A stretch of DNA of 44,531 bases. Origin: a bacterium. GTDB taxonomy: Bacteria; CAIWAD01. The notes beneath the pieces were generated by a model, which saw only the letters and a program-made list of their open reading frames with translations, was not told the DNA's origin and did no database searches. The position numbers and the translations under genes were made by a program. How positions within the stretch are numbered: position 1 is the first letter of the stretch; each line of letters starts with the position of its first letter. The DNA lies in contig JAUIFJ010000029.1 of the NCBI GenBank assembly GCA_030429345.1, forward strand, positions 1 to 44,531, read 5' to 3'. Shown one piece after another: positions 1-44,531 of the stretch.

Positions 1-50
1 TGCGGCCGACAGCCCGCAGCGATTCCAGGGCTGTGATCCATGGCTAATCG

Positions 51-76
51 AAGGGGGCCGATGTGGCCCCTTTCTT
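51..76 (+). terminator. Terminator-like hairpin in repeat unit 1
   Basis: GGGGCC (54-59), a 5-base loop, then GGCCCC (65-70), followed by TTTCTT. The left side is preceded by AA, so it could act on both strands. The same hairpin recurs in unit 2. Confidence 0.5.
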
Positions 77-342
77 GTTTCGGGTGTATGCGGGATATCC
101 CCCGCTGCGGCATATTCCCCGCTGCGGGCTGGCGGCCGCAGCTACCTTCAGTCGGCGCTTCGCGCCTTGCGGTATCGGCCCGTTCGACACCGCCGTGGAT
201 CGCGAAGTCAACGGCCGACCATCCCGCCCTGCCATGCGACAAGTGAACGACGCATCAGCACCACGAACCGCGAAGCGGTGGCTCAAGGTAGCTGCGGCCG
301 ATAGCCCGCAGCGATTCCAGGGCTGTGATCCATGGCTAATCG

Positions 343-368
343 AAGGGGGCCGATGTGGCCCCTTTCTT
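343..368 (+). terminator. Terminator-like hairpin in repeat unit 2
   Basis: Exact second copy of the unit 1 hairpin: GGGGCC (346-351), loop, GGCCCC (357-362), then TTTCTT. Its conservation suggests that a hairpin is part of the repeated element itself. Confidence 0.5.
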
Positions 369-639
369 GTTTCGGGTGTATGCGGGATATCCCCCGCTGC
401 GGGCTGGCGGCCGCAGCTACCTTCAGCCGGCGCTTCGCGCCTTGCGGTTTCGGCCCATTCGGCACCGCCGTGAATCGCGAAGTCAACGGCCGACCATCCC
501 GCCCTGCCGTGCGACAAGTGAATGGCGCAACAGCACCACGAACCGCGAAGCGGTGGCTCAAGGTAGCTGCGGCCGACAGCCCGCAGCGATTCCAGGGCTG
601 TGATCCTGCGTAAGACCGCCCTTTTCAAGCCAGCCATAG

Positions 640-669
640 AAAAGGGGCCCCACGAAGGAGGCCCCTTTT
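640..669. terminator. Bidirectional intrinsic terminator
   Basis: AAAAGGGGCC (640-649), a 10-base loop, then GGCCCCTTTT (660-669). A perfect 10-bp stem with a T run on either reading strand. It lies 46 bp past the stop of the barrel protein gene read leftwards, and probably ends that transcript. Confidence 0.8.
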
Positions 670-715
670 CTTCACATGTAATACCCGGGATCCACTCCGG
701 GCATAAGGGATCGTT

Positions 716-1741
716 CTAGAAGGCGAAGGCCAGGCTGACCCGCAGGAAGCTTCCGGACAGGTCGTATTCGAAGGCCTGGGGCGCCTGGATGGTCGGCGTG
801 GGCCAGTTGGCCGGCACCGTGTTCATGTCGATCTGGGCCGGCGGATTGCCGGTCGGATTCTGGTTCGTCCGCTGCGCGTTGAAGAGGTAGCGCACCAGGG
901 GCAAGGGATCGTAGCGCACATCGCCCGGGGCCCCGACGACTTCGACCCGGCTCTGCTCGCCGTTCTGGATGTTGGCCAGGTAGACGTCGGTCGTACCTTC
1001 CAGCTCGCCGAAGTCGAGGAAATTGTAGCCGCCGTCCAGCATCAGGCTCGTGCGTCCGAGATTCCATTCGAGTCCCGCGAAAATCCGCCCCGACAGGGTG
1101 GACTTGTCATGGGTCATTTCAATGCGCTGGAACTCGTAGAACTCGCTGGTGACGAAACTGGTCTGCGCGAAGGTCAGCACGCCTTCGGATTCCAGGGTCG
1201 CGTTGCCCAGACCGGCGCCCACATGGGCATGCAGCGGCAGGTTGGGATCCTTCAGGCTGAAGCGACCGGTGAGCATGATCGAGCTGAAGCTGAGAGCTTC
1301 CCGCGCCCGGATCGAGCCATCCGTATTGCCGCCAACCGTGAAATCGAAATTATTGGACACAGCGCCACTGGAACCGGAGAACTCGAGTCCCGCCAGGATG
1401 CGGGTGTACTCGGTGGCGCGCACGGACTTCTCGATCATGATCGCGAAGGGATTGGCGATCGAGAAGTCGTCCATCGAAAAGACCGGACGCCAGCCATCGA
1501 AGGGATCGCTGCCGAAACCGCCGCCGAAATTGGCGCCGGCAGCCGCGTCGTAGGGCCAGATGTCCCCGGAGTAGTAGTCATTCAGGTTGGTGATGTACCC
1601 GTTGAGGTCATCCATTCCCTGAATGTTTTCGAAACCGGTGCTGAGGCGAATACTGAAACCACTGAGCAGGTTCTGGGACTGAGCAACACCCACACCAGCC
1701 ACTAGAATGGCAATGGCACAGGCAGGCACGAATCGGGCCAT
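716..1741 (-). CDS. Outer-membrane beta-barrel protein, uncharacterised
   Basis: 341 aa. Residues 1-22 or so form a Sec signal peptide (MARFVPACAIAILVAGVGVA, then QSQN). The rest has alternating polar/hydrophobic stretches typical of beta strands, for example around GLEFSGSSG, SIMLTGRFSL, LHAHVGAGLGNATL and SGRIFAGLEWNLG. The protein ends ...FLRVSLAFAF, and a C-terminal Phe after an amphipathic strand is the usual Bam recognition signal. I chose the start at 1741 because AAGGAG lies 9 bases upstream; the open frame extends to 1945 but would run through the end of the mrp gene. I recognise no specific family; OmpW/OmpA-barrel-like proteins are possible. It has its own terminator downstream and is separated from mrp by about 90 bp. 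Confidence 0.75.
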   Translation of the reverse strand: MARFVPACAIAILVAGVGVAQSQNLLSGFSIRLSTGFENIQGMDDLNGYITNLNDYYSGDIWPYDAAAGANFGGGFGSDPFDGWRPVFSMDDFSIANPFAIMIEKSVRATEYTRILAGLEFSGSSGAVSNNFDFTVGGNTDGSIRAREALSFSSIMLTGRFSLKDPNLPLHAHVGAGLGNATLESEGVLTFAQTSFVTSEFYEFQRIEMTHDKSTLSGRIFAGLEWNLGRTSLMLDGGYNFLDFGELEGTTDVYLANIQNGEQSRVEVVGAPGDVRYDPLPLVRYLFNAQRTNQNPTGNPPAQIDMNTVPANWPTPTIQAPQAFEYDLSGSFLRVSLAFAF

Positions 1742-1830
1742 CTCAGACTCCTTGGATTTGTGTAGAAAAGCGAAGCGATGCAAAGTACGAAAGGCCGCGT
1801 CTTGCAAGCAAGGGATAGACAGCCTTCCGC

Positions 1831-2877
1831 TCAGCTCGAGGGGCGTTCCAGCTTCAGGGTATCCGCCAGCTGGGCCACAATCTGCAGGAAGATCTCCGCG
1901 TAGGCCGGTTCTTCGCTGACCACCGGCGTCCCGCTGTCGCAACATTGCCGAATGCGCGGGTCCAGCGGAATCTCGGCCAGCAGGGGCACTCCCTGGCGTT
2001 CGGCTTCGCGCCGGCCGCCGCCGTTGCCGAAGATGTACTGCTTCTGGGCGCTGCCCTCGGGCAGAAACCAGCTCATGTTCTCCACCAGGCCCAGCACCGG
2101 CACATTGACCTTCTGGAACATGTTGATCGCCTTGCGGGCATCGATCAGCGCCACTTCCTGCGGAGTGCTGACGACGACCGCGCCGCTCAGGGCCACGCGC
2201 TGGCTCATGGTCAACTGCACATCGCCCGTGCCGGGCGGCATGTCGACCACCAGCACATCCAGCTCCGGCCAGGCCACGTCATTCATCAGCTGGACCAGGG
2301 CGTTCATCACCAGGGGACCGCGCCAGATCATGGCGTTGTCCTCCTCGATGAGAAAGCCGATCGACATCATGTGCAGGCCATGCTTTTTCAATGGAAGGAT
2401 CTTGTTGTCCTGTACCATGGGCCGCTGCTCGTCGCCGAGGATCAACTGGATCGAGGGGCCGTAGATGTCCGCGTCCAGGATGCCCGCCCGGTAGCCGGCC
2501 TGGGCGAAGGCGACAGCCAGGTTGGAGCTGACGGCGGACTTGCCGACGCCGCCCTTTCCCGAAGCCACAGCGATCACATGCTTGACCTGGCCCAGCAGCA
2601 TGGCCTGCGCCGCTGTCTGGGCGGGCTGGGAGCTGCTCCGCAATTCCGTGTCGACGACAACGCGCGTGCTGGTCTTCATGTCCAGTTCGCGCTTGATGGC
2701 CGCTTCCAGCTTGCCGGGAATGCTCTGGTCGGTGCTTGTTACCGCCAGCTGAATGCGAATCTCGTCCTCGCTGCAACTCACGTCGCGGACCATGCCGAAG
2801 GAGACGATGTCCCGGTTCAGCCCGGGATACTGCACCTGTTTGAGGACCGAGAGGACTTCTTCCTTGCTGAGACTCAT
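1831..2877 (-). CDS. mrp: Mrp/ApbC-type P-loop ATPase, Fe-S cluster carrier
   Basis: 348 aa, normal for the family. Residues 1-80 are a MIP18/DUF59-like domain. The deviant Walker A motif SGKGGVGKS is at about 106-114, followed by DADIYGPS and the DMPPGTGD segment. Family members bind and transfer Fe-S clusters in the cytoplasm, usually through a CxxC in the C-terminal part. Here the corresponding segment reads ENMSWFLPEGSAQKQYIFG, with no CxxC. From memory this is the form found in Bacteroidetes-type Mrp proteins. A CC pair occurs later (IRQCCDSG). Start at 2877; the gene is divergent from the SprT-like gene. The haem- and Fe-S-heavy metabolism of the window fits a cluster carrier, but there is no operon link. 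Confidence 0.92.
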   Translation of the reverse strand: MSLSKEEVLSVLKQVQYPGLNRDIVSFGMVRDVSCSEDEIRIQLAVTSTDQSIPGKLEAAIKRELDMKTSTRVVVDTELRSSSQPAQTAAQAMLLGQVKHVIAVASGKGGVGKSAVSSNLAVAFAQAGYRAGILDADIYGPSIQLILGDEQRPMVQDNKILPLKKHGLHMMSIGFLIEEDNAMIWRGPLVMNALVQLMNDVAWPELDVLVVDMPPGTGDVQLTMSQRVALSGAVVVSTPQEVALIDARKAINMFQKVNVPVLGLVENMSWFLPEGSAQKQYIFGNGGGRREAERQGVPLLAEIPLDPRIRQCCDSGTPVVSEEPAYAEIFLQIVAQLADTLKLERPSS

Positions 2878-3033
2878 GAAAGGTCTTTCCTGGTTGGATC
2901 AGACGAGGCAGTCTTCCTGACCGCCTGCAGGCAGGCTTCTGATATAGCAAGGCCGATGACAGGGTACAAGCGGGGCGATGGATCCCTCCCGCGGCTGTGC
3001 CACATTCCTGCGAAGCTGAGACGAAAGGAAGGC

Positions 3034-3822
3034 ATGCAGCTGCAACTGGCATTCGACAGGCCGACTCCCGGGGAAGAACTGGAAGAGCTGCGCCGGCTAC
3101 TGCAAGCGACCGAGGCCGGGCTGGCCGGAAAGGGGCGCGGCAGGCTGCCGGCGCTGGCGATCGACCTGCGCCTGCGCAACAACCGCAGCACCATGGCGCG
3201 AGTCGCCTACAAGGACGGCTCCCCGCCGACCTGGCAATTCAGCCTGGCCAGGAGTCTCTTCGACCTGGCGGGCAGCGACTGCCTGCCCCTCTGCCAGTCC
3301 CTGCTGCTGAAAGCCCGCGGGCTGAAACCAGCCAGGGAAATGGAGCAGGCCGGACGAGATCTGCGCGATCGCTGGCTGGACCGGCGCATTGTTGAGGCAC
3401 CTTCCCCGGCAGAGGATGACCCGCACCTCGCTGAGTTTCTGCGGGAGGTCGCCGAACACTGCCAGGCCCCAGCGCCCGCTCGGGGCTGCCCGGGCATTCT
3501 GTGGTACGAGGGCCTGAGCCGCCGCATGCTGGGCCGCTACCTGGTGGATGCCCACCGGATCGAGATCCACGGAGCGCTGCAGCACAAGGGCGTACCTTCC
3601 GCCGCCCTGCGAACCCTCGTGCATCACGAATACCTGCACGCCTGCCTGGGCTTTCGCCAGCAGGGAAATCGACGCGTCTACCATCACGGGGAATTTCGTC
3701 GACTGGAGCGCGCCTGGCCGGACTACGAAATCTCCCGCCAGTTCTTTGACGAGCACTGGCCGAAGCTCTACCGCCGCTGGAACAAATGCAGGACCCAGGG
3801 ACGCCCAACTGGCGGGAAGTGA
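3034..3822 (+). CDS. SprT-like zinc metalloprotease domain protein
   Basis: 262 aa. The C-terminal third holds a zinc-protease signature HHEYLHACLG at about 197-206, with HExxH-type spacing, and a likely third ligand in YHHGEFRRLE about 20 residues later. That order (HExxH, then HGxxF) is typical of SprT/Spartan-like and YgjP-like families. The N-terminal 130 residues are charged and helical with no recognised domain; they include an SLARSLFDL helix. I chose the start at 3034 (AAGGAAG upstream); the open frame runs much further left but antisense through mrp. No signal peptide, so cytoplasmic. The substrate is unknown; related proteins act on DNA-protein crosslinks or other targets, and I cannot choose. 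Confidence 0.7.
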   Translation: MQLQLAFDRPTPGEELEELRRLLQATEAGLAGKGRGRLPALAIDLRLRNNRSTMARVAYKDGSPPTWQFSLARSLFDLAGSDCLPLCQSLLLKARGLKPAREMEQAGRDLRDRWLDRRIVEAPSPAEDDPHLAEFLREVAEHCQAPAPARGCPGILWYEGLSRRMLGRYLVDAHRIEIHGALQHKGVPSAALRTLVHHEYLHACLGFRQQGNRRVYHHGEFRRLERAWPDYEISRQFFDEHWPKLYRRWNKCRTQGRPTGGK

Positions 3823-3942
3823 ACCGGAGTCAATGCACGGCGGCTCGAAATCCTTGGGGATGGGCCATGTGCAGGAGGACAAGGATTCAGCTGAAATCAC
3901 ATTCCGAATGGGTGTTCTTTTCGATTCTGGGCGAAATTCTGA

Positions 3943-3970
3943 GCGAATGATGCGCCAAAATTGCGAATGA
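3943..3970 (+). promoter_or_regulatory. Candidate activator site: direct repeat GCGAATGA, 20 bp apart
   Basis: GCGAATGA occurs at 3943-3950 and again at 3963-3970, two helical turns apart, with a weaker relative (CGAATG) near 3905. It lies about 165-190 bp upstream of the first -24/-12 promoter and ahead of a very AT-rich stretch (about 4060-4115). This is the usual position for an enhancer-binding protein site plus a bend. Inference only. Confidence 0.35.
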
Positions 3971-4133
3971 CTCGCCTTCGGCTGTGATCGCCCCTGCTGC
4001 TCGGGATCTGCACAGGAGCGACGGATTATCAACAGAATCTTCGCAGACCAACTGCAATCCGCGACAGTGCTGAATCATTTAATCAACTGTTTTTATTCTA
4101 TTTAATCCATATAATCGTGAGTAGCTTTCCAAC

Positions 4134-4150
4134 TGGTACACAGCTTGCAT
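4134..4150 (+). promoter_or_regulatory. Sigma-54 (-24/-12) promoter for the first micropeptide
   Basis: TGGTACACAGCTTGCAT matches TGGCACG-N4-TTGCW at nearly every position, with exactly 10 bases between GG (-24) and GC (-12). The predicted transcript start is near 4160, about 87 bases before the micropeptide start at 4247. The flanking region upstream (4075-4115) is AT-rich and contains an IHF-like AATCAACTGTTT. Confidence 0.65.
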
Positions 4151-4246
4151 TCCTACTCAGCGATTAAACGTTGTGCCCGTTTGATCCGTCCATGAACACC
4201 TAGCTGAACTACCCAGATTTGAACTCTGGTGGGAAAGGACTGCGTC

Positions 4247-4369
4247 ATGAAATTCACTTACACCCAACGCCCTTCGCTCTTGCAGCGTATTCTGCGCCAT
4301 CCTGCGGAGATTCTCTTCTCCAGTCCGCTCTTTCTTCTGATTCTGCTGGTTCTGGTACGCGTCGTCTGA
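4247..4369 (+). CDS. 40-residue single-pass membrane micropeptide A
   Basis: Reads MKFTYTQRPSLLQRILRHPA, then EILFSSPLFL and LILLVLVRVV. A basic N-terminal half (Arg8, Arg14, Arg17, His18) is followed by one hydrophobic helix at about 21-37. The ribosome site GGAAAGGA is 7-8 bases upstream. It is the first start after a strong sigma-54 promoter. It resembles micropeptide B (4536-4652): both have RH, then an SP-x-F motif opening a Leu/Val helix. No known family recognised. It could be a small membrane regulator, a subunit of a larger membrane complex, or a toxin-like hydrophobic peptide. It lies next to, but is read oppositely to, the multihaem cytochrome operon. Translation is inferred from the ribosome site and the paralogue. 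Confidence 0.6.
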   Translation: MKFTYTQRPSLLQRILRHPAEILFSSPLFLLILLVLVRVV

Positions 4370-4490
4370 TTCCTTCGCTTGCGCCATTCTTGTCCGAATC
4401 ACGCACAGTGGTTCAATTGCCTACCTCTATCCCGCACTCCCGATCCCATTTCTAAAACCTAAGCTGCTAAAAAACAGCACCCCGTCTGCT

Positions 4491-4507
4491 TGGCCCGCTT
4501 CTTGCCA
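4491..4507 (+). promoter_or_regulatory. Second sigma-54 (-24/-12) promoter, for micropeptide B
   Basis: TGGCCCGCTTCTTGCCA: TGGCnCG, 4 bases, TTGC, again with exactly 10 bases between GG and GC. The predicted transcript start near 4517 leaves a leader of about 19 bases that contains the strong AAGGAGG ribosome site before 4536. Two independent -24/-12 matches in front of two related tiny genes are unlikely to be chance. Confidence 0.6.
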
Positions 4508-4535
4508 TTCCTGTCTGCAAATGCAAGGAGGGATC

Positions 4536-4652
4536 ATGGGACAGATCAGTCGTTGGGCGCGTCATCTTGGAACGGGAGTCGATCTGCTGCTCTGCTCCCC
4601 GGCCTTCATGCTGATGTTGGTTCTGGTGATCCTGATCGCAGAACAAAACTGA
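4536..4652 (+). CDS. 38-residue single-pass membrane micropeptide B
   Basis: Reads MGQISRWARHLGTGVDLLLC, then SPAFMLMLVL and VILIAEQN. One hydrophobic helix at about 17-34 has a basic N-terminal segment (Arg6, Arg9, His10), so the N terminus is predicted to be cytoplasmic. AAGGAGG sits 6-7 bases before the start, one of the best ribosome sites in the window. It is similar to micropeptide A over the RH...LxxSPxF(L/M)L(I/M)LxxV core. A perfect terminator follows 70 bases later. No family recognised and no function assigned. Confidence 0.65.
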   Translation: MGQISRWARHLGTGVDLLLCSPAFMLMLVLVILIAEQN

Positions 4653-4721
4653 TACCTACACTCCAGGCGGCTTGAGAAGAGGACGCCACTGAGCGTAAAC
4701 AATCATCTCCCCCAGGAGCCA

Positions 4722-4751
4722 CGAACCCGGCGCATCGCCGGGTTCGCTCGT
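4722..4751 (+). terminator. Intrinsic terminator of the micropeptide locus
   Basis: CGAACCCGGCG (4722-4732), loop CAT, CGCCGGGTTCG (4736-4746): a perfect 11-bp stem followed by CTCGTTTT on the + strand. The T tract is only on the + side. This shows that a rightward transcript ends here, which supports the two small genes being transcribed. Confidence 0.8.
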
Positions 4752-4777
4752 TTTCGGATGAAGTGGAGGCCAGGCGA

Positions 4778-6844
4778 CTAGCGCTGCCGGCGATGGGGAT
4801 CGTGGAAGAACTGGTACTTCCACAAGGCCTGATCCCGGTGGCACAGAGCGCAGACCTGGTCCTGGCTGGTCTTCTTCAGGAAAGCCACGCTGCGATCATG
4901 CGGCCCTTCCGGACCGGATCCCATATGGGGATCGTGGCATTCGGAGCATTGCACTCGAAGGGAACTCAGACCGGCGCTTTCCACCAGGGCCCGAAGACTG
5001 TCCGGGAATTCCGGATGCGCCCAGGCGCGGGGAACCCGCTGACTGCCGTTCTCGTCGTGGTGGCAGATCAGGCATTGGCGATTGTCGCGGCTCCATTGTG
5101 CCGGGTCCATTTCCCTGGAGCCGGCCAGCCAGCTCGCAGCCTGCAGGAGACTGTCCGGATCTGAAGGAAGCAGGGCCTGCAGGATCAGCTGGTCCGTTGC
5201 GGCGCGATGCGGCTGGTGACACTGGGCGCAAGCTCCCTTGCCCGCCTCCGAATGCAGGCTGCCCTGAATGGCTGCCTGCTCATGATGACAGCGTAGACAG
5301 AGCGCGCCTTCGCGGTTGTCCTCCTTGATGAACGCCGCTTCGCCGGGCAGTTCCAGGCCCGCCTTCCAGGCGTGATCCATCGGACTCCAGCGATGGGGAT
5401 CGTGGCAATGCTCGCAGGCCAGCAACAGCTCTTCGTCCCGGGGCGCGGGAGGCCCGACCAGCGTGCCCGGTAGCTCCATTTCCTCCGTCAACAGCACCCC
5501 GATGGAATGACTGTGCCGGCCCAGGCCCTGCAGTTCGCCGTGCCCTTCTTCCCCGGACAGATGACAGCTGAGGCAGAGCGCGCTCGCCGCGCTGGGGGCG
5601 GATGCGGTCTTCCCGACCGTATACGGAGCGGGACCGTGGCTTGTATGACAATTGCTGCAGCGCCAGGCCTCCTGGTCCCCGCTGCGGACGAAAAGCCCCT
5701 CCGCGGGCCCATGGGGGGAATCGAGCACGGGTGCCTGTTCGGTGTGGCAGGCCATGCACAGGCCCTGGTCGGCCTGGTCCGGCAGGCGCAGGAAACTGGT
5801 CGAGGGATTCCCATCCTCGTCGCCGTCCGCCAGCTGGCTGTGATCCAGGGACCAGCGGTGGGGATCGTGGCAGCTCAGGCAGGTCACGCGCCCACCATCA
5901 AGCGGCAGCCCGGCGGCCTGGGCGAGCACTTCCTGTCGCACGCCCAGGGGATGCCCCCAGTGGTCGAAGCCCGTGGCCGGGCCGTCCAGCTGGTGGCAGG
6001 TGAGACAACGGGCATCCTCGCCATCGCCGGCCGGCTGCAGGGCCGTCGGCCAGAGATCGGGCCCGGCCGCCTCGTGCATGGCGTGGCAGACCAGGCAGGC
6101 ATCCCCCCCGGTCTCGGCCAGCCGCGGCAGCTCGGGCGTGTCGGACTGGCTGAAGTCGTGATCGCTGAAGAGCAGCTCCTGCTGATCCGTGTGACAAGTC
6201 ATGCAGAGGGTCGCCGTCGGCTCGCCGGCCGGCACCCGCAGGGCCTTTTCCCCGCGGTGCATGCGGTGGCAGCTCAGGCATTCGACCGTGTCGGCGGGCA
6301 CGGAGTGGAAACCGGCCTCCAGCACCACCGTCTGGTCCATGCGCACGTGCAGGGGGTGGTTGAAGAACTCGTCGCCGTGATCCGAGTGACAGCTCATGCA
6401 GAGAGTCGAGCCGCGCACCTCTTCCCTCAGGAAGGGTTCATAGCTGACCGCACTTGCCATGGCACGGGTATGCGGCGTGTGACAACTTCCACAGTAGATC
6501 CTGCCGTCCAGGTCCAGGGGAAGATCCCCGACGGGATCGCCCTCCTGAGGCGCCGTCATGTGCGGCTCGTGTTCCAGAAACGAGAGCCGGGAGTCCACGA
6601 CATAGCCGTCATGGCAGGACCAGCACATGTCTTCGGAGCTGACGCGGCTTTCCAGTCCTTCGATCAGCAGTCTGCATTCCGTCGGAGGAAGGGTCGGCTC
6701 CAGCGCCTTGTACTCGTCGTCCCAGCTGATGTGGCAGATCACGCATTCCTGCGAGCGGTCGATCCGCCCCTGCGCGGCAAGGCTGCCGGCAAGGAGCGTG
6801 CTGCACAGGAGAACTCCCGCGAGCAGGCGGAGAGAAGGCTTCAT
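4778..6844 (-). CDS. 18-haem periplasmic/extracellular cytochrome c
   Basis: 688 aa with a Sec signal peptide (about 1-24, ending SLAAQ) and 18 CxxCH haem sites spread along the whole chain: CVICH, CWSCH, CGSCH, CMSCH, CLSCH, CMTCH, CLVCH, CLTCH, CLSCH, CMACH, CSNCH, CLSCH, CEHCH, CLRCH, CAQCH, CLICH, CSECH, CALCH. Many are followed by DPH or xPH, as in doubled-CXXCH domains, and many distal His residues are available as second axial ligands. Start at 6844 overlaps the stop of the NHL gene by ATGA, so the two are translationally coupled. It is the last gene of the three-gene cytochrome operon. Probable role: electron wire or store between the inner-membrane cytochrome and an outer acceptor. 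The acceptor is not evident, and no outer-membrane porin is encoded beside it. Confidence 0.9.
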   Translation of the reverse strand: MKPSLRLLAGVLLCSTLLAGSLAAQGRIDRSQECVICHISWDDEYKALEPTLPPTECRLLIEGLESRVSSEDMCWSCHDGYVVDSRLSFLEHEPHMTAPQEGDPVGDLPLDLDGRIYCGSCHTPHTRAMASAVSYEPFLREEVRGSTLCMSCHSDHGDEFFNHPLHVRMDQTVVLEAGFHSVPADTVECLSCHRMHRGEKALRVPAGEPTATLCMTCHTDQQELLFSDHDFSQSDTPELPRLAETGGDACLVCHAMHEAAGPDLWPTALQPAGDGEDARCLTCHQLDGPATGFDHWGHPLGVRQEVLAQAAGLPLDGGRVTCLSCHDPHRWSLDHSQLADGDEDGNPSTSFLRLPDQADQGLCMACHTEQAPVLDSPHGPAEGLFVRSGDQEAWRCSNCHTSHGPAPYTVGKTASAPSAASALCLSCHLSGEEGHGELQGLGRHSHSIGVLLTEEMELPGTLVGPPAPRDEELLLACEHCHDPHRWSPMDHAWKAGLELPGEAAFIKEDNREGALCLRCHHEQAAIQGSLHSEAGKGACAQCHQPHRAATDQLILQALLPSDPDSLLQAASWLAGSREMDPAQWSRDNRQCLICHHDENGSQRVPRAWAHPEFPDSLRALVESAGLSSLRVQCSECHDPHMGSGPEGPHDRSVAFLKKTSQDQVCALCHRDQALWKYQFFHDPHRRQR

Positions 6845-7794
6845 GGCGTCCTCCCGTCCGGAATCGCCGGCAGATCGACCAGGTATACCGTGCTGTCCCG
6901 GCTGTCGACGAACCAGCATCGGCCTTCTTCGGCCGCTACGATCGCCGTCGGGCCTTCCATCCGCCAGGGCTTTCCGTCCAGCGCCAGGGCCCCGACCGGC
7001 TCGGCGAATCCGTTGTAGGCGTATACGATGCCCGTGTAGCCATCGCTGACCAGCACCTGGCCGTCGGCAAGGCGGGCGCAGCCCTTGGGCCGGTAGAGCT
7101 CCCCTTCGGCCGTGCCGAAGGTTCCGAAAGATCCTTTGTAGGCACCAAGCAGTGTCAGGTCCTGGACCCGTCCGCCCAGAACATCCACGACCAGCATGCC
7201 CTTCGCATAGGCTGTGATCATGCCCGGGTAGGTGAATTCCCCGGCCAGCGAGCCGGGCCTGCCGGGATCGTCGGAAAAGGCGGCGGCCGCAAGAGGCGGA
7301 GACCAGTCGCGGGCGTCCTTGCCGAAGGATCGGTGTATACGCCCTTCCCGATCCAGGACCAGCAGACGGTGATTGTCGTTGTCACTCACAAGCAGGAGGT
7401 CTTCCAGGAAGGCCACGTCCACTGGATCACAGACCGACGGCAGCGGGATCTGCTTCTTCAGTGAGCCGTCGAGTCCGAGCAGGAACAGGCTGCCCGCGTC
7501 GGGATCGCTGACCAGGACTTCCCCTTCGCGAATTGCCACACCCAGCGGGGTGCGGAACTCCGGAAGCGTGATTCGCCGCGCTTCCTTGCCGGGCGCCAGG
7601 ACCAGCAGTCTGCGATTGAGACCGTCGACGACCCAGGCCTTGCCTCGGGCATCCACGGCAAGGTCACTCGGATGCCGCAGGCCCTCTTGCCAGCTGGAGA
7701 GGATCCTCACCGGCAGCGAGGCCGCGGAAGCCCACCCGGCAAGGAGCAGGACCAGCAGCAGCCGGCTAATGGGATGGGGGTAGATAGAATTCAT
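6841..7794 (-). CDS. Exported NHL-repeat beta-propeller protein
   Basis: 317 aa. A signal peptide spans about 1-25 (RLLLVLLLAGWASAA). Repeats of the NHL type follow: HPSDLAVDARGKAWVVDGLN, PLGVAIREGEVLVSDPD, DPVDVAFLEDLLLVSDNDNH, RPKGCARLADGQVLVSDGY and GPTAIVAAEEGRCWFVDSRD, giving a six-bladed propeller with pseudo-Asp-box endings. The start lies 29 bp inside the 3' end of the c-b-c cytochrome gene, and the stop overlaps the 18-haem gene by 4 bp. It is therefore a fixed part of this operon. NHL proteins recur in gene clusters for multihaem cytochromes and extracellular electron conduits; here it is presumably a scaffold or docking partner. There are no Cys haem motifs. Confidence 0.85.
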   Translation of the reverse strand: MNSIYPHPISRLLLVLLLAGWASAASLPVRILSSWQEGLRHPSDLAVDARGKAWVVDGLNRRLLVLAPGKEARRITLPEFRTPLGVAIREGEVLVSDPDAGSLFLLGLDGSLKKQIPLPSVCDPVDVAFLEDLLLVSDNDNHRLLVLDREGRIHRSFGKDARDWSPPLAAAAFSDDPGRPGSLAGEFTYPGMITAYAKGMLVVDVLGGRVQDLTLLGAYKGSFGTFGTAEGELYRPKGCARLADGQVLVSDGYTGIVYAYNGFAEPVGALALDGKPWRMEGPTAIVAAEEGRCWFVDSRDSTVYLVDLPAIPDGRTP

Positions 7795-10372
7795 CGTAGT
7801 CCGTTACAGTGGCGGCCAGGGATTCGCTTTGCAGGTGCTTCACGCGCTCTTCGTCGAAGCCGAGCCTGCGGAAGTCCATGCGACCGTCCTGCTTGTGGCA
7901 GTCGGTACACTCCAGGGTCATCTGTTCCATGGGTATCAACGCCTTGTGGAAGGTGTCGTCGGCGCGTTTCTTCAGTTCCTCATCGTCCAGGCTCTCGCGC
8001 TCGGCCAGCAGGCGGCGCACGTCTTCGGACTGCTGGTCGTTGAAAAGAGCGCCTTCCGCAGTGCTCAGCGTGATGTAGCTCGTGAAGTTGAGATCGCCCT
8101 TGCTGGGAGATTCATGGATGCCGTAGGGTTCGCCAGGCTCCCCGTCCTTCGAAATACGAAGGTCGGCCCAAACGAATTCCGGGTTCGCTTCGGACGACTT
8201 CTCATGGTGGCATGTCACACAGGTCATGAAGCGGCTGTGCATGTTCAGCGCGGCCCTCTTGCGAAGGCTCTCGCCGTGCGGCAGCATGGAGTGGCAGGCC
8301 AGGCACTCGGAACGGCGCAGGTTCGGATCGATCTGGATCACGGGAATCGTGCTGTGGAAACGGCCATAGCGATAGTCGTCATCCAGGTGGATGGCGGCAG
8401 CCTGGTAGGAGGGATCGCCGTCCGGAATTCCCAGGTCGACAAGCGATTTCTCCTCCTGGAACTGCTTGTAGTTCGGATCCAGGGTCTTGACGTACTCCGT
8501 GAAGGCCCAGCCCATGAAGACGCAGGTCATCGATGTCAGCAGAAGAATGACCAGTCCGGTGGATTTCATGAACGACCGGCGGCTGGAACCGCTGACGAAC
8601 CAGCGGTCCTTCGGATCGGCCTCGCCCACCAGCTGCTCGCGGGGAAGGAAGGTGGTCTTGTTGTGATCCTCGATCTCATTGAGCAGGCCGGCGTGCTCGT
8701 CTTCCATCTCGTGCCGGTCGATGGCGCCGGTGATCCAGTCCTCGGCCATGGGGAATCGGCCCGGCTTCCAGTTGACATTCCAGAAATGCCAGATCACAAT
8801 GGTTCCGACGGCCAGGATCGCCTCCAGCGAGTGCACGAGCCTGGAAATGTCTACGATGTACTTGTTGCCCAGGTGCTCGAACCAAAGGATCACACCGGTC
8901 GCCGTCATGACGACGCTTCCCCATGCGAAGCCCCAGTATTCGAGTTTCTCGGCATAGCCGAAATAACCGAAGAGCGGCCGTTCCTTGCGCAGGCGCAGCA
9001 TCCACAGCAGGTTCTGCCAGGCCAGCACGGCATCCGAGGGCTTGGGAATCATCTGCATGATCAGGCTGCGGCCGCGCTTCGTGAAGATCGCCACGTAGAT
9101 GTGATACACACCGATGACCGTGATCAGGATCGCCGCGGCGCGGTGGGCCCAGGCCCGCGCGACCAGCAGGGAGGTATGATCCTCGCCGATGGCGAAGTAG
9201 CTTTCCGGCAGCCAAAGGATCGCGCCGGTGATCGCCAGCAGGGTGAAGCTGACGAACATCAGCACATGCGAAATGCGCTCCCCCTTGGACATGCGGAAGT
9301 AGATCCGCCGGCTGGCCGCACCATGGACCTTGGCGTGCTTCTCCGGGTTGCGGCGGACTTCCCGCCAGCGCGCGATCGTATCCAGCAGGTTGTGCAAGGC
9401 CATGACGCCCAGCAGGCCGATGATCAGGATCACATAGAACCAGAGCACGATCTTCAGTCCATAGGCCTGCCAGCCCTCGTACAGGTCATGCATGGAACCG
9501 GTCGTGGAGAACTCGACACTCGCGCCGTCATGACAGCCGATCGTGCTGCAAGTCTTCTGCCGGTTGTTGTAGTGCACCATGGAGCGCAGGTCGTTCTCTG
9601 CGAAGATGCTGTGATTGCCGTGGCAGTCGTTGCATACGGGACTGCGGCTGTCGCCCAGGCGGAAACCGCGGCCGTGAAAGCTCTTCAGGAAGCCGCCCAC
9701 GATGGTCTCGTGCACGGGAACGCCCAGGCTGTCTGTCCGCAGATCATCGTCGGAGTGGCAGCGGACACAGGCGTTGTAGTTCTGCCGGGTCTTCCAGAAC
9801 TCGTCCTCACCCAGATGCAGGGCCATGTGATCCAGGGTCCGATCGAGGCCCTTGAAGTCGTCGTGACACGCCGTGCACTTGGATTCCGCGTCCAGGAATA
9901 GTTGCGGAATGTCCCGGGAGTAGCTGGTGTTGTGGTGGCAATCCTTGCAGACGGGCTTGTCCGCATCGCTGGGTTCGCCGCTCTTCTGTCCGTGAACCGA
10001 CTCGGCCAGTTTCAGTGTCACATCCCGATGACTGAAGGTGTCGCCGGTATATGGATCCACCACGTGACAGGCCGTGCCGCAATCGACGGGCTGCACGGGG
10101 GTCGCATGGGGAACACGGTCAATATCCGTGTGACATTCCCGACACGACAAGGCTCCGTGAACCGAGTCTGCATAGTGGTCTTCCCGGACCTGGAAGTTGT
10201 GCACGCCCGTTGTGTCGTTTTCCACCGCCAGCCAGGGCAGGCCATGGCAGAGCATGCAGTTTTCCGGATCCAGCTGCCGGGCATGGGCGGGTGTTGCCTG
10301 GCTAAGCAGCAGGCCCACCAGGGCTGCCAGCATCCATAGCCGATGACAGGATGGTGCAGGACTTGTTGGCAT
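7766..10372 (-). CDS. CbcL-like tripartite c-b-c cytochrome, quinol-linked
   Basis: 868 aa. Signal/anchor at about 10-31, then eight haem c sites: CMLCH 39-43, CRECH 77, CGTACH 98 (a CX3CH site), CKDCH 142, CTACH 166, CVRCH 202, CNDCH 247 and CSTIGCH 275 (a CX4CH site). Next comes a cytochrome b/FdnI-like membrane part with helices at about 309-327, 368-387, 408-428, 482-499 and 513-531, and His369, 410, 424, 514 and 529 as likely haem b ligands. A further helix (602-622) leads to a second exported domain with CLACH 690, CVTCH 718 and CTDCH 822. Geobacter CbcL joins a multihaem c domain to an FdnI-like b domain and oxidises menaquinol. The extra C-terminal trihaem domain is a difference. Start at 10372 (GAGG upstream). 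First gene of the operon. Confidence 0.88.
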   Translation of the reverse strand: MPTSPAPSCHRLWMLAALVGLLLSQATPAHARQLDPENCMLCHGLPWLAVENDTTGVHNFQVREDHYADSVHGALSCRECHTDIDRVPHATPVQPVDCGTACHVVDPYTGDTFSHRDVTLKLAESVHGQKSGEPSDADKPVCKDCHHNTSYSRDIPQLFLDAESKCTACHDDFKGLDRTLDHMALHLGEDEFWKTRQNYNACVRCHSDDDLRTDSLGVPVHETIVGGFLKSFHGRGFRLGDSRSPVCNDCHGNHSIFAENDLRSMVHYNNRQKTCSTIGCHDGASVEFSTTGSMHDLYEGWQAYGLKIVLWFYVILIIGLLGVMALHNLLDTIARWREVRRNPEKHAKVHGAASRRIYFRMSKGERISHVLMFVSFTLLAITGAILWLPESYFAIGEDHTSLLVARAWAHRAAAILITVIGVYHIYVAIFTKRGRSLIMQMIPKPSDAVLAWQNLLWMLRLRKERPLFGYFGYAEKLEYWGFAWGSVVMTATGVILWFEHLGNKYIVDISRLVHSLEAILAVGTIVIWHFWNVNWKPGRFPMAEDWITGAIDRHEMEDEHAGLLNEIEDHNKTTFLPREQLVGEADPKDRWFVSGSSRRSFMKSTGLVILLLTSMTCVFMGWAFTEYVKTLDPNYKQFQEEKSLVDLGIPDGDPSYQAAAIHLDDDYRYGRFHSTIPVIQIDPNLRRSECLACHSMLPHGESLRKRAALNMHSRFMTCVTCHHEKSSEANPEFVWADLRISKDGEPGEPYGIHESPSKGDLNFTSYITLSTAEGALFNDQQSEDVRRLLAERESLDDEELKKRADDTFHKALIPMEQMTLECTDCHKQDGRMDFRRLGFDEERVKHLQSESLAATVTDYDEFYLPPSH

Positions 10373-10553
10373 ATCGACCTCATCTGCGTACCCCGACCAG
10401 GTACGAGGACCCTGAACGGGTCCGCCGCGGGGCAGCATTGGTTGTTTCCTGTTGCGATTCCCGAAGGAAAGCCACGCGCTGAAAGGCGGCGGATGCGGAA
10501 AAGGATCTGCTTGTTCCACAGCGGAATGCGCCAATCAACGGGCCGAAGTTAGG

Positions 10554-10589
10554 AGTTTGACCAACCGCTCACTTGGCATGGGTCAAACT
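10554..10589. promoter_or_regulatory. Inverted repeat upstream of the cytochrome operon
   Basis: AGTTTGACC (10554-10562) and GGTCAAACT (10581-10589), a perfect 9-bp inverted repeat with an 18-bp spacer, about 180 bp before the c-b-c cytochrome start. It lies in the 304-bp gap between that gene and pta. It could be the operator for the respiratory operon. No convincing -35/-10 or -24/-12 was found beside it; the rest of the gap holds nothing else I recognise. Confidence 0.4.
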
Positions 10590-10676
10590 TGGGGTTGACA
10601 TTCGGGGGAAGAAGGCCTGAAAATGCGGGGATCTGCCGGAATCGGCTTCTAATAGTATGACAAGAGTCAACAGGCT

Positions 10677-11663
10677 TCAGGAAGAACCCTGTCCCAGCAG
10701 CAGCGCGATGCAGGCCACATTGACGATGTCGGAGGCGCTGCAGCCTCGGCTGAGGTCCATGAAGGGACGCCGCAGCCCCTGGACCAGCGGTCCGAAGGCC
10801 TGCGCTCCCGCCAGGCGCTGGGTCAGCTTGTAGGCAATGTTGCCGCTGTCCAGGTCGGGGAAGATGAGCACATTCGCCGACCCGGCGACGGGGCTGTCCG
10901 GGGCCTTGCGCATGGCCACTTCCGGCACGATGGCCGCGTCGCCCTGCAATTCCCCGTCGACCAGCAGATCCGGGTGCTCGCGACGCAGGATCTTCAAGGC
11001 CGCCAGCACCTTCTCCACCCGCGGATGGCTGGCGCTGCCCTTTGTGGAAAAGGAGAGCAGGGCAATGCGCGCCTGGGTGCCGGTCAGGGCTTCGTGGGTC
11101 TTCGCGCTGCTGGCGGCAATGGAGGCCAGCTGGGAGGCGTCGGGATCCGGCAGGATGCCGCAGTCGGCGTAGGTGAAGACCCGGCCGTCTGGCAGCACCA
11201 TCAGGAAGGTCGAACTGACGACGCGCGTACCTGGCGCGGTTCCCAGGGCCTGCAGGCCGGCGCGAATCACCTTGCCGGTCGTGTTGACGGCTCCGGCGAC
11301 TCCGCCGTCTCCCCGCCCCTCGCCCACCATGAAGGCGGCGAAATAGAGTGGATCCCGCAGCAGCTCATGGGCCTGTTCCAGGCTCAGGCCCTTGGCCTTG
11401 CGCCGCTGGTAGAGCTCGCGCGCGTAGCCGGAGGTCCATTCGGAATCCGCCGGGTCGACCACCTCGCGTGCGCTCAGGGACAGGCCGCAGGAAGAGGCCA
11501 GTTCCTCGATGCGGGCGCGCGCTCCGACAAGAGTGAAGCGGCACAATTCGCGCTGTTTCAGTTCCGCGGCCGCTTCCACGGTGCGACGGTCTTCCCCTTC
11601 GGCAAGGACCACATGGCCCTTCAGGCTTCTGGCGCGTTCCTGCAGGCTGTCGATCAGGCTCAT
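10677..11663 (-). CDS. pta: Phosphate acetyltransferase (or phosphate acyltransferase)
   Basis: 328 aa, the length of the short single-domain Pta. It has the family landmarks AEGEDRRTVEAA near the start, FMVGEGRGDGGVAGAV-type glycine segment, GILPDPDASQLASIA, LSFSTKGSASHPRV, DGELQGDAAIVPEVA, and the C-terminal ANVLIFPDLDSGNIAYKL. The reaction is acetyl-CoA + phosphate to acetyl-phosphate + CoA. The start at 11663 is supported by AAAGGAG upstream and by the ATGA overlap with coaD. A phosphate butyryltransferase specificity cannot be ruled out, but the motifs fit Pta best. No acetate kinase gene is nearby; the ADP-forming synthetase at 36-38 kb offers another ATP-yielding route. Confidence 0.92.
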   Translation of the reverse strand: MSLIDSLQERARSLKGHVVLAEGEDRRTVEAAAELKQRELCRFTLVGARARIEELASSCGLSLSAREVVDPADSEWTSGYARELYQRRKAKGLSLEQAHELLRDPLYFAAFMVGEGRGDGGVAGAVNTTGKVIRAGLQALGTAPGTRVVSSTFLMVLPDGRVFTYADCGILPDPDASQLASIAASSAKTHEALTGTQARIALLSFSTKGSASHPRVEKVLAALKILRREHPDLLVDGELQGDAAIVPEVAMRKAPDSPVAGSANVLIFPDLDSGNIAYKLTQRLAGAQAFGPLVQGLRRPFMDLSRGCSASDIVNVACIALLLGQGSS

Positions 11664-12154
11664 GCCCCCGCTCCTTTCGCGGCGCGTTTCCGGCGCATGG
11701 CCTGGATCACGATCTCCGGCACGAAGCGGGTATACTCCTCCCCGTAGCGGAAGAGTTCGCGCACGATGGAGCTGTTGATGTAGACATGGTGCTCGCTGGC
11801 CAGCAGGAAGACGGTTTCCACATCCGGCGCCATTTGCGTGTTGACCAGGGCCATCTGCGCTTCGTAGTCGAAGTCGCTGACAGCGCGCAGACCGCGGATC
11901 ACGGCTTCGGCCTTGGCCTGGCGAGCGTAATCGACCACCAGGCCGTCGAAGAGATCGACGCGCACATTCTTCCACTGCTGGACGCATTCCTCGATCAGCG
12001 CTCGCCGTTCCTGCAGTTCGAAGAGAGGCTGCTTCTTGGAATTGACCGCCAGCAGGACGATCACCTCGTCAAAGAGCCGGGCGGAGCGCTCGACAATGTC
12101 CAGGTGTCCAAGGGTCGGCGGGTCGAAGGTACCAGGGTAGATCGCTCGGCTCAT
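11660..12154 (-). CDS. coaD: Phosphopantetheine adenylyltransferase
   Basis: 164 aa, the usual length. The N-terminal AIYPGTFDPPTLGHLDIVER contains the nucleotidyltransferase TFDPxTxGH motif. VIRGLRAVSDFDYEAQMALVN is the substrate-binding helix region, and INSSIVRELFRYG matches the ISSSxVRE motif. It catalyses the penultimate step of CoA synthesis in the cytoplasm. The start at 12154 overlaps the stop of the phosphatase gene (ATGA), and its own stop overlaps pta, so it lies in the middle of a tightly coupled operon. CoA made here is the direct co-substrate of the downstream Pta. Confidence 0.96.
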   Translation of the reverse strand: MSRAIYPGTFDPPTLGHLDIVERSARLFDEVIVLLAVNSKKQPLFELQERRALIEECVQQWKNVRVDLFDGLVVDYARQAKAEAVIRGLRAVSDFDYEAQMALVNTQMAPDVETVFLLASEHHVYINSSIVRELFRYGEEYTRFVPEIVIQAMRRKRAAKGAGA

Positions 12155-13560
12155 GCCTCCTCCTTCCTGGCGCGGTGCATGACGACCAGGGTCAGGTCGT
12201 CCCCGGTCTGGCTGGCCAGGGCGCTGTTGCCGACAAAATCCTGCAGGTCGTTGAGCAGGCACATCAGCAGGCGCGCCGGTTCCTTGCCTCCGTGGCGCTG
12301 GAAGCTCTTCAGCAGCCGCGCGTCTCCGTATTCCTCTTCCTTGGCGTCCAGGGCCTCGCTGATCCCGTCGGTGTAGAAGAGTACGCTTTCGCCCGGAGCG
12401 ATGGTGGTCTGCCCCTGTTCGTAGGACACGCCCGGAAAGCTGCCCAGCAGGAGCCCGCCGTCCACCAGCATGCGCGTGCTGCCGTCCTGCTGCAGAACCA
12501 GGGGCGGATTGTGCCCGGCATTGACAAAGGTGAAGCTGGCGTCGCGGGTATCGTAGATCCCGCAGAAAAGGGTCACGAAGACATTGGTCTCGGTGATTTC
12601 GCTCAGATAGCGGTTCAGACGCTTGACCATGCCCGGCAGGTCGGAATCCTGGTCCGTCAGCAGATGCACGCCGGTGCGTACGCTGGTCATGATCAGCGCC
12701 GCGGGCACGCCCTTGCCGGTGACATCGGCAATGGTCACCAGGACGCGATGCATGTCCAGCCGGAAGAAATCGTAGTAGTCGCCCCCGACCTGCTTGTTGG
12801 TCAGGTAGGTGCCGGCAATGTGCAGATCGCCGATGCTCAGGTTGTCTTCCGGAAAATGGTCGCGCTGGATCGAGCGGGCAACTTCCATTTCCTGGTCCGC
12901 CTGCCTCCGCTGCATGCGCTCCTGCAGCAGGTTGGACCTTTCGATGGCCAAGGCCACCTGCCCGGCGAAGACTTCGACCAGGTACTGGTCGTCAGGACTG
13001 AAGGCTTCCACCTGGTCCGCTTCCAGGTTGAAAAAGCCCATCAACTGCCCTTCGAGCAGAATCGGCACCACCAGTTCGCTGCGGGTCTGGTTGCGCACAT
13101 TCAGGTAGCGGCCGTCATCCAGCACATCCCCCAGCCGCACGCTGCAGCGCTGCATGCCGGACCAGGCCATCAGGCCGCGGTCCAGCTTGCTCTTGACCAG
13201 GTGCATGTTCTCGGTGTCGTAGCCGCGCAGGGTTTCCCAGATGATCCGGCCGTTCCGCACCAGGTACAGGCCCGCCGCGTCATGACGCACCAGGGCGCCC
13301 AGGGCGTCCATGATGCGTTCGCTGAGTTGCTCGGTATCCAGGCCCAGGGCAAGACGGTTGCTCACATCCCGCAAGAGCTCGTTCTCCCGCTGCAGCCGGT
13401 CGTGATCCTCCTGGCTGCCCAGGGAGCCGATCTTCTGCGACCAGTCGCGCAGGATTTCGGGCGCCGGAACATGAGAGGAAAAATCGCCTGGTGAGGATTC
13501 ACTCAGGCGATCGAGGAATTGCTGCAGACGCACCCGGTCCAGGCGGGAAAGAGAAGCCAT
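12151..13560 (-). CDS. GAF-domain PP2C-type serine phosphatase (RsbU/SpoIIE family)
   Basis: 469 aa. Residues about 60-240 form a GAF-like sensor (DALGALVRHDAAGLYLVRNG ... SELVVPILLEGQLMGFFNLE). A short helical linker (QERMQRRQADQEMEVARSIQ) leads to a SpoIIE-type PP2C domain at about 245-465, with metal-site segments VGGDYYDFFRLD, IADVTGKGVPAALIM, FVNAGHNPPLVL and the C-terminal TGDDLTLVVM. Such enzymes dephosphorylate a STAS antagonist to release a partner-switching output. The STAS gene lies 9 bp upstream in the same operon and is the obvious substrate. No anti-sigma kinase (RsbW) is in the window. Start at 13560; the stop overlaps coaD by 4 bp. Confidence 0.92.
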   Translation of the reverse strand: MASLSRLDRVRLQQFLDRLSESSPGDFSSHVPAPEILRDWSQKIGSLGSQEDHDRLQRENELLRDVSNRLALGLDTEQLSERIMDALGALVRHDAAGLYLVRNGRIIWETLRGYDTENMHLVKSKLDRGLMAWSGMQRCSVRLGDVLDDGRYLNVRNQTRSELVVPILLEGQLMGFFNLEADQVEAFSPDDQYLVEVFAGQVALAIERSNLLQERMQRRQADQEMEVARSIQRDHFPEDNLSIGDLHIAGTYLTNKQVGGDYYDFFRLDMHRVLVTIADVTGKGVPAALIMTSVRTGVHLLTDQDSDLPGMVKRLNRYLSEITETNVFVTLFCGIYDTRDASFTFVNAGHNPPLVLQQDGSTRMLVDGGLLLGSFPGVSYEQGQTTIAPGESVLFYTDGISEALDAKEEEYGDARLLKSFQRHGGKEPARLLMCLLNDLQDFVGNSALASQTGDDLTLVVMHRARKEEA

Positions 13561-13569
13561 GTGAGAAGC

Positions 13570-13911
13570 TTAGGCCTGGAAGGCCTCAAGGGCCTTGTCC
13601 ACGGTATCGAAGGCGGTGAAGACCGTGTAGAGCTTTGTAATCATGAAGAGGCTGTCGATTTTCTCCGAGACATTGGCCAGGAAGAAATCGCCGCCGGCTT
13701 CTTTCACGGGTTTGAAGGTCTTGATCAGGATGCCAAGGCCGGAGGAGTTCATCAGCTTCACCCCGCTCAGATCCAGGACGATCTTGCGGCAGCCGCCATC
13801 CAGCTCTTCCTTGACCTTGTTGTAGAAGGTATCCGCGTCCGGGCCGCCCATGATATTGCCCTTCAGGCTCAAAATCAGGACGTCGCCTTCCTTGCGTTCG
13901 TTGATCGTCAT
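13570..13911 (-). CDS. STAS-domain anti-sigma factor antagonist
   Basis: 113 aa single STAS domain. The phosphorylatable serine lies in VKLMNSSGLGILI (Ser at about 57-58), the hallmark of SpoIIAA/RsbV-type antagonists. Upstream beta strands read VLILSLKGNIMGGPDADTF. The start at 13911 has GGGAG upstream; an upstream in-frame extension to 13995 looks untranslated. First gene of the STAS-phosphatase-coaD-pta operon. In the family, the unphosphorylated form binds the anti-sigma kinase and frees its partner sigma factor or other target. A short TGCCC-TTTT-GGGCA hairpin sits about 20 bp upstream of the start. Confidence 0.92.
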   Translation of the reverse strand: MTINERKEGDVLILSLKGNIMGGPDADTFYNKVKEELDGGCRKIVLDLSGVKLMNSSGLGILIKTFKPVKEAGGDFFLANVSEKIDSLFMITKLYTVFTAFDTVDKALEAFQA

Positions 13912-14131
13912 TTGGGGGGACTCCCTGAGTTTTGCCCTTTTGGGCAGGGACTGCATGTTTGTCAGAAAGTAGCGATGGCAGGCCCTGCAAGTCAATCAAG
14001 ACATGCATACAGAAAGACGCGGCAAGGGCGAACCGAAGCTCTTCCAGGACCGTCGGGAGACGGAGCTGAATACTACATTCGCGCTTCCACCGAAGGAAAG
14101 CGAACCCGGTTCCAGCAGCCCAAGAGGACGC

Positions 14132-15148
14132 ATGCCCGAGCTACGACACGACCCGATCCAGAAACGCTGGGTGATCATTGCCACCGAGCGACAGAAGCGG
14201 CAGACCTGGTTCGACCAGGAACTGACCCTGCCCAGCACCCCCGTCTGCCCCTTCTGCCCGGGCAACGAGGCCATGACGCCGCCCGCGATCCTGACCCATC
14301 CGGAGAACGGCCCCTGGTCGATCCGCGTGGTGCCGAACAAGTACCCGGCGCTGGCCATCGAAGGCGGCACCGACCGCCAGGGCGTCGGCCTCTATGACCG
14401 CATGAACGGCATCGGCGCGCACGAGGTGGTCATCGAGACCCCGCTGCATGTGGAGCACATCGCCGACATGGACCTCGCCCACGTCGAGAAGCTCTTCCTT
14501 GTATACCGCTCCCGCCTGCACGATCTCATGCAGGATGACCGCTTCAAGTACGTGATGATCTTCAAGAACCACGGCGCGGAAGGAGGAGCGACGATCGCGC
14601 ATCCGCATACGCAGATCATTGCTACTCCCGTGACACCGAAGACCGTTTCCACCGAGCTGGAAAGCGCCCGCGAGCATTTCCGGCTCAAAGAGCGCTGCAT
14701 CTTCTGCGACATGCTGCACGACGAGCTGGAAAGCGGCGAGCGGGTCGTATACATGTCGGACCACTTCGTCGTGCTCTGCCCCTACGCCTCGCGCTTTCCC
14801 TACGAGACCATCGTCCTGCCCCGCGAGCACATGCACGACTACGCCTTGGCCTCCGACGAGGTCGTGCGCGACCTGGCGCACACCGTCCAGGTCACGCTGG
14901 CCAAGTTGCGCAAGGCCGTGAACGACCCGCCCTTCAATTTCCTGTTCCACACGGCGCCCAATGCGGGCCATGCCCGCCGAAGGGCCCATTACTGGGACAC
15001 GCTGGCCTACGACTGGCACTGGCACATGGAGATCCTGCCGCGCCTGACGCGCACGGCCGGCTTCGAGTGGGGCACGGATTTCTACATCAATCCGACGCCG
15101 CCCGAAGACGCCGCCGACATTCTGCGCCGGACCTCGATCGATGTCTGA
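14132..15148 (+). CDS. galT: Galactose-1-phosphate uridylyltransferase
   Basis: 338 aa. It begins MPELRHDPIQKRWVIIATER, the classic GalT N terminus. CPFCPGNE and later CIFC are metal-site cysteines, the active-site histidine motif is HPHTQI, and the C-terminal HWHMEILPRLTR matches the second HIT-like half. It exchanges UMP between UDP-glucose and galactose-1-phosphate in the Leloir pathway; some homologues use other sugar-1-phosphates. The start at 14132 has AAGAGGA upstream; the frame extends to 14003 but that part looks unlike the family. The gene overlaps glgA by 8 bp, so sugar-nucleotide conversion is tied to glycogen synthesis. Confidence 0.92.
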   Translation: MPELRHDPIQKRWVIIATERQKRQTWFDQELTLPSTPVCPFCPGNEAMTPPAILTHPENGPWSIRVVPNKYPALAIEGGTDRQGVGLYDRMNGIGAHEVVIETPLHVEHIADMDLAHVEKLFLVYRSRLHDLMQDDRFKYVMIFKNHGAEGGATIAHPHTQIIATPVTPKTVSTELESAREHFRLKERCIFCDMLHDELESGERVVYMSDHFVVLCPYASRFPYETIVLPREHMHDYALASDEVVRDLAHTVQVTLAKLRKAVNDPPFNFLFHTAPNAGHARRRAHYWDTLAYDWHWHMEILPRLTRTAGFEWGTDFYINPTPPEDAADILRRTSIDV

Positions 15149-16619
15149 GCTCAGGCCGGGGAACCTGCTCTTCGTCTGCGCCGAGTCGGCGCCATGGGTC
15201 AAGCAGGGCGGTCTCGGCGATGTGATGGGCGCCCTGCCCGCCGCCCTGGCGGCGCTGGGACCGGAAGTCAGCGTCGTGCTTCCCCTGTACTCGGCGATCG
15301 ATCGCGAGAAGGCCCAGCTCAAGCCCCTGGCCGAGATCCCGGTCGAATTCCTGGGCAACAGCTTTCCGACACGCATCTTCACCTGCCTGCTTCCGGGCGG
15401 CAAGGGCCGGGCGCTGTTCATCGAGAACCAGTACTACTTCGAGCGCCAGGGCGTATACACGGACCCCGCGAGCGGCGAGGGCTGGCCGGACGAGGACGAG
15501 CGCTATTTCTTCTTCCAGCTCGCCGTTGCGCGCCTGCTGGAAGATGGCCTGGTCGAGCCGGAGCTGGTGGTCTGCGCCGACTGGCAGGCGGCCATGCTGC
15601 CCGCGCTCCTGCGTATACGCTACCGCGAGAACGAGCGCCTGAGCCGCATGAAGCTGGTGATGAGCCTGCACAACCTGGGCTACCAGGGCGTCTTTCCCGC
15701 CGAGAGCATCGACAAGCTCGAATTGAGCCGGGAACTGCTTTTCCCGCTGGGCTCCTTCGAGTACTACGGGCAGCTCAACTGCCTCAAGGCGGGCATCAGC
15801 CTGAGCGACCGCATCATCACCGTGTCCCCGACCTATGCCCGCGAGATCCTGGACAGCGAACAGGGCGCCGGGCTGGACGGCGTGCTGCGCCAGCACCAGG
15901 ATCGGCTCAGCGGCATCCTCAACGGCATCGACACGACGACCTGGAATCCGTCCAAGGATCCCCACCTGGCCGCGACCTACAACGCCAACAAGCTCAACCG
16001 CAAGAGCCTCAATCGCAGGGCCGTGCTCGAGGCCTTCGGGATGAACGGGGACTTCGAGGGGCCGGTCATCGGCATTGTATCACGCCTGACCGACCAGAAG
16101 GGCCTGAAGATCCTGGCCGGCTGCCTGGACCGCATTCTTTCGCGGGATATGAAGATGATCATCCTCGGCACCGGGGACAAGACCATCGAGCGCTTCCTCA
16201 GCGACGCCTCGCGCAACCACCCGGACAGCCTGGGAGTGCGCATCGAGTACAACGAGGGCATCGCCCATCTGGTCGAGGCCGGCGCGGACATGTTCCTCAT
16301 GCCGAGCCTCTACGAGCCCTGCGGCCTGAACCAGATGTACAGCATGGCCTACGGCACGCTTCCCATCGTGCGTGAGACAGGCGGGTTGAAGGACACGGTG
16401 ATCGATTTCCTGGAGAACGCGGACAAGGCGACCGGCTTCTCCTTCAAGGGCTACAACGCGGCGGAGCTGCTGGACGCCGTCGACCTGGCGCTCAGCGCCT
16501 GGAAAAAGCCCCGCGTCTGGCGACGCATGCAGAAGAACGCCATGAAGCTGGACTTCAGCTGGCAGTCCAGCGCCGAACGCTACATGGAAGCTTTCCGCGG
16601 ACTGCTCGCCGAAGCCTGA
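15141..16619 (+). CDS. glgA: Glycogen synthase, GT5 family
   Basis: 492 aa, close to the normal 475-490. The N-terminal PWVKQGGLGDVMGALP is the nucleotide-sugar binding K-x-GGL motif (KTGGL in many homologues). The GT-B second half carries GIVSRLTDQKGL, and the C-terminal MPSLYEPCGLNQMYSMAYGT is the E-x7-E-type donor site. It elongates alpha-1,4-glucan from ADP-glucose (or UDP-glucose). It is translated from within the end of galT. Its last 40 bp overlap the end of the esterase gene read from the other strand, and no terminator lies between them. Confidence 0.95.
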   Translation: MSELRPGNLLFVCAESAPWVKQGGLGDVMGALPAALAALGPEVSVVLPLYSAIDREKAQLKPLAEIPVEFLGNSFPTRIFTCLLPGGKGRALFIENQYYFERQGVYTDPASGEGWPDEDERYFFFQLAVARLLEDGLVEPELVVCADWQAAMLPALLRIRYRENERLSRMKLVMSLHNLGYQGVFPAESIDKLELSRELLFPLGSFEYYGQLNCLKAGISLSDRIITVSPTYAREILDSEQGAGLDGVLRQHQDRLSGILNGIDTTTWNPSKDPHLAATYNANKLNRKSLNRRAVLEAFGMNGDFEGPVIGIVSRLTDQKGLKILAGCLDRILSRDMKMIILGTGDKTIERFLSDASRNHPDSLGVRIEYNEGIAHLVEAGADMFLMPSLYEPCGLNQMYSMAYGTLPIVRETGGLKDTVIDFLENADKATGFSFKGYNAAELLDAVDLALSAWKKPRVWRRMQKNAMKLDFSWQSSAERYMEAFRGLLAEA

Positions 16620-17620
16620 AAGCCCTCGACCAGCACCTTCAGCATCACTTCCCAGCGCGCGCTTCCGCCGAAGTGTCCACCGGCAAAGAGCTCCTGGCGC
16701 AGGGGCACTCCTTCCTCGCGGCAGACGGCCGCGTAGCGCCTCATGCCCAGCTCCGCGTGATACTCGTCGCGATCGCCGGCTTCCAGGTAGTGGGTCTGCA
16801 GGGCTTTCAGGGCCTCCCTGCGCTCCGCGATCCGTGTCACGGGATCCTGCTCCAGCCAGCGCGCCAGGACCTCCTCGCGCAGCTCGCCGCTCCGCGGATC
16901 GATGGGCAGCCGGAAGCCGCGGGGCGAGGACGGGTCCGGACTGTAGCACGCGCTCAGGGCGATCACGTTGAGCAGGGTCGCCGAGGAGGAATCCAGCGAA
17001 CGCAGGTCCTTCAGGCCCTCCAGGAAGGCATCCAGGCCGCCGGTCTTCTCCAGCAGCTGGGGAAAGCGCGCCAGTTCGGCCATCACGGTCAGGCGGAAGT
17101 ACATGTCTCCGGCCGAGCTGGCGGCATGGGCGAAGACGCCGGGAAAATCCGCGGCCAGGCGCAGGGCGCCGAATCCGCCCGAGCTTCTACCGGCCACCGC
17201 CCGGCCGCCGGCATCGGAGCGCAGCGTATACTTCTCTTCCAGGACCGGCAGGACCTCCTGGATCACATGATCCGCATAGCGTCCGGTGGCAGTCGAGTTG
17301 AGATACTGGCTGCCGCCGTAGCGCGTGAAGCAGTCCGGGCAGGCCACCACGAAGGGGGGCGCGCCCTCTGCGATCAGCCGGTCGGCGACCTGGAAGAGGT
17401 TCTCCCCGAAGGCGCCGAAGGACAGCCAGGACTCGGCGCTGCCGAAAAGGCCCTTGAGCGCGTAGACGACGGGCAGCTCCTGCTCCCGGCGGTGATACCC
17501 CGGCGGCAGGTAGATCGGCACGCGGCGCAGGACGGGGTCGCCCAGCGGATTGTCCGCCAGGACCGCGCTTTCGATCTCTTCCACCACCAGGTGGCCGCGC
17601 AGCATGTGGTCGAAGATCAT
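16580..17620 (-). CDS. Alpha/beta-hydrolase, putative esterase (esterase D/antigen 85-like)
   Basis: 346 aa, cytoplasmic (no signal peptide). The N-terminal VPIYLPPGYHRREQELPVVY is the usual putative-esterase opening. The nucleophile elbow is AGRSSGGFGAL (Ser in GRSSGG), with candidate Asp in the LEAGDRDEYH region and His in FAGGHFGGSARW. This arrangement matches the PF00756 family (S-formylglutathione hydrolase, enterochelin esterase, sugar-ester hydrolases). Substrate unknown. The start at 17620 has GGGAGGG upstream and overlaps the ROK kinase stop by ATGA. The tail overlaps glgA by 40 bp, tail to tail. The pairing with a sugar kinase suggests an acylated-carbohydrate substrate, which is inference. 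Confidence 0.85.
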   Translation of the reverse strand: MIFDHMLRGHLVVEEIESAVLADNPLGDPVLRRVPIYLPPGYHRREQELPVVYALKGLFGSAESWLSFGAFGENLFQVADRLIAEGAPPFVVACPDCFTRYGGSQYLNSTATGRYADHVIQEVLPVLEEKYTLRSDAGGRAVAGRSSGGFGALRLAADFPGVFAHAASSAGDMYFRLTVMAELARFPQLLEKTGGLDAFLEGLKDLRSLDSSSATLLNVIALSACYSPDPSSPRGFRLPIDPRSGELREEVLARWLEQDPVTRIAERREALKALQTHYLEAGDRDEYHAELGMRRYAAVCREEGVPLRQELFAGGHFGGSARWEVMLKVLVEGFQASASSPRKASM

Positions 17621-18561
17621 CGTTCGCCCTCCCACACCAGGGCCGCCGCGCCGCAGACGCCGACCTCGTCTCCTTCCGTGATCCGTTCGATGCGGGCCTG
17701 CCCCTTCAGCTGGGGCATGCAGCGCTCCTCGACTGTATCACAGAGCACATGCCAGATCCGGTCCTGGTTGCGGATCACGGACCCACCGAAGGCCACGCGT
17801 CCCGGATTGAGCAGGTTGACCAGGTTCGCCGTCGCGGTCCCCAGGGCCTGTCCCGCGCGCTCAAGCAGTCCGGCGGCGTCCTTGTCGCCGCCGTCCGCCA
17901 GCTCGCCGATCCGCCGGCCGTCGAGGGCCGGGTCCCGAAGAGGCGAATCCTCCGCGAGCCTGCCGAGCTCCGCCAGACGCCTGGCGCGCCAGACCAGCCC
18001 CTGCCCGGAGGCGATGCTCGTAATACAGCCGTGATTTCGGCCGCATTCGTAGCACAGCTCGTCTTCCCAGTCGATGCTGCAGTGGCCGAACTCGCCCGCC
18101 CCTCCCGAAAGGCCGTGGATCAGGCGCCCGCCGGCGATGATGCCGGCGCCGATGGAGGTGCTGACCGTCACGTATACCAGGTCGTTCTCCCCCTTGCAGC
18201 TTCCGAAACGCACCAGGCCCAGGGCCGCCGCATTGGCGTCGTTGTCGACGCAGATGCGCGTGCCGAAGAGACGCCGCAGCTCGGCGCTCAGGTTCATGCG
18301 GTTGAGGGCAGGCACATTGAAGACCTGGCCGTGGCTGCCGTCGAAGGGGTTGACGGGCGCCGGAATGGCCAGGCCGATGGGCGGCACCTGTTCCCCCTTC
18401 GCGATGCAGAGCGTGACCAGCTCCTCGCACTGCCGGAGCAACAGTTCCGGTTCACTGCCCTGAATGGGCCGGGCATGGTGTTCCTGCATCACGCCTTTCG
18501 CGTCCAGTCGCGCCGCGCGCAGGTTGCTGCCCCCGATGTCGATGCCGATGGCCGTTTCCAC
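17617..18561 (-). CDS. ROK-family sugar kinase (glucokinase-like)
   Basis: 314 aa. The N-terminal IGIDIGGSNLRAARLD is the ATP phosphate loop of ROK kinases. NDANAAALG carries the catalytic Asp, and STSIGAGIIAGGRLIHGLSG with GEFGH follows. The zinc motif is altered: CYECGRNHGCIT in place of the usual CxCGxxGCxE, so the consensus Glu after the last Cys is replaced. There is no N-terminal helix-turn-helix, so this is an enzyme and not a NagC-type repressor. It starts with GTG at 18561, with AGGAGG upstream. It is the first gene of a pair with the esterase. Likely substrate glucose or another hexose, feeding glycogen metabolism next door. Confidence 0.9.
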   Translation of the reverse strand: METAIGIDIGGSNLRAARLDAKGVMQEHHARPIQGSEPELLLRQCEELVTLCIAKGEQVPPIGLAIPAPVNPFDGSHGQVFNVPALNRMNLSAELRRLFGTRICVDNDANAAALGLVRFGSCKGENDLVYVTVSTSIGAGIIAGGRLIHGLSGGAGEFGHCSIDWEDELCYECGRNHGCITSIASGQGLVWRARRLAELGRLAEDSPLRDPALDGRRIGELADGGDKDAAGLLERAGQALGTATANLVNLLNPGRVAFGGSVIRNQDRIWHVLCDTVEERCMPQLKGQARIERITEGDEVGVCGAAALVWEGER

Positions 18562-18573
18562 GATTCCTCCTGG

Positions 18574-18587
18574 TTGCCTGCAGGCAA
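18574..18587. promoter_or_regulatory. Perfect 14-bp palindrome ahead of the ROK kinase
   Basis: TTGCCTGCAGGCAA, directly upstream of the AGGAGG ribosome site of the sugar kinase gene. The position fits a repressor operator in the leader. Regulator unknown. Confidence 0.4.
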
Positions 18588-18622
18588 TGTACGCAGGATC
18601 CTCCTTGGGTACGAAAGGCGAA

Positions 18623-18649
18623 GGCGCGGCTGGCAGGCCCGGCCGCGCC
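18623..18649 (-). terminator. GC-rich hairpin after the ABC permease gene
   Basis: GGCGCGGC (18623-18630) and GCCGCGCC (18642-18649). Read leftwards it is followed by TTCGCCTTTCG, a weak T tract. It lies about 60 bp past the permease stop and probably ends the GntR-ABC transcript. Confidence 0.5.
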
Positions 18650-18707
18650 CTCTTGAATCGACTCCGGAACGATGGCTGCCTGCGATCGCTGTGACTCTAT
18701 CGGGGGA

Positions 18708-19667
18708 TCACGCGCTTTCCGAATGGCGGCGGATCTGGATCGCCGCCGCAATGAAGACGCCGGCCACCAGAAGCCCGATCAGCATGCCGCCGTTCATCAC
18801 CTCGGCCAGGGGAGCGCCGTAGCGGATCGTCATTGAGTCCCCGGTCATCTGCATGCCGGTGCCCATGACCAGCTGGGGCCCCTGCTGGACATAGCGCAGC
18901 AGCAGGTTGAGCAGAGTGTCCCCGCCCCAGATCAGGCGCTCGCCGAGCAGGAGCAGGGCCGGCGTCAACAGGATCATCAGCAGGGGATTCCGCCTTGAGA
19001 GGGCGGACATCATCATCGCGTAGGCGATCACGGGCAGGTAGAAGATCTGCAGCGCAAGGGCCAGGTGGGCCAGGTCCCACCAGCACAGAAGGACTTCCGC
19101 AGGTCCCCAGATGGTCATCGGGTTCAGGCCGAAGAACAGGCCGGCAATGCTGTAGAGCAGCAGCAGGCTGATTTGTGTTACAGCGATGCATTCGAGGAAC
19201 AGCAGGGGAAAGACGACGACAATGTAGACCAGCTTGCTGAGAACGGTCTGCGTATCGCTGACCGGCATCGAGCGCCAGAAGAGCACGCTGCGGTCCTTGC
19301 GCTCGCGGAAGAGACTCTGCGCCGCCAGGGCGATGGCCAGCACCAGGGCGATAGGCAGCAGCGTGCCCGCGACTCCGTGCAGCATGCCGTTGATCGCGAC
19401 GCCCTGTGTCTGCTGGGGCAGGTTCTCGAAGAGCGTCGCGAGACTGCGCAGGGAGATGTCGTTGACTTCGAAGAGGTGCCGTCCCGAGTCGTTGTGGAAC
19501 TGTATGACGCCGTCCTGGTCATGCATGATCGAGGTCTGCAGCCTGCCGGGCACGAAGAGCGCGACGGCGGCGGCGAGCAGGATCAGGGCGCAGAAGACGA
19601 GCGGGGCGATGTATACACCGCGATGCTCGCGGTGCTCCCGAAGCAGCAATGCCTTGAAGGTCTTCAT
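18708..19667 (-). CDS. ABC-2 type membrane permease
   Basis: 319 aa. An N-terminal cytoplasmic segment (KALLLREHREHRG) is followed by about six to seven hydrophobic helices: about 20-40, 100-118, 145-180, 190-215, 220-240, and the last at 292-310. The segment RERKDRSVLFWRSMPVSDTQ between helices is typical of ABC-2 permeases of the YtrC/NatB kind. The start at 19667 overlaps the ATPase stop (ATGA). With the ATPase and the GntR regulator it forms a YtrA-type exporter operon. Substrate unknown; relatives are linked to envelope stress or antibiotic response. Confidence 0.88.
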   Translation of the reverse strand: MKTFKALLLREHREHRGVYIAPLVFCALILLAAAVALFVPGRLQTSIMHDQDGVIQFHNDSGRHLFEVNDISLRSLATLFENLPQQTQGVAINGMLHGVAGTLLPIALVLAIALAAQSLFRERKDRSVLFWRSMPVSDTQTVLSKLVYIVVVFPLLFLECIAVTQISLLLLYSIAGLFFGLNPMTIWGPAEVLLCWWDLAHLALALQIFYLPVIAYAMMMSALSRRNPLLMILLTPALLLLGERLIWGGDTLLNLLLRYVQQGPQLVMGTGMQMTGDSMTIRYGAPLAEVMNGGMLIGLLVAGVFIAAAIQIRRHSESA

Positions 19668-20518
19668 GCCGATTCTCCTTTCATCAGCGCCACGAAGAGA
19701 TCGGCGACGCCCGGCGTGCGCACTTCGCCAAGCGGCGCGAGGCGTTCCCGCGGCACATCGCGGAAGAGCATCACCGTCCGGCCGAAGACCTCCTGCTCGT
19801 GGATCGGCCCCAGCGCGCGGGCCTCTTCGAGGCTTTCGCTCTTCGTCATCAGCTCGGTGTAGACCTTGCCGATCTGGTCCATCTCTGCATCCAGGACGAT
19901 TCTTCCCTTGCGGATGAAGACCAGGTCGGTCAGGATGTGCTCCACCTCCTCCACCTGGTGTGTCGTGATCAGGATGGTGCGCTGCTCGTCGAAGTACTCG
20001 TTCAGCAGGTCCGTGTAGAAGGCCTTGCGGTAGAGGATGTCCAGGCCCAGGGTCGGTTCGTCGAGCACGAGCAGGTCCGCCTCGATCGCCATCACCAGCG
20101 CCAGGTGGAGCTGTGTCTTCATGCCCTTGCTCAGGGTCTTGATCTTCGATTTCGGCAGGATCTCAGTCTTGGCCAGGTAGCCCATGGCCTTGTCGCGGTC
20201 GAAGCGCGGATGGACTCCGGACACGAAATCCACTGCATCACAGACCTTCATCCAGCCGGGCATCACGGCGACATCGGCGATGTAACACACCCGCTGCATC
20301 AGCTCGTTGCGGTCGCCGTGGGGGTCCAGCCCCAGGACGGAGAGCGCGCCTTCGCAGCGGCCCAGGCCGAGAATGCCCTTCAGCAGCGTGGTCTTGCCCG
20401 CCCCGTTGGGGCCGACCAGGCCGACAATGCGCCCCGGCCTGACATCGAGATTGACCCGGTCGAGGGCCGTGAATTTGCCGTACTTCCGTGTGACATCGCG
20501 GCAGCTGATGACGCTCAT
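19664..20518 (-). CDS. ABC transporter ATP-binding protein
   Basis: 284 aa. Walker A VGPNGAGKTTLLKG at about 36-49, an unusual signature TLSKGMKTQLHLAL in place of LSGGQ, Walker B LLVLDEPTLGLD, and switch His in LITTHQ. The LSKG signature and the tail domain after about 210 are typical of ATPases paired with YtrA regulators. It energises the adjacent ABC-2 permease at the inner membrane. The start at 20518 overlaps the regulator's stop by 4 bp; the open frame extends further left only as an antisense-like shadow of the regulator gene. Confidence 0.93.
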   Translation of the reverse strand: MSVISCRDVTRKYGKFTALDRVNLDVRPGRIVGLVGPNGAGKTTLLKGILGLGRCEGALSVLGLDPHGDRNELMQRVCYIADVAVMPGWMKVCDAVDFVSGVHPRFDRDKAMGYLAKTEILPKSKIKTLSKGMKTQLHLALVMAIEADLLVLDEPTLGLDILYRKAFYTDLLNEYFDEQRTILITTHQVEEVEHILTDLVFIRKGRIVLDAEMDQIGKVYTELMTKSESLEEARALGPIHEQEVFGRTVMLFRDVPRERLAPLGEVRTPGVADLFVALMKGESA

Positions 20519-20871
20519 TGCGCACCTCCCGACAGAAGCTCTTCGGGATCCAGCTCCAGGCGCTTCAGGCGCTCCAGCAGGCGCGGCCACTCTTCCTCCA
20601 GGAAACGCTGCCGTTCCTGCTGCAGCAATCGAGTACGGGCATCCGGGGACACGAACATTCCCAGCCCTCTGCGTTTTTCCACAATGCCCTCCTCGCTCAG
20701 CTCCTGGTAGCCCTTCAACACGGTCAGCGGATTCAGACGGAAATCGGCCGCTGCCGCCCGGACGCTGGGAAGGGCTTCGCCTTCCGCCAGTTGTCCGTCG
20801 AGGATCAGTTCCACCACCCGATCCCGAATCTGCCGGTAGATGGGCTGGTCCGCATTCCAAGACTGTTCCAT
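20515..20871 (-). CDS. GntR-family transcription regulator, YtrA subfamily
   Basis: 118 aa, the short form without a ligand-binding domain. The winged helix is PIYRQIRDRVVELILDGQ, then LPSVRAAAADFRLNPLTVLK and GYQELSEEGIVEKRRGLGMF, a textbook GntR motif. The last 40 residues form a charged helix for dimerisation. YtrA proteins usually repress the ABC operon they lead. Start at 20871. Two overlapping palindromes lie 20-43 bp upstream and are the likely autoregulatory site. Confidence 0.93.
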   Translation of the reverse strand: MEQSWNADQPIYRQIRDRVVELILDGQLAEGEALPSVRAAAADFRLNPLTVLKGYQELSEEGIVEKRRGLGMFVSPDARTRLLQQERQRFLEEEWPRLLERLKRLELDPEELLSGGAQ

Positions 20872-20890
20872 GTCTTCCGTTCCGTTTTGG

Positions 20891-20914
20891 TGTTTTGGTC
20901 TAGTAAAACACTAG
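20891..20914. promoter_or_regulatory. Candidate YtrA operator, overlapping palindromes
   Basis: TGTTTT (20891-20896), 8 bases, AAAACA (20905-20910), overlapping CTAGT-AAAAC-ACTAG (20900-20914). It lies immediately upstream of the GntR gene. AT-rich two-fold sites at this position are usual for autoregulated GntR operons. Between here and 21145 I see nothing else except GC-rich spacer. Confidence 0.55.
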
Positions 20915-21145
20915 TTGAGCAAAACAGCAAGCTTCCGCAGGGGCTCGTGCATAAAATCTGATGAGGCTGACAGGATTGGCGGGGCGTGGGAGGGTGGCAA
21001 AGCTGTGCACTGTGAGTAGGAGCGTGCACGGGTCTGACACTTCCCCACAACATCCCTTCTGTCCAACGCGCCGTGCATTTGAGGGAAAAAGTGTCGGCAA
21101 GCGATTCTCAGGTGTGAAGGCTGGATCCTCAAGGGGAAATCTGCG

Positions 21146-21174
21146 TAGACTGAAAGCGCCGCTGATAGTATTAT
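21146..21174 (+). promoter_or_regulatory. Sigma-70-like promoter for the FmdB gene
   Basis: TAGACT (-35-like, 21146-21151), 17 bases, TATTAT (-10, 21169-21174). The predicted start near 21181 is about 23 bases before the ATG at 21204. Confidence 0.45.
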
Positions 21175-21203
21175 ATCGCCCTTGCAACGAAGCGGAGGAA
21201 TCC

Positions 21204-21485
21204 ATGCCGACCTATGAATATTCCTGTACGAAATGCTCCAAGCGCCTGGAAGCCTTCCAGTCGATGAGCGACGACCCCCTTCTGCGCTGCCCTTCCTGCG
21301 GCGAGGACGCACTGCAGCGCATGATCAGCGGGGGCGGCGGGCTGGTCTTCAAGGGATCGGGCTTCTACCAGACAGACTACAAGTCTCCGCCCAAGGATGC
21401 CGGCAAGAAGGAAACCGCCGAAGCCGGCGCCCCCAAAACGGACAGCGGTTCCGGGTGTTGCGGCGGCGGCTGCGGATGCGCCTAG
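21204..21485 (+). CDS. FmdB-family zinc-ribbon protein
   Basis: 93 aa. The start MPTYEYSCTKCSKRLEAFQS and the pair CTKC ... CPSCG (about 8-11 and 32-35) are the FmdB/CxxC_CxxC regulatory-type zinc ribbon. FKGSGFYQTDYK is the conserved tail of that domain. The Cys-rich end (SGSGCCGGGCGCA) could bind metal. GGAGG precedes the start. Family members are small proteins often linked to amide or sulfur metabolism; the role here is not known. A terminator follows 24 bases after the stop. Confidence 0.9.
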   Translation: MPTYEYSCTKCSKRLEAFQSMSDDPLLRCPSCGEDALQRMISGGGGLVFKGSGFYQTDYKSPPKDAGKKETAEAGAPKTDSGSGCCGGGCGCA

Positions 21486-21508
21486 GGCCAGACTGGCAAA
21501 CCGACTCT

Positions 21509-21543
21509 CCCCCGGTTCGCGCAGCGTTCCGGGGGTTTTCTTT
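21509..21543 (+). terminator. Intrinsic terminator after the FmdB gene
   Basis: CCCCCGG (21509-21515), 13-base loop, CCGGGGG (21529-21535), then TTTTCTTT. It ends only 10 bases before the methyltransferase start, so some read-through probably feeds that gene. Confidence 0.7.
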
Positions 21544-21552
21544 GGAGCATCC

Positions 21553-22350
21553 ATGAGTCGCCCATCCGGCCTGCAGGGGCGCCAGCTCTATGATCTGGCG
21601 GAGCTCTACGACATCGCTTACGACTGGGAAGTGCTACCGGAACTCGATTTCTACATCCAGGCCATGCAGGCCTTTGGGGGACGTCCGGTGCGCCGGATTC
21701 TCGAACCGGCCTGCGGAACCGGCCGCAACCTGCAGGTGCTCGCGGAGCTTGGCCTGAAGAGCATCGGCTACGACATCAATCCGGCGACCCTGGACCTGGC
21801 GCGGAAGCGGATGCAGGCCAACGGCCTGATGCACTACTGCGAACTGCACGAAGGAGACATGGCCCGATTCCGTCTGCGGAAGCAGGCCGATGGCGCCTTC
21901 TGCTCGATCAACTCCTTTCGCTACCTGCTGGAAGACAAGGACGTGCTGAGCCACCTGAAGGCGGTCCGTTCGATGATCAAGCCGGGCGCCGTCTACATTC
22001 TCGATTTCAGCTACGCCATGCCGCCCGGCACCCCCTGCCCCGATTTTCGCTGGACCAGCCGGAGGGATGGAACCTCCATCCGTGTCCGCTGGATCACGAA
22101 GGAGTCGCTGCCCGAGCGACGCAGCCACGAGACCTGCCGCCTGGACGTACGCCGGGCCGACGGAAGCCGGGAAAGCCATTCCACCGAACACACGACACGC
22201 CTCTGGCTCGAAGAGGAATTCCTGCCGCTTCTGGAACCGGCGGGCTTCGCCTTGCGCGGCGTGCTCGGCGGGGATTTCGAACCCTTGCCGGACGAGCAGC
22301 CGCTGGACGGCACCCTGGAGAATCTGTACCACATCCTGCAGAAGGTCTGA
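21553..22350 (+). CDS. SAM-dependent class I methyltransferase
   Basis: 265 aa. The SAM motif is ILEPACGTGRNLQVLAELG at about 49-67, with the acidic strand end GYDIN. The motif-IV region is GAFCSINSFRYLLEDKDVLS and the post-motif strand is AVYILDFSYA. N-terminal LYDLAELYDIAYDWE is typical of small-molecule methyltransferases. The C-terminal region (about 150-265) is a beta-rich lid without a recognisable substrate signature. The start at 21553 has TTGGAGC upstream, within the tail of the preceding terminator. Substrate unknown. Confidence 0.87.
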   Translation: MSRPSGLQGRQLYDLAELYDIAYDWEVLPELDFYIQAMQAFGGRPVRRILEPACGTGRNLQVLAELGLKSIGYDINPATLDLARKRMQANGLMHYCELHEGDMARFRLRKQADGAFCSINSFRYLLEDKDVLSHLKAVRSMIKPGAVYILDFSYAMPPGTPCPDFRWTSRRDGTSIRVRWITKESLPERRSHETCRLDVRRADGSRESHSTEHTTRLWLEEEFLPLLEPAGFALRGVLGGDFEPLPDEQPLDGTLENLYHILQKV

Positions 22351-22390
22351 CACCGGGAACTGCAGCACAGAAGAAGCCACGAGGGAGACC

Positions 22391-23488
22391 CTAGCGAGCC
22401 CGGAAGCGGCTTCCGTAGTCCTCGCTCTTCGGCTGGAGCGATTCCGCCAAGTCGGCATGAGTCCGGAGAAGTTTTCCGTCCGGAAGCGCAGGCGGAACGG
22501 GAGCGGGCAACCCTTCAAGAAGCGCCGTGATACGCGCCGCCGATGCCCTCCAGTGCTCCTTCGAAACACGCCCAGCCGCAACCGCTGCGCGCAGGACCTC
22601 GGCGCACACGCGCGCCCGTTCCGGGTGGTGATTGAAGAGCAGCAGGTCGACGCCCGCGCGGAAAGCCTGTTCGTATACATCATCGCCGGGCCCGGCGAGC
22701 GCCGCCATGTCCGTGTCATCGGACACGCAGACTCCGGCGAACCCCAGCTCTTCCCGCAGCAGCGTTCGAAGGGCCAACGGGGACAGGGTCGCCGGCCTCC
22801 CCGGGTCCAGAGCTTCGAAGGCCACGTGGGCACTCATCACGAGTGAAGCTCCGGCGCGGATGCCAGCCCGGAAAGGCGGCAGTTCCCGTTGACGCAGCGT
22901 TTCCAGGTCCGCCTGCAGACGCGGAAGCTCGTCGTGGGAATCCTGCCGGGTATCCCCATGCCCGGGGAAATGCTTCAGGCAGCTGCGCAGCCCTTCGGCT
23001 TCCACCGTCTTCACGAAAATGGAGACTCTCTCGGCGCAGGCTTCCGGCGCCTCCGCAAAGGCTCTCGGCCCGATGACGGGATTCCCCGGGTTCGAGTGCA
23101 CATCCGCCACCGGTCCGAAGAGCAGGTTGATCCCGATGGCGCGCAATTCGCGGGAGATGGCCCGGGCGACCTGCTCCACCTGATCCCCCCAATGCATGGC
23201 GTAGGGAAAGCGGGTAAAGGGCCGCGGAAGACGATGCACCTGGCCGCCCTCATGATCGATGGCCACCAGCATCCCCGGTCGATCGCAGAGCTGCCGGCTT
23301 TCCGCCAGCAGCTCCCCCAGGGCCTCGAGCCAGGAGTCGCCAGCTTCTCCCGGAAGGAAATTCCGCTGGAGCAGGTGCAAACCGGCCGGACGCAGTTCGC
23401 GCAGCAGGGAGCGTTCCGCCTTCCCGAGGCGCGGGCCGGGAAGCGTCAGCAGCAGGTGCAGTCCGGGGTCGAATGGGATGTCTGACAT
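22391..23488 (-). CDS. nagZ: GH3 beta-N-acetylhexosaminidase (NagZ-like)
   Basis: 365 aa, single-domain GH3. It has the NagZ signature KHFPGHGDTRQDSHDELP at about 168-185 (catalytic His-Asp dyad loop), IDHEGGQVHRLP, and the nucleophile in VSDDTDMAAL. NagZ removes N-acetylglucosamine from muropeptides or glycan fragments. No signal peptide, so cytoplasmic cell-wall recycling is likely. The start at 23488 lacks a clear ribosome site. It is convergent with the methyltransferase and divergent from the GlmS-like gene, so two amino-sugar genes share one promoter region. Confidence 0.9.
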   Translation of the reverse strand: MSDIPFDPGLHLLLTLPGPRLGKAERSLLRELRPAGLHLLQRNFLPGEAGDSWLEALGELLAESRQLCDRPGMLVAIDHEGGQVHRLPRPFTRFPYAMHWGDQVEQVARAISRELRAIGINLLFGPVADVHSNPGNPVIGPRAFAEAPEACAERVSIFVKTVEAEGLRSCLKHFPGHGDTRQDSHDELPRLQADLETLRQRELPPFRAGIRAGASLVMSAHVAFEALDPGRPATLSPLALRTLLREELGFAGVCVSDDTDMAALAGPGDDVYEQAFRAGVDLLLFNHHPERARVCAEVLRAAVAAGRVSKEHWRASAARITALLEGLPAPVPPALPDGKLLRTHADLAESLQPKSEDYGSRFRAR

Positions 23489-23651
23489 GGAGCAAAGCTT
23501 GCAGCCGGCAGGGGAATGCGCAAGCCCCGGGATCGGGCGCCCGCATCCGCTTTCCACAGCTTGGAAATGATAAGTTCATGCGCCTTTCGCCGATAAGATG
23601 AGGGTCTCCGGCAGAAATCTGCCGACTGCCAAGCCGAAAGTGGATGGACTC

Positions 23652-26330
23652 ATGACCAAGCTGGATCTTCGCACCGGTTTCGCCCAGTGGGCAACCCGCC
23701 TCGCAAGCCACTTCCTGCAGCGGATTCGCACTGGCATCGGCCAGTGCCCGATTCCGGTTCCGGGAATCCGTCCCGCACTGGGTTGCGGGGTGCTTGGCCT
23801 GATCTACCAGAAACGGACGATCAAACTGGGAGAGGTGGCGACCCGGCTGCTGGGAGCGCTGGAGTACCGCGGCTACGACAGCACCGGAGGCGCTTTCCAG
23901 GACGGCGAGGAGATCACCCTTCTCAAAGCGCCGGGCGCTCCTTCCCAGATCTGCGGCAAACTGGGCATTCCGCAGCAGGCGGGACGGATCTTCTGCGGCC
24001 AGGTGCGCTGGGCGACCTACGGGGCGGTGGATCAGCTGAACAGCCAGCCTCATGTAGTACAGTGCAAACGGCGGATCTTCGGCGCGCACAACGGCAACAT
24101 CTCCAATTCCCCCAAACTCAAGCAGTGGTTGATGGAACAGGGGCACACGGTGCTGTCGGACAACGACGGGGAGATGCTGGTCCACACGGTGGAACACTAT
24201 TTCGACGAGGAACTCGCCGGCGGATCACATTCCGACGAGAACGCGGCCATGCGGGCGGCCATCGTGCGCGCCTGTCGCACACTGACCGGCAGTTATGCGG
24301 CGATCATCGTCAACCCCGCGACCGAGACCGTCTGGGCGATCAAGCGCGGCAGCAGCCTCTATGTGGGACTGGCCTCTTCCGAGGAGGCCGAGGACGAGAA
24401 CGGCTTCATTCTCGCCAGCAGCGACCTGACGGCGGTGCTGCGCATGACGCGCCTGCTCCTTCCGATCCGCGAGGGGCAGTTCGTCGAGTTCGGCGCGGAC
24501 GACTACCAGGTCTATGCCTCGCGGGACCTCAGCTACCGGAACGAGAACGGCGACACCGTCCAGACCGCTGCCGGAGCGGAGATCGCGATGGATCCGCGCT
24601 TCAGCAACCTGCAGGTGGACGAGATCGGGCTGCGCGAGGGCTTCGGCCACTTCATGGAGCAGGAGATTGTAGACGAGATCGACAGCGCGCGGCGCCTGGT
24701 CCGGCTCTTCACCTGGGGCAGCATGCGCCTGCGCGAGTTCCGGGCCGCGGACGCCGACTACAGCAGCCTCTTTCCGGAGGGAGAGAAGCTCTTTGGGCGG
24801 ATCACGCTGGCCCGCAGCACGCAGGAACTCCTTTCCACCTGCCGCGAACTGCTGGAGGACGACGGCATCTGGGAGCGTGTGACAGCCCTGCCGGAACCGA
24901 TCTGGTCCGACGACGCCTTCTACAGCGACTACGCGCCCATGCTCGAGTGGGCCTGGCAGCACTTCCGCTCGCATCCCCGCAACCGCATGCTGAAGCTGGT
25001 CGACCTCTACCTGGAGAACGACGAGATCAACGACCTGAACACGAAGCTGATGGGCTTCGTCCAGGCAGTGCAGAACTGCCGCAAACGCGGCGGCCAGCTC
25101 TACGCCGTCTGCTCGGGAACGAGCTACAACGCGGCCCGCACCGGGGCGTTGTTCTTCAACGACCTCTGCGGGATCAAGCTGATTCCCATGCTCCCCGGGG
25201 AGTATCGCGGCCAGTTCAACCACAGCATCAGCGACCGGGACCTGCTGATCACGATCTCCCAGAGCGGCGAGACCAAGGATGTGATCGACGTGGTCAACGA
25301 CCTGGAAGCGAAAGCGCCCGGCCTGGAGCACATTTCGATTGTCAACAACATGAACTCGACCCTGGCCCAGGAGAAGTCGGACATCGCGATCCCCCTTCGC
25401 TGCGGCCCGGAAATCGCCGTGCCCGCGACCAAGAGCTACATCAACCAGAACACGATGCTGCTGGGCATGGCCAAGTACCTGAGCGCCAGGCTGGGCGGCC
25501 GCGGAGGCGCGGGCCTGCTGCCGCACCACGAATCACGCCTGGACCTGATTCCGGACCTGCTGCAGCAGACCCTGAGCAGCACGCGCAAGGAGGTGGACCA
25601 GACGGCGGAGGATCTCTTCCTCGTGCCCAGCCTGCACATCCTGGCCACGCGCATGTGGGGCGTGGCGCGAGAGGGAGCGCTGAAGATCCGCGAGGTCGTG
25701 TTGAATCACGCCGAGGGAATCGCCACGACCGAGTTCAAGCACGGGCCGAACACGATCCTGGGGCTGAACAACTCCTACGGCATCGACCAGGTCCAGAGCT
25801 GGACCCGGGCCCTGCTCAACCAGCTGACCGACCTGCCCGGACTGGCCGGCCTGCAGGGCGCCGAACTGCGCGCGGCCCTGCACGATTTCGCCGAGGGACT
25901 CTTCGACGGCCGCATGGCCGACCAGCACCCGGATGCCGCCCAGCGCCTGCACGACAGCCTCTACAAGGATTATCCCCTTGTATACATCACGGGCCCCGGC
26001 AAGCGCGACGTGGACCTGACGATCAGCCAGATCAACACGCACAAGATCCGCGGAGCGATGAGCATCGTGATCGCCGAACCCAACGAGGACCTGCGTCACG
26101 CGGCGCTGACTCCGCCCGCCGACAATCCGGACTACAAGGGACGCTTCATCGCCCTGCCGCCGACCGGGGACCTGATCTACACCAGCTTCAGTTCGATGAT
26201 GGTGCTGCAGCGCCTGGCCTATGCCATGTGCCTGCGCAAGATGGCCTACCTGGACCGAATGGGTTTCCGGGAGCACGGCGTACACCCGGATTCGCCCAAG
26301 AACGTCTCCAAGTCCATTACGGTGGACTAG
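23652..26330 (+). CDS. GlmS-like glutamine amidotransferase/SIS-domain aminosugar synthase, enlarged
   Basis: 892 aa from 23652, or 910 from the alternative start at 23598; normal GlmS is about 610. The glutaminase nucleophile Cys (CGVLGLIY) is internal, at residue 45 (63 from 23598), behind a tail rich in basic and hydrophobic residues. The glutaminase landmarks are present: ALEYRGYDSTG, VRWATYG, HNGNISN, SDNDGE. A roughly 130-residue helical insertion follows HFMEQEI. The two SIS domains have CSGTSYNAARTG, TISQSGETKD, VPATKSY, the isomerase Glu segment REVVLNHAEG and the terminal SPKNVSKSITVD. The chemistry is fructose-6-phosphate + glutamine to glucosamine-6-phosphate or a close variant. 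The internal Cys implies a propeptide, as in PurF or GltB. Confidence 0.85.
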   Translation: MTKLDLRTGFAQWATRLASHFLQRIRTGIGQCPIPVPGIRPALGCGVLGLIYQKRTIKLGEVATRLLGALEYRGYDSTGGAFQDGEEITLLKAPGAPSQICGKLGIPQQAGRIFCGQVRWATYGAVDQLNSQPHVVQCKRRIFGAHNGNISNSPKLKQWLMEQGHTVLSDNDGEMLVHTVEHYFDEELAGGSHSDENAAMRAAIVRACRTLTGSYAAIIVNPATETVWAIKRGSSLYVGLASSEEAEDENGFILASSDLTAVLRMTRLLLPIREGQFVEFGADDYQVYASRDLSYRNENGDTVQTAAGAEIAMDPRFSNLQVDEIGLREGFGHFMEQEIVDEIDSARRLVRLFTWGSMRLREFRAADADYSSLFPEGEKLFGRITLARSTQELLSTCRELLEDDGIWERVTALPEPIWSDDAFYSDYAPMLEWAWQHFRSHPRNRMLKLVDLYLENDEINDLNTKLMGFVQAVQNCRKRGGQLYAVCSGTSYNAARTGALFFNDLCGIKLIPMLPGEYRGQFNHSISDRDLLITISQSGETKDVIDVVNDLEAKAPGLEHISIVNNMNSTLAQEKSDIAIPLRCGPEIAVPATKSYINQNTMLLGMAKYLSARLGGRGGAGLLPHHESRLDLIPDLLQQTLSSTRKEVDQTAEDLFLVPSLHILATRMWGVAREGALKIREVVLNHAEGIATTEFKHGPNTILGLNNSYGIDQVQSWTRALLNQLTDLPGLAGLQGAELRAALHDFAEGLFDGRMADQHPDAAQRLHDSLYKDYPLVYITGPGKRDVDLTISQINTHKIRGAMSIVIAEPNEDLRHAALTPPADNPDYKGRFIALPPTGDLIYTSFSSMMVLQRLAYAMCLRKMAYLDRMGFREHGVHPDSPKNVSKSITVD

Positions 26331-26402
26331 TTTTCTGCTGCGGATCGGCTTGCGCGGCCCTACCTTGTGGGGTCGCCGTTTCCAGTTGAAATCCGGTCCC
26401 AC

Positions 26403-29400
26403 ATGCACGAACAACTCTATTCGATGGGTTCAGGAAGAACCCTTTTCTTCTCTGGTCTAATGAATCTGCCGCTCCTCCTTGCAGCGGCATCCCCTCTCCT
26501 GGCCCAGTCCCCCGACGAGGGAAAATACACGGAGAATCCCGCCGTGATCACCAAGGGCCATGCCACCGATGTGCCCAATCGCGACAACCGGACGCACCGG
26601 GTCGGACGGGTCTGGCTCACGGTCAACAACTGGGGCTGGATGGGAAACAACCAGCAGGGCGACAGCGGCGCCTACCTGGATCCGGAGACCCAGGAGTGGG
26701 CCCCGCAGTGCGAGGTTCCGGGGGGAAGCGACATCCAGTACTTGTATACGGCAGGCCTCTGGCTCGGGGCGCTGGTGCAGCAGGACGGCACTCCGACCCG
26801 GGCCCGCGTCAGCGTCGGCGACGACAACTTCTTCTTCGGAGGATTCAGCCGGCAGCACGAGTTCAATCCGGGCGAAAGGCCGGAAGACCTGATCGAGGAG
26901 CGCAGCACGCGGCTCAACTATTTCAACAGCCTGGGACAGCCCGTCAGCCACCCCGGCGCGATTTCCGAGCAGGATTTCGTCGCCGTATACAACGATACCC
27001 TGGTCGATCCGCAGCTGACCCCGCCGATCAACGGCGAGACCCATGAGCCGCTCGGCATCGAGATCACGCAGAGCAGCTATGCCTGGAGCTACAACTACGC
27101 CCGCGACCTGGTCATCATCAACTACGACGTGCGCAACATCGGCAGCAAGTTCCTGCGCAATCTCTATGTAGGACAATTCGTCGACGGCGATGTCGGCAGC
27201 CGCTTCGACAACAGCCGCTACCTGGACGACATCACGGGCTTCCTGACGACGGCCTACGACAGCGTGCTCGACCAGGACATCCTGATCAACACGGCCTGGA
27301 TCGCCGACAACGACGGGCGGGATGCGGACGACTCGGGCAGCACGCTGAGCTGCCCGCATGTCACCGGATTCCGCGTCCTGCGCAGCCCCAACCCCAAACT
27401 GCGCACCAGCTTCAACTGGTGGACCAGCGCCATCAACCTGGAGCAGGATTTCGGCCCCAGCTGGAGCCGCTGGCAGGAGACGGAAGACGGCAACTGGACC
27501 ACACAGCGCGGCACGCCGCTCGTAGACGCGGAGAAGTACTTCATCCTCTCCAACGGGGAATTCGACTACGACCAGATCCGTGTCGCGGACGCCGGGTGGA
27601 TCACGGCGAATCCCCAGCAGGTGATCGACAACGCGGGAAACGTGCTCGCCGAAGAGCCCTGGCAGGATCCTTCCGGCAGCGTGGACGACGTGGCCAACGG
27701 CTACGATGCGCGCTACCTGATCAGCTGGGGACCGATGGGCGTCTTCGATCACGTGGATCACCAGGGCCGCAGTATTTTCCGCCTGAATCCCGGCGAGAGC
27801 TTCAGTTTCACTGTGGCCCTGGTGGCGGGCGAGAACTTCCACAACCGGAACCGGCCACAGACAGGCACCGGCGCGCTGGACCCGGAACTCTTCGACTTCC
27901 GCAGCCTGGAGAACGCGGCGCTTTCCGCTGCGAGGATCTACGACAATGAGATGATCGACACGCCGGTCTTCGATTTCGGCGAGGATCACATTCCGGGCAA
28001 CGACGACCTGGACGGCAGCGAAGGCGACGGCATTCCGGACACGGGGGACGGCTGGTACGGCGAGGATGTCGGCAGCGACGGCCTCTACGCCGAACTGCCG
28101 GAAGGCGTGGACAGCGTGCAGGTCTGGTACTTCGGCCAGTTCATGGGGTGGTACAAGGGGCCGGACGAAGACGGCAGCGAGAACAACGGCCGCCTCGATC
28201 CCGGCGAGGACGACCTGCTCTGGAGCCTGGCCGACTTCGCCTCCGATTCCGGCTATGTATACGCCGGCCCGCGCTTCAGCCGGGGCGGCTCCGGAAGGGC
28301 ATACGACGGGCAGGGCGGCAGCATTCCCTTCTCCTACGGTACCGGGCGACCGGACTGGTTCATCGGGCACCTTCCGCAGAACGACCTGCTGGATCGCGGA
28401 GACGGCATTCCCGACTTCCAGGGACCGCCGCCGCCGCCGGTGCCCAACCTGCGCATCGAAACGACCGAGTCCAGCGTGATCCTGCGCTGGCAGGACAACG
28501 CGGAAGGCTACCGCGACCCCTTCAGCCGCCTGCTGGATTTCGAGGGCTACCGCCTGTGGGTCTCCAACGACAATGCGGAGAACGGCTTCAGCCTGCTGGC
28601 CGAGTACGACAAGGTGGATCACGCCTATTTCGACGCGGAAGGCAACATGCGCAGCGCGCCGCAGCCGGGCGGAGTGCCGGAGGCGGAGCTGGACTCCACC
28701 CTGGCCCGCTGGACGCTGCAGCCGATTGCCGCCAACAACGGATTGCAGGGCATCGTGGATCCGAAGGGGGGACGCGAGCCCTTCGAGGACCTGAACGGCG
28801 ATCAGCTGTGGAATGCGCCGGAGCCCTGGCAGGACCGCAACGGCAACGGGGAGCGGGATGCCGACGAGGCCTGGGAAGACCGCAACGGGGACGGACTGTG
28901 GAACGCTGGCGAGCCGTATACGGACAGCAACGGGAACGGCCGCTTCGACAGAGATCCGGACTTCACCACCTATGCCTACGAGATCACGAACGCGCCGGCC
29001 TTGTATCCGCGCTGGTACTCGGTCAGCGCTTTCGACTATGGCGACTTCAAGACCGGCACAGCGCCGCTGGAGAGCAGCCGTGTGACAAATGCCCAGCGGG
29101 CCGCGCCTTCAGGCCAGCCCGGCCTGCCCGTTCGGGCCGTGCCGAACCCCTACCGCTTCGACCAGGACTACACGATTCCCTTCAACCGGGACCGTTCCGG
29201 CGAGAGCCTGGCCTGGGAGAACCGGGATGACGGCACTCTGCGCTTCTATCCCGAAGACGACCGCCGCCTGGCTTTCATCAACCTGCCGCGCCAAGCCTTG
29301 ATCCGCATCTACACCCTCAGCGGCGACCTGGTGCAGATCCTGCCGCATAATCTTCCCGGTGATACGACAACCGGCTGGAATCCGGACTACGCGGAGTTCT

Positions 29401-29522
29401 GGGACCTGAACAACCGCAACTACCTGCAGGTGGCCAGCGGCCTGTACTACTTCAGCGTCGAGGATCACACGCCGGAAGGCAAGGGTTCGATCCAGACCGG
29501 GAAGTTCGTGATCCTGAAATAG
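26403..29522 (+). CDS. Large secreted protein with calcium-binding repeats and C-terminal sorting domain
   Basis: About 1039 aa. The signal peptide ends at about 37 (PLLLAAASPLLAQS); the start could also be 26424 or 26460, as none has a clear ribosome site. The body is beta-rich with many Asn/Asp/Trp/Tyr. Calcium-loop runs occur at about 525-560 (DDLDGSEGDGIPDTGDG) and 795-850, where D-x-NGDG-x-x-x-x-GEP is repeated four times (DLNGDQLWNAPEPW, DRNGNGERDADEAW, DRNGDGLWNAGEPY, DSNGNGRFDRDP). A proline hinge (GPPPPPVPNL) precedes a fibronectin-like domain. It ends VPNPYRF ... IRIYTLSGDLV ... ASGLYYFSVE ... GKFVILK, a type A sorting/FlgD-like domain. Probably exported to the cell surface; no enzymatic motif seen. 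Confidence 0.85.
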   Translation: MHEQLYSMGSGRTLFFSGLMNLPLLLAAASPLLAQSPDEGKYTENPAVITKGHATDVPNRDNRTHRVGRVWLTVNNWGWMGNNQQGDSGAYLDPETQEWAPQCEVPGGSDIQYLYTAGLWLGALVQQDGTPTRARVSVGDDNFFFGGFSRQHEFNPGERPEDLIEERSTRLNYFNSLGQPVSHPGAISEQDFVAVYNDTLVDPQLTPPINGETHEPLGIEITQSSYAWSYNYARDLVIINYDVRNIGSKFLRNLYVGQFVDGDVGSRFDNSRYLDDITGFLTTAYDSVLDQDILINTAWIADNDGRDADDSGSTLSCPHVTGFRVLRSPNPKLRTSFNWWTSAINLEQDFGPSWSRWQETEDGNWTTQRGTPLVDAEKYFILSNGEFDYDQIRVADAGWITANPQQVIDNAGNVLAEEPWQDPSGSVDDVANGYDARYLISWGPMGVFDHVDHQGRSIFRLNPGESFSFTVALVAGENFHNRNRPQTGTGALDPELFDFRSLENAALSAARIYDNEMIDTPVFDFGEDHIPGNDDLDGSEGDGIPDTGDGWYGEDVGSDGLYAELPEGVDSVQVWYFGQFMGWYKGPDEDGSENNGRLDPGEDDLLWSLADFASDSGYVYAGPRFSRGGSGRAYDGQGGSIPFSYGTGRPDWFIGHLPQNDLLDRGDGIPDFQGPPPPPVPNLRIETTESSVILRWQDNAEGYRDPFSRLLDFEGYRLWVSNDNAENGFSLLAEYDKVDHAYFDAEGNMRSAPQPGGVPEAELDSTLARWTLQPIAANNGLQGIVDPKGGREPFEDLNGDQLWNAPEPWQDRNGNGERDADEAWEDRNGDGLWNAGEPYTDSNGNGRFDRDPDFTTYAYEITNAPALYPRWYSVSAFDYGDFKTGTAPLESSRVTNAQRAAPSGQPGLPVRAVPNPYRFDQDYTIPFNRDRSGESLAWENRDDGTLRFYPEDDRRLAFINLPRQALIRIYTLSGDLVQILPHNLPGDTTTGWNPDYAEFWDLNNRNYLQVASGLYYFSVEDHTPEGKGSIQTGKFVILK

Positions 29523-29606
29523 CCGGCACTCCGGCTCTGCGGGTTGGCCCGCGCAGCGACTATTCGGTCGACGCTTCGCGTCTTTTGGGGTTGGGGATTC
29601 AATATG

Positions 29607-29637
29607 AAAGGGGGCGGCCCGGTGGGCCGCCCCCTTT
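29607..29637. terminator. Strong bidirectional terminator between two secreted-protein genes
   Basis: AAAGGGGGCGGCCC (29607-29620), loop GGT, GGGCCGCCCCCTTT (29624-29637): a perfect 14-bp stem serving both convergent genes. Just upstream (29536-29575) is a second GC-rich imperfect hairpin with the phrase CTGCGGGTTGGCC, faintly like the repeat at 1-606. Confidence 0.9.
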
Positions 29638-29662
29638 GTGATTCAGGCGATTGTCGTGAGGC

Positions 29663-31429
29663 CTATTTCACCAGGACCATCTTGCGGGTCTGGGTGAAAT
29701 CGGCGGCCTTCAGGGTGTAGAAGTACACGCCGCTGCTCAGGCGGGAGGCGTCGAAGACGACGCTGTGCTTGCCGGCCTCGACGGTGCCGTTGACCAGGGT
29801 GGCCACGACGGCGCCAGTCAGGTCGTAGACATGCAGGCTGACTTCGCCCAGCTCGGCCGCGTTGAAGGAGATCGTGGTGGCCGGGTTGAAGGGATTGGGG
29901 AAGTTCTGCGCCAGCTCGAAGCTGCCGACCAGATCCTCGGTGGAAGCCGAGGGGCAGGGCAGCGCGTCGGCGTTGTCGTATTGCGGGAAGATCGTGTGGG
30001 CGCCGAAGTTGTACCACATGACGCCGGTGAAGGTGAAGCACTCGCCCATCAGGGGTTCCAACATGCCGTCGTATTCGCCGTTGTCCACCTGGACCTCGCC
30101 GCTGCCGTCGTCGATCTGGAACTCGCCGAAGTTGTTCGGCTCGACCGTCACCAGGGCGCTCTCGACTGTCACCAGCATGCCTTCCCAGTCTTCGCCGTTG
30201 GCGTCGTTGCTGCTCAGCACGACGGGCGGATAGGGCACGCCCGAGCTCAGCACCATGACCTCGGCGACATTGGTCAGCTCGGTCAGGTCGAAGTACTCGT
30301 CGACGTCGGCGCGCACGGAAACCAGGTCGCCGACCACCACGGTAGGAACGCTGCCGGTGTAGACGATGACACCCATGCGGGCGCTCGTGCCGGTCTGAAT
30401 CGAGAAGCGATCTTCGTAGACGCGCTGTACGGTACCGCTGGTCAGGACCTGCAGTCCGTCAAAGGGGCTGTCGTCGCCCAGGCCCTGGATCTCGGACACG
30501 GTGGCTTCGCATTCGACTGTGTAGCTCTGGACAGGGCTGCTGACGGTCGCGCCGCCATCATCGGTCGCCGAAACGCTGAAGAAGATCTGGGTGCACTCGT
30601 CGAATTCGGGAATCGGCATGTCGGAGGCCCAGGTCATTCCGCCGGACAGGGACATGGGGATCATGTTGTCCAGCATGCCGGGATCGAGGCCCCAGTTGAC
30701 AGCGCCGGACACGACCATTCCGTCCGTGTCGGACAGGTCGGCCATGACGCTGACCACATCATCCTGGTTCGGGTAGAGGGGGTCTTGCATCACGTTGTCG
30801 ACCGCGGGCGGCTCGTTGCCGGCGCAGGTCGCCTCGGGGAAACCGAAGTCATCAAAGGTGTTGGAAGCCAGCACTTCCCACTCGGAGCTGGCAGCGTCCG
30901 TGCCGGCGGAAGCGGCCCAGTCGGTGTTGCCCATGGTGACGGAGGCCTTGCGGCGCATGGTGTTGTTCGCCGTGCCGCCGGAAACGCCGGCCACATCCCA
31001 GCCCGAACCGGGATCCGGTCCGATCACGCCGATGACGTCGACAATGGTGCCATCCACTTCCAGGGCCAGGGGGTCGTCGCCGTTGTAGAAGAAGACGCCG
31101 GAAGGCTCCACCTGGTCGACATCCGGGTAGGGGTTGCCGCTGTTGTCACCGGTGCCGTTCGCGATCACGTAGGTATCGCCATTGCAAAGGGTTCCCGGGC
31201 CAAGCGTCACGTCGCTGCTGTAGGCGCCGCCATTGGTTCCCTTCAGCAGCTTCACCACGGTGGTAGTCAGGTCGACATCGGCACCGCTGTTGTTGAAGAC
31301 CTCGATGACTTTGCGATTGCCGCTGCTGCCGACCGGCTCATTGTATTCGCTGATGAACAGCCCTTGGGCCATCGCCTGCTGGACACCGCCCAGCACGAGC
31401 AACGAAACGATACACTTCTGAATACTCAT
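29663..31429 (-). CDS. Secreted lamin-tail-domain protein with type IX-like sorting domain
   Basis: 588 aa. Signal peptide at about 1-21 (LLVLGGVQQAMAQ), then a lamin-tail domain (LFISEYNEPVGSSGNRKVIE ... VEVFNNSG-like) up to about 175. Residues 190-300 resemble an Ig-like domain. Residues 305-470 are an OB-fold-like nuclease-associated region (TSGTVQRVYEDRFSIQTG, FQIDDGSGEVQVDNG), as in secreted nuclease/endonuclease neighbours. The end is a clear type A sorting domain: FELAQNFPNPFNPATTISF ... GVYFYTLKAADFTQTRKMVLVK-type. AAGGA precedes the start at 31429. No catalytic nuclease domain is present, so it may be a binding protein for DNA or polymers. A sigma-54 promoter lies about 220 bp upstream. 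Confidence 0.88.
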   Translation of the reverse strand: MSIQKCIVSLLVLGGVQQAMAQGLFISEYNEPVGSSGNRKVIEVFNNSGADVDLTTTVVKLLKGTNGGAYSSDVTLGPGTLCNGDTYVIANGTGDNSGNPYPDVDQVEPSGVFFYNGDDPLALEVDGTIVDVIGVIGPDPGSGWDVAGVSGGTANNTMRRKASVTMGNTDWAASAGTDAASSEWEVLASNTFDDFGFPEATCAGNEPPAVDNVMQDPLYPNQDDVVSVMADLSDTDGMVVSGAVNWGLDPGMLDNMIPMSLSGGMTWASDMPIPEFDECTQIFFSVSATDDGGATVSSPVQSYTVECEATVSEIQGLGDDSPFDGLQVLTSGTVQRVYEDRFSIQTGTSARMGVIVYTGSVPTVVVGDLVSVRADVDEYFDLTELTNVAEVMVLSSGVPYPPVVLSSNDANGEDWEGMLVTVESALVTVEPNNFGEFQIDDGSGEVQVDNGEYDGMLEPLMGECFTFTGVMWYNFGAHTIFPQYDNADALPCPSASTEDLVGSFELAQNFPNPFNPATTISFNAAELGEVSLHVYDLTGAVVATLVNGTVEAGKHSVVFDASRLSSGVYFYTLKAADFTQTRKMVLVK

Positions 31430-31649
31430 TCCTTGCTTCTCCTGTTGAGATGTTTTGGTCACCTGCCGGAAAGCCGATTGCTGCCGAAGCGATGGTCCGG
31501 CATAGCAATCCCATATAGGACTGCACCAGGCATCGGATACAGCAAATCGAAGACCCAACAGGGACCGATTTGTCAATAACGGTTCTTCTTTGAATGAAAC
31601 CGGAGGCGCAGGGCAGCGCTGACCAGGCTTCAGGGCATCAATCAGGGGA
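31430..31649 (-). other. Long untranslated leader of the lamin-tail gene
   Basis: About 210 bases between the predicted sigma-54 start (near 31638) and the ATG at 31429. It is open in frame back to 31576, but that part has no signal peptide or ribosome site, so I treat it as leader. A TTGACA-like box lies near 31573 on the minus strand without a matching -10. No small gene seen. Confidence 0.35.
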
Positions 31650-31664
31650 GCAAAGGCCGTGCCT
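31650..31664 (-). promoter_or_regulatory. Sigma-54 (-24/-12) promoter read leftwards
   Basis: Minus strand AGGCACGGCCTTTGC then T. It matches GGCACG-N4-TTGCT exactly, with 10 bases between GG and GC; only the -26 T is replaced by A. It points to the secreted lamin-tail gene, with a predicted start near 31638. Confidence 0.6.
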
Positions 31665-31880
31665 CAAGTCGCGTCAAACAAAACTCTTACGTCAATTTTG
31701 GCGCAGACCAGTTGCCCGCTTGAGCCGGGTTGTTTTGCAAGAATTTGAAAAGGAAGATTATAGACCCTTTGTTAGCGCAGGGTTCAGGGTGTGAGGCAGA
31801 TCGCTCCGCGCATGTGTTCAGGAAATGAACAGGAGAGATCGAATTCGGGCATCTGCTACCAGGGAATGCGTAAAACCGAA

Positions 31881-31915
31881 AAGCGCGCCCGGAAAAAGAT
31901 CTCCCGCGCGCGCTT
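31881..31915 (-). terminator. Terminator of the small Cys-rich protein gene
   Basis: AAGCGCGC (31881-31888) and GCGCGCTT (31908-31915). Read leftwards the second arm is followed by TTCGGTTTT. It lies about 60 bp past the stop at 31972. Confidence 0.6.
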
Positions 31916-31971
31916 TCTCAATTGCGAATAATTCTGCCGAAACTCCCTGTGTTCCTGCCGGCTGCAGGTTC

Positions 31972-32178
31972 CTAGCCGCGATCCATTCGACCGGCGCCGC
32001 TGTCGTCCCCGAAGTGCGTCGGGTCCTTGTCCGGGTCGAAGTCGCAGAACTTTTCATGGTCGCCCGTTTCAATGCCTTCCTTGATTCCGTAGCAGTAGGG
32101 GCATCGCTCATGCTCTCCGACAGGCAGTTCCTTCTTCAGTCGGTGGCAGAAGACTCGCTGGGCATGTTGTTCGCTCAT
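31972..32178 (-). CDS. Small Cys-rich, probably zinc-binding protein
   Basis: 68 aa. The cysteines are arranged as FCHRLKKELP, then RCPYCYG, then KFCDFDPDKDPTHFG, so Cys11, Cys26, Cys29 and Cys45 plus His could form one metal site. AGGAAG sits just before the start at 32178 and a terminator follows the stop, so I consider it real. The FCHRLKKELP and CPYC...CDF...KDPxxFG layout looks like a conserved small family that I believe occurs in other bacteria, but I cannot name it or assign a role. It is divergent from the hybrid kinase gene. Confidence 0.75.
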   Translation of the reverse strand: MSEQHAQRVFCHRLKKELPVGEHERCPYCYGIKEGIETGDHEKFCDFDPDKDPTHFGDDSGAGRMDRG

Positions 32179-32506
32179 GGTTCTTCCTGATTAGTGGTGG
32201 CACCAACTTTCAGAATCCTTCCATACTGCGCCATGAGCCAGATCAATTGGCTCTCCCTGAAGTGCGCTCTCTCAAGCAATCAAGCGCAGAAAACCTGCCC
32301 AGGTAATTGTTTTTATATGCCTTGCGGCCTGAAGTGGAACATGCGCCTACTTCCCGTATCCCATACGGAAAGGTCAATCCACCCGAGCCGGCTGCCGATG
32401 CACAAGGGGAAGAAGCCAAAGCTGGTTTGAGGCTCTTCGCGCTTGTCACTCACTTGCACGGGTATCAGACCGCAGTCCCCGGGACTGCCGGAAGCCGGGA
32501 AACGCA
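32179..32506. other. Intergenic region upstream of the hybrid histidine kinase
   Basis: A 328-base divergent gap. It contains a 6-bp inverted repeat GAGCCA-N7-TGGCTC (32235-32253), which could be an operator. It also contains TGGCACCAACTTTCA near 32198, which resembles a -24/-12 element but lacks the -12 GC. No gene or RNA recognised. Confidence 0.35.
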
Positions 32507-35476
<2,970 letters not shown>

Positions 35477-35567
35477 AGCACGGCGGCTTCCCCGGTTGAG
35501 CCTCATTCCTTACACTTGCGCTCGAAGCAGTTCCAGAACGGAGCTGCCGATCCCAGCGGAAAGAGGC

Positions 35568-35972
35568 ATGGAGAGTTACCGGGGCACAACCTTCCATCGC
35601 ATGGACGTGCGCGAACGGCCGGAAGGAGTTCTGCTCACGCTGGTGGCGAAGACACCGGACGGCACCAGCCTGGATGTCACGGTCATCGGCGCCAACCTGG
35701 ACGCCTGCAAGGAAGAGATCCGCTCGATCATCGATCGCTACCTGGACGCCGGGGATCGTGACGAACTGGCTCGCCAGATGCGCATCGGGCGCGAGCTGGA
35801 GGAGCTTGGACAGCGCTCGCCGGAACTGCTGGAACTCTGCCTGAGGGCCGCCTCCCAGGAAAGCCTTCCGCTCCCGGATGCCGCACGGCGCTGCGCCGGC
35901 CTGCTGGATGACGGACATCCCGCGGAACTGGTCGAGCTGCAGCTCTCCGCTGAATGGGGCCTGGGCGCCTAG
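35568..35972 (+). CDS. Hypothetical protein
   Basis: 134 aa. An N-terminal beta-rich part (ESYRGTTFHRMDVRERPEGV, then LLTLVAKTPDGTSLDVTVIG) runs to about 55. It is followed by helices with many Glu, Arg and Leu (ARQMRIGRELEELGQRSPEL). No signal peptide, Cys or known motif. The start at 35568 has GGAAAGAGG upstream. It lies 91 bp after the hybrid kinase and may be co-transcribed with it. The stop is 19 bp from the stop of the convergent synthetase. Family not recognised. Confidence 0.65.
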   Translation: MESYRGTTFHRMDVRERPEGVLLTLVAKTPDGTSLDVTVIGANLDACKEEIRSIIDRYLDAGDRDELARQMRIGRELEELGQRSPELLELCLRAASQESLPLPDAARRCAGLLDDGHPAELVELQLSAEWGLGA

Positions 35973-35991
35973 ACCGCGCCGCTTCCGCCTC

Positions 35992-38208
35992 TCACTCCCC
36001 CGCCGCGCGACCTTTCATCCAACGATCCAGCATTCCCGCCGCTCTCTCGATGCTGCTGTATACGGGCAGGCCTTCTTCTTTCAGGAACTCCACCAGGGGC
36101 ACGTAGCTCGCTCCGGCGTCGACCGCGAAGACAAGGGGCTTTTCGCTTTCGCGGAAGAGCCGGATCATGCCCTCGGCCAGGCCGCCGGGACGGCGGAAAT
36201 CCTCCTTGTGCTCCAGGGAGAGCGGAAGGGTCTCGAGAGCCGGGGTCATCGGCACGCATCCGAGCACGCCGGCCGAGACGCCGGGGTCCTCCAACAGCCT
36301 CTGCATGGCGGCCAGCGTGACATCGGCTCCGGCCATGGGCGTCAGGTCCAGCGGATTGTGCGCGTCGACCAGGTCGCCCAGCCCGGCGGACGCCAGCAGG
36401 GCCTTCAGGTCCGAAAGGGTCTTCTCGTCCGGCGTAGCTAACGAAGCGCAGGACAGGGAATCGGCAAGCGAGACACATTCGAAGCCGGCATTCGAAAGTC
36501 CGGCAACACCCAGCCCCTTCAGGGATTTCCCACGCAGCAGGCAGTCGAGCCGCAGGCTCTCGGCGAACTCCTCCAGGGAATCGTGGAAGACCAGTCCCGT
36601 GCCTTCGGCAAGCGCCCGGGCCACGGCGTGGTCCCCCGCGATCGAAGCCGTGTGACTGGCGCTGGCCTTTGCGCCCGCCGGCGTCCTGCCCGCCATGTAG
36701 AGTCGCACCTGCACGCCGCGGCGCACCAGCAGACGCGCCGCGCGGAGGAAGCGCTCGCCGTCCCCGGGCTTGAAGCCCTCCATGTAGACGGCGACCTGTT
36801 CCAGCTCCTCGTCGCGCGCCAGGTATTCCAGGTAGTCGCCGACCGTCAGGTCCGTCTGGTTGCCGATGCTGAGGGCATAGCGCGGGGACAACCCCCCCAG
36901 GCGATCGACAAGGGAAACGAGGTATGCCCCGCTCTGTGAGACAATGGCAAGGGGAATGCCCGGCGTCCTGGCCGGCGGGATCTTGTGATCCGGAATGAAC
37001 AGCGTATCCACCTTTCCCGGCAGGGAACGCAGTCCGACGCAGTTGCCGCCGTTGAGCACGGGACCGCCCCAGCGTGTCCGGCGCGAGGCGGCCAGCTCTT
37101 CGTGCATGCGCTTAACGGCTTCTCGTCCTCCTTCCTTCTCTTCCATGCCGCCCGGAATCAGGACCAGGCTTTGAGCCTTCTCCGTGCGACAGGCTTCGCC
37201 GACCAGCCCGGGGACCTGTGCCGCGCCGACGCTGCAGACCAGCAGGTCGACCGGCTGCTCCAGGTCCGACAGCGTGGGCACGCATCGGCAGCCGGCCAGT
37301 TCGTCGGTTCCCGGCTTGAGGATCGTGATCCCGTCGCGAGGATAGCCGAGCTTCAACAGGTTTTCGACGATGATCCGGCCGGGATTCATCTTCTGTGACA
37401 CACCGATGACGGCCAGGCTCCGCGGCTCGAGCAGGCAGCGTATACGATCGATCGGGCGCGGGGCCGCCGGTGCGGAAGATCCCTCCGCGATCTTTCCCAG
37501 CGCGTCCAGCGCGACCAGGCGGCCATCGTCGGCGCGCACCAGGGGATTGATCTCGAACTCGCCCAGGCCTTCGCGGGCCAGTTCGCGGGCAAGGGCGCCG
37601 AAGGAGAGCAGCAGCTCCACCAGCTCGTCCGGTTCTACCAGGGGTGGCGCGCCCCTCTGGGGCCGGATCAGGAATCGGCTGAAGACATTGCATTGCAGCA
37701 GTTTCCGCAGATCCTCCGCATCCTGCAGATGCGGCTGGAAGAGAAGCGGCTTTGCACCCATGCCGGCCAGGGCTTCCGCGTGGATGCCGCCCGGCCCGAG
37801 CAGCACGACCGGACCGAAATCGGGCACCAGGCGGTAGCCGATCAGCCATTCGCGCCCGGGATCCGGACGATAGGGCACGAACTCGCAGAGCAGAAAGGGC
37901 CGCAGGTCCCCTCCCGCGTGGCGCGATCGCATCTCCGCCATGGCTTCCGTGATCGCGGTGGCCTTCTTCGGCAATACGCGGACTCCGCCCGCCTCGCTTT
38001 TGTGCAGCACCTCCGGGCTCTGCAGCTTGAGCACGACACGCTCCCCGGGGAAGCTGTCGAGCAGTCCCTGCGGAAGCGGGCACTCCGGTTCCAGGAGCCG
38101 GCGCCCGGGAACGGTGATCCCGTGTGACGCCAGCAGCTCCATTCCTTCCTGCTCCAGCAGGTTCGATCGGCCCTCGCCTCGCAGGGTGGCCAGGAGTTCG
38201 TGCAGCAT
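35992..38208 (-). CDS. ADP-forming acyl-CoA synthetase, permuted (ATP-grasp first)
   Basis: 738 aa. An ATP-grasp domain comes first (about 15-235: VLHKSEAGGV, LLGPGG, FEINPLV). Then a CoA-binding Rossmann domain (about 255-375: LLEPRSLAVIGVSQKMNPGR), then the succinyl-CoA-ligase-like domains with NCVGL, SQSGAYLVSLVDR and the phosphorylated His in ASHTASIAG at about 519. Fused archaeal and bacterial enzymes more often place the CoA-binding part first. The reaction is acetyl-CoA (or acyl-CoA) + ADP + phosphate to acid + ATP + CoA, a cytoplasmic energy-yielding step in fermentation. GGAGAG precedes the start at 38208. It lies just after the terminator of the upstream gene, so it has its own transcript. 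Confidence 0.9.
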   Translation of the reverse strand: MLHELLATLRGEGRSNLLEQEGMELLASHGITVPGRRLLEPECPLPQGLLDSFPGERVVLKLQSPEVLHKSEAGGVRVLPKKATAITEAMAEMRSRHAGGDLRPFLLCEFVPYRPDPGREWLIGYRLVPDFGPVVLLGPGGIHAEALAGMGAKPLLFQPHLQDAEDLRKLLQCNVFSRFLIRPQRGAPPLVEPDELVELLLSFGALARELAREGLGEFEINPLVRADDGRLVALDALGKIAEGSSAPAAPRPIDRIRCLLEPRSLAVIGVSQKMNPGRIIVENLLKLGYPRDGITILKPGTDELAGCRCVPTLSDLEQPVDLLVCSVGAAQVPGLVGEACRTEKAQSLVLIPGGMEEKEGGREAVKRMHEELAASRRTRWGGPVLNGGNCVGLRSLPGKVDTLFIPDHKIPPARTPGIPLAIVSQSGAYLVSLVDRLGGLSPRYALSIGNQTDLTVGDYLEYLARDEELEQVAVYMEGFKPGDGERFLRAARLLVRRGVQVRLYMAGRTPAGAKASASHTASIAGDHAVARALAEGTGLVFHDSLEEFAESLRLDCLLRGKSLKGLGVAGLSNAGFECVSLADSLSCASLATPDEKTLSDLKALLASAGLGDLVDAHNPLDLTPMAGADVTLAAMQRLLEDPGVSAGVLGCVPMTPALETLPLSLEHKEDFRRPGGLAEGMIRLFRESEKPLVFAVDAGASYVPLVEFLKEEGLPVYSSIERAAGMLDRWMKGRAAGE

Positions 38209-38224
38209 TCAAGCTCTCCGTATA

Positions 38225-38252
38225 CAAAAAATCCCCCGGCGGACCGGGGGAT
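38225..38252 (-). terminator. Intrinsic terminator of the Rossmann-protein gene
   Basis: Read leftwards: ATCCCCCGG (38252-38244), 4-base loop, CCGGGGGAT (38239-38231), then TTTTT (38230-38226). A perfect 9-bp stem with a good T tract, between the stop at 38271 and the synthetase start at 38208. Confidence 0.85.
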
Positions 38253-38270
38253 CGCGTCCTTCTCGGGCGC

Positions 38271-39899
38271 CTACTTCATGCGGGCGCCGTGCTCTTCCTC
38301 GGCAAAAATCCAGCCGGCGATCTTGCCCGGCAGGATCAGGTTCTCGTCGTGCCAGAAGCGATGCTGCCGCAAGTGCCGGCTGGACGTGTCTTCCCGGGGA
38401 ATCGACTCCAGCTGGTCGTGAATGCGGCGGAAGCGCTCGATCCAGCGCCGGCAGTTGGCCGAGCGCAGGTCGACCCAGCCGTCCTCGACCCAGTTCTCCA
38501 GCTTCTCGTCGTTGATGGCAACCTCTTCCGCCTCCGCGGGAATGATCACGCGCTGGCCACGGATCAGCTGGCCGTTGTCGAGCAGGATCGGAATGCCCGT
38601 GCTGACAATGCGGTTGGCCACTTCCGGATCCTCCGTGACCAGGGTATTGAGAATGTGCGTCAGGTCGGCGGCATCCGCCTTGCGGACGGCGGACATCTTG
38701 CCGTAGGCCAGGCGCAGCAGGTGGGTCTCGAAGAGCAGCTTGCTCAGGCGCGGCGGGCCCAGCATCTCGAAGGCCACGCTGTGCGTCTCGTGCTTCTTCT
38801 CCAGCTCGACCATCTTCTCCAGGGCCCAGTGGCGCATCAGGCCGGCGCGGTAGGAGGGGCCCATGGTCGTGTTGTCCAGGGCGTTGATCACGTCGAAACC
38901 GGTATTGCCGCCTTCGATCTCGTAGACGAGCTGCGCGGCGATCTCTTCCGGTGTCACGAATTCCATCTGCTCGCCGGTGGTCAACGCGCTGAACTCCTCC
39001 AGGCTGAAGATGCCGTTTTCCCCGGTATCGATGTAGACATTCTCCATGATGTCGTCCCGCAGGCTGGCCGCCGCCTCGTCCGTCGTCGAGAAGGTCTTGC
39101 CCAGCGGGCGCGGGCGGGCGTCGACCATGCGGATCGGGCCGTCCTTGCGGCGGATCGGACCGTACTTGATGCCCTTCCAGCCGATGGCGGCGGCGGGCTT
39201 GATCTCCTTCGTTATCGGGGCGTCGGGCGTGCGGGCCATCAGGAAGAGCAGCATCGAATGCGCGCCGGCCAGGGCGCTCTTCGAGAGCAGCATGCGGCTC
39301 GGCTTCTCCTCCGAGTGCGTGTAGGGCACGTTCATTCCCATGCCGCCGGTGCCTGTCGTGCCGACCTTGATGTATACGCCGGTCTTGCAGTCGGTCATGC
39401 CGCGGTAGAGCACCTGGATATGCCGGATCAGGCGCGGCGTATACAGGGACTCGACCAGGTGTGATACGACCTCTTCGCCCAGCTCCGCCTTTTCGAGGGC
39501 CTCGACGGTCTTTTCCGCCGCGTTGAAGATGTTGCGGTAGGCTATGCCCGTCGCCGTGTTCACGCAGTCGATGACGATGTCCGGTTTGATGCGGTCCAGC
39601 AGCCGGTAGAGATTGTACTTCGGAAGGTCGGCGTCGCGCAGGGGACCGACCTGGCCCATCAGGCGTGCCGCCAGGCTGGGCTGCTCATCGTCCCGGTCGA
39701 AAATGTCTCCGTGACAGGCCGCCAGCTTCGCCTTGTCCTGATCCGGGGCCAGGACCTTGAGCGCCTCTTCGGCTTCTTCGAGCTTCAGGCTGTGGACATG
39801 GATAGCCGCGGGCTGGCGCTTGAGCAGTTCACGGCAGACGGCAGTGCCGACCAGGCCGAAGCCGCCCAGCACCAGGATGGTTCGATTCTGAATATGCAT
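38271..39899 (-). CDS. NAD(P)-binding Rossmann-fold protein, SDR/epimerase-like
   Basis: 542 aa. The N terminus TILVLGGFGLVGTAVCRELL is a GxxGxxG dinucleotide-binding fold. Extended-SDR-like strands follow (KPDIVIDCVNTATGIAYRNI). The middle has TGGMGMNVPYTHSEEKPSRM, a run rich in small residues, and further on GGNTGFDVINALDN. The C-terminal 200 residues are helical with no recognised domain. It is longer than a typical epimerase (about 320), so it is a divergent or two-domain member. The start at 39899 is chosen by the family-like N terminus. It has its own terminator. Substrate unknown. Confidence 0.75.
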   Translation of the reverse strand: MHIQNRTILVLGGFGLVGTAVCRELLKRQPAAIHVHSLKLEEAEEALKVLAPDQDKAKLAACHGDIFDRDDEQPSLAARLMGQVGPLRDADLPKYNLYRLLDRIKPDIVIDCVNTATGIAYRNIFNAAEKTVEALEKAELGEEVVSHLVESLYTPRLIRHIQVLYRGMTDCKTGVYIKVGTTGTGGMGMNVPYTHSEEKPSRMLLSKSALAGAHSMLLFLMARTPDAPITKEIKPAAAIGWKGIKYGPIRRKDGPIRMVDARPRPLGKTFSTTDEAAASLRDDIMENVYIDTGENGIFSLEEFSALTTGEQMEFVTPEEIAAQLVYEIEGGNTGFDVINALDNTTMGPSYRAGLMRHWALEKMVELEKKHETHSVAFEMLGPPRLSKLLFETHLLRLAYGKMSAVRKADAADLTHILNTLVTEDPEVANRIVSTGIPILLDNGQLIRGQRVIIPAEAEEVAINDEKLENWVEDGWVDLRSANCRRWIERFRRIHDQLESIPREDTSSRHLRQHRFWHDENLILPGKIAGWIFAEEEHGARMK

Positions 39900-40166
39900 G
39901 GAGTCCTCGTGCAGGGATTACGGAACAGGGCGCTTGATCAAGGACCGCGCCCCGACGATGGAACGGCCCGAAGATCCGCAATTCCCGAAGGCGAGCGGTT
40001 GATCTTGGTCAACGGAAGGCCGCAAGAGGCTGGCATTTGCATGGTCTTGCCAATTCCACGACTCGAGTGGAGGGATCCGGACTGCATTCAAGGGGAATCC
40101 GGACGATACGGAAAAAGTTGTCTCAACTGGGCAGATTGTTGATGCGGATCATGGGAACTCACTGAG
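39900..40166. other. Intergenic region ahead of the feo operon
   Basis: A divergent gap between the Rossmann-protein gene and feoA. It contains the short palindrome GTTG-TCT-CAAC near 40117-40127. An open frame crosses part of it but has no ribosome site. No tRNA or small RNA recognised. Confidence 0.3.
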
Positions 40167-40196
40167 TACAATGTTAAAGTTGGCCTTGTCGAACTT
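40167..40196 (+). promoter_or_regulatory. Candidate promoter and iron-responsive operator for feoA
   Basis: TACAAT (40167-40172) is a -10-like box. AAGTT (40177-40181), 10 bases, AACTT (40192-40196) form an inverted repeat with flanking TTAA on both sides, just downstream of that box. A DtxR- or Fur-type repressor bound there would block transcription. No regulator gene is nearby, and the match to known Fur or DtxR boxes is weak. Confidence 0.35.
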
Positions 40197-40223
40197 AATT
40201 CGTCTGGACTTCGGAGGCTTGAC

Positions 40224-40499
40224 ATGAGCATGCCGGAACAAGCGCTTGCTCCCCCACAGGAGAGCCTGCAGCTGAATGCCTTGCCGGACGGCACCCGCTG
40301 CCGCATCCATACAATTACCGGGAGCGGGCCGATTCGCCAGCGCCTTCTGGATATGGGCCTGCTTCCGGACGTGGAACTCCAGGTCGAGCGGCGCGCGCCA
40401 GGAGGAGATCCGATCTGGATCCGCCTCGGCAGCTGGCAAATGGCCCTGCGCAAAGCGGAAGCCACTTCCATTCTGGTCCTGCCGGTCAGGGACGCATGA
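40224..40499 (+). CDS. feoA: FeoA, SH3-like partner of the ferrous iron transporter
   Basis: 91 aa. The core LQLNALPDGTRCRIHTITGS, then GPIRQRLLDMGLLPDVELQV is the FeoA consensus (RLxxLGxxPGxxV). GGAGG sits 7 bases before the start at 40224; ATG is preferred over the second Met two codons later. The stop overlaps feoB by 4 bp. FeoA is a small cytoplasmic protein that modulates FeoB. First gene of a three-gene operon. Confidence 0.93.
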   Translation: MSMPEQALAPPQESLQLNALPDGTRCRIHTITGSGPIRQRLLDMGLLPDVELQVERRAPGGDPIWIRLGSWQMALRKAEATSILVLPVRDA

Positions 40500-42646
40500 G
40501 CGCTTCCACCCAGAGCGCGCAGCCCCTGCCGGTCAAGGTCACCAGCCGGAACCTGCCGACCGTAGCGCTTGCCGGAAACCCGAATTGCGGCAAGACCACT
40601 CTCTTCAATTCCCTGACCGGCGCATATCACACTGTCGGCAACTATCCCGGCGTCACCGTCGAACGACGAAGCGGAACCGCCCGCGGACAGGGACTGCCGG
40701 CCTCCGGCGTTTCCCTCATCGACCTTCCCGGAACCTACAGCCTTTCTGCCTGGTCCCCCGAAGAGCGCATTGCCCAACAGGAGCTGCTCGGCGGACAGCT
40801 GGACGCCGTCGTGGTCGTCGTCGATTCGACGAACCTGGCCCGCGGCCTGCAGCTGCTGGCCCAGGTCCTGCTGACCGGCAGCAATCCCGTTCTCTGCCTG
40901 AACATGAGCGACGAGGCGGGAAAAGCCGGGCAGCGCCTGGATCTGGAGCAAATGCGTCGCCTGCTGGAAATCCCGGTGGTCGAGACTTCCGGCAAGCTGG
41001 ACCAGGGCATCGGGGAGCTGCGCGAGGCGATTCAGCATGCCCTCGAACATCCGAAAGACTGCCGGCGCCGCGTGACCTTGGGTCTGGAGCTGCGAGACGC
41101 GCTCGATCGCTTGGAGCAACACCTGGACAAGGTGGGCATACGCGGCCCACAGGTCACCTGGATGGCGCTCAAGCTGCTCAAGGAGGACCCGGACACACGG
41201 GGCCTGCTCAATGTCATCGTCGAGGAAAGCGACTCCCTCTTCGAGGAAGCGGCCCGCGAAAAGGAACTGCTGCAGAAGGGAAGCGGGCAGGACATTCATC
41301 TGTACATCGGGTCCCAGCTGAGCGGCTTTGCCAGCGGACTGGTAAGGGAAGTGACCCTGCATTTGAGCCGCGAGGACGCCCGGCGTCTGAGCGACACCAT
41401 CGACAGCGTGCTCGCCAACAAGGTGCTGGGCCTGCCGATCTTCCTGGCCATCATGTACGGCATTTTCTGGATCACTTTCAGCATGGGTGAAGCGCCCATG
41501 GGGTGGATCGAGGGTCTATTCGGCTTCATGGCGGAAGCGGTTTCCGGATTGTGGCCCGCCGGCAGCGACTCCCTGCTGCGCTCCCTCCTGGTCGACGGCA
41601 TTCTGGCCGGTGTGGGCGGCGTAATGGTCTTCCTGCCCAACATTGTCCTGCTCTTCGCCGGCCTGGCCATTCTGGAGGACACGGGCTACATGGCCCGGGC
41701 GGCCTTCATCATGGATCGCGTGATGCACCGCTTCGGCCTGCATGGCCAGAGCTTCCTGCCGCTGATGACCGGTTTCGGCTGCTCCATCCCCGGCATCATG
41801 GCCACAAGAACCCTCGAGAACGAGCGCGACCGGCTGGTGACTATGCTCGTCCTGCCGCTGATGTCCTGCGGGGCTCGTTTGCCGATCTGGATGCTGCTGA
41901 TTCCAGCCTTCTTCGCTCCGCCCTGGAGAGCGCCGGCGCTTTGGGGCATCTATATGACAGGCATCCTGCTGGCACTGGTCTTTTCCCTGCTGCTGCGGCG
42001 CACGGTGCTGCGCGGCGAGGAAGCGCCCTTCGTAATGGAACTGCCCCCCTATCGCATGCCCACCCTGCGCGCCATCCTCTACAAGATGTACGACCGCAGC
42101 CGCTCCTATGTGATCAAGGCGGGCACCATCATCCTCGGGGTCTCGATCGTGCTCTGGGCCATGACCAGCTTTCCCGGCCCTCCGGAGCAACCGGCCGAGA
42201 CCGGGGCGCCCGCCGGCATCGTGGAAGTGCAGGAGAACCTGGATGCGGCGGATGCCCTGCGCTACTCCCTGGCTGGCCGCCTGGGTGTCGCCATGGAGCC
42301 TCTGTTCAGCCCGCTCGGTTTCGACTGGCGCATCAATACGGCGCTGATCGGCGCTTTCGCAGCGAAAGAGGTCTTCGTGGCGCAAATGGGAATCGTCTTC
42401 GCGCTGGGTGAAACGGACGAAAACTCGGTCGAGCTGTCGGAAGCCCTGCGTTCGAGCTATTCGCCCCTGGTCGGCATCAGCCTGATGCTCTTCCTGCTGA
42501 TCGCCACTCCCTGCATGGCCACCGTGGCCATCATGAAGAAGGAAACCGGCAGCTGGAAATACGCCTGGGGCCAGTTCATCGGCCTGAGCGTGTTCGCCTG
42601 GCTTCTCAGCCTGGCAGTCTTCCAGCTGGGGAGTCTCTTCCTGTGA
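40496..42646 (+). CDS. feoB: FeoB ferrous iron transporter with GTPase domain
   Basis: 716 aa. G1 GNPNCGKTTLFNSLTG at about 24-39, G3 DLPGTYSL at about 79-86, and G4/G5 in the CLNMSDEAGK and VVETSG segments; in CLNMSD, Ser replaces the usual Asn-x-x-Asp order only in part. Residues 280-715 hold about nine to ten membrane helices with the two Gate regions (TGFGCSIPGIMATRTLENER and LIATPCMATVAIMKKETGSW, the latter carrying Cys of the family's PC motif). It imports Fe2+ through the inner membrane. It is linked by 4-bp overlaps to feoA and to the small Cys-rich gene. The many haem proteins of this window give an obvious iron demand. Confidence 0.97.
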   Translation: MSASTQSAQPLPVKVTSRNLPTVALAGNPNCGKTTLFNSLTGAYHTVGNYPGVTVERRSGTARGQGLPASGVSLIDLPGTYSLSAWSPEERIAQQELLGGQLDAVVVVVDSTNLARGLQLLAQVLLTGSNPVLCLNMSDEAGKAGQRLDLEQMRRLLEIPVVETSGKLDQGIGELREAIQHALEHPKDCRRRVTLGLELRDALDRLEQHLDKVGIRGPQVTWMALKLLKEDPDTRGLLNVIVEESDSLFEEAAREKELLQKGSGQDIHLYIGSQLSGFASGLVREVTLHLSREDARRLSDTIDSVLANKVLGLPIFLAIMYGIFWITFSMGEAPMGWIEGLFGFMAEAVSGLWPAGSDSLLRSLLVDGILAGVGGVMVFLPNIVLLFAGLAILEDTGYMARAAFIMDRVMHRFGLHGQSFLPLMTGFGCSIPGIMATRTLENERDRLVTMLVLPLMSCGARLPIWMLLIPAFFAPPWRAPALWGIYMTGILLALVFSLLLRRTVLRGEEAPFVMELPPYRMPTLRAILYKMYDRSRSYVIKAGTIILGVSIVLWAMTSFPGPPEQPAETGAPAGIVEVQENLDAADALRYSLAGRLGVAMEPLFSPLGFDWRINTALIGAFAAKEVFVAQMGIVFALGETDENSVELSEALRSSYSPLVGISLMLFLLIATPCMATVAIMKKETGSWKYAWGQFIGLSVFAWLLSLAVFQLGSLFL

Positions 42647-42861
42647 GCGCGGTCTTCTGGGAAAGCCTGGCGGTCGGACTGCTCCTCCTTGCGGCGACCC
42701 TCTACCTGGGCCGCATGGGCTGGCGCAAGCTTCGTGTCTTGAGAGAAGCGGGACGCCTGAAGACGGGCTCCGCATGTGGAAGCGGCGGCGGTGGCTGCCA
42801 CTGTTCCGGAGGCGACTCCGCGACCACCGACGGGCGTTCCTGCATTCCTGGATCACGCTAG
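42643..42861 (+). CDS. FeoB-associated Cys-rich membrane protein
   Basis: 72 aa, starts with GTG overlapping the feoB stop (GTGA). One membrane helix at about 5-22 (VFWESLAVGLLLLAATLYLG), a basic stretch (GWRKLRVLREAGRLK), then a Cys/Gly tail with SACGSGGGGCHCSGG. The architecture and position match the FeoB-associated Cys-rich family (sometimes called FeoC-like in this context). It presumably assists iron transport at the membrane; mechanism unknown. Confidence 0.85.
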   Translation: MSAVFWESLAVGLLLLAATLYLGRMGWRKLRVLREAGRLKTGSACGSGGGGCHCSGGDSATTDGRSCIPGSR

Positions 42862-43031
42862 CACTCCCCGAAGAAATCCCGGTACTCCGGTTTCATCCTC
42901 AAGGAAGCCTGGCTGAACGTCCGGGCCGGCAAATCCTTCTCCTTTCCTTGCCGAAGAACTTATATTCTCCCTGTCGCCCCCTGGCGGGCCGACTCCTTGC
43001 CCTGTCACACAGATCCCCACGGGAGCTTCCC

Positions 43032-44372
43032 ATGACTGCTCGCACGGCCGCCGCCTCCAAGGTCATCGTCCTGGACACCAATGTAATCCTGCACGATTCG
43101 GACTGTCTCTACAAGTTCGAGAAGAACGACATCGTGATCCCCATCAGCGTGCTCGAGGAACTGGATAATTTCAAAAAAGGCAACGATACCCTGAATTTCC
43201 ACGCCCGCGAGTTCGTGCGGACCATCGACAACCTGAGCGGAGACAAGCTCTTCGGCGATGGCGTACGCATCGGATCAGGCCTGGGACGGATCCGTGTCGT
43301 GCTGAATACGCCGATGCACAAGGACCTGCAGGAGAGCTTTCCGCACCACAAGGCGGATCACATGATTCTCAACTGCGCATATGTGCTACAGAAGAACCTG
43401 CGCACGCGCAAGGTGATCCTGGTCACCAAGGACGTCAATCTGCGCATGAAGGCCAAGGCGATCAGCCTCTTGTCGCAGGATTTCCGCAATGACCATGTCA
43501 GCAACGTGCAGGAGCTGTACCGCGGCCACCGCACGCTGGAGGACCTGGACATCGAGCTGATCAACAGCATGTATGACCCGCAGGGGGAGATTCCGGCGGC
43601 CAGCGTGCCGGGCAGCGAGGATTTCGAGCCCAACGAATACCTGATCATGCGCAACAACAAGCGGTCCGCCCTGGCAAGGCATGTATCACAAGGACCGGCG
43701 CTGCGCCGCATCGACAAGTGCTCGGCCTACGGGATCACGCCGCGCAACGCGGAGCAGATCTTCGCCCTGGACGCCCTGATGGACGACAGCGTACGCCTGG
43801 TCTCGATCACGGGCAAGGCGGGCACCGGCAAGACCCTGCTGGCCCTTGCCGCCGCGCTGGAAGTGCGCCGCAGCTATCGACAGATCCTGATGGCGCGACC
43901 GATCGTCCCGTTGAGCAACAAGGACATTGGCTACCTGCCCGGCGACATCAAGTCGAAGATCGACCCCTACATGCAGCCCCTGTACGACAATCTGGGCGTG
44001 ATCCAGAACCAGTTCAAGGAGAACGATGCGCGCAACAAGCGCATCCGGGAGTTTCTCGACATGGAGAAGCTCGTGATCACACCGCTGGCCTACATTCGCG
44101 GGCGCAGCATCGTCAAGGTCTTCTTCATCGTGGACGAGGCGCAGAACCTGACGCCCCACGAGATCAAGACCATCATCACGCGTGCCGGCGACAACACGAA
44201 AATGGTCTTCACGGGGGACATCTTCCAGATCGACCATCCCTACTTGAACACGCATTCCAACGGCCTGACGCACCTGATCGACAAAATGACGGGCCAGCCT
44301 CTCTATGCCCACATCAACCTGAGCCGCGGAGAACGCAGCGAACTGGCGGAGATTGCCAGCGACCTGCTCTAG
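43032..44372 (+). CDS. PIN-PhoH fusion protein (PhoH2-type RNA helicase/ribonuclease)
   Basis: 446 aa. An N-terminal PIN domain (about 10-150) starts KVIVLDTNVILHDSDCLYKF with catalytic acidic residues and continues PISVLEELDNF. The PhoH ATPase follows (about 220-445), with Walker A TGKAGTGKTLLALA, MARPIVPLSNKDIGYLPGDI, FFIVDEAQNLTPHE and the sensor VFTGDIFQID. PhoH2-type proteins act as RNA helicase-nucleases and in some bacteria form part of a toxin-antitoxin pair; no antitoxin is visible upstream here. GGGAG precedes the start at 43032. A 170-bp gap after the feo operon has no clear terminator. A terminator lies beyond the stop. Confidence 0.95.
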   Translation: MTARTAAASKVIVLDTNVILHDSDCLYKFEKNDIVIPISVLEELDNFKKGNDTLNFHAREFVRTIDNLSGDKLFGDGVRIGSGLGRIRVVLNTPMHKDLQESFPHHKADHMILNCAYVLQKNLRTRKVILVTKDVNLRMKAKAISLLSQDFRNDHVSNVQELYRGHRTLEDLDIELINSMYDPQGEIPAASVPGSEDFEPNEYLIMRNNKRSALARHVSQGPALRRIDKCSAYGITPRNAEQIFALDALMDDSVRLVSITGKAGTGKTLLALAAALEVRRSYRQILMARPIVPLSNKDIGYLPGDIKSKIDPYMQPLYDNLGVIQNQFKENDARNKRIREFLDMEKLVITPLAYIRGRSIVKVFFIVDEAQNLTPHEIKTIITRAGDNTKMVFTGDIFQIDHPYLNTHSNGLTHLIDKMTGQPLYAHINLSRGERSELAEIASDLL

Positions 44373-44388
44373 GCCGATCGGAGAGAGA

Positions 44389-44420
44389 GAAGCCCCGGCA
44401 TCTCTCGATACCGGGGCTTC
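44389..44420. terminator. Terminator between the PhoH gene and the 5S rRNA gene
   Basis: GAAGCCCCGG (44389-44398), 12-base loop, CCGGGGCTTC (44411-44420): a perfect 10-bp stem. It lies 17 bases past the PhoH stop and 6 bases past the 5S 3' end. Read leftwards it is followed by TCTCTCTCC. It probably ends the rRNA transcript and the convergent PhoH transcript. Confidence 0.75.
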
Positions 44421-44426
44421 ATAAAA

Positions 44427-44531
44427 CCAGGCGGCGTCCTACTCTCCCACACAATCGCTCATGCAGTACCATCGGCGCTGGCGGGCTTAACTGCTCTGTT
44501 CGGGATGGGAAGAGGTGTCTCCCCGCCGCCA
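44427..44531 (-). rRNA. rrf: 5S ribosomal RNA, 5' end cut by the window
   Basis: The minus strand shows conserved 5S blocks in order: CCCATCCCGAACAGAG, GTTAAGCCC, AGCGCCGATGGTACTG and GTGGGAGAGTAGGACG. The 3' end CGCCGCCTGG pairs with the TGGCGGCG seen at the window edge, so only a few 5' bases are missing (105 of about 110-117). The 23S and 16S genes should lie beyond the right edge, read leftwards. Confidence 0.95.

Follow-up and report, generated by a model that had tools for sequence, protein, structure and literature searches.

A probable single-chain quinone:cytochrome c oxidoreductase combining octahaem c, di-haem b and trihaem c modules

Analysis of the window, a bacterial contig of 44,531 nucleotides (JAUIFJ010000029.1, assembly GCA_030429345.1), identified one complete minus-strand gene at 10372-7766 (start codon ATG at 10372; last base of the stop codon at 7766) that encodes an 868-aa cytochrome with 11 haem-c motifs and six predicted membrane helices, in which an octahaem c part (8c), a di-haem b part and a trihaem c part (3c) are fused in that order. 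Judged from sequence comparison, this protein is likely to unite in one chain the three subunits of an inner-membrane quinone:cytochrome c oxidoreductase that feeds, or is fed by, an extracellular electron-transfer chain, and it probably passes electrons between the inner membrane and a chain of haem proteins leading outwards. The complex itself is of a known kind, and what appears new is the complete single-chain fusion. The three parts are known in kind, but what the third part is and its joining with the other two in one chain seem to be undescribed: neither a published 8c-b-3c fusion nor a name for the trihaem 3c protein was found in the literature searched, outside which most subscription papers lie.

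The genome has one copy of the fused gene, and all features given here lie on the minus strand. The chain starts with an N-terminal export signal (residues 1-31; positions 10280-10372) consisting of a hydrophobic stretch and a helix at residues 9-25, and continues into a periplasmic octahaem c domain (residues 32-300; 9473-10279) with CxxCH motifs at residues 39, 77, 142, 166, 202 and 247, a CxxxCH motif at 98 and a CxxxxCH motif at 275. A linker helix and an FdnI-like di-haem b domain (together 8768-9472) are followed by a cytoplasmic linker that joins the b domain to the sixth helix and contains the fusion point (residues 536-595; 8588-8767), by the sixth membrane helix itself (residues 596-631; 8480-8587), which sits where separate 3c proteins have their N-terminal anchor, and by a periplasmic trihaem domain related to octahaem tetrathionate reductase (OTR), with three CxxCH motifs at residues 690, 718 and 822 (residues 632-868; 7769-8479). 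Shuffling the fused protein 2000 times gave a mean of 0.11 and a maximum of 3 haem-c motifs in comparison to the 11 present, and all 11, both atypical ones included, were kept in homologues from other lineages. Pfam matched the N-terminal part to cytochrome c7/c3-type families and residues 360-528 to Ni_hydr_CYTB, and NCBIfam returned a formate dehydrogenase gamma match below cut-off. No NapC/NirT domain, the quinol site of CymA and ImcH types, scored over cut-off in the fused protein, whose quinone-type domain was FdnI-like.

The full chain was modelled with AlphaFold (mean pLDDT 72, with weak stretches at residues 27-89 and 636-680), which gave six long helices, at residues 301-341, 363-385, 399-430, 473-497, 504-535 and 596-631, of which the second to fifth form the b domain. 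The best solved relative of the model was FdnI (1KQF chain C) with a target TM-score of 0.79, and the sequence match of the b domain to solved FdnI was weak (E = 0.009). The 8c-b-3c order put forward in the original prediction was borne out by the haem motifs (8 + 3), the Pfam b domain and the FdnI fold, and the additional membrane helix that it placed after the b domain was recovered as the predicted helix at 596-631. Loops rich in K/R were found after helix 1 (5 versus 1 acidic residues) and helix 3 (8 versus 2 acidic), and K/R was absent from the short loops that follow helices 2 and 4. Helix 5 is followed by a long, acidic loop, whose charge by itself gives no side, and this loop was placed in the cytoplasm because of the helix count and the periplasmic haem domains at both ends.

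Alignment of homologues revealed exactly 16 invariant histidines in the c domains (n=14), eight proximal and eight able to serve as distal ligands (residues 72, 89, 115, 127, 182, 233, 254 and 295), four in the b domains (n=18; His369, His410, His514 and His529) and six in the 3c domains (n=19), namely 694, 722 and 826 plus the distal candidates 673, 699 and 712. Thirteen six-coordinate bis-His haems are therefore predicted, and complete ligand sets on all of them would fit relay haems rather than a catalytic centre. Helix directions suggest that His410/His514 lie near the periplasm and His369/His529 near the cytoplasm, as in FdnI, and from the helix positions and this placing of the b ligands both c domains are predicted to be periplasmic. 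For the 3c domain the same location, and with it the export originally proposed for the C-terminal part, follows from separate homologues that bear their own N-terminal signals or anchors, as well as from the loop charges and the helix count; a cytoplasmic C-terminal part was looked for among the homologues, which instead put 3c in the periplasm. The idea that haem c brackets the quinol site accordingly holds along the sequence but fails in space, as both c domains are on the same periplasmic side. Modelled alone, the 3c domain gave an unusable prediction (pLDDT 49). A possible twin-arginine signal before the sixth helix (SRRSFMK) was considered and attributed to chance, because the motif was absent from 18 of 18 other 3c sequences and haem-c domains mature after Sec export.

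Fused full-length homologues were found in three other genomes of the family (G001-G003) at 46-48% identity to the window protein, so that all four family genomes in the collection, where the phylum comprises five genomes, carry the full fusion. A second full fusion of 897 aa and 11 haems was located in a distant genome, G454 (L107:7089-9782), and a frameshift or assembly artefact was rejected because four genomes share the fusion and this fifth has it independently. An overlapping plus-strand ORF of 690 aa (7829-9901) was dismissed as an unsupported mirror of the high-GC coding strand. Searches with 3c profiles covered 386 and 297 genomes, and reading of the resulting loci showed many lineages in which 8c, b and 3c have a gene each; in most, these genes are neighbours, and an NHL propeller gene and one for a 16-38-haem cytochrome usually come after them. 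The architecture search brought up no standard described family for the fused form, although unfused versions of each part are widespread. In Neomarinimicrobiota 8c and b are fused and 3c is the next gene; G358 has a c-b fusion, and b-3c fusions occur in G174, G587, G631, G578, G677 and G454, a list that leaves out G623, whose ORF equals that of G578 in size. Immediately upstream of the fused gene, G001 and G002 also possess a separate, more distant set of 8c, b and 3c genes. A scan of named genomes with the single fused protein as query gave no match; with an alignment as query it gave 12 named loci. Named fused loci are DYSB01000006.1 (G003) and CAIWAD010000124.1 (G002).

Phylogenetic analysis of the b domain grouped the window's family with the Neomarinimicrobiota c-b proteins (support 100/100) and, on well-supported branches, required no fewer than two changes to account for the full fusion and no fewer than three for b-3c fusion, in a tree where several end branches are long and deeper placement is unsure. 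By this comparison the full fusion of G454 is taken to have arisen independently of that in the window's family.

Gene mapping around the fused gene identified an exported NHL-repeat beta-propeller of 317 aa (6841-7794, minus strand), the first 29 bases of which are shared with the end of the fused gene, and a paired-CXXCH cytochrome of 688 aa with 18 haems and an export signal (4778-6844, minus strand), whose ATG at 6844 gives a 4-base ATGA overlap with the NHL gene. An alternative start of this ORF at 6919 corresponds to 713 aa. In most related clusters 3c is likewise followed by an NHL gene and a large multihaem cytochrome gene, most of these cytochromes having 16 to 38 haems; two loci (L090 and L115) differ in what comes after 3c, and L107 differs in gene order. 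In G003 and Neomarinimicrobiota the genes that follow encode a second NHL-type protein, a barrel-like protein and a 12-haem cytochrome. No porin-like protein was present among the annotated neighbours of the fused gene in the window, and the neighbouring genes examined encoded no molybdoenzyme subunit. Another contig of this genome, C65, carries genes for a 10-haem, a tandem rhodanese-like, an 8-haem, a barrel-like and a 12-haem protein together, where the barrel assignment is based on homology between lineages, sequence pattern and C-terminus, without a family model match. The window is thereby interpreted as the inner half of the set, and its putative outer-membrane part as residing on C65.

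By homology we infer a route from the quinone pool through the b haems and the periplasmic c haems to a multihaem chain. Oxidation of menaquinol, or reduction of menaquinone, would take place near the haem b on the cytoplasmic side (His369/His529), the side on which the FdnI fold has its quinone site, and electrons would move by way of the periplasmic-side haem b (His410/His514) to c haems in the periplasm, belonging to one c module or to both. From there they could reach the neighbouring 18-haem cytochrome and then the outer-membrane barrel and 12-haem set that relatives have in the same cluster and this genome has on C65. In this scheme 3c would relay electrons and serve as a docking arm without being an enzyme, and fusion would fix the stoichiometry of the three parts. 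The direction may be export or uptake, with Fe(III), sulfur or polysulfide as candidate final substrates. This oxidoreductase reading is favoured because the order 8c, b, 3c, NHL and multihaem cytochrome is found in several distant lineages, because of the recurrent fusions, the invariant ligands and the FdnI fold, and because relatives' clusters and C65 supply the rest of the chain and a published proposal for 8c exists in a porin-cytochrome (pcc) cluster.

That pcc cluster belongs to Desulfurobacterium thermolithotrophum, for which an octahaem membrane cytochrome has been proposed to serve quinone/quinol cycling (PMC4245776, PMC3368423). The published octahaem proteins are Dester_0351 and Theam_0871, and in the parts of the Shi et al. 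2014 account that deal with the pcc cluster (PMC4245776) only the 8c protein is discussed, with no mention of a b subunit, a 3c subunit or a fusion. Our genome of this species (G014) has a cluster of a 419-aa porin-like protein followed by 8c, b, 3c, NHL and a 28-haem cytochrome. Its 8c has the six CxxCH and two atypical motifs described for Dester_0351 and was matched to that protein by motif pattern and genome rather than by locus tag, with 22 histidines counted versus 24 published. The 8c, b and 3c proteins of the split cluster are homologous to the window domains, and the window shares their order and the NHL and large paired-CXXCH cytochrome genes that come after them, but they are three subunits from three genes where the window, G001-G003 and G454 have one chain.

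Formate dehydrogenase N gamma (FdnI) has the same four-helix fold and four His ligands as the window b domain, which differs in belonging to a fused haem-c chain. CbcBA of Geobacter, with c (CbcA) and b (CbcB) inner-membrane subunits, is by description similar to the separate 8c and b pair, but its Cbc5 cluster (CbcA-E) is reported without a trihaem protein, an NHL protein or a cytochrome of the 18-haem type (PMC10553843, PMC11434368). Cbc4, also compared by description, has an iron-sulfur subunit and the 8c-b-3c module has none. The Geobacter ext cluster (rhodanese, porin, b and c) was set aside as an analogy only, as its b protein is described as a complex III core homologue together with a Rieske protein.

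The resemblance of 3c to OTR raises the alternative that the 3c part is, or belongs to, a terminal reductase for a sulfur or nitrogen compound that is reduced in the periplasm through quinol, b and 8c. OTR is the nearest relative of the 3c family among known proteins by profile comparison, as the 3c profile matched OTR 1SP3 in two stretches (E = 6e-7) and 17 of 17 3c members matched the NCBIfam OTR model TIGR04315, far below its cut-off (window 3c, 34.8 bits versus 375). Comparison by hhalign of 3c with the true OTR of this genome gave a probability of 97% over the first pair of motifs, and that OTR adjoins a sulfur-transport-type protein, which, together with rhodanese-like genes in relatives' clusters, would suit a reductase. 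The homology nevertheless spans only the stretch that carries the last three haems of OTR, with shared motifs C..CH..PH....N.H....C..CH...W and C..CH...(D)(W/F)..LG(Y/F); 3c has three motifs versus eight haems and lacks the others, among them the Lys-ligated catalytic haem, which lies outside this region in OTR. Because the catalytic part is missing and the distal ligands are complete, 3c is read as a relay: invariant histidines are available to all three haems, none of which is predicted to be open to substrate, and the companion genes are of electron-conduit types. A reductase role is thus considered improbable.

The c-b portion also resembles CbcL/MtoC-type proteins, themselves c-b fusions of about six helices (PMC6295460, PMC9129911), and the window protein could be seen as an ordinary cytochrome of this type with an irrelevant C-terminal addition. 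CbcL, MtoC and MtrH share with it an N-terminal multihaem c part, an FdnI/HydC-like di-haem b part and a quinone-pool role, but in a member of that family the chain would be expected to end with the membrane domain, whereas the window protein adds a periplasmic trihaem domain of about 237 aa after its sixth helix. CbcL-type proteins are described with 3-23 haem motifs in the N-terminal portion and a C-terminal haem domain is unreported (PMC6295460), a description that sets the CbcL family apart from the window protein, whose b domain groups with Neomarinimicrobiota c-b proteins that have 3c as the next gene. For MtrH/MtoC an identity of <17% to Dester_0351 is given (PMC4245776). Moreover 3c stays beside b in many lineages, as a gene or a fused domain with every ligand conserved, and its fusion to b arose repeatedly, so that an irrelevant addition is largely refuted as stated and must be regarded as very improbable. 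Alternatively, as the original prediction proposed alongside a possible internal circuit, the two c modules may be separate electron ports, for input and output or for two acceptors of different potential, which would make the protein a branch point. Two separately anchored periplasmic c modules are kept with one b module, conserved ligands included, in many lineages, but one linear c chain can serve a lone b unit that has one quinone site; we regard such ports as unlikely. Equally doubtful in our view is the broader proposal that 8c-b-3c constitutes a distinct and widespread quinone-pool complex for extracellular electron transfer, apart from CbcL/CbcBA, in which the trihaem part would be the second port and one b unit would serve two circuits.

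Beyond Geobacter and Shewanella, the entry and exit of electrons at the quinone pool during extracellular respiration are still to be explained. Each neighbouring pair of parts, and the whole trio, occur in fused form; these fusions provide natural evidence that 8c, b and 3c act as one complex, and they give a place to the trihaem 3c protein. The single-chain form would be easier to purify at fixed stoichiometry and to solve structurally than the three-gene form, and the split form is present in cultured bacteria such as Desulfurobacterium, where it is usable for physiology. If the quinone site is cytoplasmic as in FdnI, electron uptake through this protein would build membrane potential and electron export would cost it.

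A second gene encoding an octahaem c domain, an FdnI-like membrane domain and a trihaem domain in one chain (8c-b-3c) was found in genome G454, from a distant lineage (locus L107:7089-9782, minus strand; 897 aa, 11 haem motifs), and this fusion arose independently of the one in the window. The same G454 contig also carries a b-3c fusion together with a separate 8c gene. In two members of the window's family, the genes immediately upstream of the fused one are divergent versions of 8c, b and 3c, each encoded separately (L032:9941-12553 and the corresponding stretch of L033).

Ahead of the sixth membrane helix the window's protein has a Tat-like motif, SRRSFMK (about 8561-8584, minus strand; residues near 597-604), and a motif of this kind was present in none of the other 3c sequences examined. 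The trihaem module apparently occurs in other settings as well: the C-terminal part of a 6-haem protein (L116:1221-2171, 316 aa), which adjoins a separate 3c gene, matches the 3c profile. In genome G174, a paired-CXXCH cytochrome of 1641 aa with 38 haem motifs adjoins the NHL gene (L086:7772-12697).

On contig C88 (L120:6447-10592), the window's own genome encodes a true homologue of octahaem tetrathionate reductase, scoring 560 bits, followed by a 7-haem anchored cytochrome, a Ni_hydr_CYTB match (ORF about 6974-7972), the sole one in the genome besides the fused protein, and a TsuA/YeeE-type sulfur-transport match. Set apart from the window genes, contig C65 (L121:8011-16553) carries a 10-haem cytochrome, a tandem rhodanese-like protein (at most 819 aa), an 8-haem protein, a barrel-like protein and a 12-haem cytochrome, apparently the outer half of the electron-transfer set.

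Follow-up and report, generated by a model that had tools for sequence, protein, structure and literature searches.

The window analyzed here, a stretch of 44,531 nucleotides of bacterial DNA, encodes a GlmS-type glutamine amidotransferase that is probably made as a precursor and cut between a glycine or alanine (position −1) and the cysteine that becomes residue 1, likely by the enzyme itself. We infer both the cleavage and the substrate from comparison with related proteins. Among the 81 members of this long-form branch with a readable N terminus, 44 carry a translated leader and lack a start codon beside the cysteine, and 37 have an ATG directly before it; in ordinary GlmS, a start codon adjoins the cysteine in all 23 proteins with a readable N terminus (ATG in 20, GTG in two, TTG in one). 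The propeptide proposed in an earlier note on this DNA therefore has strong comparative support as far as the leader is concerned, whereas its removal is deduced. The contrast that the note drew with ordinary GlmS, and the likeness to PurF, also hold: the PurF of the same genome (L004, G000:C21) begins MESGIGEY/CGLFG (the slash marks the bond before the cysteine), with a leader of eight residues and tyrosine at −1.

Domain architecture and active site of the long form

The 910-residue reading frame (Table 1) matches the Pfam domains SIS (59 bits), GATase_6, and GATase_7, both GATase matches being above cut-off. It reaches 268.9 bits with the NCBIfam model TIGR01135, which has a cut-off of 418.05; four other long-form members score 272.7–319.6, and the ordinary GlmS of the window genome scores 813.2. 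The purF profile matches only the glutaminase part (72.5 vs. 350 bits), and SIS takes the place of the phosphoribosyltransferase domain. Among solved structures, those of E. coli GlmS and human GFAT are the nearest.

That the catalytic cysteine lies 44 or 62 residues into the protein, with no start codon adjoining it, is confirmed by the codons and by the alignment with E. coli GlmS, whose residue 1 falls on the TGC codon at 23784–23786. The cysteine is residue 63 when counted from ATG 23598 and residue 45 from ATG 23652. Together with GTG 23640, these are the only in-frame start codons upstream of it; the two codons directly preceding it are CTG and GGT, and ATG, GTG, and TTG are absent between ATG 23652 and the cysteine. 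No Shine–Dalgarno match of at least four bases precedes either candidate start in the window.

The roughly 300 extra residues counted in the earlier note apply to the whole reading frame (910 residues vs. 606 in the ordinary GlmS of the same genome), and about 240 of them belong to the mature part. An insertion that had been put at about 130 residues is real but has a smaller net size (about 105 residues, with residues 365–503 of the query corresponding to 264–297 of E. coli GlmS) and a slightly different place, following the first helix of the isomerase domain in the AlphaFold2 model. A second insertion follows the catalytic histidine (residues 706–770 of the 892-residue form).

Table 1. Features of the GlmS-like gene in the window
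Feature	Position	Strand	Remarks
GlmS-like class II glutamine amidotransferase, whole reading frame	23598..26330	+	910 aa from the upstream ATG; 892 aa from ATG 23652
N-terminal leader, proposed propeptide	23652..23783	+	44 residues from the second ATG, ends PIPVPGIRPALG; start at 23598 or 23652
Predicted nucleophile, Cys1 of the mature enzyme	23784..23786	+	TGC codon, preceded by GGT (Gly at −1)
Glutaminase (Ntn) domain	23784..24626	+	Placed by Pfam, alignment, and model
Helical insertion inside the isomerase part	24711..24986	+	About residues 354–445 of the 892-aa form; pLDDT 93.0
First SIS subdomain	25092..25631	+	Motifs CSGTSYN, SQSGETKD, EIAVPATK
Segment answering to E. coli Lys485, Glu488, and His504 (LKIREV...EFKHGP)	25632..25766	+	Residues kept in 74/74
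Second insertion, variable in length	25767..25961	+	27–99 residues in relatives starting at Cys
Second SIS subdomain and C-terminal tail NVSKSITVD	25962..26327	+	Schiff-base Lys codon 26310–26312; Lys in 74/74

The AlphaFold2 model of the 892-residue form has a mean pLDDT of 87.2 and predicts the leader as a helix (residues 6–28) followed by an uncertain stretch or coil (residues 29–44, pLDDT < 50). VIA-align superimposes the model on E. coli GlmS (1jxa_A; Z 40.3, rmsd 2.7, 595 residues), with residue 45 of the model on residue 1 of GlmS; the alignment with human GFAT-1 (6svq_B; Z 41.7, rmsd 2.9, 590 residues) likewise begins at residue 45, and the glutaminase part (residues 45–321) aligns with 1xff_B over 236 residues (Z 32.3, rmsd 1.8). 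The helical insertion is an all-helical domain also when predicted alone (pLDDT 93.0). A Foldseek search with the insert alone found no match at E ≤ 0.001; the best match of a second structural comparison (Z 3.4, rmsd 4.5, 76 residues) falls short of proving a new fold. Both leader-bearing and leader-free members contain the insert, which is therefore independent of the leader.

Conservation of the active site extends over both halves of the enzyme. In E. coli numbering, Arg73, Trp74, Asn98, Gly99, Asp123, Ser303, Gln348, Ser349, Thr352, Val399, Lys485, Glu488, His504, and Lys603 are kept in all 74 aligned members, and Cys1 in all 73 that cover this position; in the numbering of the long form, the class II active-site residues are Arg119, Asn147, Gly148, and Asp172 (74/74). 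Catalytic roles of Cys1, Glu488, His504, and Lys603 in GlmS are given in an excerpt of PMC9272926. Relative to E. coli GlmS, two residues are swapped throughout the branch, Ser401 to Ala and Ala602 to Ser (each 74/74), which in the window correspond to Ala592 (25425–25427) and Ser886 (26307–26309) of the 892-residue form. The equivalent motifs of 24 ordinary GlmS are VASTK in 21 and VAATK in one (two did not match the pattern), and AKS in all 24. Both positions presumably belong to the sugar pocket, and the swaps may signal a different sugar.

Distribution of the leader

The first search, which covered the window genome (G000; 98% complete) and 59 relatives, recovered full-length long-form homologs only from the window genome, G001, and G002, all of one family; among these 60 genomes, the long form was not found in G003, which belongs to the same genus as G001 and G002 and is 91% complete. 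A scan of genome contigs with a single sequence found no relatives. Scanning 84,980 species with an alignment yielded 128 relatives, the best 80 of which were used; these 80 have identities of 38–60% and stem from Cloacimonadota, Delongbacteria, Myxococcota, Riflebacteria, Elusimicrobia, Spirochaetota, Acidobacteriota, and a few other groups. The 81 readable members comprise 78 of these 80 (two truncated at the N terminus were left out), the window, G001, and G002, and the 44 leader bearers accordingly comprise the latter three and 41 loci of other phyla.

In the window (PIPVPGIRPALG), G001 (PVPVPAMRQGLA), and G002 (PLPLPGLRMGLA), the leader ends directly before CGVLGL, and across the branch its end follows the motif P-x-x-G-[IL]-G/CGVLG. 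Among the 44 leaders, position −1 is glycine in 42 and alanine in two (G001 and G002), position −3 is glycine in 36, and position −6 is proline in 37. The residue at −1 is kept while its codon varies (GGT 16, GGC 13, GGA 12, GGG 1, GCC 1, GCT 1). Shine–Dalgarno matches precede the leader starts in most members, including a perfect AAGGAGG in G001, whose start lies 24 codons before the cysteine, and AAGGAG before an ATG 33 codons upstream of it in G002 (this gene is divided between two contigs, which were read unjoined). That 44 of 81 members carry a leader with the same motif excludes chance, and the 37 members that start with ATG immediately followed by the cysteine codon identify this cysteine as the expected mature N terminus of the whole branch. 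Within the branch, the N terminus is thus switchable between a direct start at the cysteine and a leader.

The long form is present in 89 of the 117 Cloacimonadota genomes drawn and thus probably has a central place in the metabolism of this phylum. From these genomes, 73 N termini were read that were new by genome number, although some lie on contigs identical to those of the earlier loci and therefore overlap with the first set; glycine occupies −1 in 73/73, and an ATG adjoins the cysteine in 0/73. A leader-bearing copy in a Bacteriovoracaceae bin (L081) contains an internal stop; misbinning, transfer, or decay are possible.

The strength of constraint on the leader differs among lineages. 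In comparisons that were right-justified and ungapped and in which pairs are not independent, pN/pS of the last 10 leader codons was 0.295 in ten Cloacimonadota (45 pairs) and 0.360 in six Delongbacteria-type loci (15 pairs); mature codons 1–60 gave 0.164 and 0.083, respectively. In the family of the window, comparing the window with G001 and with G002 (two pairs) gave a leader value of 0.488 over 13 codons, and comparing G001 with G002 (one pair) gave 0.850 over 15 codons, so that constraint appears to be weak there.

Two Delongbacteria would represent natural losses of the leader. L062 and L113 read M/CGVLGLSF, and a leader is absent in every upstream frame; L062 sits among Delongbacteria in the tree, beside the leader-bearing L069, and L113, which is too short for the tree, has nearly the same sequence at its start as L062. 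These loci suggest that the enzyme can be made without the leader, a behavior to be expected from a propeptide but not from an integral part of the protein. In a quickly built tree whose outgroup consisted of only two ordinary GlmS, the leader requires three changes, two of them forced by starred branches. A topology that unites every leader bearer and L062 in one clade was not rejected (p-AU 0.392), which is compatible with one or two origins of the leader.

Ordinary GlmS and gene neighborhood

The earlier note had proposed looking for a second, normal glmS, and the window genome does encode one, a protein of 606 residues that begins MCGIVG. A GlmS above the TIGR01135 cut-off occurs in 35 of the 41 genomes that carry the long form; the six others (G062, G069, G070, G078, G082, and G090) are drafts and may be incomplete. 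G003 and G004 were searched as well, but both are without the long form and stand outside the 41. The long form is thus mostly a second enzyme and not a replacement of GlmS. Judged from sequence comparison, its pocket changes and its co-occurrence with ordinary GlmS fit a specialized amino-sugar-phosphate synthase.

Among the 41 leader-bearing loci of the scan, an IspD homolog lies upstream in 30 and an IspF homolog downstream in 30, all in Cloacimonadota; neither was found beside any leader-free locus of the scan, with which the neighbor listing had also grouped the truncated L042 and L091. In the Cloacimonadota loci L043–L110, the long gene stands between the ispD and ispF homologs (e.g., L046:5249–9198); a radical SAM gene is often found upstream, and a gene of the MobB/Fe-S or U32 peptidase-like kind downstream. 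In Delongbacteria (L053, L062, L068, L069, L073, and L112), it is located near yceG-like and phoH-like genes instead. The neighbors in the window are a divergent gene for a GH3 (NagZ-like) glycoside hydrolase (22394–23557, minus strand) and an unnamed reading frame of 1051 residues. In G001 and G002, a long CHAT/TPR-like reading frame, named by eye, precedes the GlmS-like gene; the one in G001 (L036:2449–10629) is a frame of 2726 residues, repeat-rich and CHAT-like by eye, and ends about 25 bases before that gene. Because the window, G001, and G002 have other neighbors, the ispD–ispF context is not general. Among 99 proteins encoded next to leader-free members, no family recurred in more than three members. 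A role in a defense system was considered and set aside, as there was no PADLOC match.

Probable removal of the leader and relationship to known enzymes

According to the most probable scheme, the bond between Gly(−1) and Cys1 would be cut to release the leader (44 or 62 residues in the window), and the Ntn domain is the most likely agent of this cut, as in PurF. An N-to-S acyl shift would be in keeping with the small residue at −1. Loss of the leader would free the thiol of the cysteine together with the α-amino group, and the mature enzyme would then hydrolyze glutamine and hand the ammonia to the SIS part, which would convert fructose 6-phosphate, or a closely related ketose phosphate, to an amino-sugar phosphate by amination and isomerization. 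The product may be a distinct amino sugar. Self-cleavage is favored because the precursors of the related PurF and GltB are assigned to MEROPS family C44 of self-processing enzymes in an excerpt of PMC5753285 and because the autocatalytic removal of PurF propeptides is reported in passages of PMC7056826. In passages of a review of Ntn hydrolases (PMC9140057), self-activation of precursors is described as a hallmark of the class, and GFAT is listed within C44. Several observations count against a precursor: the weak constraint on the leader in the family of the window, the absence of a Shine–Dalgarno match in the window, Ala(−1) in G001 and G002, Tyr(−1) in PurF, the Delongbacteria without a leader, and the poorly predicted leader end. 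The tyrosine at −1 in the PurF of the same genome also indicates that the glycine motif is not a general rule of class II enzymes.

A variant of the same scheme, in which a separate protease cuts the leader and the leader serves as a chaperone or keeps the enzyme inactive until assembly, is rather unlikely but not negligible. Gly-x-Gly just before the cysteine could be a protease site, and the loss in two Delongbacteria agrees with a dispensable leader; however, the known class II precursors PurF and GltB cut themselves, as stated in excerpts of PMC7056826 and PMC5753285, and the only protease gene that recurs beside the long form is the U32-like one (12 loci, mostly behind ispF). We consider it improbable that the leader is never removed and that the enzyme either depends on ammonia or is only a sugar-phosphate isomerase with a vestigial glutaminase. 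The intact SIS residues and the ordinary GlmS in most long-form genomes would accord with such an enzyme, but a dead domain would drift, whereas all tested glutaminase residues are kept in every aligned member and the cysteine in every member covering it, and 37 of 81 relatives expose the cysteine directly.

Cleavage by a signal peptidase, or use of the leader for membrane attachment, as in a targeting or lipoprotein signal, has little to recommend it despite the basic N-terminal parts of the leaders, their alternating hydrophobic stretches directly before the cysteine, and the predicted helix followed by coil. The lipobox [LVI][ASTVI][GAS]C fits none of the 44 leaders, and prolines interrupt any hydrophobic core in many of them; moreover, a lipidated cysteine would be blocked as a nucleophile, and GlmS-type enzymes have cytosolic substrates. 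Least credible of all is a translation start at or next to the cysteine from an unusual codon, which would leave no leader to remove. The window does have a CTG two codons before the cysteine, but the cysteine directly follows GGN or GCN in 44/44 members and GGN in 73/73 Cloacimonadota, the leaders are conserved as protein, and upstream Shine–Dalgarno matches are found in most members.

Returning to the self-processed precursor, a bolder extension is conceivable, if doubtful as a whole: a self-processing branch of the GlmS lineage that evolved an autocleavage motif of its own (G-[IL]-G/CGVLG), with a helical insert of unrecognized fold and a product other than glucosamine 6-phosphate, which the position between ispD and ispF in Cloacimonadota would tie to the supply of lipid carriers or the cell envelope. 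Close relatives with and without a leader constitute a natural experiment on the gain and loss of propeptide maturation in Ntn enzymes, and the leader offers a sharp sequence motif for mutation. The branch also represents a widespread second GlmS-like enzyme in poorly studied phyla.

Neither the leader nor the branch is named by Pfam, NCBIfam, or PDB, and the open papers searched contained nothing relevant on a propeptide or N-terminal extension in GlmS. GlmS is regarded as the class II amidotransferase that requires only the removal of the first methionine. The long form shares with GlmS/GFAT (TIGR01135) the Ntn glutaminase and double SIS, the predicted fold, the catalytic residues, and the C-terminal lysine tail, but differs by the leader before the cysteine, a mature part longer by about 240 residues, a score below the equivalog cut-off, Ala and Ser in place of Ser401 and Ala602, and its occurrence beside ordinary GlmS. 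It would work like GlmS with a PurF-like maturation, yet it scores below the equivalog threshold, and we do not classify it as GlmS.

With PurF of the Bacillus subtilis type (MEROPS C44), the long form has in common the class II glutaminase and a propeptide that in PurF is cut to expose the cysteine, with self-cleavage reported in an excerpt of PMC7056826. It differs from PurF in having a double SIS instead of a phosphoribosyltransferase domain, and the leader of the same-genome PurF is shorter and ends in tyrosine. An Fe–S cluster by analogy with B. subtilis PurF was rejected, as there is no set of cysteines that tracks the presence of the leader in the way that such a cluster would require. 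The synthase domains of GltB, the large chain of glutamate synthase, differ from those of the long form. What the two share is the class II glutaminase, and the GltB precursor is self-cut according to an excerpt of PMC5753285. Proteasome β-subunits and other Ntn hydrolases belong to the same Ntn class but have a threonine nucleophile and unrelated sequences. In proteasomes, a glycine at −1 precedes the nucleophile, a likeness to the leaders of the long form that is only an analogy.
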